The translations under genes were made by a program, and so were the position numbers. This document shows positions 1 to 64,000 of a stretch of DNA of 64,000 nucleotides, one piece after another (positions within the stretch are counted from its first letter, which is position 1; each line of letters opens with the position of its first letter). Below the pieces are notes generated by a model. That model ran no database searches. It was given only the letters and a program-made list of their open reading frames with translations, and was not told the origin of the DNA. Source of the stretch: Halobiforma lacisalsi AJ5 (GTDB lineage Archaea > Halobacteriota > Halobacteria > Halobacteriales > Natrialbaceae); the NCBI RefSeq assembly GCF_000226975.2, contig NZ_CP019285.1, forward strand, positions 4,030,001 to 4,094,000, written 5' to 3'.

Positions 1-788
1 TCCGTCGTCCCGACCTCCGCGAACTCACCCAGGTACATCACCGCGATCCGGTCGGAGATGTGTTCGACCACGCTCAGGTCGTGAGCGATGAAGATGTACG
101 AGAGGCCGAACTCCTCCTGGAGGTCCTCGAGCAAGTTGAGGATCTGGGCCTGCACGCTGACGTCCAGCGCGCTGACCGGTTCGTCACAGATGATGATCTC
201 GGGGTCGACCGCGAGTGCGCGGGCGATGCCGATACGCTGACGCTGTCCCCCCGAGAACTCGTGGGGATAGCGGTGTGCGTGGCTGGCGTTCAGGCCGACC
301 GTCTCGAGGAGATCGTAGATACGATCGGTTCGCTCCTGGCCCGAGGCGATGTCGTGGATGTCGAGGGGTTCACCGATGATGTCCCCGACGGTCAGCCGCG
401 GGTTCAGGCTCGAGAACGGGTCCTGGAAGATGTACTGGAGGTCAGTCCGCAGGTCCCGGAGCCGGCTGTTCGAGATCTCGGTCAGATCGACCTCCTGGCG
501 TTCGGGTTCGCCCGGGCCCTCGCGACGGTCGACGGCCTCCTGGTAGTACACCGAGCCGTCGGTCGGCTCGATCAGCCGGAGCAGCGTCTGGCCGAGGGTA
601 CTCTTCCCGCAGCCGCTCTCCCCGACCACGCCGAGGGTCTCGCCCTCGTAGAGCTCGAGGTCGACGCCGTCCACGGCCTTGACCCACTGGGTTCGGCCGA
701 GGATGCTGTCGATGACTCCGCTACTGCTGTCGTAGTACTTCTCCAGGTTCTCGGCCCGCAACAGGGGCCTCTCGTTCGGTCTAGTCAT
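1..788 (-). CDS. Oligopeptide/dipeptide ABC transporter ATPase, OppF/DppF type (partial)
   Basis: Second ATPase of the peptide importer. It hydrolyses ATP at the cytoplasmic face to power uptake through the two permeases encoded upstream. About 262 codons are visible and the C-terminus lies beyond the window edge. Walker A GESGCGKST is at about residues 56-64, the signature FSGGQRQR follows, and Walker B reads IIICDEPVSALD with the expected D-loop. The ATG at 786-788 overlaps the end of the preceding ATPase gene by 8 nt, so translation is probably coupled. It is the last gene seen in a five-gene minus-strand operon. The peptide substrate is inferred from family membership only. Confidence 0.93.
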   Translation of the reverse strand, partial: MTRPNERPLLRAENLEKYYDSSSGVIDSILGRTQWVKAVDGVDLELYEGETLGVVGESGCGKSTLGQTLLRLIEPTDGSVYYQEAVDRREGPGEPERQEVDLTEISNSRLRDLRTDLQYIFQDPFSSLNPRLTVGDIIGEPLDIHDIASGQERTDRIYDLLETVGLNASHAHRYPHEFSGGQRQRIGIARALAVDPEIIICDEPVSALDVSVQAQILNLLEDLQEEFGLSYIFIAHDLSVVEHISDRIAVMYLGEFAEVGTT

Positions 789-1920
789 CGCTTTCACCTT
801 CCGGGTTCGCGTTGGATTCGGTACGACGGCCCGACCGGGCGTTCGGGTTCGCGACTGCGGCTTCCGTATCGCCGTCGGTGTCCGGATCGCGGATTTCGAC
901 CGAGTAATCGAGCCCCTCCTTCAGCGCTCCCGTGTACTCGAGACAGGCAGCGGTGTGTTCGGTCGGCGATTCGAGGCCGCGTTCGGGTTCGCCAGTTTCG
1001 GGATCGAGCAGCGGCGGTTCCTTCCGGGTACAGGCTTCCTCGGCGAACGGACAACGCGGGTGGAAGCTACAGCCGGAGGGCAACTCGACGAGGTCCGGCA
1101 TCGTGCCGGGGATCGTCTGCAACCGCTCGCGTTCGTCCCCGATCCGGGGGATCGAACTCATCAGACCGACGGTGTAGGGGTGTTTGGGATCGTAGTAGAG
1201 GTCCTCGACCGGAGCCTTCTCCACTGGCTTGCCAGCGTACATCACCATCACGCGATCGCAGACCTCGGCGACGACCCCGAGGTCGTGGGTGATCAGCTGG
1301 ATCGCAGTGTCGAACTCGTCGGCGAGTTGCTCGATCTCCTCGAGGATCTGGGCCTCGATCGTGACGTCGAGCGCCGTGGTCGGCTCGTCACAGAGCAACA
1401 GGTCGGGATCACAGGACAGCGCCATCGCGATGACGGCTCGCTGTTGCATCCCGCCGGAGAACTCGTGAGGATAGTCGGAGTACCGGGCTTCGGCCTCCGG
1501 AATGCCGACGCGGTCGAGCAGTTGGATCGTCCGCTCTTTCGCTTCCTGGTCGTCGTAATCGAGGTGGTGTCTGATCGCCTCGGAGACCTGTTCGCCGACG
1601 GTGTAGACGGGGTTGAGCGCGGTCTGGGCGTCCTGGAAGATCATGGCGATCTCGTTGCCCCGAATCTCTCGGAGCTCCTCCTCGCTCATCTGGAGGAGGT
1701 CCTCGCCCTTGAACAGGATCTCGCCGCTCTCGATCCGTCCGGGACTCTCGATGAGCCGCATTAGCGAGAGCGCGGTGACGCTTTTGCCTGCCCCGCTCTC
1801 GCCGACGACGCCGAACTTCTCCCCGCGTTCGATCCGGTAGGAGAGGTCGTCGACGGCGGTGACGACGCCCTCCTTCGTGTAGAACTTGACCGTCAGGTCG
1901 TTGACTTCGATCAGCGACAT
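781..1920 (-). CDS. Oligopeptide/dipeptide ABC transporter ATPase, OppD/DppD type
   Basis: ATPase subunit of 379 aa that pairs with the OppF-type ATPase. Walker A GESGAGKS is at residues 40-47, the signature FSGGMQQR and Walker B DLLLCDEPTTALD follow. A cysteine-containing C-terminal segment (CSFHPRCPFAEEAC, near residues 285-300) is the oligo_HPY extension typical of peptide and nickel importer ATPases. A disordered acidic tail follows. The start codon overlaps the upstream permease stop by one base (ATGA), and the end overlaps the next ATPase. Substrate cannot be read from sequence; peptides are the usual choice for this family. Confidence 0.95.
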   Translation of the reverse strand: MSLIEVNDLTVKFYTKEGVVTAVDDLSYRIERGEKFGVVGESGAGKSVTALSLMRLIESPGRIESGEILFKGEDLLQMSEEELREIRGNEIAMIFQDAQTALNPVYTVGEQVSEAIRHHLDYDDQEAKERTIQLLDRVGIPEAEARYSDYPHEFSGGMQQRAVIAMALSCDPDLLLCDEPTTALDVTIEAQILEEIEQLADEFDTAIQLITHDLGVVAEVCDRVMVMYAGKPVEKAPVEDLYYDPKHPYTVGLMSSIPRIGDERERLQTIPGTMPDLVELPSGCSFHPRCPFAEEACTRKEPPLLDPETGEPERGLESPTEHTAACLEYTGALKEGLDYSVEIRDPDTDGDTEAAVANPNARSGRRTESNANPEGESDD

Positions 1921-2966
1921 CAGGCACCACCCTGTTGACCCGCGCCCGTCTCCTGGGCGTCGAGCGCGTCGTTGATTCCGTCACCGATCATGTTCATCGC
2001 CATCACGAACATGAAGATGGCTGCGCCGGGGAACACCGTCGCCCACCAGGGGATCGTACCGTCGGGACCCTGAATGAGCGTCTCACGTGTCTGGTCGAGC
2101 ATGGTCCCCCACTCCGCGCTGCCCGGCGGCATCCCGAAGCCGAGGAAGCCAAGCGCCGCGACGCCGATCACGACGGTCCCGACGTTCAGCGACGCGACGA
2201 CGAGCAGCGGCGGCATCGCGTTCGGAACGATGTGTCTGAAGATCACGGACTTGTCTCGTGCACCGAGGGCCTTGGCGGCCATCACGTACTCGTTTTCCTT
2301 GACCTTCAGTACCTCACCACGGATCAGACGGGCATAGCTCGCCCAGCCGACAAGCGAGAACGCGAGCACGAGTTGCCAGTAGCCACCGCCGAGCATCGCG
2401 ATGATGACCAGCGCCATGACCAGGAACGGGAAGGCGAAGATGGTGTCGACGAGACGCATCATGATCTCGTCGGTCCAGCCGCCGTAGTAGCCCGACACGG
2501 CCCCGTAGATGGTACCGAACGATGCCGTGATCACGACGACGATGAAGCCGATCGAAATGCTGTAGCGGCCGCCGTAGAGGAGCCGGGAGAACAGGTCCCG
2601 GCCGGACGCGTCCGTTCCCATCCAGTTCGTGGTCGACGGCGGGTCGTACACGCCGATCGATGGATCCTGTAGGTAGAGGATCGCCGCCGGGTCGTACGGG
2701 GCGAGCGAGAACGGCTGGACGGTCGTCCCCATCACCGAGATCGGCCGCGCGAAGATCGCCACCAGCGAGAGGAAGGAGACGACCGCGAGGCCGATCAGCG
2801 CGGTCCGGTTCCGTTTGAACCGTTCCCAGCCCCGCTGCCACCGCGTCTGTGTCTCGTCGCCGGACTCTTCACTCCAGTCCGAAAGCGGTTCGCGTCGTTC
2901 GACCTTCTCCGCGTCGAAACCGCTGATCTGGATCCGGCCACGCTCTGCGGAAATCTTCCTAGTCAT
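1920..2966 (-). CDS. Peptide ABC transporter permease, OppC/DppC type
   Basis: Inner-membrane permease of 348 aa. A charged cytoplasmic N-terminus of roughly 50 residues is followed by an OppC N-terminal helix, a periplasmic-type loop containing the YDPPSTTNWMGTDASGRD stretch typical of OppC, and a BPD_transp_1 core of about five helices. The EAA loop (ALGARDKSVIFRHIVPNAMP) contacts the ATPases. It overlaps both neighbours (8 nt with the OppB gene, 1 nt with the ATPase gene), so the operon is tightly coupled. Confidence 0.95.
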   Translation of the reverse strand: MTRKISAERGRIQISGFDAEKVERREPLSDWSEESGDETQTRWQRGWERFKRNRTALIGLAVVSFLSLVAIFARPISVMGTTVQPFSLAPYDPAAILYLQDPSIGVYDPPSTTNWMGTDASGRDLFSRLLYGGRYSISIGFIVVVITASFGTIYGAVSGYYGGWTDEIMMRLVDTIFAFPFLVMALVIIAMLGGGYWQLVLAFSLVGWASYARLIRGEVLKVKENEYVMAAKALGARDKSVIFRHIVPNAMPPLLVVASLNVGTVVIGVAALGFLGFGMPPGSAEWGTMLDQTRETLIQGPDGTIPWWATVFPGAAIFMFVMAMNMIGDGINDALDAQETGAGQQGGA

Positions 2967-3915
2967 ATCTGATCCTCGGATCGAGTACCGCGTACATGAT
3001 GTCTGCTACCAGATTCGCGATGATGATAGTAACCCCGAAAAACAGGGTGATCGCCATGATGAGATTGACCTCTCGACCGTTGATCGCCTCGACGAACTCC
3101 ATGCCGAGACCCGGCCAGTTGAAGACGTACTCCACGACGACCGACCCGGAGACGATGCTTGCAGTCAGTGTCGCCGCGAGGGTAACGACCGAGATCAGGG
3201 AGTTACGGAGGACGTGCTTGAGCACGACCGACCGCTCGGGCAGTCCCTTCGCGCGGGCCGCCGTCACGTACTCCTTGTTCATCTCCTCGGCCATCGAGGT
3301 CCGCATGACGCGCATGATCGATGCCGCCGACGCAGTCCCGATCGTGATCCCCGGGAGCAGCAGGTACCACAGCATGTCCGGGTGGTACAGCGGCTGCCGG
3401 GAGGGCGGCAACACGTTCCACCAGCCGAGCCACAGCGACCCGATCAGGATCAGCATCAGCCCGAGCCAGAAGTTGGGGATCGAGATACCGGACAGGGCAA
3501 GGAAGCGGCTGATCGTGTCGCCGAGCTTGTCCTTGTTGACCGCCGCGTAGATCCCGGTCGGGATGGCGATGATCAGTCCGAACGCCCAGCCGAACAGGCC
3601 GAGCACGATCGTTTCCGGCAGTCGCGTCATGATGATCTCGGTGACGTCCCGTCCGGTGCTGATCTCCTCACCGAAATCGCCGACGACGATGTTCTCCATC
3701 CACGTCAGGTACTGCTGCCAGATAGGACCGTCGAGCCCGTAGCGGGCGCGGAGGCGTGCCTCGTCGGCGGCCGTCATATCGGGATTCAACCCGACCATCT
3801 GGCTGATCGGATCACCCGGTGTTAGATGAACGAGCGCGAACGTGATGACCGATACACCGAACAGTATCGGTATGATCGAGAGGAACCGTTTCAGTATGAA
3901 ACGTCGTAAACTCAT
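2959..3915 (-). CDS. Peptide ABC transporter permease, OppB/DppB type
   Basis: Permease of 318 aa. It starts MSLRRFILKRFLSIIPILFGVSV, the standard OppB N-terminal helix, and has the conserved HLTPGDP motif and an EAA loop (ARAKGLPERSVVLKHVLRNS). Six membrane helices are expected. It forms the translocation pore with the OppC-type protein encoded just downstream. It begins 47 nt after the binding-protein gene ends, in the same direction, fitting one transcript. Confidence 0.95.
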   Translation of the reverse strand: MSLRRFILKRFLSIIPILFGVSVITFALVHLTPGDPISQMVGLNPDMTAADEARLRARYGLDGPIWQQYLTWMENIVVGDFGEEISTGRDVTEIIMTRLPETIVLGLFGWAFGLIIAIPTGIYAAVNKDKLGDTISRFLALSGISIPNFWLGLMLILIGSLWLGWWNVLPPSRQPLYHPDMLWYLLLPGITIGTASAASIMRVMRTSMAEEMNKEYVTAARAKGLPERSVVLKHVLRNSLISVVTLAATLTASIVSGSVVVEYVFNWPGLGMEFVEAINGREVNLIMAITLFFGVTIIIANLVADIMYAVLDPRIRYD

Positions 3916-3962
3916 GATGGATACATACGTACGAAATTGCGGGATAGCGGGCGGTTTCGACC

Positions 3963-5903
3963 TTAGAGGTCGTACTCTTCGACTACCTCATCGAGCAGTT
4001 CTTCCGCGCGGTCGGGGTCGTACTCGTTGGTCGGCTTGATCTCCGCCTCGAGCGCTTCGGGGTCTGCGGTCCCGCTCTCCTCGGCGAGTTGCGGGATGTC
4101 GGTCCAGGCCGGTCGAGCCCAGCCGTTGAGGACGTTCTCGACGATCCGTTCTCGCGGGACGAGATGGTTGACCGCAGTGCGGAGGCGCTCGTCGTCCCAC
4201 GGCTCGACGTTGACGGGGTACTGGATGTACTCGTAGCCACCGGTCTCGACGGCGTCGATGAAGAAGCCGTCGGACTGGTCGAAGTCGTCAAGCGTCGCCG
4301 TCGCGAGCCCGTAGGTGACGTCGATCTCCTCGTTCTGGAGCGCACCCGATCGGGTCGCGTCGTCGGGGACGATCTCGAACTCGATATCCTCGATGACTGG
4401 ACCGTCGGGGAACTCCGAGGGGCCATCGAACCAGTCGATCGAGTCCACGCCGAGTTCCTCGGTCCAGTAATTGTCGAACTTGGAGTACTCGGCGTACTGC
4501 TCGTCGACGAACTCCTCGAACTCGTAGGGGCCGGTACCGATGGGTTCGTTACCCTGTCGCGGGTCGAGGTCGCCGCCCTCGAGGTCGACCTGTTCCAGCG
4601 AGTGGATGTAGACGGCGGGGAGTTCCCGCTCGGCCTCGGCGTCCGGAACCTGCGCGTAGATGTTGACGGTGTAGTCGTCGACTTGCTCGACGTAGAGCGC
4701 GGAGTCGAACGTCTGGGCCGAGAGGTCGGAGTTCTCGTAGCGCTCGTAGGAGCGGACGACGTGTTCGGCGGTGAGTTCCTCGCCGTTGTGGAACTCGACG
4801 CCCTCGCGGATGTCGTACTGGAACTGCATCCCGAAGGTGCCGTCAGCGACGGCCTCGCCGGCCTGTTCGGGCGTGAGGACGCGGACCTCGTCGTCCCCGA
4901 ACGGATCGTCTTCGGGGTGCTGGACGATGATCTGCTCGTCGGTGTCGAGGACGCCTTCGTCGTCGGCACCGACCGAGATCATGTACTCCTCGTAGGCGGT
5001 CCGGTCGATGTCCTGGGTCTCGACGAGTTCGTAGTCCTCGGCGAGCCACGGATACACGTTCCCGTCGGCGTCGGAGGTAATGAGTTGCTCGAAGACGAAG
5101 TTCTGGGCCATCGTCGACGTCGTGTCGTTGCTGTACGGCGGGTCGAACGAGTCGACGTTCGCGCCGGCACCGATCCGAAGCGTTCCGCCTTCCTGCAGGT
5201 CGCCGAGGCCCGTCTCCTCCGGCGTGGCGTCGCTGTCGCGGTCGAGCCAGGAAACCTGTTCGTCCTCGGGCGCGTAGAGTCCGTAACTGAACAGTCCCTC
5301 CGTGAACGGGTACGTACTGTACCCGTGCAGGTCGTTGGACATTACAGGCGCGAGGAGGTCGAAGTGGGTGATCGAGCTGTATCGGTTCTCGGCGAGTCGC
5401 TCCCAGACCTCGTCGTAGCGCTCGGCACGGAGTTCGGGGTCGTCGACGACGTCCATGTCGTACCGGGCGTCGTCCATCATCTCGTCGAGCTCGGGATCGT
5501 TGATCCCCTGGAGGTTACAACACTGCCCGTGGTTGCTCGAGTGGTGGAGGGCGTTACAGAAACTCTCGGGGTTGAACGTTCCCGACAGGCCGATGCACGC
5601 GATGTGGCCGCGTTCGGCGTACTCGGTGTCGAGGAGACGTCCGACGTACGTGTTCCACTCATAGGTCTCGATCGTGGTATCGAAATAACCGGTCTGTTCC
5701 ATCGACTCCGCGATCAGCTCCACCATCTGAACGCGGTCGTCGTTGTCAGCGTTGACTTCCAGCTGAATCTGGAACGGCGCATCTCCTTCCTCTTCTTCAT
5801 CACCGAGGCACCCGGCGACTGCGACGATGCCAGCACCGCCTACCCCCTGTAGGACTTGACGTCGGTTGATATCGCGTCCCGACTGATTGTTATTCTGCAC
5901 CAT
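3963..5903 (-). CDS. Peptide ABC transporter substrate-binding lipoprotein (SBP_bac_5), lobes in permuted order
   Basis: Predicted extracellular lipoprotein of 646 aa that captures substrate for the importer downstream. A Tat signal (NRRQVLQGVGGAG) and lipobox (AVAGCLG, Cys at about 32) open the protein. The order of the mature part is abnormal. Residues about 41-221 look like the C-terminal lobe of family-5 binding proteins (LIAESMEQTGYFDTTIETYEW, then INDPELDEMMDDARYD). Only at about residue 239 does the usual mature N-terminus appear (GGTLRIGAGANVDSFDPPYS). The protein stops after DPDRAEELLDEVVEEYDL, the point at which the C-lobe normally begins. The frame is open throughout. This is a circular permutation or a rearranged gene. 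The family call is firm; whether it still binds ligand is unknown. Confidence 0.9.
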   Translation of the reverse strand: MVQNNNQSGRDINRRQVLQGVGGAGIVAVAGCLGDEEEEGDAPFQIQLEVNADNDDRVQMVELIAESMEQTGYFDTTIETYEWNTYVGRLLDTEYAERGHIACIGLSGTFNPESFCNALHHSSNHGQCCNLQGINDPELDEMMDDARYDMDVVDDPELRAERYDEVWERLAENRYSSITHFDLLAPVMSNDLHGYSTYPFTEGLFSYGLYAPEDEQVSWLDRDSDATPEETGLGDLQEGGTLRIGAGANVDSFDPPYSNDTTSTMAQNFVFEQLITSDADGNVYPWLAEDYELVETQDIDRTAYEEYMISVGADDEGVLDTDEQIIVQHPEDDPFGDDEVRVLTPEQAGEAVADGTFGMQFQYDIREGVEFHNGEELTAEHVVRSYERYENSDLSAQTFDSALYVEQVDDYTVNIYAQVPDAEAERELPAVYIHSLEQVDLEGGDLDPRQGNEPIGTGPYEFEEFVDEQYAEYSKFDNYWTEELGVDSIDWFDGPSEFPDGPVIEDIEFEIVPDDATRSGALQNEEIDVTYGLATATLDDFDQSDGFFIDAVETGGYEYIQYPVNVEPWDDERLRTAVNHLVPRERIVENVLNGWARPAWTDIPQLAEESGTADPEALEAEIKPTNEYDPDRAEELLDEVVEEYDL

Positions 5904-5926
5904 GAGTCCCTCATGGGGAATCCTAC

Positions 5927-5934
5927 CTTATAGT
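5927..5934 (-). promoter_or_regulatory. TATA box of the peptide transporter operon
   Basis: On the minus strand the sequence reads ACTATAAG, centred about 26-27 nt before the ATG at 5903. That is the archaeal spacing for a leaderless transcript starting at the binding-protein start codon. An additional in-frame-looking ATG slightly upstream lies before the predicted transcription start and is therefore not the start. Confidence 0.55.
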
Positions 5935-6182
5935 TGTATTGTTTTTCTTCGCTTCGAGACTCCCTATGTTTTCTCCGGTATCCCCCTGCGACAAACGCAC
6001 CTGTTGTTTTCTACTGTTTAAATGAACTATCGGACAGAATGCACACTCGAAGTGTACAAATAGAAACCGGCCTGCAAAGGAGAATCGGGTGGCCGGTGGG
6101 GCGAGTCGTCCGCGCGAAGGGCGGTGAGGACACGCTGGCTCCTGTTCTCCGTTCGGCCGTTTGCAGGCTACCGACGACGGCC

Positions 6183-6234
6183 CGACTTCGACTCCGACTC
6201 CGATTTCGACCTCGACCTCGACCTCGACCTCGAG
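6183..6234. repeat. Imperfect hexanucleotide tandem repeat in intergenic DNA
   Basis: About 50 bp built from GACTCC then GACCTC units (last four units nearly perfect). It lies in the 437-nt gap between the transporter promoter and the phosphoribosyltransferase gene (5904-6340). No convincing gene was found in the rest of that gap. Similar six-base repeats occur inside several coding regions of the window, where they encode linkers. Confidence 0.7.
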
Positions 6235-6340
6235 GTTGTGTGACGGAGAGACGTTCGATCCGCTCGAGTCCCTGAATCTCGGCGTCGGTCGCTACGGTGG
6301 GACGGCGTTCGGCGTCAACAGCCGCGACGGGAGAAGACGG

Positions 6341-6907
6341 TCAGTCGCCGGTCTCGTCGACGATGACGACCTCGCCGTCGACGACGTCGACGTTGATCAG
6401 CGTCTTGACGTCGTAGCCGGCGTCGTCGACCTTGTTTTCGCCGCCCTCTTTCTTGATGACGGCGACGGTGTCGACGACCTCCGCGCCGATCTCGTCCAGG
6501 GCGTCGAGGACGGACGCGAGCGTGCCGCCGGTCGAGAGCACGTCGTCGAGCACGAGTACGCGCTCGCCCTCGCGGACGTCGTTGATGTACATCTCGTTCT
6601 CGGAGTACCCCGTCTTCTGGGAGATCGCGACCTCGTGTTCGAGCCCGTACTCGCGCTTGCGGATGACCGTCAGCGGAATGTCGGTCATCAGTGAGACCGC
6701 CGTGGAGATGTGGATCCCCATCGCCGCCGGCGTGACGATCCGGTCGACGTCCTCGAGTTCGGCCTTTCGGATGATTCCGATGACGATCTCCCGGAGGAGG
6801 CCCGGATCGAGTTTCGGAAGCCCGTCGCTGATCGGATGCACGAAGTAGTGATATCCGTCTTTCTCGATGATCGGCGCGTCGAGGAGCGACTGCTTCAGTT
6901 GTTCCAT
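6341..6907 (-). CDS. hpt: HGPRTase-like purine phosphoribosyltransferase
   Basis: Protein of 188 aa in the archaeal purine/pyrimidine phosphoribosyltransferase family. It is expected to convert hypoxanthine, guanine or adenine plus PRPP to the nucleotide in purine salvage. The PRPP-binding loop is visible as [16 protein letters not shown], preceded by [18 protein letters not shown]. The ATG at 6907 gives the usual length, and a TATA-like CTTTTA on the minus strand is centred 26-27 nt upstream, so the transcript is probably leaderless. A longer reading frame extending to 7279 lacks family similarity in its extra part and was not used. Exact base preference cannot be told from sequence. Confidence 0.88.
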
Positions 6908-7059
6908 GTCGTCGGTCGGTCGGTATCGGAGTAAAAGTTGACGATACGTGGCGCCGTCGCCACGTGATACCCGTCGACACGCGACGCGGCGGACGCACCC
7001 GCCCTCAATCACCGTTCCTGAAGGGAATGCCTCGAGGGAAAACCAGCCCGGGGGAACGG

Positions 7060-7731
7060 TTACTCCCCGCCGTAGCTCAACTCCGGCGGTTGCTCGCCGT
7101 GACCGAGCCGCATGTGCCGTTCGTGATAGATGTGAGCGATCGCAGTTGCGGTAACCGTCACGGCGATGATCGCCGTCCAGGTCAGCGTCGACAGGACCGT
7201 CAGTGGGTAGATTCCGACCCACAGCGCGGCGACGAGCGCACAACTGATCGCACCCAGCGACAGGTACAGTTCCCGCCACGCGAACTCCCGACCGGGCACG
7301 ATCTCGAGATAGACACTGATGTCGCGGGTGCGGTCGGTCGCCTCGATGACGCCGCGATCAGAGTCGAACGTGAGGATGCCGGCCTCGTCCATCTTCGGCA
7401 GGTGCGTCTGTTGGAGCGTCGTGTACACCCGTTTGCGTTGTTCGGGGGTGACGCCCTCGAGGGTCGTCTCGTACTCCCAGGCCGCGATCTGCTGGGCGAG
7501 GTCGCCGAGTTCGACGGGTCGCTCGTCCCGCTTCAGGAAGTGGAGGACGTACCGCCGGCGCTGGTTGCGCAGCACCTCGAAGACTTCACCCTTGGAGAGA
7601 TCGGGGATGCGATCGGTGGGGGACCCATCGGCCTCGGTTCCGCTGGCGGCCGCAGAACCGTTGTCTCCGTCGGCCCCGCTCTCGCCGTCCTCGTGGCTAC
7701 GGCTGTCGTTTCGCTGTGTCTGTGCCACCAC
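7060..7731 (-). CDS. Membrane-anchored winged-helix protein (DUF7344-like)
   Basis: Protein of 223 aa. A disordered acidic N-terminus of about 40 residues precedes a winged-helix domain ([23 protein letters not shown], then [22 protein letters not shown]) found in many haloarchaeal putative regulators. Two predicted membrane helices near the C-terminus (from [14 protein letters not shown] to [14 protein letters not shown]) anchor it. It probably binds DNA from the membrane side or acts as an anti-regulator. No target is evident and neighbours give no clue. The name of the domain family is from memory. Confidence 0.8.
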
Positions 7732-7838
7732 GGATCACCTCGCGGTGTCGATCGGGGATACCCCCGATTCTGCCCGTTCACCCATCAGTTCGTGGCAGGA
7801 ACGCCTCCTATATAATACCACGCCACGGTGACTGTCGG

Positions 7839-9086
7839 TCAGTCCGGCCGGTCGTCCCCCAATATCGCGACGAGCGAATCGGCGATTTCGCCGGCCAGCC
7901 CCGCCTTCGTCCCTTCGTACCTGGCGGCGTCCTTCTCGTGGACGAACAGCGCCTTCGTCCGGTCCGCGCCCATCACGCTCGCGTCGTTGGCGACGACGAA
8001 CGCGAGGTCGGTCCGCTCGAGCGTTTCGCGTGCCCGATCGATCATCGTGCTTTCGTCCCCGGAGGTCTCGGCTTTGAACCCGACGATCGGGAGTTCCGGT
8101 CGGTCGGCGCGAATCTCGTCGATGAGCTTCGGCGTCGGCTCGAACTCGAGTTCTAAGTCTCGCCCGGAGCGGATCTTCTCGTCGCTGGTCTCGACCGTGT
8201 AGTCGCCGATCGCGGCGGCGGAGACGAGCGCGTCGGCCCCGGTTTCGTGTGTGCCGTTTCCGGTCCCGTCGCCGAGACACGCTTCGCGGGTCGCTGCGAG
8301 CATCTCGGTGGCGCTCTCGACCTCCCGGACGTCGGCGTAGGGGACCGACGCCGGGATCTCCGTCGCGGCCGACCGCTCGAGCGACTGCGGGCCGACGACC
8401 CCGTGGACGAGCGTCACGTCCGCGCCGCGGACGTAGCAGGCCCGGGCGACGGCCCGGCCCATCCGTCCGGACGACCGGTTCGTGAGCACGCGGACCGGGT
8501 CGATCGATTCGGCGGTCGCGCCGCTCGTAACGACCACGTGCTCGCCCTCGAGCGGCCGGTCGCCGGCGGCGCGGGCGACCTCACAGACGATCGCCTCCTC
8601 GCTTGCGATCTTCGCCTTTTCCTCCTCGAGGCGTGGATCGACGAAGTCGACGCCCCACTCCGCGACGGCGTCGATCGCTTCGAGGACGCCCGGATGGTCG
8701 TACATCGGTTCGTGCATCGCCGGGGCAATCACGACCGGCGTATCCGCGCCCAGGGCGGTCGTCGCGCAGGTCGTCACCGGCGTGTCGTCGACTGCGTTCG
8801 CGATCTTGCCGACGGTATTGGCCGTCGCCGGAGCGATCAGGAAAACGTCGGCCCAGCCGTCCCGACCGCAGAGTTCGACGTGTTCGACCGCGCCCGTGAT
8901 CTCGGTGACGACGTCGTTGTCGGTCGCGAACTCGACGGCCCACGGGTGGACGATGCTGCGCGCGCTGTCGGTCATCACGGCCCGGACCTCGGCACCCCGG
9001 CGTCGCAACTCGTGGGCGAGTTCGACCGTCTTGACTGCCGCGATCGATCCGGTTACCCCGAGCGCGACGTTGACTCCCTCGAGCAT
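7839..9086 (-). CDS. coaBC: Bifunctional phosphopantothenoylcysteine decarboxylase / phosphopantothenate-cysteine ligase
   Basis: Fusion enzyme of 415 aa for coenzyme A synthesis. The N-terminal CoaC flavoprotein half (about 1-185) begins LEGVNVALGVTGSIAAVK and carries APATANTVGKIANAVDD and PAMHEPMY. The C-terminal CoaB ligase half starts near VVVTSGATAESIDPVRVLTNRS and contains the GFKAET motif. It joins cysteine to phosphopantothenate and then decarboxylates the product. Length matches the family. Only 53 nt separate it from the oxidoreductase gene upstream on the same strand. Confidence 0.95.
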   Translation of the reverse strand: MLEGVNVALGVTGSIAAVKTVELAHELRRRGAEVRAVMTDSARSIVHPWAVEFATDNDVVTEITGAVEHVELCGRDGWADVFLIAPATANTVGKIANAVDDTPVTTCATTALGADTPVVIAPAMHEPMYDHPGVLEAIDAVAEWGVDFVDPRLEEEKAKIASEEAIVCEVARAAGDRPLEGEHVVVTSGATAESIDPVRVLTNRSSGRMGRAVARACYVRGADVTLVHGVVGPQSLERSAATEIPASVPYADVREVESATEMLAATREACLGDGTGNGTHETGADALVSAAAIGDYTVETSDEKIRSGRDLELEFEPTPKLIDEIRADRPELPIVGFKAETSGDESTMIDRARETLERTDLAFVVANDASVMGADRTKALFVHEKDAARYEGTKAGLAGEIADSLVAILGDDRPD

Positions 9087-9139
9087 TCGTCCCGAACTCT
9101 CGTTCGCGGTATGTTAAGCGTAGCGGGGCGTCGTCGATT

Positions 9140-9931
9140 CTACTCGTCGCTCGAGTCCGCGACGCTCGGGTGCATCGTCGGCTCCTCGTCCAACGGCTCC
9201 GCGAACGCCTCGAGGATCGTCTCCCGCGCCCGTTCGTCGCGGCGTTTTCGTTCCTCTTCGTCGATCTCCTCACAGCCGGGCGGCACTTCCCGTCCGCGTC
9301 CGGTGAAGTAGCCCTCGGGGGTGACCCAGTCGTGATAGAAGCTGACGTCCGAGTCGTGAATGACCGCGAGGCCGACCTTCGCACCGTGACCGGCCGCGAC
9401 GATCGCCTGGTGTGGCTCGCCGGCGATCCGTCCCGCCGCGTACACGCCGTTGACCGCCGTCCGCCCGCCATCGTCGACCGAGACGAAGTGCTTGCTCCCC
9501 CGCTGAACCCGGCCGACGTCCAGCGGTTCGAGGTAGTCGCTGTCGGGCCACGAGGCCGCGATCACCCGTCGCGCCTCGAGGGGGTCGCCGCCCTCAGTCT
9601 CGAGGACGAACCCCTGCTCGAGGTCGGATTCCGCGACCGGTTCGGCGCGGGCCACCCGTCCGAGTTCGAACGTCGCGCCAGCGTTCTGGGCCTGCTCGCG
9701 GACGAGTCGCAGGTACTGGCGGGCGTCGACGCCGTCCGGGAAGCCGGGGTAGTTCTCGAGGCTGGCGTTGCGCGCGAGGATGGACTCGCCGCCGTCGTCG
9801 CCGGACTGCGTCCGGCTGCTCGAGGGACGTGGTCCCTCGCTGATGACGAACGTGTCCAGCCCCGCGCGTGCAGTGAAGATCGACGCGGCGAGGCCGGAGA
9901 CACCCCCGCCGACGATGCAAACGTCTCGCAT
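9140..9931 (-). CDS. NAD(P)/FAD-dependent oxidoreductase, thioredoxin-reductase-like
   Basis: Protein of 263 aa starting MRDVCIVGGGVSGLAASIFTA, a classic FAD Rossmann motif. A second conserved FAD motif, NGVYAAGRIAGEPHQAIVAAGHG, lies near residue 165. The fold resembles thioredoxin reductase. It is shorter than usual (about 310 aa) and no redox-active CxxC is visible, so a disulfide reductase activity is doubtful. The ATG at 9929-9931 is chosen because the upstream extension in frame is compositionally unlike the family. The substrate is unknown. Confidence 0.8.
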   Translation of the reverse strand: MRDVCIVGGGVSGLAASIFTARAGLDTFVISEGPRPSSSRTQSGDDGGESILARNASLENYPGFPDGVDARQYLRLVREQAQNAGATFELGRVARAEPVAESDLEQGFVLETEGGDPLEARRVIAASWPDSDYLEPLDVGRVQRGSKHFVSVDDGGRTAVNGVYAAGRIAGEPHQAIVAAGHGAKVGLAVIHDSDVSFYHDWVTPEGYFTGRGREVPPGCEEIDEEERKRRDERARETILEAFAEPLDEEPTMHPSVADSSDE

Positions 9932-10080
9932 ACCGCGGCGTTCGCCCGCACGCCTATAGAACTTGCCGCCTCGTCCGCTCGGTCGACCCGGGGACGACTC
10001 GGTCCGCCCCTCCGTCGCCGCGAACACGCCGATTCGTCCCCTTCCGCTCGGAGAGTAACTCTTACTTTCGAACCGCACGT

Positions 10081-10641
10081 ATGCCCTTCGTGGACAGAAT
10101 TCTCCTCAGTACCGTCGCTTACCGCCCGCCGGAGGAGGTCTTTCCGTACGTGCGGTCGTTCACCGAGTACCCCCGCTACACCGAACACCTGAAAGATGTT
10201 GCCGTCCACGGCGACGGCGACGCGGGATCGGTCTACGACCTCCGGCTGACCTGGTGGAAGCTCAGCTACACCGCCCGCTCGCGGGTCACGTCGGTCTCTC
10301 CGCCCGAGTCGCTCGAGTGGCAGTTGGTCAACGACATCGACGCCCGCGGGGAGTGGCGCGTCGAGCCGGAGCCGGGGGCAATCCCCGACGGCGGCCCGAC
10401 CGGAAGCGACGTCGAAGCGGAGACGCCCAGCCGGATCTACTTCGAGGCGGTCTACGATCCCTACTCGGCCAACAAGGACGCGATTTCCCTGCCGCGGTTC
10501 GTCTCCCTGGACTGGGTCGTCGAGAAGGTCCAGCCGCGACTCCTGCGCGAGGCCGAAACGGTCGTCGAGCGTCTCGTGGCGGACATCGAGGGACGGGACG
10601 AACCCCGCGAGGTCGAGTTGACGGTCCACGAGATGCCGTAG
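10081..10641 (+). CDS. SRPBCC-fold protein (polyketide cyclase / coenzyme Q-binding type)
   Basis: Protein of 186 aa, probably cytoplasmic, with the START-like fold that binds lipids or hydrophobic ligands. Recognisable parts are RPPEEVFPYVRSFTEYPRYTEHLKDV near the N-terminus and a C-terminal helix (FVSLDWVVEKVQPRLLREAETVVERL). A TATA-like TAACTCTTA is centred about 26 nt before the ATG, so the transcript is probably leaderless. It is divergent from the FAD oxidoreductase. No ligand can be assigned. Confidence 0.8.
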   Translation: MPFVDRILLSTVAYRPPEEVFPYVRSFTEYPRYTEHLKDVAVHGDGDAGSVYDLRLTWWKLSYTARSRVTSVSPPESLEWQLVNDIDARGEWRVEPEPGAIPDGGPTGSDVEAETPSRIYFEAVYDPYSANKDAISLPRFVSLDWVVEKVQPRLLREAETVVERLVADIEGRDEPREVELTVHEMP

Positions 10642-10759
10642 CCGGGTCTCGTTCCGAGTGGACTCGAAACGTGGCGATTTCAGACGGACTACTGTCTCCC
10701 AGTACCGGCTCGACCGGAATCGTCCCCCAGTCGGAGCGGGACATCCGGGCCGCGGATCG

Positions 10760-11920
10760 TCACTCGTCCTCGAACGACTCGAGGAGGACCACGTCGCCGC
10801 GCATGGTCATCTGGTGTGGTTCACAGACGTATTCAGCTAACTCCTCGGTTGCCGTAACAGTGAGCGTACGTGTTTCGTCGTCGTCTTCGATGAAATCGGT
10901 CGCGTACTCGTCGACGACGCCCTCGTTCTCGTCCCAGAGTTGAAAGTCGTGTACGGAACCGTCGCCGTTGACGACGGTAAACGTGTACTCTCGGCCCTCC
11001 TCGAGGACGAGCGTCGGGTTCTCGACTCCCTCGATGTGGTCGGGTACGCTGCCGGTCCACCCCGACACGTTCGCCTCGAGTTCGATCTCCGTCACGTCGG
11101 TCCAGGGACTCGGATCTACCAGGGAGACCGTCTCGAGGACCAGTGCCCCGGGCTCGGCCGGATCGTCGACCGCGGTGACGACCTCGTACGTTCCCGCGGG
11201 GACGCCCTCGTTCTCGGCGGAAATGGTGATCGTCTCGCCGGGTTCCTCGAGTCGATAGTCGCCGGGATCGAACGCAGATTCGTCGTCCCCGTCGGTCACG
11301 AAGACGGTCGCCGCGTCATTCCGGTCGAGAAGCGTAATTTCGGCCGTCCCGAGATCCCCCGTCCGGACCTGGACCGCAGCGTTGGTCCGTGGACGGAACA
11401 GTTGGGAGTCCCCCTGGTACCACGCGTACCACTCGTCTTCGATTTCGACCACGATCGCCCTGGCCCGTCGGTCGTACCGCTGGCCGGTCGCCTCGTGTTC
11501 GAGTTCGAGGGCGTACTCGAGTTGGTGCTCCGCGTCGACCGTCCCGTCCTCGAACAGGTCCAGCGTGTCGATGCGATCCCTCGCTTCGCCCCGGAAGGCG
11601 ATCGAGCGGACGGCGTCGGGAGTCCAGAATTCGCCGTAGGCCCGCTCCCAGCTCTCTTGACCGCTGTCGACGACGTACTCGTGCGGGGCGTACGACGCCG
11701 CCTCCGTCGCGTTACCGGCGGCGACCGCCTCGATCGTGGCTTTACCGACCGCTCGGGCTTCCTCGGGGATGCCGTCGTCCGCCCCGTCGGCTTCGTCGTC
11801 GTCCGTTCGGTCGTCGGATTCGTCCTGGGGACCGTTGGAGGGCTCTGCGGTGGTATCATCGAGACAACCGGCGAGTCCCGTGAAGGCGAGACCGCCGACG
11901 AGGAGGTATCGTCGTCCCAT
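10760..11920 (-). CDS. Tat lipoprotein with NTF2-like and plastocyanin-like copper domains
   Basis: Secreted lipoprotein of 386 aa. GRRYLLVGGLAFTGLAGCLDD gives a signal with lipobox. After an acidic linker comes an NTF2-like region (about 55-165, AVGKATIEAVAAGNATEAAS onward), then a beta-rich pilin-like domain, then a cupredoxin-like C-terminus (about 300-386). The latter has a VHDFQLW histidine and the type 1 copper cluster YVCEPHQMTM (Cys, His and Met in order). An electron-transfer or copper-binding role outside the cell is inferred. The ATG at 11918-11920 is preferred over an upstream TTG because TTTATATTTTT lies about 26-30 nt upstream. Confidence 0.8.
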   Translation of the reverse strand: MGRRYLLVGGLAFTGLAGCLDDTTAEPSNGPQDESDDRTDDDEADGADDGIPEEARAVGKATIEAVAAGNATEAASYAPHEYVVDSGQESWERAYGEFWTPDAVRSIAFRGEARDRIDTLDLFEDGTVDAEHQLEYALELEHEATGQRYDRRARAIVVEIEDEWYAWYQGDSQLFRPRTNAAVQVRTGDLGTAEITLLDRNDAATVFVTDGDDESAFDPGDYRLEEPGETITISAENEGVPAGTYEVVTAVDDPAEPGALVLETVSLVDPSPWTDVTEIELEANVSGWTGSVPDHIEGVENPTLVLEEGREYTFTVVNGDGSVHDFQLWDENEGVVDEYATDFIEDDDETRTLTVTATEELAEYVCEPHQMTMRGDVVLLESFEDE

Positions 11921-11989
11921 CGAGTTAGTTTTCAATCACTTCTACAAAAATATAAAACTGAAGGTCCGCGAGGAGTCGATCGGGGAGGA

Positions 11990-13069
11990 CTAAAACGTGT
12001 ACTCGTGACTCCCGCCTTCGCTCTCGAGGAACGCCTCGAGCAGATCGATCGTCGCCGCGACGTCCTCGACGTGGGCCGTCTCGGTGACGGTGTGGAGGTA
12101 CCGCGTCGGGATCGAGATCGCGCCGACCGGCTTCGCGCCGGCCGTATTCTGGAAGCCGGCCGTGTCGGTCCCGCCCGAGGGGAGGATCTCGAGCTGGTGG
12201 TCGATCCCCTCCGCCTCGGCGACCGACTGCATCCGCTTGTGGACCTTCGGGCTGGTGATTACGCTGCCGTCTTTGAGTTTGATCGCCGTTCCCTCGCCGA
12301 GTTCGGTGACGTGCTCGCCGTCGTCGAACCCGGGCACGTCGTTGGCGACGGTGACGTCCAGGGCGACGGCGAGGTCCGGATCGACGTCGACTCCCAGCGC
12401 CTTCGCACCGCGCAGGCCGACCTCCTCCTGGACGGTCGCACAGAAGTGGATCGTCGCGTCGGGGTCCTCGATCCGGCGGGCCGCCTCGAGCATGGCGAAC
12501 AGGCAGACGCGGTCGTCCAGGGCCTTCCCGGTGACCGTCTCGCCGACGCGCTCGGTCGTCTGGTCCATCGTCACGAGGTCCCCCGGAGAGACGCGCTCTT
12601 CGAGTTCCTCGTAGGGAAGGCCGACGTCGACGAAGACGTCCTCGACCTCGGGGGATTTCTCGCGGTCCTCCTCGTCCAGCGTGTGTGGCGGCGGCGAGCC
12701 GATGACGCCCGGCAGGTCGCCGTCGTCGGTGTGGATCGTCACCCGCTGAGCCTTCAGCACGCGGGCGTCCCACCCGCCCAGCGCCTCGAGTTCGAGGAAG
12801 CCGTACTCGTCCTCCTCGCCCGCGACGTGGCGGACCATGAAGCCGATCTCGTCCATGTGGGCGGCGACGCCGACGGAGAAATCCGAATCGGCGTCGCCCT
12901 CGAGCGTCCCGACGACGTTACCCATCGCGTCGGTCCGGACTCGATCGACGGACTCTTCGAGTTCGGCCACGACGAGTTCGCGGACCCGGTCCTCGTAGCC
13001 CGGAACACCGCTCGTCTCGGTGAGGTCGCGAAGCAGATCGAAATCGAACGGGGTCGAAGCGGATGCCAT
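11990..13069 (-). CDS. M42 family aminopeptidase (TET/glutamyl aminopeptidase type)
   Basis: Cytosolic metallopeptidase of 359 aa. The family forms large TET assemblies that trim peptides released by proteases such as the proteasome. Metal and catalytic elements are visible in order: AAHMDEIGFMV, LDDRVCLFAML, QEEVGLRGAKAL, PSGGTDTAGFQ, and a C-terminal RYLHTVTETAH. Length and motif spacing are normal. Specific peptide preference cannot be predicted. Confidence 0.92.
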   Translation of the reverse strand: MASASTPFDFDLLRDLTETSGVPGYEDRVRELVVAELEESVDRVRTDAMGNVVGTLEGDADSDFSVGVAAHMDEIGFMVRHVAGEEDEYGFLELEALGGWDARVLKAQRVTIHTDDGDLPGVIGSPPPHTLDEEDREKSPEVEDVFVDVGLPYEELEERVSPGDLVTMDQTTERVGETVTGKALDDRVCLFAMLEAARRIEDPDATIHFCATVQEEVGLRGAKALGVDVDPDLAVALDVTVANDVPGFDDGEHVTELGEGTAIKLKDGSVITSPKVHKRMQSVAEAEGIDHQLEILPSGGTDTAGFQNTAGAKPVGAISIPTRYLHTVTETAHVEDVAATIDLLEAFLESEGGSHEYTF

Positions 13070-13313
13070 ACGCGGACGTGGGGATGGTTCTCATATAAAC
13101 GCGTGGAAATCGCCCGCAGCGCCTCGGACGGTACGGATTAGTAATATCGAGTGGTTCGGACCCGGGGCCCGAACGGGGCCGGTTCAGCCCGCTCCACTCG
13201 AGGGTCCCGTTCGAGGAAATCGCGGACCGTACCGCCGACCGCATCGCGGACGGCGAGTCGGGTTTCCATACTAACCACGGAGTATTAACGGTTGCACTCA
13301 TTAGAGTACGCGT

Positions 13314-14483
13314 ATGAGTAACGTGCGTGTTGCTGGGACGGGGCTGACCCCGTTCGGGAACACCCCCGAGCGGACGAGTCGTGACCTGTTCGCCGAAGCC
13401 ACCGTCGCGGCGTTCGAGGACAGCGGCGTTCCACGCGAGGACGTCGAGGCGCTGTTCTACGGGAACTTCATGGGTGAACTCTCCGAGCACCAGGGCCACC
13501 AGGGCCCCCTGATGGCCGAGGCCGCCGGCGTCCAGGCGCCGGCGACCAGATACGAGGCCGCCTGCGCCTCGAGCGGGACGGCCGTCCGGGACGCCGTCGT
13601 CCGGATCCGTAACGGCGAAGCCGACGTCGTCCTCGTCGGCGGCGCCGAGCGGATGACTAACCTCGGGACTGCGGGTGCGACCGAAGCCCTGGCGATCGCG
13701 GCCGACGACCTCTGGGAGGTCCGCGCCGGAATGACCTTCCCCGGAGCGTACGCCCTGATGGCCCAGGCGTACTTCGAGGAGTTCGGCGGCGAACACGAGG
13801 ATCTCGCCCACATCGCGGTCAAGAACCACGAGAACGCGCTGACCAACGAGAAGGCCCAGTACCAGAGCGCGATCGACGTCGAGGACGTCCTCGAGGCCCC
13901 GCAGGTCTCCTCGCCGCTGGGGCTGTACGACTCCTGTCCGATCTCCGACGGCGCGGCCGCCCTCGTCCTGACCAGCGACGAGTACGCCGAGGAACACGAC
14001 CTCGACGCGCCCGTCGCGATCACCGGGACGGGCCAGGGTGGCGACCGCCTGGCGCTGCACGACCGCGACCACCTCGCCCGCTCGCCGGCCGCCCGCGAGG
14101 CCGGCGAGGAGGCCTACGCCGACGCCGGCGTCTCCGCCGCGGACGTCGACCTCGCGGAGGTCCACGACTGCTTTACGATCGCCGAGGTGCTGGCGCTCGA
14201 GGCGCTGGACATCGAACAGGTCGGCGAGGGAATCTCGGCGGCCCGGGACGGCCGTACGACGGCCGACGGCGAGACGCCGATCAACCTCTCGGGCGGCCTG
14301 AAGGCGAAGGGCCACCCCGTCGGCGCGACGGGCGCGTCCCAGATCGCCGAAGTAACGAAACTGCTCGCCGGCGACCATCCCAACAGCGAACACGTCCCCG
14401 ACGCGACGACCGGCGTCGCCCACAACGCGGGTGGGACCGTCGCGAGCGCGACCGTCCACGTCCTCGAGGAGGTGGGACGATGA
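13314..14483 (+). CDS. Thiolase family protein (acetyl-CoA C-acetyltransferase type)
   Basis: Protein of 389 aa. The nucleophilic cysteine is in YEAACASSGTAV (about residue 84). The conserved VHDCFTIAEVLALEAL and KGHPVGATG segments complete the active site. Archaeal members condense two acetyl-CoA to acetoacetyl-CoA or act in fatty-acid degradation. The next gene encodes a DUF35 zinc-ribbon/OB protein overlapping by 4 nt (ATGA). In archaea such proteins bridge thiolase and HMG-CoA synthase in mevalonate synthesis. TATTAA is centred about 26-28 nt before the ATG. Confidence 0.9.
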   Translation: MSNVRVAGTGLTPFGNTPERTSRDLFAEATVAAFEDSGVPREDVEALFYGNFMGELSEHQGHQGPLMAEAAGVQAPATRYEAACASSGTAVRDAVVRIRNGEADVVLVGGAERMTNLGTAGATEALAIAADDLWEVRAGMTFPGAYALMAQAYFEEFGGEHEDLAHIAVKNHENALTNEKAQYQSAIDVEDVLEAPQVSSPLGLYDSCPISDGAAALVLTSDEYAEEHDLDAPVAITGTGQGGDRLALHDRDHLARSPAAREAGEEAYADAGVSAADVDLAEVHDCFTIAEVLALEALDIEQVGEGISAARDGRTTADGETPINLSGGLKAKGHPVGATGASQIAEVTKLLAGDHPNSEHVPDATTGVAHNAGGTVASATVHVLEEVGR

Positions 14484-14878
14484 CCGACGACGAGACGGTC
14501 CAGGATGCTGGCTTCGACGACTGGCTCGACGCCGCCGAGAACGGCGGGGCGTACTACCTCGAGTGTCCCGAGGGACACGGCTCCCTGCCGCCCCGACGCG
14601 TCTGTCCCGACTGCGGTGCGACCGAACTCGCCGAGCGAGAGCTCCCCGACACGGGCGAGATCGAGACGTTCACCGTCACGCACGTGCCGACGCCGGCCTT
14701 CGAGGACGACGCTCCCTACGCGACCGCGATCGCGAACTTCGGCCCCGTCCGCATCACGGGCCAGGTCGTCGGTATCGACCTCGAGGCGATCGAGAACGGT
14801 CTCGAGGTGACGATCGACGTCTCGGTTTCGGAGACGACGGACGAGCGGGTCGTGGCGTTCGAACCTGCAGAGCAGTAA
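14480..14878 (+). CDS. DUF35 zinc-ribbon/OB-fold protein, thiolase partner
   Basis: Protein of 132 aa. A zinc-ribbon (CPEGHGSLPPRRVCPDCG, about residues 31-48) is followed by an OB-fold (from GEIETFTVTHVPTP). Known members bind acyl-CoA ligands and scaffold thiolase with HMG-CoA synthase so that acetoacetyl-CoA is channelled. Its start overlaps the thiolase stop, so equal production and complex formation are likely. Confidence 0.9.
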   Translation: MTDDETVQDAGFDDWLDAAENGGAYYLECPEGHGSLPPRRVCPDCGATELAERELPDTGEIETFTVTHVPTPAFEDDAPYATAIANFGPVRITGQVVGIDLEAIENGLEVTIDVSVSETTDERVVAFEPAEQ

Positions 14879-14902
14879 CGACGGCGGCTCGAAACCCGAG
14901 TC

Positions 14903-15871
14903 CTATTCTCCCGGGCCAGTATCGACGTCGACGTCCGCGTCGGCCCCGGCGTGTAACAACTCTGCCATCAGGTACTCGAGGAACTGCTCCGGGTGTTCGC
15001 TGTGTGGTAACTGCGTCGCGTAGTCGACGACGACCAGGTCCAGGTCCGCGGCCTCCGCGAGGTCCCGGCCCTCCCGCAGCGGGACGAGTTCGGCGTCCCG
15101 GCCCCAGACCAGCGTCGTCGGCGTCTCCAGCGCCGCGAGTTCGGTCGCCAGATCGAAGTCGGGGTCGAGCGTCCCCGACGCGAACGAGGCAGGCGCGTAC
15201 CGCGCGCCGGGCTGGTGGGCGCTGTCCCAGGCGTATTCGACCTCCGTCTCGTCGATCCGGTCGGGGTCGTAGTAGCCGTCCCGGTCGTAGAAGTAGCGGA
15301 TCGCGGGCTTGCTCGCGATCAGGTTGAAGACCGTCGTCCCGACGATCGGCGATCGAATGAGGGTCCGCAGCCAGGGTCGCTCGGGCGCGGTCTCGTCGGT
15401 CGGGCAGATCAACACGAGGTGGCTGAACTCCGTCTCGCCGGCGGCATCCGCGGCGAACGCGCCGGTCAGCGACGAGGCGACGACGATCGGGTTCTCGAGG
15501 CGCTCCTCGGCGAAGTCACGGAGGAACTCGGCGTACAGCGTCGACGAGTAGACCAGCGGCGGGCGCTCCGACCGCCCGAAACCGGGCAGATCGACCGCGA
15601 CGACGCGGTAGTCCTCCGCGAGGCGCTCGACGATCGGTTCGAACTCGTGGCTGCTCGCACCCGCGTAGAGGCCGTGACACAGCAACAGGTCCGGATCGTT
15701 CGGGTCGCCGGCGACGGTGTAGGTCGTTTCGATCCCCCGCCAGCGGTACGTTCGCTCGATGCCGGGCAGCGGGTTCTCGAGGTCGCCAGCGCGCTTTGTG
15801 AGCAGCCGGTTCCCGAGGACGGCCGCGCCGACCGCGCCGACCGCCGTACCGAGGACTGTTCGGGCTTTCAT
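14903..15871 (-). CDS. Alpha/beta hydrolase
   Basis: Protein of 322 aa with an N-terminal hydrophobic segment (VLGTAVGAVGAAVLGNRLL) that may anchor it. The hydrolase core shows LLCHGLYAGASSHEF (oxyanion region), VDLPGFGRSERPP, and a nucleophile elbow ASSLTG (Ser near residue 130). A catalytic Asp candidate lies in VWGRDAELVP and a His in LPHSEHPEQF. The substrate is unknown. It converges with the DUF35 gene, 24 nt away. Confidence 0.85.
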   Translation of the reverse strand: MKARTVLGTAVGAVGAAVLGNRLLTKRAGDLENPLPGIERTYRWRGIETTYTVAGDPNDPDLLLCHGLYAGASSHEFEPIVERLAEDYRVVAVDLPGFGRSERPPLVYSSTLYAEFLRDFAEERLENPIVVASSLTGAFAADAAGETEFSHLVLICPTDETAPERPWLRTLIRSPIVGTTVFNLIASKPAIRYFYDRDGYYDPDRIDETEVEYAWDSAHQPGARYAPASFASGTLDPDFDLATELAALETPTTLVWGRDAELVPLREGRDLAEAADLDLVVVDYATQLPHSEHPEQFLEYLMAELLHAGADADVDVDTGPGE

Positions 15872-15934
15872 ACGGGGGTATAAGACGAGGACGCTCTTAG
15901 GAGTGCGGTTGGTATTCGGCGAGTGGGAACCGCG

Positions 15935-17077
15935 CTAGCCCTCCCGCTCGAGATCCTCGAGACACGTCTCGACGGGTTCGAGCACCTCGTCCGCGATCGT
16001 GTACGGGTCGGTATCGCCGGTCCGAACGGCCTCCGCGAGGTCGTCGATCCCGCCAGCGTCCTCGAGTTCGTCCTCGAGGAGCCCGTGGACGTCCTCGCGC
16101 AGGAGGGTCCGGATCTCCTCGGCGTACCGCTTTCGGGCCATCTCGGCTCGGGTGCCGGACTCGACGAGGTACTGCTGGTGGTTCTCGAGTTCGTCGATGA
16201 ATTCCTCGACGCCGGTCCCGTGGGTGGCGACGGTTTCGACGATGGGCGGGATCCAGCCGTCGGGTTCCTCGCCGTGGGGTTCGGGGTCTTGGTCCTGGTC
16301 GGTGTCGTCGTGGGTCTGGCCGTGGCCGTCGTCGTGACCGTGTCCGTGACCATGACCGTGACCGTCCATCTGCATCGCGTCGGCCCCGTGATGACCCGCT
16401 CCCGACATGCCGAACCCGTCGCCGGCGTCCATCGCCACCATGTCCCTGAGTTCCTGGACGGTGCGGTCGGCTCCGTCGCGGTCGGCCTTGTTCACCACGA
16501 AGATGTCGCCGATCTCGAGGATGCCGGCTTTCAGGGTCTGGACGTCGTCGCCGGATCCCGGCGGGACGAGCACGGCGACGGTGTCGGCGGTCCGGACGAT
16601 GTCGATCTCGTTCTGTCCGGCACCGACGGTCTCGATGATGACCTTGTCCTTGCCGAAGGCGTCCATCGCCTTCACGGCGTCCGCCGTCGCCGTCGAGAGG
16701 CCGCCCAGCGTCCCGCGGGCGCTCATCGAGCGGACGAAGACGTCCATGTCGCCGACGGTCGATCCCATCCGGATGCGATCGCCCAGGACGGCCCCGCCGG
16801 AGAACGGCGACGAGGGGTCGATCGCGATGATGCCGACCGTCTCGCCGCGCTCGCGGTAGGCCTCGGCGAGTTTGTCGACCAGCGTCGACTTTCCGGCCCC
16901 CGGCGAGCCGGTGATCCCGATGACGTCGGCCTCGCCGGTGTGGGCGTAGAGCTCGGAGACGAGGTCCCGATACCCCGGCGCGCGGTTCTCGATCTTGGAG
17001 ATGGTACGGGCCAGTGCCCGGTGTTTCCCGGCGAGCAGTTCCTCGAGCAGCCGTTCGTCGTCGCCGCCTTCGGTCAT
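15935..17077 (-). CDS. meaB: Methylmalonyl-CoA mutase-associated G3E GTPase MeaB with His-rich insert
   Basis: P-loop GTPase of 380 aa that protects and loads cobalamin on methylmalonyl-CoA mutase. Walker A GSPGAGKST is near residue 55, followed by IDPSSPFSGGAVLGDRIRM and the base-specificity NKAD. An unusual insertion at about residues 240-262 is a run of Gly-His repeats (GHGHGHGHGHDDGHGQTH), like the metal-binding tracts of the related HypB and UreG proteins. The start at 17075-17077 overlaps the stop of the B12-binding subunit gene (ATGA). The mutase catalytic subunit is not in this window. Confidence 0.92.
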   Translation of the reverse strand: MTEGGDDERLLEELLAGKHRALARTISKIENRAPGYRDLVSELYAHTGEADVIGITGSPGAGKSTLVDKLAEAYRERGETVGIIAIDPSSPFSGGAVLGDRIRMGSTVGDMDVFVRSMSARGTLGGLSTATADAVKAMDAFGKDKVIIETVGAGQNEIDIVRTADTVAVLVPPGSGDDVQTLKAGILEIGDIFVVNKADRDGADRTVQELRDMVAMDAGDGFGMSGAGHHGADAMQMDGHGHGHGHGHDDGHGQTHDDTDQDQDPEPHGEEPDGWIPPIVETVATHGTGVEEFIDELENHQQYLVESGTRAEMARKRYAEEIRTLLREDVHGLLEDELEDAGGIDDLAEAVRTGDTDPYTIADEVLEPVETCLEDLEREG

Positions 17078-17490
17078 CGCTCGGGTGCGTTTTCGCGAAC
17101 GAACTCGATGGTCTCCTCGATCGACGTCCCGGGACCGAAGATAGCGGCGACACCCTCCTCCTTGAGTCCCTCGCGGTCCTCCTCGGGGATGACACCGCCG
17201 ACCAGAACGAGCGTGTCGTCGGCCGCGTCGTACTCCTCGAGGCCGTCGATGATCTTCGGAACGAGTGTGTTGTGGGCACCCGAGAGGATGGAGATCCCGA
17301 GGACGTCGACGTCCTCCTGGACGGCTGCCTGTACGATGTCGTCCGGCGACTTGTGGAGTCCCGAGTAGATGACTTCGAATCCGGCGTCGCGGAACGCCCG
17401 CGAGATGACGTGTGCACCGCGATCGTGACCGTCGAGCCCGACCTTGGCGACCAGACACCGGATCGACTCACCTTCCTGTTCGCTGCTCAT
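17074..17490 (-). CDS. Methylmalonyl-CoA mutase, cobalamin-binding subunit
   Basis: Stand-alone B12-binding domain of 138 aa. The base-off cobalamin motif DxHxxG appears as KVGLDGHDRGAHV, with SGAHNTL and LVGGVIPEED also conserved. It supplies the cobalamin domain to a separately encoded large subunit to interconvert methylmalonyl-CoA and succinyl-CoA. The ATG at 17488-17490 gives the normal length; upstream in-frame sequence is not family-like. It is translationally coupled to meaB downstream. Confidence 0.92.
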   Translation of the reverse strand: MSSEQEGESIRCLVAKVGLDGHDRGAHVISRAFRDAGFEVIYSGLHKSPDDIVQAAVQEDVDVLGISILSGAHNTLVPKIIDGLEEYDAADDTLVLVGGVIPEEDREGLKEEGVAAIFGPGTSIEETIEFVRENAPER

Positions 17491-17711
17491 ACCCCCACGT
17501 TCCCGGGCCGTATGTTTGACTTTAACGGAAGTTGGTGGACGTTGTTCGGTCACACGCCCGTGACGGAGCCGATATTCGGGGACGAATCGCGGTCGTGATC
17601 GGAACGCTGACAGTCATCGCGCCGTCCAGCACCCCGAACCAAAGGCTAAAGAGCGAAACTACCGAACATTCTGTCAATGACTATCGTTCGTCTACTGCGG
17701 AGGGATCTCTC

Positions 17712-18386
17712 GTGGGCGTCGAAATAAAAGAAACCAGGGTGTCCGACGCCGAATTCGAGGAAATGAAGGCGTTCGTCTTCGAGTACCTCGCCGCTAGCGT
17801 CGAGAAGGAGGAGGAAGGCGGTCGGATGCGCTGGTATCCGTGGCACTCCGCGGAGTACCGGCACAACCACATCCTCAACGTGGTCGATCTCGCCGAGGAG
17901 ATCGCCCGGAAGGAGGGCGCGGACGTCGACGTCACGCGCGTCGCCGCCCTCTTTCACGACGTGGCGAAACTCGAGACCGACCAGGAACTCCACGCCGAGG
18001 CGGGCGCTCGCGTCGCCCGCGAGTACCTCGAGTCGCGCGCGGACTACCCCGAATCGTTCATCACACAGGTGTGTCGCGCCGTCGAACACCACTCCTACCA
18101 GGGGGACCTGAACGACGTCGCCATGGAGACGCAGTGTCTCATCGAGGCCGACCTGCTGGACAAGATCGGTGCCAACGGGACCGCCCTCATGTTGCTGCGC
18201 ATGGGGTACGAGGCCCGGACCCACATGGACGCCGACGAGATGGTCGAACGCGTCCTCGAGCGAGGCTACGACGCGGCCGCCCGCGTCGAGAGCGACACCG
18301 CCGAGAGCATCGCCCACCAGCGGCTCAAACGGGTGAAGTGGTTCCGCGAGTGGCTCGAGGACGAGATCGCCGCGCTCGGGGACTGA
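17712..18386 (+). CDS. HD-domain phosphohydrolase family protein
   Basis: Soluble protein of 224 aa. Metal-binding HD residues are visible: the first His in WHSAEYRHNHILNVVDLA, the paired HD in ALFHDVAKLE, and later His residues in AVEHHSYQGDL. The family includes metal-dependent phosphohydrolases acting on nucleotides or cyclic dinucleotides; the substrate here is not predictable. The GTG at 17712 is chosen because the frame before it has no HD-family similarity. Confidence 0.8.
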   Translation: MGVEIKETRVSDAEFEEMKAFVFEYLAASVEKEEEGGRMRWYPWHSAEYRHNHILNVVDLAEEIARKEGADVDVTRVAALFHDVAKLETDQELHAEAGARVAREYLESRADYPESFITQVCRAVEHHSYQGDLNDVAMETQCLIEADLLDKIGANGTALMLLRMGYEARTHMDADEMVERVLERGYDAAARVESDTAESIAHQRLKRVKWFREWLEDEIAALGD

Positions 18387-18558
18387 AGCGGGACTCCCCG
18401 CGACCCCGGGGTTGGGCCCGAGGAGAGGTCGGTAGCGGTACTGATCGACGCAGGCCGTTCCCCGAGTCGCTCCCGCTTCGAACACCGAACGAGTGTGATC
18501 TCCACGGCGTGAGAAGCGGCCGTTGTCTTCTTGCTTCCGAGCGAACGACGTACCTGTA

Positions 18559-19131
18559 ATGAGTCACAGCCGTCGAACGGCCCCGCTGCTCACCGTCGGT
18601 CTCCTCTGTCTGCTGGCGCTGCTGGCAGGTCCCGCAGTCGCTGCCGGCGACGCCGTCGATGCCGGCTCGAGCGATCGGCTCGCGGAGAACGTCGGGCAGG
18701 TCGACGAGGCAGAAGCGGAGGCGGATGCCAACGCCACCGCCCGCGAGACCCAGGGCTGTTTCACAGGCGGCAGTTCGTTCACGATCGGCTCGAGCGACGA
18801 TACCCACATCTGGGTCCGGCTCCACCTGGGGCCGCTTACGGACTCCGGCACCGCGTTCGGCGGCGAACTCGTCGGCTCGGCGGAGGGTGCGGCGACGATC
18901 GAGGTCGCCGCGGGTGCCGAGTACGTCGCCGACGGCGTCGGCGCTCTCGCGTCGGACCCGCTCGAGGCGTTCGCGGTCGTTACGGGGTTCGAGTTCCGGC
19001 TCCCGGTCTTCGACGACCTCGGATCGAAGGGACTCGAGGAAGAGCGGACGCCGACGGTGGATACGACCGCCGAGAACGGGGGTTCGGACGACGTCGTTCT
19101 CGAGGGGCCGTTCGACACCCTCGAGTGTTAA
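18559..19131 (+). CDS. Secreted hypothetical protein
   Basis: Protein of 190 aa with a Sec-type signal (LLTVGLLCLLALLAGPAVAAG). The mature region contains a single early Cys (ETQGCFTGGSSF), beta-rich sequence and a second Cys at the very C-terminus (DTLEC), which could form a disulfide. No function recognised; it looks like a conserved haloarchaeal exported family. The ATG at 18559 sits directly before the signal peptide. Confidence 0.65.
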   Translation: MSHSRRTAPLLTVGLLCLLALLAGPAVAAGDAVDAGSSDRLAENVGQVDEAEAEADANATARETQGCFTGGSSFTIGSSDDTHIWVRLHLGPLTDSGTAFGGELVGSAEGAATIEVAAGAEYVADGVGALASDPLEAFAVVTGFEFRLPVFDDLGSKGLEEERTPTVDTTAENGGSDDVVLEGPFDTLEC

Positions 19132-19155
19132 CCGCCGACCGTCGTCCGGAACCGA

Positions 19156-19830
19156 TCACAGCAGCCCCATCGCGCCCATCGCCAGGAAGAGCGCGCCGAA
19201 CCCGGCCAGCACGGCAGCGCTCAGCGCGGCGATCACGGGCGCGAGCGAATCGACCCGCCGCCCCGCCGACGACAGCGCCGCGGGATAGGCGACGATCCAG
19301 ACCCCGATACCGGCGAAAAAGCCGACCAGCAGCGCCGGCGATCCCGTCTCGACGATCAACGTGCCTGCGAGCGCGTCGCCGACCGCGGGCACGTGAGCGA
19401 AGACGTCGAGCGTTCCGGACTCGAGCAGGCCGACGCCGACGGTGAGCCAGAAGCCGATCTGGTAGGGGTTCGTCAGCGAGAGCGCGAACGTCTTCCGGAA
19501 CCCCTTGGACTCGACGCGCCCGCCGTCCGTGAACGACGCGGCCGATCGGGCCTCTGAGATCGCGCCGACGGCGAAGTACAGCATGAGCACGCCGCCCGCG
19601 AGGTAGAGGACCGGTCGTATCGTCGGGTACTGATCGATCACGGCGACGACGCCGAGCAGCGTCAGGACGAAAAAGAGCACGTCCGCGAGCATCGCGCCGA
19701 GGCCGGCCCAGAAGCCGGCAGCCCAGCCGCGGACGACGCTCTCCTCCGCGATGATCGCGTTCATCGGGCCGGGCGGTGCGGCGAGCGCGATTCCGAAAAC
19801 CGCGCCCGCGAGGGTCGTTACCAGTGCCAC
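19156..19830 (-). CDS. LysE-family amino acid/small-molecule exporter
   Basis: Membrane protein of 224 aa with about six helices. The N-terminal helix carries the LysE motif GIALAAPPGPMNAI, followed by GLGAMLADVLFF. The family exports amino acids or related metabolites. A GTG at 19828-19830 begins LETD-VALVTTLAG and gives the standard length. It is divergent from the first thioredoxin unit, with about 100 nt between starts. Confidence 0.87.
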   Translation of the reverse strand: MALVTTLAGAVFGIALAAPPGPMNAIIAEESVVRGWAAGFWAGLGAMLADVLFFVLTLLGVVAVIDQYPTIRPVLYLAGGVLMLYFAVGAISEARSAASFTDGGRVESKGFRKTFALSLTNPYQIGFWLTVGVGLLESGTLDVFAHVPAVGDALAGTLIVETGSPALLVGFFAGIGVWIVAYPAALSSAGRRVDSLAPVIAALSAAVLAGFGALFLAMGAMGLL

Positions 19831-19934
19831 GTCTGTCTCGAGTCGGCCTGGGAGCGTAAAAAGGATAGTGGTCGCGGTGAGTTCCGCTTTCTCCGCACCC
19901 CCCGATTCTTTACTGTCCGGTCGTTTGACTACGT

Positions 19935-19988
19935 ATGAGTGTGGCAACGGATCCTGGGGAGACCCGTCGGGTTCGGGGCGACGGATGA
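19935..19988 (+). CDS. Short upstream ORF (17 aa) coupled to the first thioredoxin
   Basis: ATG to TGA, encoding MSVATDPGETRRVRGDG. A TATA-like TTCTTTA is centred 26 nt before this ATG, so the transcript should start at it. Its TGA (19986-19988) overlaps the thioredoxin ATG (19985-19987) in an ATGA. The same arrangement precedes both other thioredoxin paralogs. It may be a leader peptide that delivers ribosomes to the main gene. Confidence 0.4.
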   Translation: MSVATDPGETRRVRGDG

Positions 19989-20590
19989 ACCGACGCGAAC
20001 TCCTGGTAGCGGCCGGCGGTCTCGGCTCCGTTCCGTTCGCGGGATGTGTCGACGACGGTTCGGAGGCCGAAGAGGAGGCGACGACCGGGCCGGGCGAGGA
20101 CGACGAAGCGGACGCCGAACCGCCGTTCGAGATCCCCACCATCGATGCACCCGGGAGCCGCGACGGGACGATCACGGTACCGGCGGAGGGACGCGTCACG
20201 CTCGTCAACTTCACCAGAACGGAGTGCCCGACGAGCGAGGGACTCCTCGGGACGATCGGGGAGGCGAGGGACCGACTCGAGGACGACTACGAGTTCGGCC
20301 CGGACGGCACCGTCGTGTTCCTCTCGGTGACCGACGAGACGAGGGGACTCGATCCGACCCCGGCGGAACTCGCCGACTGGTGGCGGGAACACGACGGCGA
20401 TTGGCCGGTGGGTATCGACGAGAACGGCCGGCTCAACGAGTACTACGGCGTGGCCGGCTTTCCTGCGGTCGCCGTGCTCGACGGCGACGGGGAGGTCCGC
20501 TGGCGTGACCGAGGCAGTATGCGGGCGGGAACGATCGCGTTCACCGTCGAGGAGGCGATCGTGGCCGAATCGAGCGCGAACTCGGACTGA
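19985..20590 (+). CDS. Tat-exported lipoprotein with TlpA/thioredoxin fold, active-site CxxC lost
   Basis: Protein of 201 aa, first of three paralogs. MNRRELLVAAGGLGSVPFAGC gives a Tat signal and lipobox. An acidic linker is followed by a TlpA-like domain (IDAPGSRDGTITVPAEGRVTL, then ELADWWREHDGDWPVGIDENG and YYGVAGFPAVAVLD with the cis-proline). The active site reads TECPTSEG, so only the first cysteine remains. It may bind a partner by a single thiol or have lost reductase function. The start overlaps a short upstream ORF. Confidence 0.8.
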   Translation: MNRRELLVAAGGLGSVPFAGCVDDGSEAEEEATTGPGEDDEADAEPPFEIPTIDAPGSRDGTITVPAEGRVTLVNFTRTECPTSEGLLGTIGEARDRLEDDYEFGPDGTVVFLSVTDETRGLDPTPAELADWWREHDGDWPVGIDENGRLNEYYGVAGFPAVAVLDGDGEVRWRDRGSMRAGTIAFTVEEAIVAESSANSD

Positions 20591-20635
20591 ATCCGACGGG
20601 TACCGATCCCCGACGACGGCTCACCACTCCTCGAG

Positions 20636-21292
20636 TCACTCGTCCAGCAGCGGATACGACTGCGCGCCGCCGCGGGAGTTTCGCGCCACGAGCGTCACGA
20701 CGGCCGCAGTGCCCCCGATGACCTCGCGGCGGCGTTCCTCGTAGTGCAGGATCGTCAGGTCGAGACACGCCCGAAGCAGGTCGTTCGACCGGTACCGGTG
20801 ACCGTCGCTCGAGGGGCCGACCTCGATCGGGTCGCTCGAGCGGAGGTGATGTTCGTAGACGAGGACACCGCCGGGTGCGAGCGCCTCCTTGAGCGCCGGC
20901 AGATGCTCGAGCGCGGCGAAGAAGCTCACCGTGATCACGTCGTACTCGCCGGCGTGTTCCCCCTCGAGGTCGAACTCGGCGAGATCGGTCCGGATCCAGT
21001 CGACCTCGACCCCACGTTCGGCGGCCCGGTCGCGCGCCCGCTCGAGGGCCGCGTCGGAGACGTCGATAGCGTCGACGTCGTACCCGTGTTCGGCGAGAAA
21101 AAGCGCGTTTCGGCCCGTCCCAGTCGCGACGTCGAGGGCGCGACCGTCCGGGACGGTGTCGATCCGGCGCTCGAGTTCCGGGATCGGGTCGTCGGGAAGG
21201 TCGAAGTCCGGGTCGTCGTACTTCTCGTTCCACCGCGCTCGGTCGTCGGTCACGGTCGCGACCAGGAGCCGAGCGGTCTTGTAGGTTGGCAC
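20636..21292 (-). CDS. Class I SAM-dependent methyltransferase (TehB-like)
   Basis: Protein of 218 aa. RWNEKYDDPDFDLPDDPIPEL is a typical start of TehB-like enzymes. Motif I is ALDVATGTGRNALFLAEHGY, followed by VDAIDVSDAAL and a later FFAALEHLPALKEALAPGG. The substrate is unknown, possibly a metalloid or small thiol. The GTG at 21290-21292 is supported by an AT-rich TATA element (21314-21323) centred about 26 nt upstream, implying a leaderless transcript. This element also faces the divergent thioredoxin unit. Confidence 0.85.
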   Translation of the reverse strand: MPTYKTARLLVATVTDDRARWNEKYDDPDFDLPDDPIPELERRIDTVPDGRALDVATGTGRNALFLAEHGYDVDAIDVSDAALERARDRAAERGVEVDWIRTDLAEFDLEGEHAGEYDVITVSFFAALEHLPALKEALAPGGVLVYEHHLRSSDPIEVGPSSDGHRYRSNDLLRACLDLTILHYEERRREVIGGTAAVVTLVARNSRGGAQSYPLLDE

Positions 21293-21313
21293 GCCTCCCG
21301 TCGCCCCACCGGT

Positions 21314-21323
21314 GATTATTTTC
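21314..21323. promoter_or_regulatory. Apparent bidirectional TATA element
   Basis: The AT-rich stretch GATTATTTTC in GC-rich DNA lies about 26 nt from the GTG of the minus-strand methyltransferase (21292) and about 26 nt from the ATG of the plus-strand upstream ORF (21346). One element, or two overlapping ones, could drive both divergent leaderless transcripts. Confidence 0.45.
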
Positions 21324-21345
21324 CTTTCGGGACCCTGTGTCACGT

Positions 21346-21486
21346 ATGCGCATTCGCCACCCCGTCCCAGCACGCGAGCGGCCGTGCTCGGCTCGGTCCG
21401 CTCGAGGGCGCGGCCGCGATAGCGTCGACGGTCGCGGACGCCGGCAGTCCGTCCGGCCCTCGATCACGGGAGGTGAAGCCGCGTGA
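21346..21486 (+). CDS. Short upstream ORF (46 aa) coupled to the second thioredoxin
   Basis: Arg-rich reading frame starting MRIRHPVPARERPCS and ending PSITGGEAA. Its ATG lies about 26 nt after a TATA element, so it should be the first codon of a leaderless transcript. The TGA (21484-21486) overlaps the thioredoxin GTG (21483-21485). A strong Shine-Dalgarno match GGGAGGTGA sits just upstream within the ORF, favouring re-initiation. Protein function, if any, is unknown. Confidence 0.4.
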   Translation: MRIRHPVPARERPCSARSARGRGRDSVDGRGRRQSVRPSITGGEAA

Positions 21487-22169
21487 AGCGGCGCGAACTC
21501 GTCGCGGGGGTCGCGAGCGTGGGCATCCTCGGCGGGGGTGCCGCGGTCGTATGGCGCGGCTTTCGCTCCCCGAGAGACGGCAGTTCCGGCGGGGCGGAGG
21601 CCGACGCCGAGACCGACTCGAGCGAGGACGCCGAGGACGGGGTGATCGAACTCGAGACGATCGAAGCTCCAGGCAGCGACGCCGGGACGATATCGATCCC
21701 GACCGACGGCGTTGCCCTCGTCGTGTTTTTCTCGCCGGTCTGTCACCGCTGTCGATCGCTGATGCCGAACCTCGTCGACGCGCAGGCGCAACTGGCCGAG
21801 ATGTACGGGTACGACGAAGACGACGCCCTCACCGTCGTCTCGGTCGCGGCCCACCAGACCGAAGAACAGCTCCGGGACTGGTGGATCGAACACGACGGGA
21901 ACTGGACCCTCGCGTACGACGGCGACCGCAGACTGGCGAACGAGTACGGCGTCGCCAGCCACCCCGTTCTCCTGGCGCTAGACGACTCCGGAACGGTTCG
22001 CTGGGAGGACGAGGGCGTCCTCGAGACCGAGAAGATCGTCCGCAACGTCGAACGAGTGCTCGAGGCGGTCGGCGAGGATCCGGGAGACGAGACAGTTGGC
22101 GGGGAGTCGGAAGACGAGACGGAGCAAGAGGAGACAGCGGCCAACGAAACGGACGGCGACGACGACTGA
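21483..22169 (+). CDS. Tat-exported membrane-anchored TlpA/thioredoxin, paralog 2
   Basis: Protein of 228 aa. KRRELVAGVASVGILGGGAAVVW is a Tat-type signal or anchor without a lipobox Cys. A thioredoxin domain follows with active site SPVCHRCRSLMP (CHRC), the EEQLRDWWIEHDGNWTLAYDGD segment shared by all three paralogs, and a cis-proline in YGVASHPVLLALD. An acidic Glu/Asp-rich tail ends the protein. Likely an extracellular thiol-disulfide oxidoreductase. The GTG start has a Shine-Dalgarno GGGAGGTGA about 6 nt upstream and overlaps the upstream ORF stop. Confidence 0.85.
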   Translation: MKRRELVAGVASVGILGGGAAVVWRGFRSPRDGSSGGAEADAETDSSEDAEDGVIELETIEAPGSDAGTISIPTDGVALVVFFSPVCHRCRSLMPNLVDAQAQLAEMYGYDEDDALTVVSVAAHQTEEQLRDWWIEHDGNWTLAYDGDRRLANEYGVASHPVLLALDDSGTVRWEDEGVLETEKIVRNVERVLEAVGEDPGDETVGGESEDETEQEETAANETDGDDD

Positions 22170-22262
22170 CCGATAGCAGTCCACACTCGAGACGCGATCG
22201 TCCGGACCGAAATTCGAGATCGAACCGGTATCCTATTTTCGTTGGCGCAAGTATACTGGGGT

Positions 22263-22451
22263 ATGACCGGCCGCCCGCCCGGCCTTTCGTCAGGTCCCGT
22301 TACGGTGCCCGTCGAGATTCCTGGGTGCGTCGAGCGTGTGCGCGTCGAGAAAACCGAACCGGCCCGCGTCCTCGGTAGCCCCCTCCACTATTCCCTCTCG
22401 AGTCCGGGACCGGCAACTCGAACGCCAAACGACGGGGTGAGCCACCGGTGA
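22263..22451 (+). CDS. Short upstream ORF (62 aa) coupled to the third thioredoxin
   Basis: Reading frame starting MTGRPPGLSSGPVTVPVEIP and ending with NDGVSHR. CTATTTT is centred 26-27 nt before its ATG, so the transcript should be leaderless at this codon. Its TGA (22449-22451) overlaps the thioredoxin GTG (22448-22450). A GGGGTGAG element shortly before could act as a Shine-Dalgarno. The same gene plan as the other two thioredoxins makes chance less likely. Confidence 0.4.
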   Translation: MTGRPPGLSSGPVTVPVEIPGCVERVRVEKTEPARVLGSPLHYSLSSPGPATRTPNDGVSHR

Positions 22452-23206
22452 ACCGGCGCGAACTCCTCGCCGGGGTCACGAGCGCGGGCGTCCTCGGGGG
22501 TGCCGCGGCGACGTTTCGGTTCGGCCTGCCGTCCTTCGCGACCGCTTCCGGAGCGGGATCGACCGCGGACTCGAGCGGGGGTGACGGCGACAGTGACGGA
22601 GACGGAAACGGAAACGGAAACGACAGCGGTGGCCCCATCGAACTCGAGACGATCGACGCCCGCGGAAGCGAAGCCGGAACGCTGCCCGTCCCGAACGACG
22701 GCGTGACGGTCGTCATGTTCTTCTCGCCGGCCTGTGGCACGTGCCGGAAACTGATGCCACACCTCGCTGCCGCACGGGAACGGCTCGTCGACGCGGGGTA
22801 CGGCGACGCGCTGACCGTCGTCTCGGTCACCGCCAGACAGTCCGAATCCAGCCTCCGCGAGTGGTGGCTCGAGTACGAGGGGAACTGGTACCTCGGCTTC
22901 GATCCGGGCCGGTCGCTCGCGGCGCAGTACCAGGTCGTCGGCTACCCCGTCCTCGTCGCGGTCGACGAGGATGGAAACAGCCGGTGGACGGACACGGGAG
23001 TCGTCAGCGCCGATCGGATCGTCAGGAACGTCGAGCCCCTGCTCGAGGACGCCCTCTCGTCGGACGACACGGGTAGCGACTCCGATGGGTCGGACGGGAA
23101 CGAAACCGACGACAATGGGGAAGGCGAAGCGGAAGCCGAAACGGAAGCCGAGACGGAACCAGCGGATGGTAACGGTGACGACGGCGACGTCAGCGACGAA
23201 TCCTGA
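22448..23206 (+). CDS. Tat-exported membrane-anchored TlpA/thioredoxin, paralog 3
   Basis: Protein of 252 aa. NRRELLAGVTSAGVLGGAAATF is the Tat signal/anchor. After a Gly/Asp/Asn-rich linker encoded by GGAAAC repeats comes the thioredoxin domain with active site SPACGTCRKLMPHL (CGTC), the SLREWWLEYEGNWYLGFD segment and cis-proline VVGYPVLVAVD. A long acidic tail ends the protein. Probably an extracellular thiol oxidoreductase, with substrates unknown. The GTG start overlaps a short upstream ORF. Confidence 0.85.
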   Translation: MNRRELLAGVTSAGVLGGAAATFRFGLPSFATASGAGSTADSSGGDGDSDGDGNGNGNDSGGPIELETIDARGSEAGTLPVPNDGVTVVMFFSPACGTCRKLMPHLAAARERLVDAGYGDALTVVSVTARQSESSLREWWLEYEGNWYLGFDPGRSLAAQYQVVGYPVLVAVDEDGNSRWTDTGVVSADRIVRNVEPLLEDALSSDDTGSDSDGSDGNETDDNGEGEAEAETEAETEPADGNGDDGDVSDES

Positions 23207-23239
23207 TCCGACCCCTCGAGTTACCCCGAATCTCGGCGC

Positions 23240-25704
23240 TCAGGCCTCGGTCTGCCAGCTCCTGATTCGGTCGGCCGACACGCCGTCGACGGCCTCCGCG
23301 ACCGCGTCCGGGTCGGCGTCCGTCAGGTCGTCGATGCTCTCGATCCCCGCGTCGGCCAGTTTTTCGACGGTCTTCGCGCCGAGACCGTCGAGCGCCTCGA
23401 GGTCGGACCCCGACTCGCTCTCGCGGGCCTGGAACTCCTGATAGTTGCAGATCGGACAACCGAGTTCCCATGGCTCGTCGCCGCTGTGGATGACGAGTTC
23501 GGGGAGGTCGTGTTCCTCACAGTGCTCGTCGGTGACTTCGATCTCGCCGCGGCGTGGCAGCGGCAGCGAGTACTCGCAGTCCGGATACCTCGTACAGCCG
23601 ACGAGCCGCGAGCCGTTCTGGAGGGTCTTGACGGCGAGTTCGCCGCCGTGTTCGTCGGCGGTTTCACCGCCTTCGTCTCGCGACGACTCCGCCGTCGCGC
23701 TCTCCCCACACTCGGGACAGTCGCCCAGGACCGGCCCTTCGCCGGCCTCCTCGGCCTTGCACAGCGGACAGCCGTGGACGAACGTCTGTCGGCCGGCGAG
23801 CATCTTCACCTCGTTCAGCCCGTGTTTCTCACACTCCTCGTCGAGGATGAGTGGCTTGCCAGTCGAGGGCAGCGGCAGCGTGTACTCGCAGTCGGGATAC
23901 CCGTCACAGCCGACGAAGTACGAGCCGTGGCGGCTGCTGCGCACGAGCAGGTCCTCGCCGCACTCGGGACACGGGCCCAGGCGCTTGTCGTCCTTGAGCG
24001 ACTTGCGGAGGTGATCGCCGATCTCGTCGCGGGACTCCGCGAGGTTCGCGAAGATCTCCTCTAACATCTCGCGGGACTCGTCGGTGACCTCGGAGAGGTC
24101 GGCCTCGCCCGAGGCGATGGCGTCCATGTCGGCCTCGAGCTGGGCGGTCATCTCCTCGCTGACGACGCGGTCGGCGTAGTTCTCGGCGGCGTCGACGACC
24201 GCCATCGCGAGCTTCGTCGGCCGTGGCGGATCGCTCTCGATGTAGCCCCGGTCGTACAGCTTCTCGAGGGTGTTGTGGCGGGTACTCTTCGTTCCGATCC
24301 CCATGTCTTCCATGGTCTCGATGAGCCGGGACTGGCCGTAACGGCGGGGCGGCTGGGTCTGTTTCTCCTCGAGTTCGACGTCGGTGAGGCGAAGCTCCTC
24401 GCCTTCGTCGACGTCCGGCACGTAGTTCTCCGCCGTACTGAAGTACGGGTAGACCTCGTGGTAGCCCGGCTCGACCAGCCGCTTGCCGTTGGACTTGAGC
24501 CGATACTCGTCGACCTCGGTGACGACCTTGAGATGTTCCCAGACCGCGGCGTCGGCAACCGTGGCGTAGAACCGCCGGACGACGAGTTCGAAGATCTCCC
24601 ACTCGTCGTCGGAGACGTCGCCCCGCGAGGGGATCTCGCCGGTCGGGTGGATCGGCGGGTGGTCGGTCGTCTCCTCGTCGCCTCGGGTGGGTTCGATTTC
24701 GTCATCGGCGTCCTCGAGCAGCGACTCGGCCGAGTCGCCCAGCACCGAGTGGCCGACGAACTCGTCGAGCAGGTCCGCAGGCTCGAGGTCGTCGGGGTAG
24801 ACGGTGTTGTCCGTACGCGGGTAGGTGATGTAGCCGGCGGTGTAGAGGTCTTCGGCGATCGACATCGCTCGCTGGGCGGAGTAGCCCAGCGCGCCCGCGG
24901 CGCGGATGAACTGGGTCGTGTTGAACGGCGTCGGCGGCGTGTCGGTCCGCGTGCGGCGGTTGACGTCGACGACCGTCGCCGCCTCGCGGTCGGCGAGGGT
25001 CTCGTAGACCTCGTCGGCGGTCGCCTCTTCCCAGACGCGCTCGGCTTCGTTGCCGTCCTCGTCGCGGTAGAAGTACTGGGCCTCGAAGCTCGTGTCGTCC
25101 TTTGCGAGATCCGCAAAGAGTTCCCAGTAGTCCTCGGGATCGAACGCCTGGATCTCGCGTTCGCGGTCGACGATCAGCTTCAGCGTCGGCGACTGGACCC
25201 GGCCGACGGAGATGAAGTCGTCGCCGAGTTGTCCGGCCGACAGCGAGAGGAAGCGGGTCAGGGCAGCGCCCCAGATCAGGTCGATGATCTGGCGGGCCTC
25301 CCCTGCGGCCGCGAGGTCGAAGTCCAGTTCGTCGGGGTTCTCGAAGGCGTCCTGCACCTCGTTCTCGGTGATCGATGAGAACCGAACGCGCCGGATCGGT
25401 ACCTCCTCGTTGACGTCCCGAACGATCTCGTAGGCCTCCTTGCCGATGAGTTCGCCCTCGCGGTCGTAGTCCGTCGCGATCGTTACGCGGTTTGCCTTGC
25501 GCGCGAGGATCCGCAGCGTGGCGACGATGTTTACTCCGCGGGGAAGTCGACGCCGACGACGTGGCCCGACAGCCCGACGCAGCGCTTGCCGCCCCACTCG
25601 TAGACGTTGACGCCGTTCTCGCGGCTCGAGTCGTAGGTCCCGCCGCTCAGGATGTCGGCGATCCGTCTCGCGGCGTTGTCCTTCTCGGTGATGATCAGTT
25701 CCAC
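23240..25704 (-). pseudogene. topA: DNA topoisomerase I (type IA), disrupted near the N-terminus
   Basis: The correct start is GTG at 25702-25704, with a strong Shine-Dalgarno (GGAGGTGATC) just upstream. It encodes ELIITEKDNAARRIADIL and on through GLSGHVVGVDFPAE, then hits TAA at 25531-25533 after 57 codons. The rest continues in another frame from NIVATLRILARKANRVTIATDYDREGEL without stop to 23240. Family members have roughly 30 more residues (a Y..W segment after the DFP motif) at the junction, so this is a deletion with frameshift rather than a point slip. Downstream the gene looks intact: active-site Tyr in ITYPRTDN, C-terminal Cys4 zinc fingers (four CPxC-type modules) and a helix-hairpin-helix tail. 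Real lesion or assembly error cannot be told apart here. Confidence 0.85.
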
Positions 25705-25959
25705 GGCGGATCACCTCCGTGGCGGGCGGTCGGCTCGCGCGGGCGAGGCGTGTCGTTCATCGTCGGCCGCTACGATGGAGGATCTGATAACCCTTTCGGG
25801 GCCAAACCGACAGACAGCGCGGGTGTGCGTGCGGCGCGCGCCCGCTTGGGCAGCGCGGGCACGCGCCGATCTCGGCCTGAAGCCGTCAGGGGGTGCCACG
25901 CTCGAGACCGCACACTCGAGACCGAAAGCTCCCGTGCCGGCGGCGAACTATCTTGAATC
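25705..25959. other. Intergenic DNA upstream of topA
   Basis: On the minus strand a GGTTATCAG element near 25785-25795 is a possible TATA box for topA, leaving a leader of some 50-60 nt that includes the Shine-Dalgarno. No gene is seen on either strand. The insertion sequence begins at about 25960. Confidence 0.4.
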
Positions 25960-25970
25960 AGCGAGAGAAT

Positions 25971-26036
25971 CCCGCCCTTCCCGCGAAGGACGAGGGTTCC
26001 GTCGCTCAGTCGGAACCGAGGACTGAGCAGGGCGGG
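25971..26036. repeat. Left-end stem-loop of the insertion sequence
   Basis: CCCGCCC (25971-25977) pairs with GGGCGGG (26030-26036). Inside, GGTTCCG (25995-26001) pairs with CGGAACC (26011-26017). Subterminal hairpins of this sort are the sites recognised in single-strand transposition by this family. Confidence 0.6.
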
Positions 26037-26072
26037 AGTGAATCGCGTAAGCTCTGGTGAAAAACCGCCGCG

Positions 26073-26216
26073 TTACTGCTGGTCGTGAGTCTCCAATGTA
26101 TCGAGTCCCGCTTCTAAAACCTCTGCATAGGCTTCCGAGAGGTTCATGTCGTTCGCTTCTGCGTAGTCTTTGATTCGTCCGTGGATTGCCCAGTCAATGT
26201 CGATGTTTGGCCTCAT
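26073..26216 (-). CDS. Small ribbon-helix-helix protein of the insertion sequence
   Basis: Protein of 47 aa, MRPNIDIDWAIHGRIKDYAE onward, ending THDQQ. The N-terminal strand followed by helices IHGRIKDYAEANDM and SEAYAEVLEAGLDTL fits an Arc/CopG-like DNA-binding dimer. It is divergent from tnpB, with starts 40 nt apart, so it could repress both promoters. Haloarchaeal TnpB elements often carry such a companion, as far as is known. Too short for routine ORF calling. Confidence 0.65.
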   Translation of the reverse strand: MRPNIDIDWAIHGRIKDYAEANDMNLSEAYAEVLEAGLDTLETHDQQ

Positions 26217-26255
26217 CGGTAGACTTATTAGACATTGGGACCCATTATACTTTGG

Positions 26256-27599
26256 ATGAAGCGTACCAACACGTTCGCCGTGCGACCGCTCACCGACGAC
26301 GATGAGCAGGTGCTACGCGACCTGTTGGACGCTTCCGCCGCTCTCTGGAACGAGATCAACTACCAGCGCCTCATGCGCTACAACGATGAAGACGGCTTCG
26401 AGGGCGACGTATGGGACGCCGATACCGGCGCTCTCGAAGGGAAATACAAAGGTGTTCTCGGCGCGTCCACCGCTCAAACTGTCCGGCGAGCGAACAGCGA
26501 AGCGTGGCGCGGCTTCTTCGAGAACAAGAAGAAGTTTCACGACGAGCCGAACACGTCGGTTACTGAACACCCGGAACCGCCGGGGTTCCGTGGCAACGAA
26601 GACGATGGACGTGTTCTCAAAGGCGTCGTCCGAAAGGACGCCTACACGGTCGAATGGGGCGACCGCTCCCGACTTGAGATGGTCGTCGGCAAAGAACTCC
26701 GGGACAGACACAACAGCCCGAAAAGCCGTCTCCGACTGGAAATTGTTGGCGATCCGAACTGGCCCGACTACACGGACCAGAGCCGGTTAGAACTGTGGTA
26801 CGACGAGACTGATAGCACCTTCCGAGCTTCCCAACCCGTAACTGTTTCTGACGATGCACGGGGCACTCCACTGGCCGACCACAAGGCCGCTCTGGACATT
26901 GGTGCAAACAATCTCGTTGCCTGTACCACGACGACCGGCGAGCAATATCTGTACGAAGGCCGTGAGTTGTTCCAGCGATTCCGTGACACGACACGAGAAA
27001 TCGCCCGGTTGCAGTCCAAACTACGGGAAGGCCGATACAGTAGCGAGCGCATCCGGCGGCTGTACCGGAAACGGACTCGTCGCCGCGACCACGCACAAGA
27101 AGCACTGTGTCGTGACCTGCTAGAACGGCTGTACGAGGACGGTGTGGACACGGTGTACATCGGTGGCTTGACCGACGTACTCGAAACCCACTGGTCGGTC
27201 AAGACGAACGCCAAGACCCACAACTTCTGGGCGTTCAAGCAATTCACCGAACGACTGGCGTGTACTGCTGAGGAATACGGTATGTCGGTGGAGGTGCGGT
27301 CGGAAGCGTGGACCAGTCAAGAGTGCCCGCAGTGTGGTTCGACAGAACGAACGACACGGCATCAGGATACGCTCACCTGTCCGTGTGGGTTCGAGGGACA
27401 CGCCGACCTTACAGCCTCAGAGACGTTCCTGAAGCGGCACACAGAGCAAGCAGTCAGGCCGATGGCACGGCCCGTGCGGTTCGAGTGGGACAACCATCAA
27501 TGGCGTTCAACCACAGACGCTTCTTCAAATCCCAAAGAACAGCGCACAGACCCGAGTACCGTCCACCGTGACGGGAATGTTGCTTCCGGCGAGTCTTAG
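26256..27599 (+). CDS. tnpB: TnpB-family RNA-guided nuclease/accessory transposase protein
   Basis: Protein of 447 aa. N-terminal helical region, then a RuvC fold: RuvC-I Asp at about 214 (ALDIGANN), RuvC-III Asp at about 384 ([11 protein letters not shown]), and a zinc ribbon between them (CPQCGST...CPCG). The RuvC-II strand reads [10 protein letters not shown] (about 301-310), with Gly-Gly where TnpB usually has Glu-Asp, so nuclease activity may be impaired. TnpB proteins use a guide RNA read from the element's right end and cut DNA at the donor site. The ATG at 26256 is chosen over an upstream TTG; CTTATTA lies about 28 nt upstream. Confidence 0.88.
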
Positions 27600-27625
27600 A
27601 CCGGCTGAGACTCCCACGGAGGAAA

Positions 27626-27645
27626 CCGCGCCGTTTACGGCGCGG
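27626..27645. repeat. Right-end hairpin of the insertion sequence, probable omega-RNA end
   Basis: CCGCGCCGT (27626-27634), a TT loop, and ACGGCGCGG (27637-27645) form a perfect 9-bp hairpin just past tnpB, followed by AGGATGTCA. In IS200/IS605 elements the RNA partner of TnpB ends at this boundary and takes its guide from the flanking DNA, which here would be the 3' end of the histidine kinase gene. Confidence 0.65.
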
Positions 27646-27651
27646 AGGATG

Positions 27652-30423
27652 TCATCCGTCGCGGGACGGTCGGGCGGGGCCCGGCTCGATGCCTGCGTTC
27701 GCGTTCGTGTTCCCGGTCGAGTTCGTGGTCGGTTTCGATCCCGAACCGAATTCGTGGTCCGGATCCGAGGGCGAACCGCCGGCCGATCGGCGCTCCGTTC
27801 GGGGGAGTCGGATACGGACGACGGTGCCGCGTTGCTCTCCCTCCCTCTCCGCGAGTTCGAGTTCCCCGTCGAGACTCGAGACGACCCAGGTGGCGATCCA
27901 GAGGCCGAGCCCGCTCGTGTGCTCGAGTTGCGATCGTTCCTTTCGCCCGGTAAGGAGTTCGCGCTCGCTTTTCGGGATGCCCGGTCCGTTGTCGGCGATC
28001 GTCACCTCGATCGCATCGTCGCGGTCTGTATCGTTTTTCCCGTTCCCGTCGGCGTCCGCGTTCGGGTCGACGTCCACATCGATCTCGATCCGCGGCCGGG
28101 CCGCGTCGTTGTGTTCGATCGCGTTCTCGAGGACGTTCTCGAGCGCGACTTCGATCCCATCCGCACCGCGGACCCACGCCGACTCCGGCGCGGTCATCGT
28201 ACACCCGAACTCCTCGTATCGCTCCCGGAGCGAGTCGAGCGCGCTCTCGAGGGCGGCACGGAGGTCGACGGGACGGCGATCGTGCGACGGATCGGTGACG
28301 AGTCGGTTCGCTCGGTGGATCTCCTCGCCGACCGAGAGCAGTTCCTCGGCCGCGATGCGGATTCGGCTGGCGAAGGAGTTCTCGTCATCGACGCGGTCCT
28401 CGAGCATCGAAGCGTACCCCTCGATCACGTTCATCCGGTTGCGGAGGTCGTGACGGATGACGCGATTGAACACCTCGAGTCGTTCGTTCTGGGACTCGAG
28501 GCGGCGCTCGTACTCCTTGCGATCGGTCACGTCCTGGACGACGCCGACGGCGCTGACCGGCTGGCCGTCGTCGAACGTCAGTTCGGCCTTCTGTCTGACC
28601 CACTTCGTTCCGCCGTCGGCGGTGACGATCCGGTGTTCGACGTCGTAGGTGTCGCCCCGTTTCGCCGCCTCCCACTCCCGATCGACGAACGTCCTGTCGT
28701 CGGGGTGGATGTGAGCCATGAAGCGGTCGTGGTCGATCGGCCCGTCCTCCCTCTCGAGGCCGAAGATTTCGTAGACCTCGTCGGACCAGTAGATCTGGTC
28801 CGAGGGGACGTCCATGTGCCAACTGCCGATGTTCGCGACCGCCTGGGCCTGCTCGAGGTGGGCCTCCCGCTGGCGGAGCTCCGCTGCGGTCTCTTTGCGC
28901 TCGGTCACGTCGCGGGCAACCAGCACGACCGCCCTCGAGCCGCCGATGCGGTCGCCGACCGGCGCGATCCGCCCTTCGAACCACCGGTTTCCGGCCGGCA
29001 CCTCGAGCCGGTACTCGACCGTCTGGGTCGCGCCCGTCTCGACCGCGCGCTCGACGCCCTCCCGGATCGTCTCGGCCTGTCGCCGCGGAAGGATGTCTTC
29101 GACCGGTTCGCCGACCATCGCCTCGGGAGCGTCGATCAGCCGCGCTTCGGACTCCTCGCTCGCGTATACCTCGAGGTAGCGTCCCTCCTCGTCGAGGACG
29201 AGCGCGACGTCCGGGAACGCCGTCGCGAGCGCCTCGAGTTTCGCGTTGCTGGCGCGGATCTCCTGGCGCTGTCGGTGTCGTTCGGTGACGTCCCAGATCG
29301 CGCCCCGGACCTGGACCGTTCTCCCGTCCTCACAGTAGGCCTCGCCGCGCAAGCGGAGCCGTTTGGTCGTCCCGTCGGCGGTGAGGATCCGGGCCGTTTC
29401 GTCGAACGATGTCCCCTCCGTGATCGCGGCCCGGATCGTCGCGTCGATCCGGTCGCGGTCGTCCGGGTGGTAGAACTCGATCGCCCGCTCCAGGGTCGGC
29501 TCGAACTCGTCGTCGACCGCGTGGATCCGCCGTGTCCCGTTCGTCCACCGGAGGTCGTCGGTCCGGAGATCGAGTTCCCAGCCGCCGGCGTCGGCCAGTT
29601 CCTCCGTCTTCTCGAGGAGATCGAGGCTCCGCTCGAGTTCCCGTTCCCTGTCCCGCAGTTCCGTCACGTCGCGGACGACCCCGATGTACCGATCGTCGTC
29701 GGCCTCGCTCCGTCGAACGCTCACCCGGACCGGCACCTCGGTCCCGTCGGCGCGCCTGTTCCGCCCCTCGAGGGTCAACGCGTCCCCGGGATCGATCCGC
29801 CGGAGCTCGGACTCAAGGTCGTCGGGGCCGAGTTCGGTCTCGACGTCCGCGACGGTCGTCTCCTCGAGGAGCCGTTCTCGATCGTACCCCAGCAGTTCGG
29901 TCGCGCGCCGGTTCGCGTGGGAGTAGTTGCCGGCCGCGTCGTGGACGACGACGGCGTCCGGCAGGGCCTCGAAGATCGATCGGTACTCCGTCGCCGCCCG
30001 TTCGGCCCGGTGGCGCTCCCCGGCGTTCCGGACCCGGCGCGCGAGAAGGGCGTTTCGATCCGCCCCGGGCGACTCCGGGTCGCCGCCGGACGGTTCCAGC
30101 ACGTAGTCGGTCAGTCCCGCCTCGAGCGCCGCCCGCGGCGAGACGGTATCCCCGTCGCCGAGACACAGGATCGGCGGCGTCATGCGGTCCGCGTCGCGCT
30201 CGAGGATGTGCTCGAGATCACCCCGCACGCCGTTGTCGGCAGCGGCCACCCACCGCTCCGTACAGAGGACGCAGTCGACCCCTCTGGAATCGATCCCCGC
30301 GAGCGCGCCCTCGCCGGTTTCGACGGTCGCCGTCAGGGACTCCTCGGCCCGCTCGAGTCGCCCCTTCACAGACCGCCCCCGATCCGGGTCGGCCGCTGCG
30401 ACGAGTACTGTCACCGGGTCCAT
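27652..30423 (-). CDS. Multi-PAS sensor histidine kinase
   Basis: Soluble kinase of 923 aa. Order: a degenerate receiver-like domain (TVLVAAADPDRG to DYVLEPSGGD, about 1-115), four PAS domains (starting near FEALPDAVVVHD, ADAGGWELDLRTDD, FPDVALVLDEEG and ANIGSWHMDVPSD), an H-box FNRVIRHDLRNRMNVIEGYA, and a HATPase with ENVLENAIEHND, DNGPGIP and GLGLWI. No membrane segment. The signal sensed and the partner regulator are unknown. ACATATAT near 30470-30480 predicts transcription from about 30449, favouring the ATG at 30423 over one at 30468. The stop lies a few bases from the insertion sequence, so the Ser/Asn/Gly-rich tail may be altered by the insertion. Confidence 0.88.
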   Translation of the reverse strand: MDPVTVLVAAADPDRGRSVKGRLERAEESLTATVETGEGALAGIDSRGVDCVLCTERWVAAADNGVRGDLEHILERDADRMTPPILCLGDGDTVSPRAALEAGLTDYVLEPSGGDPESPGADRNALLARRVRNAGERHRAERAATEYRSIFEALPDAVVVHDAAGNYSHANRRATELLGYDRERLLEETTVADVETELGPDDLESELRRIDPGDALTLEGRNRRADGTEVPVRVSVRRSEADDDRYIGVVRDVTELRDRERELERSLDLLEKTEELADAGGWELDLRTDDLRWTNGTRRIHAVDDEFEPTLERAIEFYHPDDRDRIDATIRAAITEGTSFDETARILTADGTTKRLRLRGEAYCEDGRTVQVRGAIWDVTERHRQRQEIRASNAKLEALATAFPDVALVLDEEGRYLEVYASEESEARLIDAPEAMVGEPVEDILPRRQAETIREGVERAVETGATQTVEYRLEVPAGNRWFEGRIAPVGDRIGGSRAVVLVARDVTERKETAAELRQREAHLEQAQAVANIGSWHMDVPSDQIYWSDEVYEIFGLEREDGPIDHDRFMAHIHPDDRTFVDREWEAAKRGDTYDVEHRIVTADGGTKWVRQKAELTFDDGQPVSAVGVVQDVTDRKEYERRLESQNERLEVFNRVIRHDLRNRMNVIEGYASMLEDRVDDENSFASRIRIAAEELLSVGEEIHRANRLVTDPSHDRRPVDLRAALESALDSLRERYEEFGCTMTAPESAWVRGADGIEVALENVLENAIEHNDAARPRIEIDVDVDPNADADGNGKNDTDRDDAIEVTIADNGPGIPKSERELLTGRKERSQLEHTSGLGLWIATWVVSSLDGELELAEREGEQRGTVVRIRLPRTERRSAGGSPSDPDHEFGSGSKPTTNSTGNTNANAGIEPGPARPSRDG

Positions 30424-30568
30424 CGCTCCGTCCCGCCGAACGGCCGTCTCCACGGATCCCCCTCCCATCGATATATGTCGACACGCTGTGTGATAGATAA
30501 TTCAACTTTTCGGCCGCTTTTCGCGAACGTCGTGAATGTATCGAGCCAGGACTTCACTGATTCAGCCA

Positions 30569-30712
30569 CTACTGTCGGTGCAGTTGCCAGCGGTCGACGA
30601 ACCGGTTCGGGTCGCCGTCCGCGTCGCACTCGAACGTGACCGGCTGTCGTTCGCCGACGGTCGTGAGCGCGGCGAACTCGTCGGCCTCGAGTGTGTTCGA
30701 CGTTGTGGCCAC
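30569..30712 (-). CDS. Possible small acidic protein
   Basis: GTG-started frame of 47 aa running from TSNTLEADEFAALTTVGERQ through TFECDADGDPNRFVDRWQLH. The acidic composition and codon use look haloarchaeal. A weak TATA-like GTTACA lies 26 nt before the GTG. No family recognised. Confidence 0.45.
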   Translation of the reverse strand: MATTSNTLEADEFAALTTVGERQPVTFECDADGDPNRFVDRWQLHRQ

Positions 30713-30847
30713 TCATACGGATCGCTGTACCGATGTAACGGCACAACCGTGACCCGGACAGCGGTTGCGCCGGAACTGACCGCCAGTAAACCGTATCAGG
30801 CCCCGGCCGCATCAATGTCGAAACCCCCAAAGACGGGCGGCTTCGGA

Positions 30848-30891
30848 CCGCCGGCCGGGAATCGAATCCGGCAACCGACTACGGGAGGCGA
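30848..30891 (-). other. tRNA-like 3' fragment
   Basis: On the minus strand CCGGATTCGATTCCCGG forms a T-arm (7-nt loop TTCGATT, four pairs, one A-C mismatch at the normally invariant G53-C61). It is followed by CCGGCGG, like an acceptor 3' strand, and preceded by a variable-arm-like CTCCCGTAG. No matching 5' acceptor strand or D-arm is present. It may be a relic of an integration into a tRNA gene, or a chance structure in the MATE gene leader. Confidence 0.35.
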
Positions 30892-30927
30892 GCCCTTTTT
30901 AGCCGCCCGGGCGAGCCATGAACCGTC

Positions 30928-32484
30928 GTGGGAGAAAACGAGACGCCGAGCGACCCGGACTCGGCCACCGATCCCGACGTGGGAGCGGAACCCGAGCGCA
31001 AGCGGGTCGACATGACGACCGGGGCGATCCCCCCGAAACTCCTCCACCTGGCCTGGCCGCTGGTCCTGGGGAACCTCCTCCAGACGGTCTACAACCTGGC
31101 GGACATGTTCTGGGTCGGCCGGGTGGGGAGCGACGCCGTCGCCGCCGTCTCGCTGATGTTCCCCCTCTCGTGGATGTTCGTCTCGACGGCGATGGGGATC
31201 ACCGCCGCCACCATCGCGCTGGTCTCCCAGTACGTCGGGGCCGACGACGACCGGATGGCCGACAGGGTCGTCGCACAGACGATCCTGCTCGCGCTGGCCG
31301 TCTCGAGCGCGCTCGCGCTCGCGGGCCTTTACTTCCGGCGCCCGCTGCTGTGGCTGATCGGGGCCCGCGATCAGGTGTTCCTCGAGGCGCTGGCCTACAT
31401 CGAAGTGATCTTCCTCGCTTTGCCGCTGACCTTCCTCTTCTTCGCCTTCCGGGCCTCGCTCCAGGGTGCCGGAGACACGAAGACGGCGATGTGGCTCGTC
31501 TTCGTTTCGGCCGGGATCAACGTCGTCATCGACCCCTTCTTCATCCTCGGCTGGGGGCCGTTCCCCGCGATGGGGACCCGCGGGGCGGCGGTCGCGACGT
31601 TCATCTCGCGGGCGGTCGCGGCCGTGGTGGGGATCTACATCCTGCTTGACGGACGGTTCGGTGTCAGACTCCGGCCGCGGGACCTCGCGCCGGATCTCGG
31701 CATCCAGCGGAAGTTGATCGACGTCGGCTACCCGTCGACGATCGACGGCTGGGCCAGGAGCTTCGCGGCGGTCGCGATGGCCGGCTTCGTCGCCCGTTTC
31801 GGGGCGGCCCCGACCGCGGCCTATGGGATCGGGGTCCGGTACATGTCGGTCACGTGGGCCGTCGCCGGCGCGGTCGGCAACGCCGCGGCGACCGGCGTCG
31901 GACAGAACCTCGGCGCGAAGACGCCGGACCGCGCCGCCGCCGTCGCCAGGACTGCGACCGCGGGGACGATGGTACTGATCTTCGCGGTCGCGGCCGTGCT
32001 CGTCGCCTTCCCGGCACAGGCGATGCGCGTCTTCGTCGCCGATCCCGACGTGATCGCAGAGGGCGTCGTCTTCCTGCGAATCATCGGGCCGTTCTGGGCG
32101 CTGTTCGCCGGCGTGATGGTCATCCAGGGGGCGTTCCGCGGGGCCGGCAACACCCGCGAAGCGATGGTGCTTTCCTTCCTCTCGAGGTGGATCTTCCGGG
32201 TTCCCGTGGCGCTCGCGCTGGGTTTTACCGCCGTGACGATTCCAGTGCTGGGCGTAACGGTCCCGACCGTCCCGGGGATCGACCTCGGCATCGAAGGGAT
32301 CTGGTGGGCCTACTCGTTCGGGATGATCGCCTCGTTCGTCGTCGCCGTCGCGTGGTTCCGGCTCGGCACCTGGCGCGAGGGGGTCATCGACGAGGATGCG
32401 GACGCCGGGGAACCGCCCGACGGGGAGTCGACGGGCCGGCCGGACGTCCCCGCCGACGGCGAGCGGGAGTCGGTCGACGACTGA
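30928..32484 (+). CDS. MATE-family multidrug/metabolite efflux transporter
   Basis: Membrane protein of 518 aa with about 12 helices and a 25-30 residue acidic N-terminal tail. Typical MATE segments are PLVLGNLLQTVYNLADMFWV, ALTFLFFAFRASLQGAGDTK and GAFRGAGNTREAMVLSF. It exports cationic drugs or metabolites using an ion gradient. The GTG at 30928 is preceded by a T-rich element near 30896-30902 at about promoter distance. The acidic C-terminal tail is disordered. Confidence 0.92.
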   Translation: MGENETPSDPDSATDPDVGAEPERKRVDMTTGAIPPKLLHLAWPLVLGNLLQTVYNLADMFWVGRVGSDAVAAVSLMFPLSWMFVSTAMGITAATIALVSQYVGADDDRMADRVVAQTILLALAVSSALALAGLYFRRPLLWLIGARDQVFLEALAYIEVIFLALPLTFLFFAFRASLQGAGDTKTAMWLVFVSAGINVVIDPFFILGWGPFPAMGTRGAAVATFISRAVAAVVGIYILLDGRFGVRLRPRDLAPDLGIQRKLIDVGYPSTIDGWARSFAAVAMAGFVARFGAAPTAAYGIGVRYMSVTWAVAGAVGNAAATGVGQNLGAKTPDRAAAVARTATAGTMVLIFAVAAVLVAFPAQAMRVFVADPDVIAEGVVFLRIIGPFWALFAGVMVIQGAFRGAGNTREAMVLSFLSRWIFRVPVALALGFTAVTIPVLGVTVPTVPGIDLGIEGIWWAYSFGMIASFVVAVAWFRLGTWREGVIDEDADAGEPPDGESTGRPDVPADGERESVDD

Positions 32485-32529
32485 ACGTGACGGGAAAGCC
32501 TATCCGTCCGTTCTCTGTACTGCGTTCGT

Positions 32530-33006
32530 ATGTCGTCCTCCCGCTTCTCCCCCCACTGTACGCGCCGACGAATACTCGCGACGAGTACGACCGTCCCGCT
32601 CGTGCTCGGTGGGTGCCTCGACCGAGCCACAGAGACGGCGGCGGTCGACACCCGGCTAGCGGGGCTGACCGTCGTCAACTTCGACGACGAGCGCCACGTC
32701 GTCCACGCGAGGATGGTCGAGGACGACGAATCGGTCTACGAGCGGTCGCTCGAGGTCCCCGCAGCCGATTCGGAGACGGGAAATCCGGGCGAAGCGGTTT
32801 TCGAGGGAATACCGGCCGAAGCCGGCGGGTACGTCCTCCACGCACGACGGGACGATCAAACGCGGGAAGAGCGGAAGACGGTCGACTTCCGGGAGTACGA
32901 TCACGAGTGCGTCGAGCTGATGATCCGGGTCGGCGACCCCGTGCGGGACGACCTCGAATCGTATCTGAGCATCTGGCGGTCGTTCGGCTGTTCGGCCGAC
33001 GGCTGA
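32530..33006 (+). CDS. Small Tat lipoprotein, function unknown
   Basis: Protein of 158 aa with twin arginines and lipobox (TRRRILATSTTVPLVLGGC). The mature part looks like one beta-sandwich (LTVVNFDDERHVVHARMVED, then GGYVLHARRDDQTREERKTV) similar in feel to cell-surface binding domains. No enzyme motif. It follows the MATE gene by 45 nt on the same strand and could be cotranscribed. Confidence 0.7.
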   Translation: MSSSRFSPHCTRRRILATSTTVPLVLGGCLDRATETAAVDTRLAGLTVVNFDDERHVVHARMVEDDESVYERSLEVPAADSETGNPGEAVFEGIPAEAGGYVLHARRDDQTREERKTVDFREYDHECVELMIRVGDPVRDDLESYLSIWRSFGCSADG

Positions 33007-33054
33007 TCCAGTGGCAGTCCACGCCCGACCATACGGTCGACGCCTGGAACGGTA

Positions 33055-34563
33055 CTAGCCCACCGGCAACCACTTCTCGAGTCGCGGGCTGAACTCCCCG
33101 AGCATCCGGGCGTCCTCCTCGGTGAACGCGTCGCTCGCGAGCAGCGTGAGCAGGTAGGTGCCGATGACGACGGCCGGGAGCGCGACGACGACGAGGAGGT
33201 CCGACTCGAGGAGGTAGACGACCGGTGTGCCGGCGATCGCCGCGGGGACGCCCGCCGCGACGATCTTGCCGAACTCCCGGGTGAAGGGGTGGATCCCGTC
33301 GAGGTAGTAGATCTCGATCAGGGTGAGCGCCCCGACGAGAAAGAGCGCGGTCGCCGAACCGATCGCGGCCCCTTCGATGCCGACGATCGGCACCAGCGCC
33401 AGCGAGACGAGGAAGTTCGCGCCGAAGAGGACGAGCGTGTTCGCAAAGACCATCCGCGAGTAGCCCATCCCCTGCAGCAAGGAGCCGTCCGGGCCGCCGA
33501 AGGTGACGTTGAAGAGGAAGGCAGCGGCGAGCAACGCGACGACGGCGCTGGCTTCGGCGTACTGGGGGGTATACAGCACCGAGAGGTACGAACTGGCTCC
33601 CAGCGAGACGACGATCGCGATCGGCAGCGTGATCCCGGCGATCCACCTGGCCATCGTCCGGAACCGCGCCTGGACGAGTTCGACGTCCTCGCGGGTCTCG
33701 GCGATCAGCGGCTTGAACACCGGCGACAGCGAGTTGAAAATGATCATCAGCCCCGACCCGAGCATGTAGCCGACCCGGTAGATGCCGACGTCGTCCGACG
33801 AGAGGTAAAAGCCCAGCACGAAGTAGTCGACGTGGCCCATCAGGACGAAGACGACGCTCGTCATCGCCAGCGGCACGGAGTAGGTGACGAGGGGTTTCGG
33901 GGCGACCAGCTCGAGGTCGGCGGTCAGGAGATCCCAGGCCTTGTAGGTGAAGACCGCCGCGCCGATCGAGATCGCGACGAAGAGGCCGACGACGTAGCCG
34001 ACGATGAGTCCGAGCAGCCCGTAGCCGATCAGCAGGAGGCCCGCCGTGATGCTAAACCGGACGATCGGGCGAACGAGGTCCCGCATGATGACCCGGTACT
34101 GTAGCTTCTTGATGCTGTAGTAGGAGGTCAGGAGGACGTTGTAGATCGCCAGCATCGGGATCGTCACCGACAGGAGCAACAGCGCGACCTCCATCGACGG
34201 CTCCCGGAAGAAGTCGCCGACGAACCCCGCGCTCGCCGCCAGTGCGAACGCCACCAGCGACGAGGTCACGAGTACCGTCGCGGTGACCTGGACGATCACC
34301 CCCTTGGCCTTCCCCCGTTCTTCGTCGGCGAGGTACTGGGGGACGAAGTAGTCGATTGCCAGGGGGAGCCCGAGGTTGGCGAACACCTGCATGAAGAGGA
34401 TAACCGAGGTCGCGAGGACGAACAGGCCGTAGACCGAGGGGCTGACGAACCGGGTCATCAGCATGACGATCCCGAAGCCGAGGATCCCATTGACCACGTT
34501 CCCGACGAACGTGATGCTTCCCTGTTTCGCCAGCGTCGAGACACCTTCGTCGTGATCGGTCAT
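33055..34563 (-). CDS. Polysaccharide/oligosaccharide flippase (Wzx/PST type)
   Basis: Membrane protein of 502 aa with about 14 helices, beginning LAKQGSITFVGNVVNGILGF. Conserved parts include TRFVSPSVYGLFVLATSV and LGLPLAIDYFVPQYLADEE. The family moves lipid-linked glycans across the membrane for S-layer glycosylation or exopolysaccharide. The ATG at 34561-34563 gives normal length; an in-frame extension upstream is Arg/Gly-rich and not family-like. No glycosyltransferases are adjacent in the window. Confidence 0.9.
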   Translation of the reverse strand: MTDHDEGVSTLAKQGSITFVGNVVNGILGFGIVMLMTRFVSPSVYGLFVLATSVILFMQVFANLGLPLAIDYFVPQYLADEERGKAKGVIVQVTATVLVTSSLVAFALAASAGFVGDFFREPSMEVALLLLSVTIPMLAIYNVLLTSYYSIKKLQYRVIMRDLVRPIVRFSITAGLLLIGYGLLGLIVGYVVGLFVAISIGAAVFTYKAWDLLTADLELVAPKPLVTYSVPLAMTSVVFVLMGHVDYFVLGFYLSSDDVGIYRVGYMLGSGLMIIFNSLSPVFKPLIAETREDVELVQARFRTMARWIAGITLPIAIVVSLGASSYLSVLYTPQYAEASAVVALLAAAFLFNVTFGGPDGSLLQGMGYSRMVFANTLVLFGANFLVSLALVPIVGIEGAAIGSATALFLVGALTLIEIYYLDGIHPFTREFGKIVAAGVPAAIAGTPVVYLLESDLLVVVALPAVVIGTYLLTLLASDAFTEEDARMLGEFSPRLEKWLPVG

Positions 34564-34705
34564 GGGGTTCGCCTGTCTTCGTCCGGTTCGGCCTCGAGTC
34601 CGGTGCGGGAGCGAAGCCGGGAGCGAACCGCGGCCGCGACCGGAACCGGAACGGCCTCCGTCCAGGCGGGTGTCCCGGCTTCCCCCGCTTGCTTGTATCC
34701 CACGC

Positions 34706-35107
34706 TCACACGCCCGTCGCCGGTTCCAGTTCGTATCGTTCGACCTCGGCGGCCCGCTCCCCGAAGTGGGGGAATTCGACCTCGACCGCCCACTCTTCAC
34801 CCGAACTGACGTCCCCGTCGACGTTCTCGATAACGCTCTCGAGTTCCTCGTCGTCCGGCCCGAAGAACGTCGCCCGGATCTCGATGTAGGTCAGCGTCCG
34901 GTCGCCGACGTTCCTGACGATCCCCCAGACGGCGACACGTTCGTCTTCGGTCCCGGGATCGTCCCGGACGAGGTCGTGCCAGACGATCTCGACGTCGCCC
35001 GGGTCGGTGATCTCCTCGCCGTCGTCGTCGAGGTACTCGAGGCACCCGGCGCCGACCCCGGCCGCCAGCGGGCCGAGCGCGAGCGGGAGGAACGCACGAC
35101 GGTGCAT
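34706..35107 (-). CDS. FxLYD-domain lipoprotein
   Basis: Protein of 133 aa with signal and lipobox (HRRAFLPLALGPLAAGVGAG then Cys). The rest is a single FxLYD-type beta-sandwich (VAVWGIVRNVGDRTLTYIEI, RATFFGPDDEELES, then EEWAVEVEF). Such domains are extracellular and of unknown ligand. It lies upstream of the flippase on the same strand, 142 nt apart. Confidence 0.8.
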   Translation of the reverse strand: MHRRAFLPLALGPLAAGVGAGCLEYLDDDGEEITDPGDVEIVWHDLVRDDPGTEDERVAVWGIVRNVGDRTLTYIEIRATFFGPDDEELESVIENVDGDVSSGEEWAVEVEFPHFGERAAEVERYELEPATGV

Positions 35108-35241
35108 CGATCCCGTATTGGCGGGGACGAGTCTTGAGCGTTCGGGAGGGAAACGAAGGCCCGGGGCACGTCTCGGGTCCGATCGGGGCCCGGTGTCCGG
35201 GACGGATACGCATATCCATCCGGCCACCCAAGGGACGGCAC

Positions 35242-36225
35242 ATGGATTCATCGCCGGAGATTCTGTTGACCAACGACGACGGGATCGACGCGCCCGGCAT
35301 TCGGGCGCTGTACGACGCGCTCTCGGAGGTCGGTTCGGTGACGGTCGTGGCCCCGGACCGGAACCGAAGCGCGGTCGGCCGGGCGCTGACCTACGGCCGG
35401 ACGAGCGACGACGGGGAAAGGGACGAGGACAGGGACTGGAACGCGGACGGGAACGCGAACACGGATGTGGACGCGGACTCCCCATCGAACTCCCGCGACA
35501 CGAACGCCGACGCAGCCGCGACCGCCTCGAGGGACGGCGGATTCGCCGTCGACATCCCCGCGGACTCGTTTACCTCTCCGGTCCCCCACGTCGACCACGA
35601 ACTCGGCTACGCGGTCGACGGCACCCCCTGTGACTGCGCCATCGTCGGCGTCAACGCCATCGAGCCGAACCCCGATATCGTGGTCTCGGGCTGTAACGCG
35701 GGTGCCAACCTCGGCGCGTACGTTCTCTCCCGGTCGGGCACCGTCAGCGCGGCGATGGAGGCCGCGTTCCTCGGCGTTCCCTCGATCGCCGTCTCGATGG
35801 ACACCCTCGGCTACGAGCGGGCGGGCGACAACCTCGAGTCCGACGGTGATCTCGAGCCCGTCGACTTCGAGCGCGCGGCGGCGGTCACCGCCTCGATCGT
35901 CGAGAGCGCGCCCGGAACCGGCCTCTTCGACCGCGTCGACTACCTCAACGTCAACGTCCCCCGGCCGGACCGCCCCATCGACGGCGTCTCGATCGTGCGC
36001 CCGACGGAGGTCTACGAGATGGACGCGACGATGGAGGACGGTCGCTTCCGGCTGACGAACCGCCTCTGGCAGCAGATGGCCAACCGGGACATCCCGGACC
36101 CACCGGACACCGACCGTCACGCCCTCCTCGGGGACGAACTGGCGATTTCGCCGCTGGTCGCGCCGTACGAACTCGTCGACTCGGAGCCGGTCCGGCGGCT
36201 CCTCGAGGACGCCGTGGCGCTTTGA
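35242..36225 (+). CDS. surE: 5'/3'-nucleotidase SurE with acidic insert
   Basis: Phosphatase of 327 aa acting on nucleoside monophosphates. The metal-binding LLTNDDGIDAPGI opens the protein, with VVAPDRNRSAVGRALTY and VSGCNAGANLGAYVLSRSGT further on. Residues about 54-99 are an Asp/Asn/Ser-rich low-complexity insert, making it longer than the usual 250-270 aa. It falls where SurE has a surface loop, so folding should survive. The ATG at 35242 is the first that leads into the conserved core. Confidence 0.92.
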   Translation: MDSSPEILLTNDDGIDAPGIRALYDALSEVGSVTVVAPDRNRSAVGRALTYGRTSDDGERDEDRDWNADGNANTDVDADSPSNSRDTNADAAATASRDGGFAVDIPADSFTSPVPHVDHELGYAVDGTPCDCAIVGVNAIEPNPDIVVSGCNAGANLGAYVLSRSGTVSAAMEAAFLGVPSIAVSMDTLGYERAGDNLESDGDLEPVDFERAAAVTASIVESAPGTGLFDRVDYLNVNVPRPDRPIDGVSIVRPTEVYEMDATMEDGRFRLTNRLWQQMANRDIPDPPDTDRHALLGDELAISPLVAPYELVDSEPVRRLLEDAVAL

Positions 36226-36282
36226 CCGGTCGACCCCGGAGGAAAACGCGTCGGTTTTACACGTCCGACGGCAACCGCCGGT

Positions 36283-37011
36283 ATGGAGTGTCGCCACTGC
36301 GCGTCGCCGCTCGAGAAACCCGGGGACTTCTGTCTGGTCTGCCGGGAAACCAACACGGAAGCGGTGGTCCTCGAGGCGGCGCGCGACCGGGCGACGCTGA
36401 CGATGCTCGCGGACGAGGACTGCGAGGAGCCGGTGCTGGGGAAGACGACGATCACGACGATGCCCGAGGAGGGCGACAACGAGGTCGTCGAACTCCGGAA
36501 CTTCGCGGGGCTGATCGGCGACGAGATCCGGCGGAAACGCCCCGAAGAGGTCTACGCCGGCGGTGACCGGGCGGTGATCCGCGCCGTCCGCGAGGAGGTT
36601 CACCACCCATTCTATCGCGTCGACGACGAAGAGCCTGTCCAGGCGGTCCGCGATCGGCGGGGGAACCGGGCGCTCGACGTGGTCGACACCCCGCCGACGG
36701 AGAAGATCGGCGGCAGCCACTCGACGCTGATCGGCGGCCGGACGGGGATGCAGGCGATCCAGGCCGTCGCGGGCCACCCCCACGTCAAGAAGGTGATCCC
36801 CGGCCCGATCGACGCCGGCGGCAAGGGCTCCCAGTCCGGCCTGCGCGCGAAGGTCACCCGGGCCGACGACGGCGGTAACGTTCGCATGCTCTTGCGGGAC
36901 GGCTCGAGCGTTCAGGAGAACCGGGTCGTGACGACGGCTCGAGATCGGGAGATGGGCGAACGGATCCGGGAGGACCTCAACGACGTGCTGTCGGAGGCGG
37001 ACTTCCAGTAG
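36283..37011 (+). CDS. DUF2103 family zinc-ribbon protein
   Basis: Protein of 242 aa. An N-terminal Cys4 zinc ribbon (CRHCASPLEKPGDFCLVC) precedes a domain with EKIGGSHSTLIGGRTGMQAI and GPIDAGGKGSQSGLRAKVTR, the hallmark of DUF2103. A nucleic-acid role is suspected for this archaeal family but unproven. GTTTTAC is centred 26 nt before the ATG, so the transcript is leaderless. Distance to surE is 57 nt. Confidence 0.85.
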   Translation: MECRHCASPLEKPGDFCLVCRETNTEAVVLEAARDRATLTMLADEDCEEPVLGKTTITTMPEEGDNEVVELRNFAGLIGDEIRRKRPEEVYAGGDRAVIRAVREEVHHPFYRVDDEEPVQAVRDRRGNRALDVVDTPPTEKIGGSHSTLIGGRTGMQAIQAVAGHPHVKKVIPGPIDAGGKGSQSGLRAKVTRADDGGNVRMLLRDGSSVQENRVVTTARDREMGERIREDLNDVLSEADFQ

Positions 37012-37096
37012 CGTCGGCCGTTCCGTTCGGTCTCCGGACGGACCGTACTCCGCTCGAGCCGTCTGGGCCTCCGTGTCCGAGGGACTCGATCGACGG

Positions 37097-39373
37097 CTAC
37101 GCGCCGTCGGTGCCCCGGACTTCGACCGTCCGTTCGTCGCTCGCGAGCGCGCTCTCGACCCGGACAGGGAACGTCTGGTCGTTTTCCACGATCGCCGTCC
37201 GGAACCCCATCTCGAGGGTCGTCGTCCCGCCCGGACCGAGCCGAACCGTCGCGCCGTCTTCGACCGTCGGATCGTGGCCGACGACGAACTCGAACTCCCC
37301 GGTGACCGCGACGTCGCTCGCGTTCTCGACGACTGCCGTCACCGAGAGCCACTCGCCCGCGTCCACGGGATCGTTGCTCCCCGTAATCGTCACGTCGACC
37401 TCGAGGTCCTCGGTGCCGATCACCTCGACGTCCCGGACGGCCGCGTCGTCGCCGCTCTCGACCCGAGCGGGGAACGTCTGGGTTCGTCGGACGAGTGCCG
37501 TCTCGAACTCGAGGACCACCGTCCGCGTCTCGCCGCCGCCGACGGTCACCGTCTCGGTGTCGACGAGCGTCGGATCGTGACCGACGACGAGATCGACGTC
37601 CCGCGTCGCCGTCGACCGGGCGACGTTCTCGACCTCGGCGGTCACCTCGAGGACGTCGCCCGTGGCGACGGGATCGTTCGTGTCGAGGATGCGCACCAGC
37701 ATCGGGGGCGCCTCGACGTACACGAAGACGGGGACTTCGTCGGCGTCTCCCTCCGTCTCGACCCGAACCGGGAACTCCTGGTCGTGCTCGACGAGGGCCG
37801 TCTCGAACTCGAGGATCACCGTCTCGGTCGCGCCCGGCTCGAGCGTCACCGTTCTCGTCTCGACGACCTCAGGGTCGTGGCCGACGACCAGCTGTACCTC
37901 GCGCGTCAACGTCGACGAGTGGGGGTTCTCGAGTTCGGCGGTCACCTCGAGGACCTCGCCCGTCCGGACCGGGGAGTTGGTCCCGGTGATCGTCACCGAC
38001 GGCCCGACGTCCCCGGTACCGATCACCTCGACCGTCCGTTCGTCGGCGGCCTCCCCGATTTCGACCCGTGCGGGGAACGTCTGGGTTCGCCTGACCACCG
38101 CCGTTTCGAACTCGAGGTCGACGGTCTCGGTTTCGCCGCCGCCGACGGTTACCGATGCCCGGTCGACCAGCGTCGGATCGTGGCCGACGATCAACTCGGC
38201 GTCCCGGGTGATCGCCCCGTCCGTCCGGTTCTCGACCCGTGCGCTCACCTCGAGGACCTCCCCCGCGTCGACGGGGTCGTTCGTCTCCGTGATCGTCACG
38301 CCGAGTTCCGCGTCGGGGGCGTCGTCGACCCCGTCGATCACCCAGGGGCTCGCGGACGCGACGCTCCCGTTCTCGGCGACGACCCAGACGATGATCGGAC
38401 AGCGGTGACAGGAACTCTCGAGTTCGTACGTTGCCGTATCCGTCGTTCCGCTCACTGGAGTGACGTCGAGGACGACGTCAGCGTGGCCGAGCCACCAGAC
38501 GACCCGATCGAGCAGCCCGTCCGGGTGGGCCACGTCGAGTTGCAGTTCGGTCGGTTCGCCGCGGCTCACCTCGAGCGACTCCTCGTCGGGGCGGATCGCC
38601 TCGATCGACGGGGGTTCGACCCCGGTTTCGGCCACCTCGACCGACCACGTCGCCCGGCGGATCTCGTCTTCGTCCTCGAGGACGGCAACGGCGACCTCGT
38701 GTGTCCCCGGCGACTCGAACGACGTCCGCCAGAAGTCGGCCCCTTCCCGCTCGTAGTACGCGCCGTACCAGGGCCCCATCGACGCGCCCGCGTGCTCGCG
38801 GTCGACGAACCACTGCGATCGGCCGCCGTACCGCTCGACGTCCAGGACCTCGAACAGGAGCGACGTCTCCGGCCGTACCGAGAGATGCCGGTCCGGGCGG
38901 GTCCGATCGGGGTGTAAGGGATCGACCGCGAGCACGACGGCCGTCCGCTCGTCGGCGTCGCCGCCGTTCTCGACTGCGGCCCCTACCGTCACTTCGTCGT
39001 CCGACTCGACGGGGTAGGTTCGAAACCGGATGGGATCGATCGTCTTGCTTTCGCCCGCCTCGACCGTCGTCCGGATCGTCCACCGGTACTCGCCCTCGTA
39101 CGAGAACTCGATCCCCGGTCTGGCCCGCGTCGGTCCGACGTTCTCGACCTCGACCGCCGCCTCCAGCAGCGAACCGCCACGAACCGGGGCGTTCGTCTCG
39201 AGAATGCGTACTTCGACGTCGCTTCCGTCCCCGTCCCCGTCCCCGTCGTCGTGGTCGTCGGTACGGACGTCTCGTACCGAACGCTCGCGTTCGATCGCTT
39301 CCCTCCCGTCCGCCAGTGTCGCCACCAGACTCCCCCCAGTAGCGAGATATCTCCGGCGCCGCATAGTCTGCAT
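37097..39373 (-). CDS. Exported CARDB-like repeat protein
   Basis: Secreted protein of 758 aa. MRRRRYLATGGSLVATLADG is a Tat-like N-terminus. One adhesion-type beta domain follows (about 60-150), then a central region with PKD-like features (about 230-330), then four consecutive CARDB-like repeats of about 95-100 aa to the C-terminus. Each repeat has VTITxTNDPVDAGExLEVxA, xxLVVGHDPTLVD and a LEFETALVRRTQTFPARVE strand. The repeats are strongly similar to each other. Likely a cell-surface binding or structural protein; no anchor is seen. Confidence 0.8.
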   Translation of the reverse strand: MQTMRRRRYLATGGSLVATLADGREAIERERSVRDVRTDDHDDGDGDGDGSDVEVRILETNAPVRGGSLLEAAVEVENVGPTRARPGIEFSYEGEYRWTIRTTVEAGESKTIDPIRFRTYPVESDDEVTVGAAVENGGDADERTAVVLAVDPLHPDRTRPDRHLSVRPETSLLFEVLDVERYGGRSQWFVDREHAGASMGPWYGAYYEREGADFWRTSFESPGTHEVAVAVLEDEDEIRRATWSVEVAETGVEPPSIEAIRPDEESLEVSRGEPTELQLDVAHPDGLLDRVVWWLGHADVVLDVTPVSGTTDTATYELESSCHRCPIIVWVVAENGSVASASPWVIDGVDDAPDAELGVTITETNDPVDAGEVLEVSARVENRTDGAITRDAELIVGHDPTLVDRASVTVGGGETETVDLEFETAVVRRTQTFPARVEIGEAADERTVEVIGTGDVGPSVTITGTNSPVRTGEVLEVTAELENPHSSTLTREVQLVVGHDPEVVETRTVTLEPGATETVILEFETALVEHDQEFPVRVETEGDADEVPVFVYVEAPPMLVRILDTNDPVATGDVLEVTAEVENVARSTATRDVDLVVGHDPTLVDTETVTVGGGETRTVVLEFETALVRRTQTFPARVESGDDAAVRDVEVIGTEDLEVDVTITGSNDPVDAGEWLSVTAVVENASDVAVTGEFEFVVGHDPTVEDGATVRLGPGGTTTLEMGFRTAIVENDQTFPVRVESALASDERTVEVRGTDGA

Positions 39374-39577
39374 ACCACGGCTCGAGTCATAATACGGTGT
39401 CACGCACGCGAGTGATTGTCATTCGTTGTCACTAATCGATGCGGACAACGAAACCCCGGCTCAGGCCGACGCGGGTGGATCCGTCGCCGGCCGTGGCGGT
39501 CACGAGTTTCTGGAAGTGACACCCTCTGCTGGTTGTCCCGGGCTTATCCGCGCGTCCGTAATGAGATGTAATTAGTC

Positions 39578-39775
39578 ATGCTCGAGCGACCGGACGCCGT
39601 CCTGGCTGCGATCCCGTTGCTCGCCCTCAGCGGACTCGCCCTCCGATCGCTGATCGCGACGACCGGCGTCGCTACCGGGTTGCTCGCCGCCCCGCTGGCC
39701 CCGGCCGGCTACCTGGCCGCGCTCGCGCTCGTCTTCCGGGAGTTGCTCGTCGGCCCGGTCGGCCGGTCGGCGTGA
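39578..39775 (+). CDS. Small membrane protein
   Basis: Protein of 65 aa with two hydrophobic helices ([20 protein letters not shown] and [20 protein letters not shown]). GATGTAATTAG precedes the ATG closely. No family recognised. It is just upstream of the L37Ae operon on the same strand but has its own spacing. Confidence 0.55.
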
Positions 39776-39813
39776 CCGCCGCGTTCCCCGTCGGGCCGAT
39801 ACGACTCAACAGG

Positions 39814-39823
39814 TTTAATAATC
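39814..39823 (+). promoter_or_regulatory. TATA box of the L37Ae-rpoP-pcc1 operon
   Basis: GTTTAATAAT, centred 27-29 nt before the L37Ae ATG, predicts a start within a few bases of the first codon. Confidence 0.55.
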
Positions 39824-39846
39824 CGCTGGGGATAGCTACCCCTACT

Positions 39847-40110
39847 ATGAGCGACAAAGGAAACGTCGGCAGTGCGGGCCGCTTCGGCGCACGCTACGGT
39901 CGCGTCGCCCGACGTCGGGTCAGCGAGATCGAAGACGACATGGAGAACGCCCAGCTCGACGGCGACGACGTCACTCGCGTCGGGACCGGCATCTGGAAGA
40001 ACGAGGAGACCGGCGAGGTCTTCACCGGCGGCGCGTACCGTCCGGAGACCCCCGCCGGCCGTACCGTCCAGCGCTCGATCCGCGCCGCACTGGCCGAGGA
40101 CGACGAATAA
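39847..40110 (+). CDS. rpl37ae: Large ribosomal subunit protein L37Ae (eL43), cysteine-free
   Basis: Protein of 87 aa. [22 protein letters not shown] and [22 protein letters not shown] match L37Ae at both ends. In the middle, where the family normally has a C2C2 zinc ribbon, the sequence reads [21 protein letters not shown] and has no cysteine. The protein therefore cannot bind zinc in the usual manner. The operon with rpoP and pcc1 is conserved in archaea. Confidence 0.92.
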
Positions 40111-40134
40111 CGAGCGATACGAATCAGTATTCGC

Positions 40135-40269
40135 ATGAGCTACAAGTGCTCCCGCTGTAAACGCGACGTCCAGCTCGACGAGTACGGCGGCGTCCGCTGT
40201 CCGTACTGCGGACACCGCGTACTCCTGAAAGAACGCAGCCGCGACGTCAAGGAAGTCGACGTCCAGTAA
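40135..40269 (+). CDS. rpoP: DNA-directed RNA polymerase subunit P (Rpb12-like)
   Basis: Tiny 44-aa zinc protein: [12 protein letters not shown] and [16 protein letters not shown] carry the four zinc-binding cysteines. It is a structural subunit of archaeal RNA polymerase. It lies 24 nt after the L37Ae gene and 7 nt before pcc1. Missed by length-filtered ORF lists. Confidence 0.93.
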
Positions 40270-40276
40270 CGCAACG

Positions 40277-40546
40277 GTGTCTTCTCACGGCGCGACGCTC
40301 GAGTTCGACTACGACTCGACGTCCCGTGCGCGCCTCGTCGCCGACAGCGTCGCTCGCGAGATCGGCGAGATCGACGACGAGCGCTCGCGGACGACTATCG
40401 ATCGGACCGGCGCGACGATCGTCCTCGAGATCGACGCCGAGGACGTCGTCGCCCTTCGTGCGGCGTTGAACACCTGGTTTTCGCTTGTCGACGTCGCGGA
40501 GCGGACGGCCGAGGTCGGGGACGCGGTCGTTTCGGAGCGGGACTGA
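40277..40546 (+). CDS. pcc1: KEOPS complex subunit Pcc1
   Basis: Protein of 89 aa: ATLEFDYDSTSRARLVADSV, then TTIDRTGATIVLEIDAEDVVALRAALNTW. Pcc1 dimers form the scaffold of KEOPS, which makes the tRNA modification t6A. Start GTG at 40277, 7 nt after rpoP. Confidence 0.9.
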   Translation: MSSHGATLEFDYDSTSRARLVADSVAREIGEIDDERSRTTIDRTGATIVLEIDAEDVVALRAALNTWFSLVDVAERTAEVGDAVVSERD

Positions 40547-40592
40547 ACGCGTCGTCTCGTCGAAACACGCTGACTCGCGCAGGAGGCGGCCG

Positions 40593-41441
40593 TCAGCCGA
40601 ACGACCCCAGCGACGACTGGAGCTCCCGGTCCGTCTCCCCGTCCTCGAGTTCGTAGCCGACCAGATCGCGCATGTCGACCGCGTAGGTCGTCCCGCCGTT
40701 CTCGAGGACGAGCAGCCGGCCCTTGACGCCGACGACGGTTCCGCTCGCGATCGTCTCCCGGACGGGACGGGTCTCGAGGTCGATCCCGTAGTCGAACGCG
40801 AACTTCTCGTGGACGCCGCGCTCGAGGTCCTCGGCGGCGGGATCGAACTCGAAGTCGATTTCGGCGTCGGCGACGAACCCCGCTAACTCCGCGAGCGTCG
40901 ACTCCCAGGCGTCCACGTCGACCTCGTTCGCGAGCGCGGCGACCTTCGGCCCGGTCCGGACCCTGTCGGTGAGCAGGCGTGCGATTTCGGCCTCGATCTC
41001 GCGGGCGATCCGGCCGTTCGAGACCGTATAGAGGTGGGCCGCCCGGTCGGCCCCCTGTTCGCGGAGCCGCGTCTCGAGTCGCCACTCGCGGGTGACGCCC
41101 ACTTTGAACGTCTCCGGGGCGAATGCCGCGAGATAGACCGCGTGGTCCTCGTAGCAGTCCATCTCCGCTTTCAGGCAGGTGCCGGTACAGCGGGCACAGA
41201 TCCAGGTGTCCGTGTGGTACTCGCAGTAGGGCGCGCTCGGGCGATCGCAGGCGACGTGGTCGCCGTCGTCGATCGTCCCGGCACAGCGACGAGTACCCAG
41301 CGAGTACGAGAGGCGATCGCCGGCGGCCAGTTCGCGCCGGTCGACGGGCGTCGCGTTGCCGTCGGTGTTTCCGTCGCCGACCTCGCCGGCGACCAACAGC
41401 GCCGACCCCCGGCCGCTCGGCTCGTATCCGACCAGTTGCAC
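40593..41441 (-). CDS. DUF2797 family protein
   Basis: Protein of 282 aa. A Cys/His cluster (CAGTIDD...CDRPSAPYCEYHTDTWICARCTGTCLKAEMDCYEDH) suggests zinc binding. It is followed by YLAAFAPETFKVGVTREWRLETRLREQGAD, a GIY-YIG-like stretch typical of DUF2797. A nucleic-acid role is possible. The start is a GTG at 41439-41441 opening QLVGYEPSGRG. Confidence 0.83.
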   Translation of the reverse strand: MQLVGYEPSGRGSALLVAGEVGDGNTDGNATPVDRRELAAGDRLSYSLGTRRCAGTIDDGDHVACDRPSAPYCEYHTDTWICARCTGTCLKAEMDCYEDHAVYLAAFAPETFKVGVTREWRLETRLREQGADRAAHLYTVSNGRIAREIEAEIARLLTDRVRTGPKVAALANEVDVDAWESTLAELAGFVADAEIDFEFDPAAEDLERGVHEKFAFDYGIDLETRPVRETIASGTVVGVKGRLLVLENGGTTYAVDMRDLVGYELEDGETDRELQSSLGSFG

Positions 41442-41541
41442 GTGTACGTCTCGTTCCCGGGTTGGGGGTCGGAACGGATATACCGTTCGACGCCGGCCGG
41501 AGGAAGAACTATCCACCGTACCCTCGAAGGGGCGAACAGCT

Positions 41542-41892
41542 ATGACACTCGAGGGCACGCTCGAGGCGGACGTATCGACCGACGGCGTCGACGACACCGT
41601 CGCGTTCGAGTTCACGGTGACGAACGCGGGATCGACCCCCGAAGAACTCCAGTTCGCCGACGCAGCCAAGGCCGAGTTCGTCGTCGAGGACGAGGGGCGC
41701 GAGGTCTGGCGGTACACGGACGGCCGCGCGTTCACACAGATGATCAGTTCCGAGCGGCTCGCACCCGACGAGACGGCCACCTACGGGGCCGAGTGGCCCG
41801 ACCCCATCCCGGGAGACTACACCGCCGTCGCGGAACTGCGGGCACGGGAAACGAGTTGCGAGGCCCGGACCGACTTTACGGTCCCGGAGTGA
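41542..41892 (+). CDS. BsuPI-like proteinase inhibitor domain protein
   Basis: Protein of 116 aa, a single beta-sandwich: VAFEFTVTNAGSTPEELQFA, EVWRYTDGRAFTQMI, LAPDETATYGAEW and PGDYTAVAELRA fit the intracellular proteinase inhibitor BsuPI domain. No signal peptide. Probably the first gene of an operon with cbiX, 52 nt upstream of it. Confidence 0.8.
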   Translation: MTLEGTLEADVSTDGVDDTVAFEFTVTNAGSTPEELQFADAAKAEFVVEDEGREVWRYTDGRAFTQMISSERLAPDETATYGAEWPDPIPGDYTAVAELRARETSCEARTDFTVPE

Positions 41893-41944
41893 GGAAACGA
41901 TATTCGGCAGGGCCTATAAGCGGCCGCCGTCCCAACCCGCCCGT

Positions 41945-42919
41945 ATGCAAGCGCTGGTCGTCGCGGCCCACGGGTCGCACCTCAATCCGGACGCTTCCGA
42001 TCCCGCGTACACCCACGCGGACGCCGTCCGCGACCGGGAGCGGTTCGACGAGGTCCGGGAAGCGTTCTGGAAGGAAGAGCCACACTTCCGCGAGGTGCTT
42101 CGCACCCTCGAGTCGGACGAGGTCTTCGTCGTCCCGCTGTTTATCAGCGAGGGGTACTTCACCGAGCGGGTGATCCCCCGCGAGCTCCGGCTCGAGGGGT
42201 GGGACCCCGACCTGTGGGATTCCGACGGGACGAGCGCAACCCATGCGACGCTCGAGGCGGAAGACGTCGAGAAGACGGTTCACTACTGCGGTCCGGTCGG
42301 GACCCACGATGCGATGACCGACGTGATCGTTCGACGGGCGGAGTCGGTGACGGGCGACCCCGGGGTCGGCGAGGGATTCGGCCTCGCGGTCGTCGGCCAC
42401 GGCACCGAGCGAAACGAGAACTCGGCGAAGGCGATCGAGTACCACGCGGACCGCGTTCGCGACCGGGAGCGGTTCGACGAGGTCCGGGCGCTGTTCATGG
42501 ACGAGGAGCCCGAAGTCGACGACGTCACCGACTACTTCGAGAGCCGGGACGTCGTCCTCGTACCGCTGTTCGTCGCAGACGGCTATCACACCCGGGAGGA
42601 CATCCCTGAGGACGTGGGCCTGACCGACGACTACCGGCGCGGCTGGGACGTCCCGGTCGACGTCGACGGCCACCGGATCTGGTACGCGGGCGCGGTCGGC
42701 ACCGAGGGGTTGCTGGCCGACGTGCTCCTCGAGCGGGCGATCGACGCCGGGGCCGACGTCGACGTCGATATCGACGCGGCGGTGGATCCGGACCCGGATG
42801 CGGACTCGGACCCGACCGCGGAGGGCGCCGGTACGCCCCCGGAGTCAGAGCCAGAGCCGGAGCCGGAGTCGGAGTCGGGGAAAGAACGGACGCTCGAGGC
42901 CGGAGGTGAGGATGCATGA
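41945..42919 (+). CDS. cbiX: Sirohydrochlorin cobaltochelatase-like protein CbiX, two-domain
   Basis: Protein of 324 aa with tandem CbiX domains. The first (about 1-135) starts QALVVAAHGSHLNPD with its catalytic His, the second (about 140-270) contains GLAVVGHGTERNENSAKAIE. YTHADAVRDRERFDEVREAF and the second-domain copy EYHADRVRDRERFDEVRALF show internal duplication. The family inserts Co or Ni into sirohydrochlorin for B12 or related tetrapyrroles. A repeated acidic Glu/Pro/Ser tail ends the protein. The last codons overlap the next gene. Confidence 0.88.
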   Translation: MQALVVAAHGSHLNPDASDPAYTHADAVRDRERFDEVREAFWKEEPHFREVLRTLESDEVFVVPLFISEGYFTERVIPRELRLEGWDPDLWDSDGTSATHATLEAEDVEKTVHYCGPVGTHDAMTDVIVRRAESVTGDPGVGEGFGLAVVGHGTERNENSAKAIEYHADRVRDRERFDEVRALFMDEEPEVDDVTDYFESRDVVLVPLFVADGYHTREDIPEDVGLTDDYRRGWDVPVDVDGHRIWYAGAVGTEGLLADVLLERAIDAGADVDVDIDAAVDPDPDADSDPTAEGAGTPPESEPEPEPESESGKERTLEAGGEDA

Positions 42920-44100
42920 CCGCGTCCGAGCCGCGGTTCGAGGCGACGCTCGATCCCGGCGCCCTCGAGTCGCTACTCGCCCGAATCGACCCCAATGGTG
43001 TCGACTTCGACGGGCTACGACTCGAGCCTGCGACCGCTGAAACGTACGATCTCGTCACGCCAAAGACGCAACGAGGGGGCGTCTCTCCGGCGGACCTCGC
43101 CGACGCCGAGCCGCCCGTGACGGCCTACCTCACCAACTGGCGCTACTGGCAGGACGTCGACGGCGAGGGGACCGCTCGCCGGGCCTTCCTGCGCTGGTGC
43201 GAGCGCGCGCCCCTCGCGGCGGCCGAGACGGAAACCACTCCCCAGGACGACCGCGAGCCGCTGCCGGTCCCGGAGCGATACGCCGCGCTCGAGGACGGGA
43301 TCGACCGCGAGTGGGGGCAGTTGCGGATCACGGTGCGGTTGACCGACGACCCCGAAACCGCGCCCGGCGAGCGCGTCTACGACCTTACCCACCGCGCGGA
43401 CGCCGACCGCGACCTCGCCGACCTCGAGATCCAGGACGGGCCACGGGACGCCCGTCGGATCGCGACCGAGGACGACGACGGACGGTACCGGCCGCTGAAG
43501 ACCGCGCCGACGCTCGTCTCCGGATGGGCCTTCGTCGGCCTCTCCGGCGCAGAACTCGTCGAGACGGTCGATACCGTCTACCCGGCGACGATCGCCAACT
43601 GGCACCGCGAACTGCGCGGCGACCTCGACGTCGACCACTGGCGGGAGACGGCCGACAGACAGACCGGCATGTACGCCGACGTCGCCGACCTCCCGCGGGA
43701 GGCCGTCGAGTGGATGGCCGAAGCCTGCTGCGTCGACTCCCAGTGTCTCAAGCGCCGCGAGTGGGAGTACGCGCCCGAGGACGAACTCGCCGTCGACGGC
43801 GGCGACGGCCCGTTCCCCTGTCGGGAACCCTGCTCGCTCGTCGTCGCCGCGGCGCGGACGTGGACCGACCTCGAGCGGGAACCCGAACGCACGTACGAAC
43901 TCGAGTTGACGCCGAGCGAGGCCCGGCAACTCGAGGCCCTGATCGACGCGGTCGCGGAGGGTCGAACCGACGAGATCCGGGAGGCCGACGTCGCGGACGG
44001 CGCGAACCGCTACCGGGCGCGGTACCTCCGGGCGAAACGGTTCGACGAGGACGGACTCGAGTTAGCGGATACCTCGTCCTCCGGCCCGAAGGGAGACTAG
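42916..44100 (+). CDS. DR2241-family iron-sulfur protein, CbiX partner
   Basis: Protein of 394 aa. The C-terminal half has a cysteine set CCVDSQCLKRREW and FPCREPCSLVV, consistent with the 4Fe-4S domain of the DR2241 family. The start overlaps cbiX (ATGA), and the pair is seen together in haloarchaea to my knowledge. A role in tetrapyrrole/cobalamin metal insertion or electron supply to CbiX is inferred from this pairing only. Confidence 0.78.
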   Translation: MTASEPRFEATLDPGALESLLARIDPNGVDFDGLRLEPATAETYDLVTPKTQRGGVSPADLADAEPPVTAYLTNWRYWQDVDGEGTARRAFLRWCERAPLAAAETETTPQDDREPLPVPERYAALEDGIDREWGQLRITVRLTDDPETAPGERVYDLTHRADADRDLADLEIQDGPRDARRIATEDDDGRYRPLKTAPTLVSGWAFVGLSGAELVETVDTVYPATIANWHRELRGDLDVDHWRETADRQTGMYADVADLPREAVEWMAEACCVDSQCLKRREWEYAPEDELAVDGGDGPFPCREPCSLVVAAARTWTDLEREPERTYELELTPSEARQLEALIDAVAEGRTDEIREADVADGANRYRARYLRAKRFDEDGLELADTSSSGPKGD

Positions 44101-44145
44101 CGCGACTCAGCGACTACGATCATTCCGCGTTTCGAACGGGACGAC

Positions 44146-44793
44146 TTATCCCGAGAGCAGAAGGAACCCGGCCACGAGAACGCCGGCGACGACCACGGCC
44201 AGCCCGATCGTCGCTGCCAGCCCGCCGATCGTCATCGCGGTCATCGTGGCGATAGCGACCGCGACGAGGCCGAGCGCGCCGACCGCGATCGTGCCGGGGT
44301 CGATCCCGCTCCCGGCAGCTAGGCGCTCGACGAGCGACGGATCGGGCTCCGTCTTCGAGGGCTCCGCGAGCGTCTCGTCGACGTCGATCTCGGGGGGGCC
44401 GGGTCGCACGATCACGTCGATCGCTACCGACTCCGATCCGTAGCCGGTCAGCACCTCCAGGCGACCCTCGATCGGCCCCTCGAGATCGATGTCGGGCTGG
44501 AGGGCGATCGGAACCGTCGTGACGTCGCCCGGTTCGACGTAGTAGTTCGGTTGGTCGATCGGGGCGACGCGAGCGAGATCTCCGTCGAGTCGACAGTGGA
44601 CGTGCGCGGGGGTTTCGTGCCCCCGGAGAATCAGCGTTCCCGACCGTGCCCCCTCGAACTCGAGGGTGGGGTCGGGAGACGCGGCTGCGGACGCGGGCTC
44701 GGTGTCGGTCGCCGTGTCGTCGCCGGTGGCTTCGACCTCGAGCGAGTCGCTCCGGCCCCGGTTGACGTGGACGGTGATCTCGTTGGTCGACAC
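44146..44793 (-). CDS. Haloarchaeal membrane-anchored hypothetical protein
   Basis: Protein of 215 aa. The N-terminal 150 residues are beta-rich (ITVHVNRGRSDSLEVEATGD, then GTLILRGHETPAHVHCRLDG, NYYVEPGDVTTVPIALQPD) and probably fold as an Ig-like domain. Two C-terminal helices (TIAVGALGLVAVAIATMTAM and ATIGLAVVVAGVLVAGFLLL) anchor it. No function known. GTG start at 44791-44793. Confidence 0.7.
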   Translation of the reverse strand: MSTNEITVHVNRGRSDSLEVEATGDDTATDTEPASAAASPDPTLEFEGARSGTLILRGHETPAHVHCRLDGDLARVAPIDQPNYYVEPGDVTTVPIALQPDIDLEGPIEGRLEVLTGYGSESVAIDVIVRPGPPEIDVDETLAEPSKTEPDPSLVERLAAGSGIDPGTIAVGALGLVAVAIATMTAMTIGGLAATIGLAVVVAGVLVAGFLLLSG

Positions 44794-44860
44794 GGTGGGT
44801 CGGTGATATCGGTTCCGCGTTCGGTGTCGGCGCGATACTGGACTGGCTGCGGCCGGCCGA

Positions 44861-45073
44861 CTACGCGGGCGTTTCTTCGCGCATGTCCGGCGGCAGCAGG
44901 TTCGGAATGCCGTCCTCGATCGGGTACCGCTCGCCACACTCCGTACAGACGAGCGTGCCGGAGACGACCTCGTCTTCGTCTGCGTCCTCGTCGTCGGCGT
45001 ACTCGGCGTCCTCGAGTTCGAGTTCGTGTTTATCGAGCGGACAGCGGAGGATCTCAAGCAACGACTCCTTCAT
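44861..45073 (-). CDS. trm112: Trm112-family methyltransferase partner
   Basis: Protein of 70 aa: LLEILRCPLDKHELELEDAE, then LVCTECGERYPIEDGIPNLLPPDM. The zinc-ribbon cysteines and IPNLLP motif mark Trm112. It activates several methyltransferases of tRNA and translation factors in archaea and eukaryotes. A likely client, a Trm9-like protein, is encoded at 56797-57537. An acidic insert lies between the two zinc half-sites. Confidence 0.88.
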   Translation of the reverse strand: MKESLLEILRCPLDKHELELEDAEYADDEDADEDEVVSGTLVCTECGERYPIEDGIPNLLPPDMREETPA

Positions 45074-45202
45074 AGTACGAAGGGTGGCCGCCTCCAGCAA
45101 AAGGTTTCGGGAATGCGACGGTACCGCGGTCCGTCGATCGGGCCGGATCGGTCGGCCGACGATCCGAACCGTCCCGATCCGGATGCCACGGGAAGGCGGG
45201 CG

Positions 45203-46582
45203 TTACTCGTAGGGGTCCTCGACGACGACCGTCTCCTCGCGACCGGGGCCGACCCCGACCGCGTAGATCGGCGTGTCGAGTTCGTCGGCGAGGTACTCGA
45301 GGTAGGTCCGGGCGTTCTCCGGAATCGCGTCGTACCCGTCCTCGGCGACTGCCTCCCAGTCGACCTCGGGCCAGCCGTCGAAGCTGCGGAAGTTGGCCTC
45401 GCACTCGCCCCACTGCTCGGTGGTCGAGGGTATCGTGAAGATTTCCTCGCCCTCGTGGTCGTAGCTGTGGCCGACCTTCACCTCGTCGAGCCCCGCAAGG
45501 ACGTCGATGTGGTTGACGGCGAGCCCGGTAAAGCCGTTCACGCGGGCGGAGTGACGAAGCATCGGCATGTCGAGCCAGCCGACGCGGCGGGGACGGCCCG
45601 TGACGGTGCCGTACTCGCCGCCCTCCTCGCGGATGTACGTCGCCAGTTCCTCGTTTTCGCCGTCGCCCTGTTCGTCGTAGCCCGGCGTGTCGCCAACGAC
45701 GCCGCCGAGTTCGGTCGGGAGCGGACCGCTGCCGACGCGAGTGAGGTAGGCCTTGACGATTCCGATGACTTCACCGTCGGCGATGACACCGGGGCTGAGT
45801 CCCGTTCCGACGGCCGCGCCGCCCGCGGTCGGGTTCGAGGACGTGACGTAGGGGTAGTTGCCGTGGTCGATGTCGATGATGGTCCCCTGCGCGCCCTCGA
45901 ACATGACGGTCTGCCCGTCGGCCATCGCGTCCGTGAGGAACGTACTGGCGTTGACGGTCATCTCTTCCTCCTCGAGGCGCTGGCCGAACTCGCGGAACTC
46001 CTCGAAGAGCGCGTCGACGTCGAACGCGTCGGGATCATCGAGGTCCTCGACGGCGATGTCGTAGACGTCCTCGACGAGCGCCCGCTTCTGGGGGACGACG
46101 TACTCGAGGCGCTCCCGGAGCACGTCGGGGTCGAGCAGGTCGCCGATCCGGACCCCGCGGCGGCCGGCCTTGTCCTCGTAGGTCGGGCCGATACCGCGGC
46201 CGGTGGTGCCGACCTCCTGGTCGGACTCGCTTTTGACGTCTTCCTCGATGCCGTCGAGCACGCGGTGGAACGGCAGGATGACGTGGGCCCGTTCCGCGAC
46301 TCGAACGTCCGGATCGAGGCCCTTCTCCTGGAGCGTAGAGATCTCGTCGAAGAGGGTTCGCGGGTTGATCACGCAGCCGTTGCCGAGCACGCCGATCTTG
46401 CCGCGAACGGCCCCCGAGGGAACGAGCGATAGCTTGTACGTCTCGCCGTCGTGGACGACGGTGTGTCCAGCGTTGTCGCCGCCCTGATACCGGGCGACGA
46501 CGTCGGCAGCGTCGCCGTACAGGTCGACGACGCCACCCTTGCCTTCGTCGCCGAGTTGCGACCCGACGATTGTGACGGTCAT
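45203..46582 (-). CDS. purA: Adenylosuccinate synthetase
   Basis: Enzyme of 459 aa for the first step from IMP to AMP. GTP-binding SQLGDEGKGGVVD opens the protein, with ARYQGGDNAGHTV, GTTGRGIGPTYEDK, FEGAQGTIIDIDHGNYPYVT and GRPRRVGWLDM all present. Slightly longer than the bacterial norm (about 430), due to acidic surface inserts. Isolated here from other purine genes. Confidence 0.96.
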   Translation of the reverse strand: MTVTIVGSQLGDEGKGGVVDLYGDAADVVARYQGGDNAGHTVVHDGETYKLSLVPSGAVRGKIGVLGNGCVINPRTLFDEISTLQEKGLDPDVRVAERAHVILPFHRVLDGIEEDVKSESDQEVGTTGRGIGPTYEDKAGRRGVRIGDLLDPDVLRERLEYVVPQKRALVEDVYDIAVEDLDDPDAFDVDALFEEFREFGQRLEEEEMTVNASTFLTDAMADGQTVMFEGAQGTIIDIDHGNYPYVTSSNPTAGGAAVGTGLSPGVIADGEVIGIVKAYLTRVGSGPLPTELGGVVGDTPGYDEQGDGENEELATYIREEGGEYGTVTGRPRRVGWLDMPMLRHSARVNGFTGLAVNHIDVLAGLDEVKVGHSYDHEGEEIFTIPSTTEQWGECEANFRSFDGWPEVDWEAVAEDGYDAIPENARTYLEYLADELDTPIYAVGVGPGREETVVVEDPYE

Positions 46583-46951
46583 AACAGCGGCGGATTCTTG
46601 CCGGGCCGATAAACAGATTACGGTATTGGCGGCACCCTGCCCGCGTCGGAGATCCCGACGCCGTCCGGGATCGAATCCTCTTTATCCGCTGGGTCCCTCC
46701 CCTCGAGTGACACGCAGCAGTCCCGCTTGACAGCCGTCGTCACCGGTCGAGCGGCCGACCTCCGACACGTTTCTCGGATTCGGATCGCAGTCTCCCGTCT
46801 CTCAACTCGAAACTCCTCAAAATCGGCGTCGGACCGGCCTCCGCAACCCGAAGCGTTAACTACTCGCAAGAACTATCTTCGGGTTGAGAGTGGTCGACCT
46901 GTTTCTGCGAGAGTAACCTTTAAAGGGTACAAAGACAAGTTAACAAATGCC
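46583..46951. other. Intergenic DNA between purA and the regulator gene
   Basis: Contains the divergent promoters for purA (minus) and the small regulator (plus). TTTAAAGGGT near 46918-46927 is the likely TATA box for the regulator. No credible gene or RNA structure is seen in the rest. Confidence 0.4.
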
Positions 46952-47257
46952 ATGATAGATAGACTTGAGAAGGAAGTCGATATGCTAGAACGGCATCTGC
47001 AGGTCCTGAAGATGGTCATCGAGAACGAGCCGATCGGGATCGTCAAAATGTCGAACGAGACCGGCTACCCCCACCACAAGGTTCGCTACTCCCTCCGCGT
47101 CCTCGAAGAAGAAAACCTCATCGAGCCCTCCAGCCAGGGTGCGATCAAAACCGAGCGCACCGCCGAATTCGTCGACGAACTCGACGGCAAACTCGACGAC
47201 ATCATCGACAAACTCGACGGAATGAAGATCGAGGACGTCCCCGAAGTCGAAAACTAA
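46952..47257 (+). CDS. Small winged-helix transcription regulator
   Basis: Protein of 101 aa. RLEKEVDMLERHLQVLKMVI is a coiled helix, then PIGIVKMSNETGYPHHKVRY and SLRVLEEENLIEPSSQGAIK form a winged helix. The C-terminal ELDGKLDDIIDKLDGM may dimerise. The TATA-like TTTAAAG is about 26-30 nt before the ATG, so the transcript is probably leaderless. Upstream ATG-less extension was rejected. Targets unknown. Confidence 0.82.
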   Translation: MIDRLEKEVDMLERHLQVLKMVIENEPIGIVKMSNETGYPHHKVRYSLRVLEEENLIEPSSQGAIKTERTAEFVDELDGKLDDIIDKLDGMKIEDVPEVEN

Positions 47258-47500
47258 CGCCGACTATCGGACCGACTCGCAGTCGATATCCACCTCCACC
47301 GATCGCCCGGAGCGACGCCGACGTGGGGTATCGACTGACCGTTTTTCTGTTCTCCTTCGTCGAATACGCGATCCCACACCAGTTCCGACTGGCGAGGGCA
47401 ATCGTAACGTAACTGGACAGTCACAGGATCCGCTGTCGACTCGGCACCTACCTGACGCGTCTCGAGAGCGTCTCGACTCGAACACGACCCGAAATCGTGG
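47254..47500 (-). pseudogene. Possible decayed small gene
   Basis: One frame reads like protein (DPVTVQLRYDCPRQSELVWD, RVFDEGEQKNGQSIPHVGVA), but near its end a one-base change of frame would give RSVEVDIDCESVR with a stop. An in-frame GTG lies before TVQLRYDC. No family recognised. It converges with the small regulator, overlapping its last codon. Confidence 0.3.
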
Positions 47501-47513
47501 ACCGTGATCCCCC

Positions 47514-50015
47514 TTACAGTTCGGGGACGTTCATGTGGAACCCTTCCGACCGGGACTCTACCAGACAGAGGTGGTACCCCTGCTTGCGCGAGAGGTTGAC
47601 GTAACTCAGCTTCGAGCCGCGGCTGAGGAATCCGCTGCTGGTCGCCTGTTCCGTGACCTCGAGCGCCCCCGGTTCGAAGTAACTCGAGGTAACGGCGATG
47701 GCGGCCGCGAGGTCGGGGTAGTTGGCCTTGACCGCCGAGGCCGCTTCCTCCAGTTCGGCGAGCGCGGACTCGGTCACCGGGTCGCGGGAGTCGTTGAGCG
47801 TCGCGGCCACGAGCGGGTTCCCCCGTTTGTCGAACGCGACGACGTCGAACGTCACTCGATCGGGAACGTCCTCGGTGTCGTCGTCCTCGAGCGAGATAGT
47901 GGCGTCCAGTTCCGCGCGGTCGATCCGCGGGATTGCGTCGTAGAGGTCGGCGAGCCCGTTGGCGTGGCCCGTATCGCGGATCTCGTAGAGCGCCCGCTCC
48001 GTGAGCCACTCGACGAACCGGTAGGCCATCGACGAGGTGAGAAACTCCTCGTAGGACTGGCCGTCGACCGCGACCTCGCTGGCGTCGAACTCCGTATGGT
48101 GCTCGAGCCGCAGGTTCGTCGCGACGTCGCCCCGGTCGGCCTGGCCGTCGTGGGCCGTCTCGAGGGTCGGCTGGCTCTTCGAATCGTACCGGACGAAGAG
48201 GTTCGTGCCGGAGAGCGCCCGTGATGGGGCGAGGTCGGTCGCGAAGGACTCGGTTCCGGCCTCTTGCATGCCGCCATCGCGTGCCCGCTCGAGTTCGGTC
48301 TCCAGTTCGTCGATGCGGGACTGGAGGCGGTCGACCTGTGCCGACAGTTCCTCGTTTTCCTCGCGGAGCTTGTCCCGTTCGGCAGCCAGTTCCTTGGCCT
48401 TCGACTCGACTGCGTCGCGGCGCTGCTCGAGTTCCTCGACGCGCTGGGCCAACTGATTGACGCGTTCGCTTTTCCCGTCGGCGGTCGTCCCGGATCGCCG
48501 TCTACTCTCGGTGTTACGGGACCCGGCCTGGGGGTCGGTTGGGTCGCGAGGTGTGCTGGATGGGGATGCCGACCCTGATCCTGCTCCTGCTCCGGAACTG
48601 GAACTGGAACCGGAACCGGAACCGGAACCGGAGCCAGCGTTGCGGGCCGACGGCGAGTTCCCGCCCGCGGCCGCACCTGCGCCAGCGCCAGCGCCGGCAC
48701 TCGCGTTCGAGGCGGCTCCCGACGCGGCGCTCGAGGCTCCCGACTCGTCTGTGGTCTTCTCCGGATCGATCGACGGAATGCTCCTGGTCTCGCGCCACTG
48801 TTCTTCCTCCTCGAACCGTTCCTCGAGGTCGTCCTCCGTCTGCTCGTCGCCGGTCCGGTCGGGTGTGGCGGGCGGTTCCGGTTCTGGCTCCGCGTCTTCC
48901 TCGTCCTCGGCAGTCCAGGAAATCCCGCTCTGATCGAGCTGTTCGGCTGCGGCTTCGACCGCTTCGGGGTCGGGGGAGCCGGTCGAGGTTGAAGTCGACG
49001 CGCTCGCGGGCTCGGAACTCGAGTCGGGTGTCGACTCCGTTGCCTGCTCGGGCGTGGACGGCTCGGCTTCCTCGATCGACGCGTCGGCGTCGGTATCGGC
49101 GGGCGGGGCGGGAATGGCGGTGTCGTCCTCGACCGCGGAGTCACCCGACGACTCGCCGTCGGTGATACCGCGGGACCCACCCTCGAGATCGTCGGCATCG
49201 TCAGTCGTGATCCCGGACGGATCCGTGCTCGCGTCCGTCTCGGAGGTGTCGGACTCCTCGAGCGTGACGTCGAACGTGCTGGACTCGTCGGCTCCCGCCT
49301 CGATGCCGGCTCCGGGATCGACGTCGGCCCCGCTCGGGTCGCCGCTCGAGACGTCGATCTGCTCGATCGCGGACTCCGTGGGGTCGGTTCCGGGTTCGGA
49401 CTGGGTCCGGCCGGCGTCCGGTTCCGTCGCGGTCGATTCCGTTCCGGATCCCGCCGTTCCCTCGTCGGGTTCCTCCTCGCCTGGAACGTCGGTCACCTCG
49501 ATGTCGACGTCGGTCACCTCGTAGATGCCGACCTCGTCGGCCGCGCGTTCGAACGCCTCCTCGCCCGTGACGAGCCGTTCGGCGTTGCCGATGTAGGCGG
49601 CGGCCATCCGGCGACCGCCGTAGTAAACCGCGTAGTAGTCGCCGCTGAGAACGTTCTCGCTCAGTTCGATGTACCCGGTGAACGACCCGTCCTGGAGGGT
49701 GCTATCGACCTCTTTCAGGGGCGTGTCGTTGGTGTAGTACTTGGCCCGCGTGTCGCCGCCGCGTTCTTCCATCGTACACAGCAGCGGCAGCGACGGATGC
49801 GGTGCCTGATAGAGCGTGCCGGACGCGTTCCGGAAGTCCTCGATGTCGCCGTCGAACACGCCGACGATACGGCCGTTGAGCAGAAAGAGCCAGGTGCCCG
49901 CCGCGGTAACCGCCCCCGAGAAGTCGTCGGCGGCGAGATCGGAGAGACCATCGTAACCGCCGCTGAACGGGCGAGAATCCCACTGCTCGACGCGTTCTTG
50001 CGTGCGTGGGTCCAT
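47514..50015 (-). CDS. Large acidic coiled-coil protein (DUF7527-like)
   Basis: Protein of 833 aa with no signal peptide. An N-terminal folded domain (about 1-165, WDSRPFSGGYDGLSDLAADD, then TWLFLLNGRIVGVFDGDIED) is followed by some 330 residues of low-complexity Asp/Glu/Ser/Pro and Gly/Ser repeats. Next is a coiled coil (about 500-570, RVEELEQRRDAVESKAKELA) and a C-terminal domain (about 600-833) with ATNLRLEHHTEFDASEVAVD and VTFDVVAFDKRGNPL. Such haloarchaeal proteins are of unknown function. GTATTTGG is placed for a leaderless start. Confidence 0.78.
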   Translation of the reverse strand: MDPRTQERVEQWDSRPFSGGYDGLSDLAADDFSGAVTAAGTWLFLLNGRIVGVFDGDIEDFRNASGTLYQAPHPSLPLLCTMEERGGDTRAKYYTNDTPLKEVDSTLQDGSFTGYIELSENVLSGDYYAVYYGGRRMAAAYIGNAERLVTGEEAFERAADEVGIYEVTDVDIEVTDVPGEEEPDEGTAGSGTESTATEPDAGRTQSEPGTDPTESAIEQIDVSSGDPSGADVDPGAGIEAGADESSTFDVTLEESDTSETDASTDPSGITTDDADDLEGGSRGITDGESSGDSAVEDDTAIPAPPADTDADASIEEAEPSTPEQATESTPDSSSEPASASTSTSTGSPDPEAVEAAAEQLDQSGISWTAEDEEDAEPEPEPPATPDRTGDEQTEDDLEERFEEEEQWRETRSIPSIDPEKTTDESGASSAASGAASNASAGAGAGAGAAAGGNSPSARNAGSGSGSGSGSSSSSGAGAGSGSASPSSTPRDPTDPQAGSRNTESRRRSGTTADGKSERVNQLAQRVEELEQRRDAVESKAKELAAERDKLREENEELSAQVDRLQSRIDELETELERARDGGMQEAGTESFATDLAPSRALSGTNLFVRYDSKSQPTLETAHDGQADRGDVATNLRLEHHTEFDASEVAVDGQSYEEFLTSSMAYRFVEWLTERALYEIRDTGHANGLADLYDAIPRIDRAELDATISLEDDDTEDVPDRVTFDVVAFDKRGNPLVAATLNDSRDPVTESALAELEEAASAVKANYPDLAAAIAVTSSYFEPGALEVTEQATSSGFLSRGSKLSYVNLSRKQGYHLCLVESRSEGFHMNVPEL

Positions 50016-50052
50016 AATTTAACAAGCGGTAACCCCACCAAATACGTTTCGC

Positions 50053-50331
50053 CTAGATCTTCGACTCGGCGTCCTCGGCCAGCTCCTTCATCCGCTTGCC
50101 GATCCGGCCGGCACTCGAGAACTCGTCCTCGCTCATTCCCTTCGCGAGGGCGTTACCGAGGACGAACACGGCGTGTTTGTGTTCGCTCTTCGATTTGTGG
50201 ACGTGGGAGGGGTCGACGTCGAGCTGGTGGTACGGGTCGAACAGTTCCTCGTCGACGTCCTCCCGCTGGGAGAAGTACTCCATGATGACGACGAGTTCTT
50301 CGTGAAGCTCGAGAAGTTCGTCCTTGTGCAT
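50053..50331 (-). CDS. UPF0058 family protein
   Basis: Helical protein of 92 aa: HKDELLELHEELVVIMEYF, then DPSHVHKSKSEHKHAVFVLG and LAKGMSEDEF match UPF0058, an archaeal family of unknown function. GCTTAAGGG is centred 26-27 nt before the ATG, so it is leaderless. Distance to the coiled-coil gene is 37 nt on the same strand. Confidence 0.9.
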   Translation of the reverse strand: MHKDELLELHEELVVIMEYFSQREDVDEELFDPYHQLDVDPSHVHKSKSEHKHAVFVLGNALAKGMSEDEFSSAGRIGKRMKELAEDAESKI

Positions 50332-50623
50332 GTCCGCGCATACGGACGGTCGGGGCTTAAGGGTTGTGTGGCCCTCAGTCGCAAAACCGGCGTGGACGGG
50401 TCCCTCGAAGGCTGACGGCGATTTCGAGCGTTCGTCAGCGTCGGCCCGACGACAGCGGTTCAGCCCCGCTGCCGGGGGGCGATTCAGCGTCGATCACGAC
50501 TGCCACCATGGACGACCCGAGGAATCGAGAAGCGCGCAACGGCAGAAACGGGCGATGGGGTGGCGACGGCCTCCAGCGAGGGGACTCGAGGCGTGGCACG
50601 GTAGCGCGGTCGAACGGGACCGA
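50332..50623. other. Intergenic stretch without recognised features
   Basis: Only the leaderless promoter of the UPF0058 gene (near 50355-50364) is evident. No RNA or gene seen on either strand. Confidence 0.35.
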
Positions 50624-51781
50624 TCAGTCGTCCGCGACGGTCACGTCCCGGTTTCGCTGGCCGGCCGGGAACCACGCGAGTTCGTGGTCGGCGGTCACGC
50701 GAACGGCGACGCGCTCGTCGAGGTCGATCCGGTCGGAGTGGTTGTGCATGCACTCGATCGTTTCCCCGGAGTCGAGTTCGACGCGGTACAGCACCGTCGG
50801 GCCGAGATACCGGCGGTAGACGACGCGCCCGTTCGTCTCGCCGTCGTCGGCCGGGAACGCGGTCACGTCGTCGGGGCGGACGAGCAGGTCGATCTTGCTG
50901 CCGTCGTACTGGTGGGCGAGGCCGTTGACGTCGTCCCGGAGCACGCGACCGATTGCCGTCCGGACCTGATCGCCCTGTACCTCACCCGAGAGGAAACTCG
51001 CGTGTCCCAGAAAGCCCGCGACGAACCGCGACTTTGGCTGCTGGAAGACGCGCTCGGGCGTATCTACCTGTTCGATGTTCCCGTCGTTCATCACGGCAAC
51101 GCGGTCCGAGATGGAGAGGGCCTCCTCCTGGTCGTGCGTGACCGAGACGGCGGTGACGCCGGTTTCCTTGATGATCCGGCGGACCTCTTCGCGCATCTCG
51201 ACCCGGAGGTCGACATCGAGGTTCGAGAACGGTTCGTCGAGCAAGAGCATCTCCGGTTCGGGTGCCAGCGAACGGGCGAGCGCGATCCGCTGTTGCTGGC
51301 CGCCGGAGAGTTCGTCGGGGTAGTCCTCGTCGTGTTCCGAGAGCCCGACCAGTTCGAGCAGTTCGTCCACGCGGGCGTCCCGTTCCTCCTGGCTCCAGTC
51401 CTGCAGGCCGAATGCGATGTTCTCGCGCGCGGTGAGGTGGGGAAACAGCGCGAACTCCTGGAAGACGACGCCGACGCCCCGATCCTCCGGCGGGACGAAC
51501 CGGCCGTTGCCGGCGACCGAGTCGTGACGGAGGGTGATCCGGCCGGCGTTCGGTTTCTCGAGGCCGGCGATCAGCCGCAGCGTGGTCGTTTTACCGCAGC
51601 CTGACGGGCCGAGGAGGGTCAGAATTTCGCCGTCGTGGACGGACAGCGACAGCTCCGAGATAACCTCTTCGGCCCCGTACTGCTTGGCGACGTCCTCGAG
51701 TTCCAGCACGACGTCTCCCGTCGCTTCTGGGGTCGCCGTCGATTCGTCGGCGGCCGTCGTCAGTAGTTGCCCGTTCGCCAT
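50624..51781 (-). CDS. ABC transporter ATPase, iron(III)/FbpC-like
   Basis: Protein of 385 aa. Walker A LLGPSGCGKTT is near residue 60, signature LSGGQQQR and Walker B LLLDEPFSNLD follow, and the H-loop is VTHDQEEAL. The C-terminal region (PKSRFVAGFLGHASFLSGEV, then DLLVRPDDV) is the TOBE domain of FbpC-type ATPases, so ferric iron is the best guess, with other substrates such as thiamine, sulfate or polyamine possible. Partner permease and binding protein are not adjacent. A palindromic operator candidate lies in its promoter. Confidence 0.85.
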   Translation of the reverse strand: MANGQLLTTAADESTATPEATGDVVLELEDVAKQYGAEEVISELSLSVHDGEILTLLGPSGCGKTTTLRLIAGLEKPNAGRITLRHDSVAGNGRFVPPEDRGVGVVFQEFALFPHLTARENIAFGLQDWSQEERDARVDELLELVGLSEHDEDYPDELSGGQQQRIALARSLAPEPEMLLLDEPFSNLDVDLRVEMREEVRRIIKETGVTAVSVTHDQEEALSISDRVAVMNDGNIEQVDTPERVFQQPKSRFVAGFLGHASFLSGEVQGDQVRTAIGRVLRDDVNGLAHQYDGSKIDLLVRPDDVTAFPADDGETNGRVVYRRYLGPTVLYRVELDSGETIECMHNHSDRIDLDERVAVRVTADHELAWFPAGQRNRDVTVADD

Positions 51782-51813
51782 GGTCGACTCCGGCGTCTGC
51801 CGGCGTACATAGG

Positions 51814-51829
51814 TTTAGGGACGCCTAAA
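51814..51829 (-). promoter_or_regulatory. Palindromic operator candidate for the FbpC-like gene
   Basis: TTTAGGGACGCCTAAA, an inverted repeat of TTTAGG around four bases. On the minus strand a TATA-like CTATAAG (51833-51839) predicts transcription from about 51810, placing the palindrome between TATA box and start site where a repressor would block. The half-site resembles the TTAGG of DtxR/IdeR-type metal regulators. Confidence 0.5.
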
Positions 51830-51880
51830 ACACTTATAGTTGCCGGTCCGTTCCAGCCACCTGGGAACACGAACGAAGAC

Positions 51881-52351
51881 TCAGAGTTCGACGCCGCTGG
51901 GGATCAGGCTGTGCTGGCGGAGCAGGCTCCCCTCGTCGTCGTAGACGAGAAACGTCCGTTTGTCGTAAGTGACGTAGGGTTCCCCGTCGAGAGTGATCTC
52001 GACCTCGTACCGCCCGTCGTCGTCGTTGGCGGCCTCGCCATAGCCGCGGGCCGCGCGGATGAACTTCAGGACGTCGTCGGCCGCTTCGTTGAGTTCGAGG
52101 ATGAATTCGCCAGTGATCCGGTTCGTCACGCTCACGACGCCGCGGGCGTCGTCGCCGAGCGGGTCCTGAAGCCGCAGGGCGACGTCCGTCTCCCCGGCCT
52201 CGAGGACGTCGCCGTCGGTCCCCGTAAGGCGCTCGCGGAGCATCGTCGCCGGGCCGGTAAAGTCGATCGATACCGAGGGTTTGCAAGGCTCGTCGTCGGT
52301 GTCGACCCACTCGACGTTATCGACGTCTAGCGTGAAGTGCTCGCGCCTCAT
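51881..52351 (-). CDS. DUF5793-like hypothetical protein
   Basis: Protein of 156 aa, probably cytoplasmic. RREHFTLDVDNVEWVDTDDE starts it; SIDFTGPATMLRERLTG and EVEITLDGEPYVTYDKRTFL are conserved-looking beta strands. Believed to be a haloarchaeal family of unknown function. It is divergent from pilB, with 171 nt between them. Confidence 0.75.
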   Translation of the reverse strand: MRREHFTLDVDNVEWVDTDDEPCKPSVSIDFTGPATMLRERLTGTDGDVLEAGETDVALRLQDPLGDDARGVVSVTNRITGEFILELNEAADDVLKFIRAARGYGEAANDDDGRYEVEITLDGEPYVTYDKRTFLVYDDEGSLLRQHSLIPSGVEL

Positions 52352-52522
52352 TCCGTGGTTCGTAGTTAGTCCTCCCAGCGTATGAACGTAACGCACGACG
52401 GATCGTCGAAACGAACCGCCTGCACGCGGAAACGGACCATCGACGGACTCGCCCCTCGGCGCGTGGCCGCCTGTTTTAAGACCGTCCGCTCGAGATAGTC
52501 GGTGACACGAGCGGCAGCTACG

Positions 52523-54592
52523 ATGACTGACCAGCGCGAACCGGACGGGGGAGCGGGGGGAGACCGACCCGAAGCGGGTGTCGGGAGTGACACCGAAGCC
52601 CGCGCGGACGTCAGCGCCACGGACGACGCGGCTGTGGTGCCCGATGCTGCCGACACCGACACCAACGCCGACGGCAACGCCAACGGCAACAGCGACGGCG
52701 ACGCCGACGCCGACGGTCGGCAAGCCAGCGATAGGGTCTGGCCCGACTCAGATGGCTCCACCCTCGAGGCCGAGACCGCCGAGACCGCCACGGGCGAGAA
52801 CGGGACGGACTCGCTGTTCGCGACCGCCCGCCGGACGATCCGGCGCGTCCTCGAGACGATCCGCGGCTCGAGCATCGAGGTCGTCGACTACGACCCGAGC
52901 GTCCACGGCTCGCTGGTCTCGTTCGACGGGGAAGACGGAATCGAGGAGGTCGATCGCTACTGGGTTAACGCGCCGTTTTCCTTCGTTACGATCGGCTACG
53001 ATGCGGAACGCAACCAGCACCGGTACCGGACCGTCGAGCCGACCCTGACCGCGGAGGAACGGGTCCTGATCGAGACGCTCCAGGACGACGTTCGGGATCC
53101 GCTGTTGTATCGGGAGGCCGACGGCGACGACGTCGAGTCGATCCTTCAGGAGACGATCCGAGAGTACCTGGAACGGTACGGGGCCGAGGTCGACGTCGCG
53201 ACGTTCTACCGCCTGTTCTACTACATCCACCGCGATTTCCGGGGGTACGGCCGACTCGATCCGATCATGCACGACCCCCGCGTCGAGGACGTCTCCTGTG
53301 ACGGCTACGACCTGCCGATCTTCGTCTACCACGAGGAGTACACCGACGTCGCGACGAACGTCGACTTCGAGAAGGAGGCGCTCGACCGGTTCGTCGTCCG
53401 ACTCGCCCAGCATTCCGGCCGGCACATCTCGATCGGCGACCCGATGGTCGAGACCACGCTTCCGGACGGTTCGCGCGCGGAACTCGCACTCGGCGAGGAA
53501 GTCACTCCACGGGGGTCGGCGTTTACCATCCGAAAATACGCGGACGAGCCGTTCACCCCGATCGACCTGCTCGAGTACGGAACCTTCAGCGTCGAACAGA
53601 TGGCCTACCTCTGGCTGGCGATCGAGCACAACAAGAGCCTGATCTTCGCGGGCGGGACGGCCTCGGGGAAAACGACGAGTATGAACGCCATCTCGATGTT
53701 CATTCCGCCCCGTTCGAAGGTGCTGACGATCGAGGACACCCGTGAACTCCAGTTGTACCACGATAACTGGCTCTCCTCGGTCACCCGCGAGCGCCTTCAC
53801 GAGGGGAAAGACGTCACGATGTACGACCTGCTGCGGTCGGCGTTGCGCCATCGCCCCGAGTACATCGTCGTCGGCGAGGTCCGTGGCGAGGAGGCGATCA
53901 CCCTCTTCCAGGCGATGAACACCGGCCACACCACCTACTCGACGATGCACGCCGACTCGGTCCAGACGGTGATCAACCGCCTCGAGAACGAGCCGATCAA
54001 CGTCCCGCGACCGATGGTCCAGAGCCTCGACATCCTCTCGGTCCAGACGCTCACCAGGCTCGACGACGGTCGCGTCCGGCGCAACAAGGTAATCGCCGAG
54101 ATCGAAGGCATCGACCAGCGGACCGGTGAACTCGACTACTCGACGGCCTACACCTGGGACGGCGAGACCGACACCTTCCGGTCGAGCGGTAGCCACGTCC
54201 TGACCGAGATCCGGGACGAACGGGGCTGGTCCCAGAGCGAGTTGCTGACGGAACTGCGGAACCGGAAACGGTTCCTCGAGTACCTGTGGGACAACGGGAT
54301 CACCGACTACCGGCGGTTCACGGCGCTGGTCAACGAGTACTACGCGGACAAGGAGCGCGTCCTCGAGACGATCGAGGCCGAGGAGGCCGACGCCGACGCC
54401 GACGCCAAGGACGAGGACCAGGATAACCCGGAGAACCGCCGCGTGACGATCGACGACATCACCTCGAGCCGTGACGGGGGCGCTACCGGGAACGAAACCG
54501 AAACCGAAACCGAAACGGAAACGGAAACCGACGGCGGCACCGCCGACACGGACGCCGACGCCGCCGACCGCGGGGACGGCCGACGACGATGA
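52523..54592 (+). CDS. Type IV pilus/secretion assembly ATPase, PilB/TadA type
   Basis: Hexameric ATPase of 689 aa that drives pilus polymerisation. A low-complexity N-terminus of about 75 residues precedes the core. Walker [17 protein letters not shown] is near residue 377, then an Asp box [10 protein letters not shown], Walker [13 protein letters not shown] and a His box [14 protein letters not shown]. An acidic Glu/Thr repeat tail ends the protein. The ATG at 52523 is used; a GTG 21 nt upstream is possible. It overlaps the PilC-type gene (ATGA). Confidence 0.93.
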
Positions 54593-56742
54593 GCCCCGTG
54601 CTCGCGAACGCCGTTCCGCTGGCTTTCGCCTTGCTCCTGTGTGCGGCCCTCGCCCTCGGGACGGTCCACAGCGGGTTCGATCGTCTCGTCACCCGGACCT
54701 CGATCCGGTTGTTCGGCGACTACGTCGACGAGTTCCGGGGCGAACATCCCGACAGACAGTCGGCGCTGCGGGCCGCGCAGTTCCCGGTCACCTACCGGGA
54801 GTACGGCTCGAAGACGGTGCTGTACGCGGCGACCCTCGCGCTCGTTGGGGCGATCCTCGGTATCTACGCCATCTGGGGTCTGCTCCGACTGCTCGCGATC
54901 GACCCCGAAATGATGCGCGAGGCGCTGCCGGGCGCCCTCGAGTTCCTGGCGAATCTGGGGGGCGTCCCGACGCTATCGGCGGGCGAACTGTTCGTCCTCG
55001 TGCTCGTCTCTTCGCTGACGGTCGGGGCGCTTTCGGGGACCGCGACCTACTGGCTGCGCTGGTGGTATCCCGGGTACGTCGCCGACGAACGGGCCAGGCG
55101 GATCGAGACTGCGCTGCCCTCGACGGTCGCGTTCGTCTACGCCCTCTCGAAGAGCGGCATGGAGTTCCCGAAGGTGGTCCGGATCGTCGCCGCCCAGGAG
55201 GACACGTACGGCGAGGCCGCCGCCGAGTTCGAGATCGCGGTCCGGAACATGGACACCTTCGGGATGGACCTCGTCAGTGCCCTCCAGGAGATGGGGCGGC
55301 GTACCCCCAGCCCACAGTTTCAGGAGTTCACCGAGAACCTCGTCAGCGTCCTCCAGAGCGGACACAGCCTCTCGTCGTTCCTCGAGCGCCAGTACCACGA
55401 CTACCAGGAGGAGTCCGAGTCACAGCAGGAGTCGACCATCGAACTGCTCGGGACGCTCGCCGAGGCCTACGTGACGGTCCTCGTCGCCGGTCCGCTCTTT
55501 CTCATTACGATCCTCGTGGTCATCGGAATCGCCGTCGGCAACACGATCACCCCGCTCCGGGCGCTGATCTACCTGATTCTGCCGTTCGCTAACTTCGGGT
55601 TCATCGTCTACCTGAGCATGGTGACCGAGTCGGTGGTACCGGGTTCGGGTTCGGGTTCGGGTTCGGGTTCGGGTTCGGGATCGAGTGCGGACGATGACGA
55701 CGACGTCGCTTCCCGTCCGGCCGCCGGCACGGACTCGAGGCGAGCCACAGGTGGACGAACCGATGGCGGTTCGACGGTCGGGGACGACGATGGGAGAACG
55801 GACACCGTCTCCGCAAACGTCGAGCGCGTCCGCTACTACCGCCACGTAGACCGAGTCCGGCAGCAACTCGGACGCCCGGTCGAAACCCTGCTCGAGCGGC
55901 CGAACATGGCGATCGCCGTGTCCGCACCGGTCGCGCTCGCGGCGGTGCTCCGGAAACTTCCCGCGGCGTTCGTCGGGGAGGGCTTCGATCCGACGGTCGT
56001 CGACGATACGATCGCGGTCGGTGCGTTCGGGGTATTGACCGTCTTCGCGATCTGTTACGAACTCCACCGGCGACGGATCAACGCGATCGAGGCCGCCGTC
56101 CCGGACCTGCTCGATCGACTCGCGAGCGTCAACGAGGCAGGGATGTCCGTCGTCTCCGCGTTCGACAAGGTCCGAGAGTCCGATCTCGGGCCGCTAGGAA
56201 CCGAACTGGATCGCGTCTGGGCCGACGTCCAGTGGGGCTCAGATCTCCAGACCTCCCTCCGGCGGTTCGAGACCCGCGTTCGAACCCGAGCGACCTCGCG
56301 GGTCGTAACCCTGTTGACGGAGGCGATGAACGCGAGCGGCAACCTCTCGACGGTGCTTCGGATCGCCGCTCGCCAGGCCGCGGCCGACCGTCGGCTCAAG
56401 CGGGAGCGAAAGCAGGCGATGATGGAGTACACGATCGTCGTCTACGTCTCGTTTTTCGTCTTCCTCTTTATCATCGCCGTGCTCGCGGGCTACCTGCTGC
56501 CGAACCTGCCGACCGAGGGCGTCGATGCGGCGAGCGGAGGCCCGGAGGTCGACGGCCTCGGCGGCCTCTCCGAGGATGCGGCGACGACCTACAGCACCCT
56601 CTTCTACCACGCGACCCTCGTCCAGGGGCTACTGTCCGGGTTGATCGCCGGCCAACTGAGCACCGGCGACGTTCGGGCCGGCGCGAAACACGCTGCGGTC
56701 ATGATCGCGCTGACGGTCGTGCTGTTCACGTTCCTCGGATAG
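54589..56742 (+). CDS. Type IV pilus assembly membrane protein, PilC/TadC type
   Basis: Platform protein of 717 aa with two T2SSF domains (about 160-300 and 470-610) and roughly nine helices. RRIETALPSTVAFVYALSKS and its second-half counterpart IEAAVPDLLDRLASVNEAGM mark them. Between the halves lies a Gly-Ser repeat (about residues 350-364, GSGSGSG) from a six-base DNA repeat, then an acidic linker. It works with the ATPase just upstream. No pilin gene is in the window. Confidence 0.93.
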   Translation: MSPVLANAVPLAFALLLCAALALGTVHSGFDRLVTRTSIRLFGDYVDEFRGEHPDRQSALRAAQFPVTYREYGSKTVLYAATLALVGAILGIYAIWGLLRLLAIDPEMMREALPGALEFLANLGGVPTLSAGELFVLVLVSSLTVGALSGTATYWLRWWYPGYVADERARRIETALPSTVAFVYALSKSGMEFPKVVRIVAAQEDTYGEAAAEFEIAVRNMDTFGMDLVSALQEMGRRTPSPQFQEFTENLVSVLQSGHSLSSFLERQYHDYQEESESQQESTIELLGTLAEAYVTVLVAGPLFLITILVVIGIAVGNTITPLRALIYLILPFANFGFIVYLSMVTESVVPGSGSGSGSGSGSGSSADDDDDVASRPAAGTDSRRATGGRTDGGSTVGDDDGRTDTVSANVERVRYYRHVDRVRQQLGRPVETLLERPNMAIAVSAPVALAAVLRKLPAAFVGEGFDPTVVDDTIAVGAFGVLTVFAICYELHRRRINAIEAAVPDLLDRLASVNEAGMSVVSAFDKVRESDLGPLGTELDRVWADVQWGSDLQTSLRRFETRVRTRATSRVVTLLTEAMNASGNLSTVLRIAARQAAADRRLKRERKQAMMEYTIVVYVSFFVFLFIIAVLAGYLLPNLPTEGVDAASGGPEVDGLGGLSEDAATTYSTLFYHATLVQGLLSGLIAGQLSTGDVRAGAKHAAVMIALTVVLFTFLG

Positions 56743-56796
56743 CTCCCGTCGTCGCCTACCGCGAACCCTTTTTACGTGTACGACGAACGGCCGACG

Positions 56797-57537
56797 ATGG
56801 CCGACGATCAGCCGGACGGAACGGGTGCCGAACCGGAAGCCGGGTCGAAATCGACGGAACCGGGGGAGCCGGATCGAGCGGCGGTCCGTGACACCTACGA
56901 TCGGATCGCCTCGCACTTCGCCTCCACCCGGGAGTACCCCTGGCCCGAAGTCGAGGCGTTCGTCGACGATCACGGGAGCCTCGAGGCCCCCACCGTCGGC
57001 CTCGATCTCGGCTGTGGCAACTGTCGACACGCCGAACTACTGGCCGACGTACCCGACCTCGAGACCGTCGTCGGCGTCGACGCCAGTCGCGGCCTGCTCG
57101 AGACCGGCCGTGAGCGAGCGGGCGAGCAAGGGTTCGACGTCGAACTCTGCCAGGGGGACGCATCGACGCTTCCGCTGGCCGACGGCACCGTCGGCCTCGC
57201 GGTCTACGTCGCGACGCTGCACCACCTCCCGACCGCGTCCGTGCGCCGCGCGAGCCTCGACGAACTCGCACGGGTCCTCTCGCCGGACGGACGCGCGCTC
57301 GTCAGCGCGTGGTCGACGGCCCACGACCGGTTCGACGCCGACGGCACCGAGGGCTTCGACACGACCGTCGAGTGGACTCTACCCGGCGGCGAGACGGTCG
57401 ACCGGTTCTACCACATCTACGCCCCCGAGGAGTTCGAACGGCAACTCGAGCGCAGCGACCTCGAGGTCGTCGACTGGGAACTCTCGAGCGGCAACTGTTA
57501 CGCGACGGTCGCCGGGGCCGACGGTTCTGTACGGTGA
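56797..57537 (+). CDS. Trm9-like SAM-dependent methyltransferase
   Basis: Protein of 246 aa. After an acidic N-terminus comes VRDTYDRIASHFASTREYPW, the N-terminal signature of Trm9/ABH8-like tRNA wobble methyltransferases, then motif I VGLDLGCGNCRHAELL, acidic VDASRGLLE and VATLHHLPT. It probably methylates a wobble uridine side chain on tRNA with Trm112 as partner (encoded at 44861-45073). CTTTTTA is centred 26 nt before the ATG, so it is leaderless. Confidence 0.82.
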   Translation: MADDQPDGTGAEPEAGSKSTEPGEPDRAAVRDTYDRIASHFASTREYPWPEVEAFVDDHGSLEAPTVGLDLGCGNCRHAELLADVPDLETVVGVDASRGLLETGRERAGEQGFDVELCQGDASTLPLADGTVGLAVYVATLHHLPTASVRRASLDELARVLSPDGRALVSAWSTAHDRFDADGTEGFDTTVEWTLPGGETVDRFYHIYAPEEFERQLERSDLEVVDWELSSGNCYATVAGADGSVR

Positions 57538-57737
57538 GGTCGATACTGCAACCCCACACGGAGCGAAATTGTCAGCCACGAGCATATTCACCGATTTTCC
57601 GTCAGTCAGGCCCGGACGATAAAACATTCTTCTTCAAGAAATGGAACTAAATGAAGTAAAACGTCTGCAAGGGTCCGTAATCCCCGTTAACCGCTTCCGG
57701 ATTTTATGATCTCCACACCCCCAGCCTCGACTGCGCC

Positions 57738-58688
57738 ATGACGCGTACCACCCGACGTTCGATGATGAAGCTCGCAGGCGCATCGCTTGCCGCAGTTACC
57801 GTCCCCGCGACGGTTTCCGCCGAGGACGAGGAGACGCGCTGGACCGTCGCCGAAACTCCCATCGACAGTACCCTCCACGACGTCACCCACACGGCGACGA
57901 ACGCACACGCGGTCGCGGACGGTGGCCTCGTGATCGAGCGCACCGACGCGGGCTGGGAGGTCGTCCTCCAGGGCGGGCCCACCGGCAACGGCAACGACCT
58001 CTTCGGCGCGGACGTCACCGACGACGGCGAGCGGCTCTGGATCGTCGGCGCGAGCGGCGCGATCGGCGAGTACGACGTGATCACCGGGAACCTCGTCGAC
58101 CGCTCCGCGCCCAACGACTTCACCGCGAACTTCAACGACGTCGCGGTCACCGGCCCCGCCGGCGATGCGGACGTCTACGTCGCCGACGACTCCGGGTCGA
58201 TCCACTACAGCTTCGAGAACGGCGAGGAAGGGACCTGGGAGTACGAGGTCCCCGGCAGTGGCTCCGGCTTCCCCGCCATCGAGTTCCACGACGACCGCGC
58301 GGGCCACGCCATCGACACGAACGGCAAGGTCTTCGCCACCGACGACGGCGTCACCTGGAACCCCATCGGCATCGAGGACGCCGACGTCACGTTCTACGGC
58401 CTCGACAGCGACGCCGCGGACGACGTCACCGTCAGCGGCGGTAACGCCTCGATCTTCGAGTACGACGGGAGCCAGTGGATCCCAGAGAGCCTCGGGGACG
58501 CCGACCTCTTCGACGTCGAGACCGAGGGCCGTGACGGCTACGCCGTCGGCGGCGGTGGGGTGATCTTCGAGCAGGAGGACGGCGAGTGGACCCAGAACGC
58601 GACCCCGGTCGGCGAGAACCTGCAGGCCGTCGACCGCGGCAGCGTCGACCTCGCAGTCGGGAGCGGCGGGATCGTCCTCGAGCGATAA
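57738..58688 (+). CDS. Tat-exported beta-propeller protein (Ycf48/HCF136-like)
   Basis: Secreted protein of 316 aa. TRRSMMKLAGASLAAVTVPA is a Tat signal ending near AEDEE. The rest consists of about six short repeats of the BNR/photosystem-stability type, for example ADVTDDGERLWIVGASGAIG, HAIDTNGKVFATDDGVTW and GYAVGGGGVIFEQEDGEW. A scaffolding or assembly role outside the cell is possible; no active site is seen. ATTTTATG lies about 33 nt before the ATG. Confidence 0.83.
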   Translation: MTRTTRRSMMKLAGASLAAVTVPATVSAEDEETRWTVAETPIDSTLHDVTHTATNAHAVADGGLVIERTDAGWEVVLQGGPTGNGNDLFGADVTDDGERLWIVGASGAIGEYDVITGNLVDRSAPNDFTANFNDVAVTGPAGDADVYVADDSGSIHYSFENGEEGTWEYEVPGSGSGFPAIEFHDDRAGHAIDTNGKVFATDDGVTWNPIGIEDADVTFYGLDSDAADDVTVSGGNASIFEYDGSQWIPESLGDADLFDVETEGRDGYAVGGGGVIFEQEDGEWTQNATPVGENLQAVDRGSVDLAVGSGGIVLER

Positions 58689-58983
58689 CGCGCTCGAGCG
58701 GCGGATCGGTCGTCGATCCGCCGGCTCGACGGTCCGCCGGTTCGACGGTTCGCTCCCGATCACCGATCGACACACCACCGACCCCCACGACATCGACACA
58801 CCCCACACCCACCACAGCCACCGAAATCGCCACCGAGGCCGTTCCGACGGCCAACTACACCCACATCCGGTTCCAGGAACCGATACGGCGGGTTCGTTCG
58901 CTTCCGTGTTCGCTCGAGATCGATAGAGGACGGCCGAACGAAAAAGGAAGACCCTTAAACACGGAGCGAAAAATCCAGGGTGC

Positions 58984-59054
58984 GCGCGGATGGTCTAGTG
59001 GTAGGACCTGAGCCTTCCAAGCTCATGGCCCGGGTTCAAATCCCGGTCCGCGCA
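58984..59054 (+). tRNA. tRNA-Gly (anticodon TCC)
   Basis: 71 nt. Acceptor GCGCGGA pairs with TCCGCGC and the discriminator is A. D-arm TGGTCTAGTGGTAGGAC is present; the anticodon loop reads CTTCCAA (TCC) on stem TGAGC/GCTCA; the T-arm is CCGGG-TTCAAAT-CCCGG. All stems pair perfectly. CCA is not encoded. Its 3' half is copied at 61207 as the attachment site of an island. Confidence 0.97.
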
Positions 59055-59171
59055 TTGCTGTCGCGAACAAACTCGTGAGCGACAGCAATCGTACGAGGAT
59101 TCAAATCAGACCGAGGTTCTGCGAACGAAGTGAGCAGGTTCTCGGGCGTGGGTCAAATCCCGGTCCGCACA
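59015..59171 (+). repeat. Direct repeat, left copy (tRNA-Gly 3' half plus downstream segment; attL-like)
   Basis: Matches 61207-61363 at an offset of 2192 with only two differences seen (59034 G against A, and 59169 A against G). It begins at the tRNA anticodon, contains a perfect 10-bp inverted repeat after the tRNA end (TTGCTGTCGC at 59055-59064 and GCGACAGCAA at 59079-59088), and ends in a second tRNA-Gly-like 3' terminus (TCAAATCCCGGTCCGCACA). Confidence 0.9.
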
Positions 59172-59304
59172 TACCTCGTTCTCCGCGTCGGTAACGCCGG
59201 TTCGATCGAAGAGCATCTCAGTGCAGTAAGCCAGCGACCCACGAACAGGTTCACGTGAAACTGGACGAGACGTGGCTCGTTGCTTCCGGGTTTCCTCACA
59301 TAGA

Positions 59305-59801
59305 CAGTACACGGTCCATTAAGAAACCGAGAACATCGTCCTCGTACCCGAACCATCAGCGAAACACCTCAACTCTCGGCAGCGCATTTCCTACCGAGAC
59401 CATCGACGCAAGCTCGTCGATTGGATGCTATCCGAGGGAAAACACCCGAAGCGATCGACCGGCTACGCCCTTTCGACGACTCGTCAACGAGCGTACCGTC
59501 TCGATACGCTTTACCGAAAAACGTGGAAGCAGAGAATCGATACACAGAGAAGATCACGCCCACACATGCGGACGCCTGGATGGAAGAGTTATCAGAGACG
59601 GATCACTCCCAGAGCTACAACCACTGCTGTCAGAAAACGGTGCAGACGTTGTTCAAGTGGAAGCGATACGAGTTCGATAGCGCGGTCGAATGGGGGCCGA
59701 AACTATCGTTTGGATCGCGATCGCTCCACAGTCCGCGCGATTTTCTCACGCGTGACGAGCGGGAGCGGGTCTGGGAGGCCGCGCTCGAGCAGATGGGATG
59801 A
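59305..59801 (+). pseudogene. Tyrosine-recombinase integrase remnant
   Basis: One frame gives EPSAKHLNSRQRISYRDHRR and KLVDWMLSEGKHPKRSTGYA through RLDTLYRKTW; the next frame continues ENRYTEKITPTHADAWMEEL, QKTVQTLFKWKRYEF and SPRDFLTRDERERVWEAALE, ending QMG. Joining them needs one extra base near 59525 (TGG-GAA for TGGAA). The sequence matches the N-terminal SAM-like part of a haloarchaeal integrase family. The catalytic C-terminal domain is missing; the final ALEQMG may be its true end joined after a deletion. No intact start is clear. It cannot be active. Confidence 0.75.
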
Positions 59802-59867
59802 TTTCTGTCCAAATAATTAGCTCACGCACAAGGTTATTGTTCTCGAGGTCAAATAATAGATCAAGAT

Positions 59868-60446
59868 ATGGCTGACGACGAATCTCTGGCACCACCCGAA
59901 GCGATCGAGATCGGGGACGAGGCGGAACATACCGACGAATGGACGGAGGAGATGCCGGGAGTCGACCGCGTGATTTCGGTCGCGTTGACGCTCGAACAAC
60001 CGCGGACGGCGGACTGGATCGCGGAGCAAGCGGAGGTATCACCGACGACGGCACGGGGGCACCTCGAGCGGTTAGTTGATCTACATATCCTGAGTGCCGT
60101 CGAACAGCGAGGTGCGAAGACGTACTACCCAGATGCCGCGTACCAGCGGTTCAAAGAAGTATCACAGTTGATCGAGGAACATACTCGCGACGAGATCGAG
60201 ACGATAGCGGTCACTGCAAAGGAGGACATCGAGGAACTCAGGGAAACGTACGGTGTCGAGAGCCCAGACGAACTGCGGAAACTCGCGACGGCTGAAGACA
60301 CCTCCTCGACGGAGGCGCGGGAATACTTCAAAAAGGCTTCCGAGTGGGACTCACACTCGCACATGGTCTCGATAGCAGAGGAAGCGCTCGAGCGATACGA
60401 GAAATTCAGCGAGCACTACCAACCGCCGGTAGATTCTGCTGTATAA
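59868..60446 (+). CDS. Winged-helix regulator/antitoxin candidate (DUF7342-like)
   Basis: Protein of 192 aa. VDRVISVALTLEQPRTADWI and AEQAEVSPTTARGHLERLVD form an ArsR-like winged helix (about 28-90), then a long helical acidic C-terminus (RDEIETIAVTAKEDIEELRE, then SIAEEALERYEKFSEHY). It is directly followed, with no gap, by a gene resembling TumE toxins, a typical antitoxin-toxin order. An AT-rich region with GTTATTG 26-30 nt upstream may be its promoter. Confidence 0.8.
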   Translation: MADDESLAPPEAIEIGDEAEHTDEWTEEMPGVDRVISVALTLEQPRTADWIAEQAEVSPTTARGHLERLVDLHILSAVEQRGAKTYYPDAAYQRFKEVSQLIEEHTRDEIETIAVTAKEDIEELRETYGVESPDELRKLATAEDTSSTEAREYFKKASEWDSHSHMVSIAEEALERYEKFSEHYQPPVDSAV

Positions 60447-60953
60447 ATGTATCTCGGCGCTTTGCTGGCAGATGGCGGATCCGACCCGATCGGGCTCTCC
60501 GGTCGTCGTGGTCGGATCTTCGAGCAGTTACGGGTCAACCTGAACCACCACCCCGCGACCGAGACGGTAGCCGTCAGACCGACACGTGACCAGAAAGACA
60601 GGAAACTCGTCGCTCACTTCGATACGCAGATCCTGGTCGATGGGCTCGTCGACGCGGACGAAGCCAAACTCGAGATCAACTGGTGGACGCATCCGGTCGG
60701 GATCGACGACCAGTTCAAGTTCCACTACGTCGAGTCGTCGGGCTACGATTGCGGCTGGCACCGACAACCGCATCCGGAGGAGTCGGACATCCCGTTCGAC
60801 CACTTTCAGCAGCGAGCCTCGCCGGGGAGCGACTACCAGTACCAGGGCGTCGACTTTCTGGAAGACACTCCCGTCGGACTACTGTGGGAAGTGACGCGAA
60901 CGCGACTTCCGAGGATCATCCGGGCGCGGTACGATTCTGAGACGGAGTTTTGA
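60447..60953 (+). CDS. TumE-like (DUF6516-type) toxin candidate
   Basis: Protein of 168 aa. LEINWWTHPVGIDDQFKFHY and SSGYDCGWHRQPHPEESDIP, then DHFQQRASPG and DFLEDTPVGLLWEV, resemble TumE/DUF6516 toxins, which have a conserved DN.PHH...FPHH.H pattern (here DCGWHRQPHP and FDHFQ). Its ATG starts immediately after the stop of the winged-helix gene. The assignment rests on motif resemblance from memory; it could be another small effector. Confidence 0.55.
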   Translation: MYLGALLADGGSDPIGLSGRRGRIFEQLRVNLNHHPATETVAVRPTRDQKDRKLVAHFDTQILVDGLVDADEAKLEINWWTHPVGIDDQFKFHYVESSGYDCGWHRQPHPEESDIPFDHFQQRASPGSDYQYQGVDFLEDTPVGLLWEVTRTRLPRIIRARYDSETEF

Positions 60954-60963
60954 GATTCGTCGG

Positions 60964-61179
60964 CTATCGCGTCGTAATCCCCTGGTGACGGTCCATGTCG
61001 CGTCGCCCGATGAACCGCAGCAATCGCACACGAATCGCCTCAGGTGTCATGTTCTCGAGTCCGTCGTCGGTCGGGAAATCAGGATCAGTGATCACGTAGT
61101 CTGCCTTCACATTCGGGTAATCGTTCGGATCGATCACTGAGACCCCGTACGGTGAGAGATCGTGATCAACTGAAAACAC
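60964..61179 (-). CDS. Small ORF of unknown function in the island
   Basis: GTG-started frame of 71 aa: SVDHDLSPYGVSVIDPNDYP and DYVITDPDFPTDDGLENMTP, then EAIRVRLLRFIGRRD. TAATAC lies about 24-26 nt upstream of the GTG, inside the spacer before the right repeat. Its composition is protein-like, but it may be a fragment. No family recognised. Confidence 0.4.
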   Translation of the reverse strand: MFSVDHDLSPYGVSVIDPNDYPNVKADYVITDPDFPTDDGLENMTPEAIRVRLLRFIGRRDMDRHQGITTR

Positions 61180-61206
61180 TGGTAGACCGGATGGTACGTA
61201 TTACAG

Positions 61207-61363
61207 TTCCAAGCTCATGGCCCGGATTCAAATCCCGGTCCGCGCATTGCTGTCGCGAACAAACTCGTGAGCGACAGCAATCGTACGAGGATTCAAATCA
61301 GACCGAGGTTCTGCGAACGAAGTGAGCAGGTTCTCGGGCGTGGGTCAAATCCCGGTCCGCGCA
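61207..61363 (+). repeat. Direct repeat, right copy (attR-like)
   Basis: Second copy of the 59015-59171 repeat. It starts TTCCAAGCTCATGGCCCGGA with the tRNA-Gly anticodon half and has no D-arm or 5' half, so it is not a gene. It includes the 10-bp inverted repeat (61247-61256 with 61271-61280) and ends in a perfect tRNA 3' terminus TCAAATCCCGGTCCGCGCA. Confidence 0.9.
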
Positions 61364-61414
61364 CTTCTCCCCTACTCGACCGAACAGCGACGACGTCGGG
61401 ATCGTCCAACCCTA

Positions 61415-62644
61415 TCACTCCGGTTCGGAGTACGCGAACTCGTCGCCGTTCCCGCCGTTCTCGGCGTCCGCACGGCACGCTTTTCCGGAAGTTCCGTCCT
61501 CGAGGACGCGAACCCCGTCTCCGCGGGCGCTGAGTTGCCGCTGGGGGTAGGGAATCCCGATCCCCTCGCGGTCGTAGGCCGTCTTGAGTTCGTGGACGAC
61601 AGACCGGATCGTCGTCCACTTCTTGTGGGCGTTGGGCTGATCGATCCAGAACCGACACTCGAGGGTGATCGCCGAGTCGCCGAACTCGGTCGGGATCACC
61701 TGCGGTTTCGGGGCCGGGGCGACGTCGTCGACCGCTTCCATTGCCTCGATCGCGACGTTCTCGGCGCGCTCCAGATCGGTATCGTAGTCGACGCCGACCT
61801 CGAGGCGCAGTCGCAGCCGGTTGCGCTTGCTCCGGTTGATGACCGTACTCGAGGAGACGCGATCGTTCGGCAGGACGACGATCTCGCCGTCGAAACTCCG
61901 CAGTCGCGTGTTGATGATCGTGATGTCGATCACCATCCCCTCGTGGTCGTCGATCCGGACCCAGTCGCCGATCTCGAACGGCCGGGAGAACATCAGCACG
62001 AAGCCGGCGATCAGCGAGCCGAGCGTCTGCCTGGCGGCCATGCCGAGTACGATCCCGAGGAACCCGGCCCCGACGAGCAGGCCGCCGAGATCGACCCGCC
62101 ACAGCGAGAGCGTCGCGAGGCCGACCGCGATGAAGATCGTCACCTGCAACACCCGGAAGACGACGCCCTCCTGGTGGGCCGTCACGTAGTTCGCGTCCGC
62201 GAGCCAGTCCTCGAGGCGCTGCTCGAGGTATCGCGTCCCGACGACGGCGCCGGTCAGGAGCCCGACCGTCAGAAGCACTTTGAGGAAGTACGGGAGCACC
62301 TCGGCGAACCCGGAGACGGCAAGCGCCGCCAGCGAGGCGTATCCCCAGACGACGAGCAACCCGAGGCCGGTTGCGGCGAGCACCGCCGCCTGTAGGATCC
62401 GGACCACCGCCCGCATCGGGAACGGTACATCGAGCAGGTCGTCGACGGTCTCGAGCAGGGTTCCGGCCTCGCTCTCCCGGAGGGTACGACCGACGAGAGC
62501 GACGGCTCGCCGGACGACGATCGGCGCGAGGACGAAGCCCACGAGTGCTGCGACCAGAACCAGGCCTACGCTGACTGCCATCCGACCTTCCGTCGAAGTG
62601 ACCGCCTCGAGGGCGGTCCGCATCGTATCGACGCTTTCGAGCAC
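61415..62644 (-). CDS. Mechanosensitive ion channel, MscS type
   Basis: Membrane protein of 409 aa with about five helices, the last being the pore helix (LLVGAGFLGIVLGMAARQTL). It is followed by the beta domain GDWVRIDDHEGMVIDITIIN and the conserved NRSKRNRLRLRLEVGVDYDT. It opens on membrane tension to release solutes at osmotic downshift, important for a halophile. The GTG at 62642-62644 is preferred; ATG at 62623 or a GTG at 62707 are alternatives. The acidic C-terminus extends past the usual end. Confidence 0.9.
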   Translation of the reverse strand: MLESVDTMRTALEAVTSTEGRMAVSVGLVLVAALVGFVLAPIVVRRAVALVGRTLRESEAGTLLETVDDLLDVPFPMRAVVRILQAAVLAATGLGLLVVWGYASLAALAVSGFAEVLPYFLKVLLTVGLLTGAVVGTRYLEQRLEDWLADANYVTAHQEGVVFRVLQVTIFIAVGLATLSLWRVDLGGLLVGAGFLGIVLGMAARQTLGSLIAGFVLMFSRPFEIGDWVRIDDHEGMVIDITIINTRLRSFDGEIVVLPNDRVSSSTVINRSKRNRLRLRLEVGVDYDTDLERAENVAIEAMEAVDDVAPAPKPQVIPTEFGDSAITLECRFWIDQPNAHKKWTTIRSVVHELKTAYDREGIGIPYPQRQLSARGDGVRVLEDGTSGKACRADAENGGNGDEFAYSEPE

Positions 62645-62741
62645 CGTTCCCCACTCGCGACCGTGTCCAGTTAACGCTGGTTGCCGATTCCTTGCGAATC
62701 CGTGCACTGTCCCTACGCCGGTTCCGGCCGAACGTCCCGCT

Positions 62742-63236
62742 ATGAGCGATACCCGATACGAGGAAGGCGACCAGGTGGCCGCGCCCGACGGGAGTGGCGT
62801 CGTGGCTGCCGTCCTGACCGACGACTTCGAGTTCCCGCAGGGTGGCAGCGACGGAGACGAGGGTGGGGAGGACCTCGTCCCGGTCGACGCCAGCGACGAC
62901 CGACCGGCCTACGTCGTCGGCCTCGAGACCGTCGGCTCCAGGGTCTACCGTGCGTCGGCACTCGAGAAGACTGATCTCGAGGACGAAGAGGCGACCGACG
63001 CGACGGACGGCGACGCGCTGACTGACGTCGTCGACGAAGACGTCGACGCGCTCGACGGGCTTCCGGAGGGGTGGGACCGCGACAGCGTCCTCGAGTACTG
63101 GTCGTCGATCGGCGGCTCCTGGGAGTCCTGCGTCGACGATATGACCGACGAGTTCGACGAGGAACGAGCGAAGGAACACTGCTCGGCGATGAAAGACGAG
63201 GTGTTGCGGACGACGCGGTGGCGAAATCGGTTCTGA
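62742..63236 (+). CDS. Small acidic hypothetical protein
   Basis: Protein of 164 aa. An N-terminal SH3-like beta segment (DQVAAPDGSGVVAAVLTDDF, then YVVGLETVGSRVYRASAL), an acidic linker, and a helical C-terminus (WDRDSVLEYWSSIGGSWESC, then EERAKEHCSAMKDEVLR) with two cysteines. The C-terminal part looks conserved. Function unknown. Upstream in-frame sequence belongs to antisense of the channel gene. Confidence 0.75.
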   Translation: MSDTRYEEGDQVAAPDGSGVVAAVLTDDFEFPQGGSDGDEGGEDLVPVDASDDRPAYVVGLETVGSRVYRASALEKTDLEDEEATDATDGDALTDVVDEDVDALDGLPEGWDRDSVLEYWSSIGGSWESCVDDMTDEFDEERAKEHCSAMKDEVLRTTRWRNRF

Positions 63237-63246
63237 TCGCGGGTCG

Positions 63247-63702
63247 TCAGGAATCCTCGTCGTCTTCGGCGTCCTCCTCCATATCGACCGACGACTCCTC
63301 GCCGGGAATCGTCCACTCGAGTTCGACCTCGAGTTCGAACTCGTCGCCCTCGTCCTCGTGTTCGCGCTCGAGTTCGATCTCGTACTCTACGATCTCGTCG
63401 CCAGCGGGCGTCGGAACCGTTACGGAGGTGCCTTCGGCCTCGAGTGTCAGTTCGCCTCCCTCTCGGTCGTCACTGTCACCGCCCTCGGCGGCCTCCTCGA
63501 GGGCGTCTGCGAGTTCGCGGAGGCTGTCCGGTACCTCTCGGAGCGGGACCTCGAGTTCGGTCTCGAGGAGTTCTTCTTCCTCTTCCTCTTCCTCTTCCTC
63601 TTCCTCCTCTTCTTCCTCTACCTCGTCTTCGGATTCGGATTCGGTCTCCTCGTCGTCTTCGATCTCGGTCTCGCTCTGGGGATCGTGTTCGTCGTCGGAC
63701 AT
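63247..63702 (-). CDS. Amphi-Trp domain protein
   Basis: Protein of 151 aa. The N-terminal 50 residues are a near-continuous Glu run (encoded by a CTTCTTC/CTCTTC repeat), then LRELADALEEAAEGG, LTLEAEGTSVTVPTPAGDE and FELEVELEWTIP, which fit the amphi-Trp domain. Cytoplasmic, function unknown. ATG at 63700-63702; a GTG one codon earlier is possible. Confidence 0.78.
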   Translation of the reverse strand: MSDDEHDPQSETEIEDDEETESESEDEVEEEEEEEEEEEEEEEELLETELEVPLREVPDSLRELADALEEAAEGGDSDDREGGELTLEAEGTSVTVPTPAGDEIVEYEIELEREHEDEGDEFELEVELEWTIPGEESSVDMEEDAEDDEDS

Positions 63703-63844
63703 CACTCGAGGGTTCCACGCCGACCGACAAAAATCCGCGCGCCGATCTCGAGCGCGGGTGACGTCTTCGCTGTGGGCAGGGACGGGGAACGGGAAATGAG
63801 GGACGGGAACGAGGGACTTAGTTGCCGGCGGTCGTACGCCCGCC

Positions 63845-64000
63845 GTGGACCTGGAGTACGAGATACTCGGCTGGCCGACGGACGGACCGACGCTCCGGCT
63901 CGATCACGAGCGGTTCAGCTACGCCGGCAAGTTCGTCATGTCGAACACGGGGAAGGCAGTCGCCCGCGAGGCCGACGAAGCCGAACGGGGAACGGAAACG
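63845..64000 (+). CDS. GNAT-family acetyltransferase (partial)
   Basis: First 52 codons only, from GTG: DLEYEILGWPTDGPTLRLDH, then FSYAGKFVMSNTGKAVARE. It resembles a haloarchaeal N-acetyltransferase whose acetyl-CoA motif lies beyond the window. The name is by resemblance of this N-terminus. Confidence 0.6.
   Translation, partial: MDLEYEILGWPTDGPTLRLDHERFSYAGKFVMSNTGKAVAREADEAERGTET

Follow-up and report, generated by a model that had tools for sequence, protein, structure and literature searches.

The gene at 3963..5903 of the window (the whole 64,000-nucleotide stretch of Halobiforma lacisalsi AJ5 analysed here) raises the question of whether a substrate-binding protein (SBP) that carries its two parts in the reverse of their usual order is a natural circular permutant, and, if so, how such an order arises. 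The gene, its parts and its operon partners are as follows.

3963..5903, minus strand: circularly permuted family-5 substrate-binding lipoprotein gene, 646 amino acids (PDB, Pfam and orthologue alignments; rotated alignment)
5811..5903, minus strand: Tat signal peptide (RRQVLQ) to lipobox, residues 1–31 (sequence; weak TAT_signal match)
5808..5810, minus strand: lipobox Cys32, predicted lipid anchor (sequence; Cys invariant in aligned orthologues)
5235..5783, minus strand: segment A, residues 41–223, equivalent to the canonical C-terminal part, that is, the bulk of domain III plus the old C-terminus (alignments)
5193..5234, minus strand: fusion linker, residues 224–237, bridging the former C-terminus and the end of the former N-terminal linker (..GLGDLQ-EGGTL) (sequence)
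3966..5192, minus strand: segment B, residues 238–646, corresponding to the canonical N-terminal part (Pfam, PDB, orthologue and rotated alignments)
3966..4019, minus strand: new C-terminus, DPDRAEELLDEVVEEYDL, the helix immediately preceding the cut loop (cut-site comparison)
2959..3915, minus strand: OppB-type permease (BPD_transp_1), the next gene of the operon (Pfam, context)
1920..2966, minus strand: OppC-type permease (BPD_transp_1, OppC_N) (Pfam, context)
781..1920, minus strand: OppD-type ATPase (ABC_tran, oligo_HPY) (Pfam, context)
3..797, minus strand: OppF-type ATPase, truncated by the window edge (Pfam, context)

The 646-residue protein belongs to family 5: PF00496 matches it with 191 bits against a curated cut-off of 32.4, over a best stretch that covers only profile positions 16–275 of 368 and lies in the second half of the protein. 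Its alignment to PDB sequences (phmmer) falls into three stretches in permuted order; for AppA (1xoc), query residues 230–291, 350–601 and 39–200 align to residues 12–73, 71–310 and 356–507, respectively. When the sequence was rotated back by hand, a single alignment crossed the cut, spanning AppA 71–507 and DppA (8z1z) 88–523, and the E-value against DppA went from 2.6e-12 to 2.2e-15; the permutation is therefore present in the sequence, far beyond chance. These alignments, to structures of the SBP_bac_5 family and to haloarchaeal homologues, had been proposed in the original prediction, and they bear out the inverted lobe order that it described: the canonical succession of N-lobe and C-lobe is reversed, which makes the protein a permuted variant and not a canonical member. 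The predicted succession of segment A and segment B stands, with corrected borders, in that segment A ends at about residue 223 (WLDRD) instead of 221 and EGGTL begins at 238 instead of about 239, with a linker between them. The other arrangement then considered, in which residues 41–221 would be an extra domain beside a second C-lobe, is excluded because each family-5 half is present once; no second C-lobe was found in the 646-residue protein.

The protein resembles the known SBP_bac_5 (cluster C) proteins DppA, OppA, AppA and NikA in that both halves align, the operon partners are the same and the alignment is continuous after rotation, and differs from them in its permuted order and in an N-terminal anchor that would, by homology, sit on domain III. 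Both termini of DppA and OppA lie in domain I. Among the PDB family-5 chains, none was found to span the junction. The AlphaFold (AF2) model of the window protein, built from just 11 sequences, reached a pLDDT of only 45.6, so the permuted fold is read from sequence. Segment A contains the motif GQCCNL (5517–5528, minus strand), whose Cys pair is kept in the window's own group of permuted proteins (group 1) and in canonical relatives; the pair is possibly a vicinal disulphide or a metal site close to the binding region. Segment B carries an acidic insertion of about 60 residues (residues ~295–357) that separates the first strands of the N-lobe from the main family-5 region and is missing from the homologues in the PDB.

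The expected features of a Tat-exported archaeal lipoprotein, twin arginines and a lipobox cysteine, both precede segment A, as had been predicted, in the form of NRRQVLQ and AGC (Cys32). The gene is the first of an intact SBP–OppB–OppC–OppD–OppF operon, with the two permeases, of Opp/Nik/Dpp type, and the two ATPases of an Opp/Dpp-type importer. We describe it as very probably encoding the membrane-tethered SBP of a complete Opp/Dpp-type ABC importer that is naturally circularly permuted. A short linker joins what was once the C-terminus to the former N-terminus, and the break in the chain lies between the helix ..DRAEELLDE.. and the strand after it; homology to DppA and AppA places this cut loop in domain III. 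In DppA, the peptide-binding aspartate is D436 in precursor numbering, taken as D408 of the mature protein (PMC12136057). The equivalent residue is Asn in all 38 aligned group 1 rows and in most canonical relatives, and Asp in group 2, a separate lineage of permuted proteins with the same kind of operon. The ligand of the window operon may thus differ from plain peptides. Elsewhere, one permuted SBP–OppB–OppC set (L142 in G117, 8333–12175) has no OppD or OppF of its own; the convergent operon beside it encodes a canonical SBP together with both ATPases, and the set may share the latter.

Full-length orthologues with the same order are present in Halobiforma haloterrestris (98% identity), H. 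nitratireducens (80%), Natronococcus (68%), Halorubrum (~66%), Halostagnicola (54%) and many more genomes. With a profile built from permuted genes, 71 of 391 genomes of the class have a match across the whole junction (counted from the match listing), whereas canonical genes give two separate half matches only. Homologues in rotated order and an alignment that is continuous after rotation, both seen here, are the marks of natural circular permutation, which had been predicted for this family and which proves common and recurrent. That the order reflects an assembly rearrangement or a swap within this single genome, the alternative raised at the outset, had nothing beyond the initial oddity in its favour and is excluded for practical purposes because independently sequenced genera, including single-contig genomes, share the order with full reading frames.

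The ratio dN/dS (Nei–Gojobori), low in both halves, is 0.11 for the comparison with H. haloterrestris and 0.24 for that with H. nitratireducens; the permuted order is thus conserved and under purifying selection within a conserved operon. A decaying or non-functional fusion, to which the Asn at the position of DppA Asp408 might point, is very hard to reconcile with these ratios, with an order kept over many genera and with an intact operon, and the same Asn occurs in most canonical relatives. Judged from its sequence record, the permuted gene encodes a genuine variant that most likely works; it does not reflect a sequencing error.

Comparison of permuted proteins revealed at least four cut sites, among which one loop of domain III is used most often. 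In most lineages, the cut falls between a helix (..ERAEELLEE..) and the next strand, where the loop of bacterial AppA is longer; it lies before the helix in group 2 and after it in group 1 and others. In canonical relatives, a strand such as FPLEVQLE comes after the equivalent of DPDRAEELLDEVVEEYDL. In one metagenome-assembled genome (MAG; L068), the first 75–90 residues of the mature N-lobe are found at the C-terminus, within the same operon type. Four bacterial proteins (L267, L270, L271 and L272) are cut mid-protein, at about profile position 185, a site unlike all those of archaea.

Permuted genes are frequent in the genomes sampled. Across five haloarchaeal genomes, 44 family-5 genes were counted, of which 21 are permuted; for the genome that holds the window, the figure is 4 of 7. 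Two matches that are second stretches of counted genes were not counted anew, and a few canonical calls were made by profile coverage alone. The window's genome holds two further large permuted family-5 SBPs a few kilobases apart (L254, G000:C1:3599404-3603613; open frames of 743 and 807 amino acids), and another of 718 amino acids at 3050818 (L252). For the phylum to which a Clostridiales MAG belongs, 60 matches among those listed span the junction, in 38 of 299 genomes. Twenty of these bacterial junction matches were fetched; all are permuted, and four have their cut mid-protein.

A single ancient permutation inherited by all permuted members might account for this spread. One large permuted clade does unite the majority of haloarchaeal permuted genes not in the window's family with some bacterial ones, and to that extent the spread goes back to a single old event; monophyly of group 2 is not rejected (p = 0.35). 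Against a single origin, the cut sites differ, and group 1 as one clade is rejected on the protein tree (lnL difference 112, AU p = 0.001) and in the trees of the separate halves (p = 0.002 and 0.033). Moreover, at least 8 order changes were counted on the first protein tree (81 rows) and 12 are needed on the broad tree (92 rows), where well-supported branches make at least 7 unavoidable for the canonical label; these counts are estimates because deep branches are weakly supported. Two pairs of close relatives with opposite orders, described below, add to this, and we consider a single origin without repeated events very improbable. Permutation of family-5 SBPs is instead recurrent in both archaea and bacteria, with the number and direction of events uncertain, and some canonical genes may be reversions.

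The orthologous operons of other haloarchaea contain the SBP in either order, canonical or permuted. The clearest in-place switch is between G144 (permuted) and G188 (canonical), in which the best match of both halves of the G144 protein is the G188 protein (77% and 73% identity over trimmed columns). The tree of OppB and OppC pairs the two operons (100/99), as do the trees of either half (98/95 and 92/90), and their DNA is collinear upstream and downstream (blastn), with only segment A displaced: it follows segment B in G188 and lies between the signal peptide and segment B in G144. In another archaeal class, a permuted lipoprotein (L160–L162) is 85–86% identical in each half to a canonical protein of the same genus (L164); the flanks of this pair are not syntenic.

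Among the alternatives, the one that survives best is that recombination with a permuted paralogue in the same genome, through gene conversion or replacement, switched the order, and not a new duplication and trimming in place. Many haloarchaea have several permuted family-5 paralogues, and a local donor of nearly identical sequence remains compatible with the data. However, the halves and permeases of G144 and G188 are mutually closest and their flanks are syntenic, which indicates rearrangement of the gene itself, not its replacement by a distant paralogue, and we regard recombination with a paralogue as an unlikely but not negligible source of the switch.

Duplication and trimming in place is probably how the permuted order arose. 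If the mature coding region had been duplicated in tandem and in frame, and the outer halves (the first B and the last A) had then been lost, the observed junction would be what is left. In line with the original prediction of this route, the old C-terminus (..WLDRD) is retained at the junction and runs into the end of the old N-terminal linker (..DLSDLQEGGTL). A search beside the genes for duplication intermediates or flanking remnants gave nothing convincing. Permutation by duplication is described for the Solanaceae Pot II inhibitors (PMC2259423; topic page PMC3320104). Tandem duplication and trimming of that kind would likewise yield the junction seen here; the Pot II case differs from ours, in which no intermediate was found and the mechanism is deduced.

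Such an event would have moved the lipid anchor from lobe I to lobe III, and the permuted chain would adopt the two-lobed structure typical of cluster C and deliver its ligand to OppBC. Tolerance specific to Tat export, with folding before export, was considered as the sole cause of permutation and rejected: permuted proteins of bacteria, among them L255, L256 and L258, bear, by eye, Sec-type lipoprotein signals, so Tat export is not required. In a further permuted SBP (L124/L159 in G590), a cleavable signal is combined with a C-terminal PGF and hydrophobic tail; this tail is PGF-CTERM-like, so the anchor is presumed to be at the new C-terminus.

The closest precedent for the window protein is TpMglB-2 (Tp0684), a glucose-binding lipoprotein of cluster B whose chain is circularly permuted (PMC4990184). 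It represents a permuted subclass in treponemes and Gram-positive bacteria and keeps both binding and conformational change, and its authors suggested in 2016 that the topology relates to anchoring (PMC4990184). Like TpMglB-2, the window protein is a naturally permuted, tethered SBP of an ABC importer; unlike it, the present case concerns family 5, a different cluster and fold class, with several cut sites, repeated switches and members in both archaea and bacteria. No report of permuted family-5 SBPs was found in the openly accessible literature searched. The recurrence is the surprising part. Natural circular permutation is usually regarded as rare and old. Here, one widespread family shows repeated changes of order, and permuted genes pass as ordinary SBPs, hiding the rearrangement, because their Pfam matches are partial yet above the cut-off.

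We lean, by a modest degree, towards the reading that family-5 SBPs are prone to permutation, with the order flipping in both directions within a conserved importer operon, preferably at one loop of domain III, because relocation of the tether to the opposite lobe is either tolerated or favoured by selection. As close canonical and permuted partners exist in the same operon or genus, the origin of the permuted order, its folding cost and the effect of the tether on transport are directly testable, and with them the idea that permutation of an SBP is an adaptation of its anchoring (PMC4990184).

Follow-up and report, generated by a model that had tools for sequence, protein, structure and literature searches.

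A probable iron-dependent DtxR-family operator on a displaced fbpC-type ATPase gene in haloarchaea

Directly upstream of a gene for an FbpC-type ABC transporter ATPase, the window studied here (a stretch of 64,000 nucleotides, G000:C1:4030001-4094000, of a 4.38-Mb haloarchaeal genome) carries the palindrome TTTAGG-N4-CCTAAA, which we interpret, with a probability of roughly 85%, as an iron-dependent operator of the DtxR family acting on the displaced fbpC gene of a ferric-iron transporter. Under plentiful iron, one metal-loaded dimer of a DtxR-family protein would occupy the 16-bp site downstream of the TATA box and block fbpC transcription. When iron is scarce the repressor would leave, and fbpC would be expressed at the same time as fbpA and fbpB, both preceded by the same operator; the three products would then form one ferric-iron ABC importer. 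In the simplest history, fbpC would have moved, early in the history of the Natrialbaceae, from an fbpABC operon to a place beside a DUF5793 gene, with its operator either kept or regained.

The putative operator and its enrichment

On the plus strand the site reads TTTAGGGACGCCTAAA, a perfect 6+6 palindrome with a spacer of four bases, and the order on the gene strand is CTATAAG, tgt, TTTAGGCGTCCCTAAA, 32 bases and the ATG at 51781 (Table 1), which confirms the placement between TATA box and ATPase start that had been given in a preliminary description of this DNA. Assuming the general rule for archaeal promoters, a TATA box centred near 51836 would set the transcription start near 51810, and a bound protein would therefore cover the gap between the TATA box and the start site.

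Table 1. Coordinates of the features discussed (positions without a contig or locus name refer to the window)
Feature	Position	Strand	Remarks
Palindromic operator TTTAGG-N4-CCTAAA	51814..51829	-	minus-strand reading TTTAGGCGTCCCTAAA
TATA-like box CTATAAG	51833..51839	-	3 bases upstream of the operator; conserved in the 42-row stack
fbpC-type ABC transporter ATPase gene, ABC_tran + TOBE_2, 385 aa	50624..51781	-	apart from fbpA and fbpB
DUF5793 gene	51881..52351	-	upstream neighbour, marker of the displaced location; Pfam PF19106
UPF0058 gene	50053..50331	-	usual downstream neighbour of displaced fbpC; Pfam PF01893
FAD/thioredoxin-reductase-like neighbours	L001:2798-4970; NZ_CP007056.1:406593-412432; NZ_CP081960.1:230794-232858; NC_015944.1:309874-312901		

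The motif is strongly enriched. In the genome as a whole, TTTAGGN4CCTAAA occurs 12 times exactly and the reversed pattern not once; if bases are treated as independent at 65% G+C, the expectation calculated by hand is about 0.04 exact copies per genome. Allowing at most one mismatch gives 17 motif copies versus 4 reversed ones, and the shorter core TTAGGN4CCTAA occurs 15 times versus 0, its outer T and A being kept in 13 and 14 of these 15 sites. Across the order, at least one exact copy is found in 187 of 195 genomes (156 of the 157 of good quality), and six of the eight genomes without one are less than 80% complete. Summed over the 195 genomes, the exact copies amount to 1478 forward (from a hand-transcribed table) versus 25 reversed (a hand count, in 21 genomes). 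A separate observation is that operators often come in tandem, 34-36 bases apart (e.g., L005:5067/5102, L001:4975/5009, NZ_CP039140.1:492573/492609 and several other genomes), an arrangement that suggests two dimers on separate sites.

The half-sites had been likened to DtxR/IdeR metal boxes, and the likeness proves to be close: the core is identical to the 14-bp consensus TTAGGNNNNCCTAA proposed in 2021 for IdeR of Saccharopolyspora erythraea, where one dimer can bind such a half box (excerpt of PMC8464063). The single-dimer site described there shares with ours the four-base spacer and the iron genes downstream; unlike it, the sites reported here nearly always keep the outer T and A and belong to an archaeal TATA promoter. 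The 19-bp two-dimer form, usual in bacterial IdeR targets according to the same excerpt, is absent from all 15 core sites of our genome, none of which has the third or fourth CCTAA repeat of the full box TTAGGTTAGSCTAACCTAA, the best agreeing at 3 of 5 positions. What is thereby excluded is the two-dimer form alone.

A signal of this kind is already known in haloarchaea, because a "ferR regulon signal" has been cited before the fhu iron-siderophore ABC genes of Haloferax volcanii (Leyn and Rodionov 2015, in an excerpt of PMC11349517). Like that signal, the motif lies before iron-siderophore ABC genes in the genomes examined, and we infer that the two are probably the same. Among the titles listed in literature searches, none dealt with the TTTAGG-N4-CCTAAA motif in haloarchaea, and we make no claim that the motif is unpublished. 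What the present analysis adds is that the signal stands before a displaced fbpC, that this gene can be paired with fbpA and fbpB, how the gene order may have changed, and that the core fits a one-dimer site exactly.

Genes behind the motif

The expectation that the palindrome would also precede other iron genes was borne out by a search of the genome. Sites lie before the genes of an FbpA-like binding protein and of an FbpB-like two-domain permease (one terminal mismatch), both at L006, before a FecCD permease gene (L003, with 5 bases between site and ORF) and before two Peripla_BP_2 binding-protein genes (L003 and L001); siderophore and iron-transport genes follow the motif on plasmids of other haloarchaea. 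Several iron-uptake genes, in the own genome and on five plasmids, are thus preceded by the motif in the manner of a DtxR/IdeR-type iron operator. Behind the L002 site stands a gene for the iron-sulfur cluster repair protein Ric, scoring above the NCBIfam cut-off. Other sites have no obvious iron gene behind them, namely those before a cupin gene (L009), a DUF5059/Copper-bind protein gene (L008), a DUF7551/7552 gene (L005, behind two sites 35 bases apart) and two sugar-transfer genes at L006, one of the reversibly-glycosylated-polypeptide (RGP) family and one for a family-2 glycosyltransferase; the sites at L004 and L007 have no clear target. FAD or thioredoxin-reductase-like genes repeatedly adjoin operator-bearing genes for solute-binding proteins (SBPs) or iron permeases (Table 1), and these neighbours are candidate ferric-siderophore reductases.

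On the five haloarchaeal plasmids there are 23 exact sites, and the reversed pattern does not occur. By our reading, 17 of the 23 lie directly before SBP genes, an iron ABC permease operon, an IucA/IucC gene or operon, or an ATPase orthologue (that of Natronorubrum bangense); the plasmids were retrieved with an SBP or the ATPase as query, and some sites beside such genes are therefore to be expected. The remaining six lie elsewhere (W01 417239, W02 325745 and 403384, W03 125968 and 273052, W05 467275). One site-bearing SBP of Haloferax mediterranei adjoins an 'HVO_A0556 family' gene and, going by the name of this neighbour, may be HVO_A0557, which in H. volcanii is up 7.0-fold in iron starvation (excerpt of PMC11349517). 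According to the same excerpt, iron starvation of H. volcanii raises one fhu permease 12.7-fold and five of 11 fhuD proteins more than 4-fold; among the siderophore proteins IucA is up 3.8-fold and IucC down 10.4-fold, and the fall of IucC counts against a simple iron-repression reading.

The link to sugar-transfer genes is a further aspect of these neighbourhoods. Within the operator-bearing iron cluster at L006:5021-16834 there are RGP, PMT_2/DUF7846, family-2 glycosyltransferase, epimerase and LPG_synthase_TM genes, the last of which we take to be equivalent to UPF0104, and a PMT-type gene comes after fbpC in the operon loci of relatives (L059-L096). GalE-family and UPF0104-family proteins of H. 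volcanii are up 12.7- and 11.6-fold in iron starvation (Table 1 of PMC11349517, in excerpt). The conserved rgp-fbpA-fbpB-fbpC-pmt arrangement, together with the operators before sugar-transfer genes, suggests that the cluster is more than an iron importer. Because of this order and these operators, we entertain the tentative idea, at somewhat less than even odds, that haloarchaea remodel their surface glycosylation along with ferric-iron uptake when iron is scarce, fbpC having left the cluster about three times and having its own operator-like site each time.

A probable ferric-iron ATPase gene apart from its likely partners

The window ATPase matches PF00005 and PF08402 above cut-off, and thus has the ABC_tran and TOBE combination of FbpC. 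It misses the NCBIfam equivalog of ferric ABC ATPases, NF008513 (284.1 bits, cut-off 496), which scores lower on it than the models of phosphonate and polyamine transport. These are its best NCBIfam models, PhnT2 for 2-aminoethylphosphonate (341.9 bits, cut-off 457.7) and PotA for polyamines (330.6, cut-off 482), and each of the 25 models listed, out of 186, stays below its cut-off. The nearest solved relative, i.e., the best PDB match, is 9j4r, 'Iron ABC transporter, ATP-binding protein', and the nearest named relative is that of Halobiforma haloterrestris, a natrialbacean haloarchaeon, with 98% identity. Given that the ferric-ATPase model is missed, the term 'FbpC-like' is based on gene order, on the shared operator and on relatives in the PDB; the preliminary description of the product as an iron importer ATPase stands on these three grounds and falls short at the NCBIfam ferric cut-off. 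The FbpA-like protein has 28 PDB matches, 25 of them named iron proteins and the other three YfuA, sfuA and a generic solute-binding protein; it scores weakly, below cut-off, on thiamine and phosphonate models. For the FbpB-like protein the best NCBIfam model is the phosphonate permease PhnU2, also below cut-off (143 of 593 bits). Among known systems, the nearest are the ferric-iron ABC importers FbpABC and FutABC. The likeness to these systems consists in an FbpA-like, a two-domain FbpB-like and a TOBE-bearing FbpC-like protein with iron proteins among their solved relatives, and the difference is that the genes of our genome are split over loci, each with its own operator.

The ATPase is indeed encoded away from its likely partners, as the same description had proposed. 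Among the 13 ATPases of the genome with the highest scores, 12 have a PF00528 permease within 2 kb, the sole exception being the window gene, which has none within 47 kb; conversely, no ATPase gene lies within 16 kb of the FbpB-like permease. Among 43 permease matches, only FbpB and a pst-like pair are without an ATPase within 3 kb (of 70 ATPase matches 65 entered this pairing, the omitted ones being two weak fragments and three matches on contig C2; of 44 permease matches 43 entered it, the omitted one scoring below cut-off). What fbpC has in common with its likely partners is the operator, not adjacency: the fbpA and fbpB operators lie at 1.567 and 1.574 Mb of the contig, and the distance between fbpC and fbpB is about 2.5 Mb by contig numbering or, should the contig be circular, 1.65 Mb in the opposite direction. 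The pst-like permeases (C1:3624400 and C1:3626095) were ruled out as partners of the ATPase. Their locus reads pstS-pstC-pstA-phoU, an assignment that is our own reading and not a family match, and has no motif at up to one mismatch; Pst ATPases are not known to have a TOBE domain. The interval from pstA to phoU at this locus (L128:2467-7166) contains no pstB ATPase gene.

In relatives the three genes are often found together. Of 510 relatives of the ATPase, the 80 best were compared; fbpC is third in an fbpA-fbpB-fbpC operon in 30, followed in all 30 by a PMT-type glycosyltransferase gene. A site precedes fbpA in 27 of the 30 operon loci (24 exact, three with one mismatch), the others being L068, L095 and L085, for which the upstream DNA is missing from the data. 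A DUF5793 gene lies upstream of fbpC at 42 of the 80 loci, and a UPF0058 gene, the usual neighbour on the downstream side, is present at 38 of 80. Counting the window, the DUF5793 context comprises 43 copies, of which 42 have an exact site of their own. The exception is L057 of Haloterrigena salina, a promoter without operator (L057:2930-3000), where the DUF5793 context is kept, and which constitutes a natural test of deregulation. Of the seven loci in neither context, L061 has an exact site, L075, L081, L086, L091 and L097 have TTTTGG...CCTAAA variants, and L092, the second copy found in the same MAG as L060, has no site. Overall, a site at up to one mismatch lies upstream of fbpC or its operon in 75 of 80 rows (79 loci and the window), those without being L057, L068, L092, L095 and L085; L056, cut at its start, was left out of the operator counts and of the tree described below. 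In a motif-anchored stack of 42 rows of the DUF5793 context, which takes in only rows with an exact site, all 12 half-site bases are kept and 22 spacer words occur; conservation averages 1.33 bits over the 16 bases ahead of the site, where the TATA region lies, versus 0.62 further upstream and 0.59 downstream.

On a tree of the 80 rows (quick method, SH-aLRT only, midpoint root), the three contexts need 4 changes, which fits about three departures from the operon if the change ran in the direction that we suppose. These apparent departures, about three in number, concern most Natrialbaceae examined, the Natronomonas group and one Haloferacaceae genome, and after each of them fbpC appears to stand behind its own operator-like site, the shared operator replacing the lost operon. 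An ATPase does lie beside fbpB in three FbpB loci of the window's family (L114, L116 and L117, in genomes G208, G216 and G071). G071 has a displaced-type ATPase copy (83% identical, judged without its neighbours) as well as an operon copy; G216 (67% complete) and G208 hold only the operon-type ATPase (68% and 58% identical), and displacement is for this reason common but not universal in the family, which limits the DISPLACEMENT story. All nine loci of the closest FbpB group (L098-L106, 71-100% identical) carry a site ahead of fbpB, each with the terminal mismatch noted at L006; among the other 21 FbpB loci, 14 have a site at up to one mismatch somewhere in the stretch and seven have none.

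Candidate regulators and competing explanations

DtxR-family regulators tied to iron homeostasis include Idr1 and Idr2 in Halobacterium and Idr, SirR and TroR in H. volcanii, and TroR is called the primary regulator in the title of a paper referenced in the same source (excerpt of PMC11349517). We liken the DtxR proteins of our genome to these by family and by the tie to iron homeostasis, not by orthology; for TroR and SirR, the excerpt reports protein levels without significant change in iron starvation. Two proteins of our genome match Fe_dep_repress strongly (78.9 and 64.4 bits); two further matches are borderline, at the cut-off, and six fall short of it. There is a three-domain DtxR protein (C1:3229076, 226 aa) with Fe_dep_repress, Fe_dep_repr_C and FeoA (DNA-binding, metal/dimerisation and FeoA domains), and a short one (C1:3502735, 142 aa) without FeoA. 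Aligned to IdeR 1fx7, the three-domain protein keeps H79, E83, H98, E105 and H106, which we take to be metal ligands of IdeR, along with the helix residues P39 and T40; a DtxR-family protein with metal-binding residues is thus encoded, with Asp instead of Met and Cys at two IdeR positions, M10 and C102. The promoter of its gene (L010, just before 1498) contains an imperfect TTTAGG...CTAAA inverted repeat, whose best fit to the motif has 3 mismatches, and autoregulation is possible. Among 19 genomes picked by motif number, this number showed no clear match to the presence of either regulator. Several motif-free genomes have only a distant three-domain protein (G101 39%, G018 49%, G001 and G042 54%, G133 58%), a pattern broken by G016 (68%) and G025 (61%), both incomplete. 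The preliminary proposal of an iron-dependent repressor on the ATPase gene gains support from the enrichment, the identity with the IdeR core, the iron-gene neighbourhoods and the encoded DtxR proteins, to which this role would fall.

Either of the two proteins might be the one that acts. That the short protein is the repressor, an explanation compatible with the main one, has a real if minority chance of being correct: short metal-dependent-regulator genes lie near motif-bearing SBP genes on plasmids of Haloferax mediterranei, Halobaculum and Halostagnicola, and the motif-free G001, G018 and G042 are without a separate relative of the short protein. The retention of IdeR positions by the three-domain protein (the only one aligned) speaks against it, as does the fact that several motif-free genomes have only distant three-domain versions, a pattern that G016 and G025 do not fit. 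A signal other than iron at the same kind of operator, be it manganese or another divalent metal, is improbable. The Asp residues at M10 and C102 would suit it, and MntR is the best NCBIfam model of both DtxR proteins, albeit below cut-off; however, the genes downstream of the motif include FecCD, IucA/IucC and the FbpA-like protein with its iron-protein relatives, and the genes that could be identified next to the sites of our genome and of the plasmids include no manganese transporter, in a scan that covered part of the genes and had two unclear targets in our genome.

It is very unlikely that the operator is as described and the transporter carries something else, such as phosphonate or polyamine, as the best models of the ATPase (PhnT2, PotA) and of FbpB (PhnU2) might suggest, since all three score below cut-off, whereas named iron proteins dominate among the solved relatives of the FbpA-like protein and the ATPase itself has an iron transporter ATPase as its best PDB match. 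The palindrome lies only 3 bases from the TATA box and its ends are AT-rich, as might be seen in a promoter element or a chance inverted repeat without a dedicated regulator. Such an origin has next to no probability and is, as chance or pure promoter element, ruled out by the controls and by half-site conservation: the reversed pattern, of equal base composition, is nearly absent, the 12 half-site bases are kept in 42 of 43 DUF5793-context rows as spacer and flanks drift, and the motif is found repeatedly before genes of related function.

An iron-dependent DtxR-family operator on the displaced fbpC would have several implications for the biology of haloarchaea. It would provide one order-wide, easily searched operator for haloarchaeal iron regulation, and through it an ATPase encoded alone can be matched to the genes of its likely partners. 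It would also represent a clear natural case of an operon that falls apart while co-regulation is kept. Finally, the one-dimer type of DtxR/IdeR site, which was put forward in 2021 for a bacterial IdeR, would here be seen throughout an archaeal genome.
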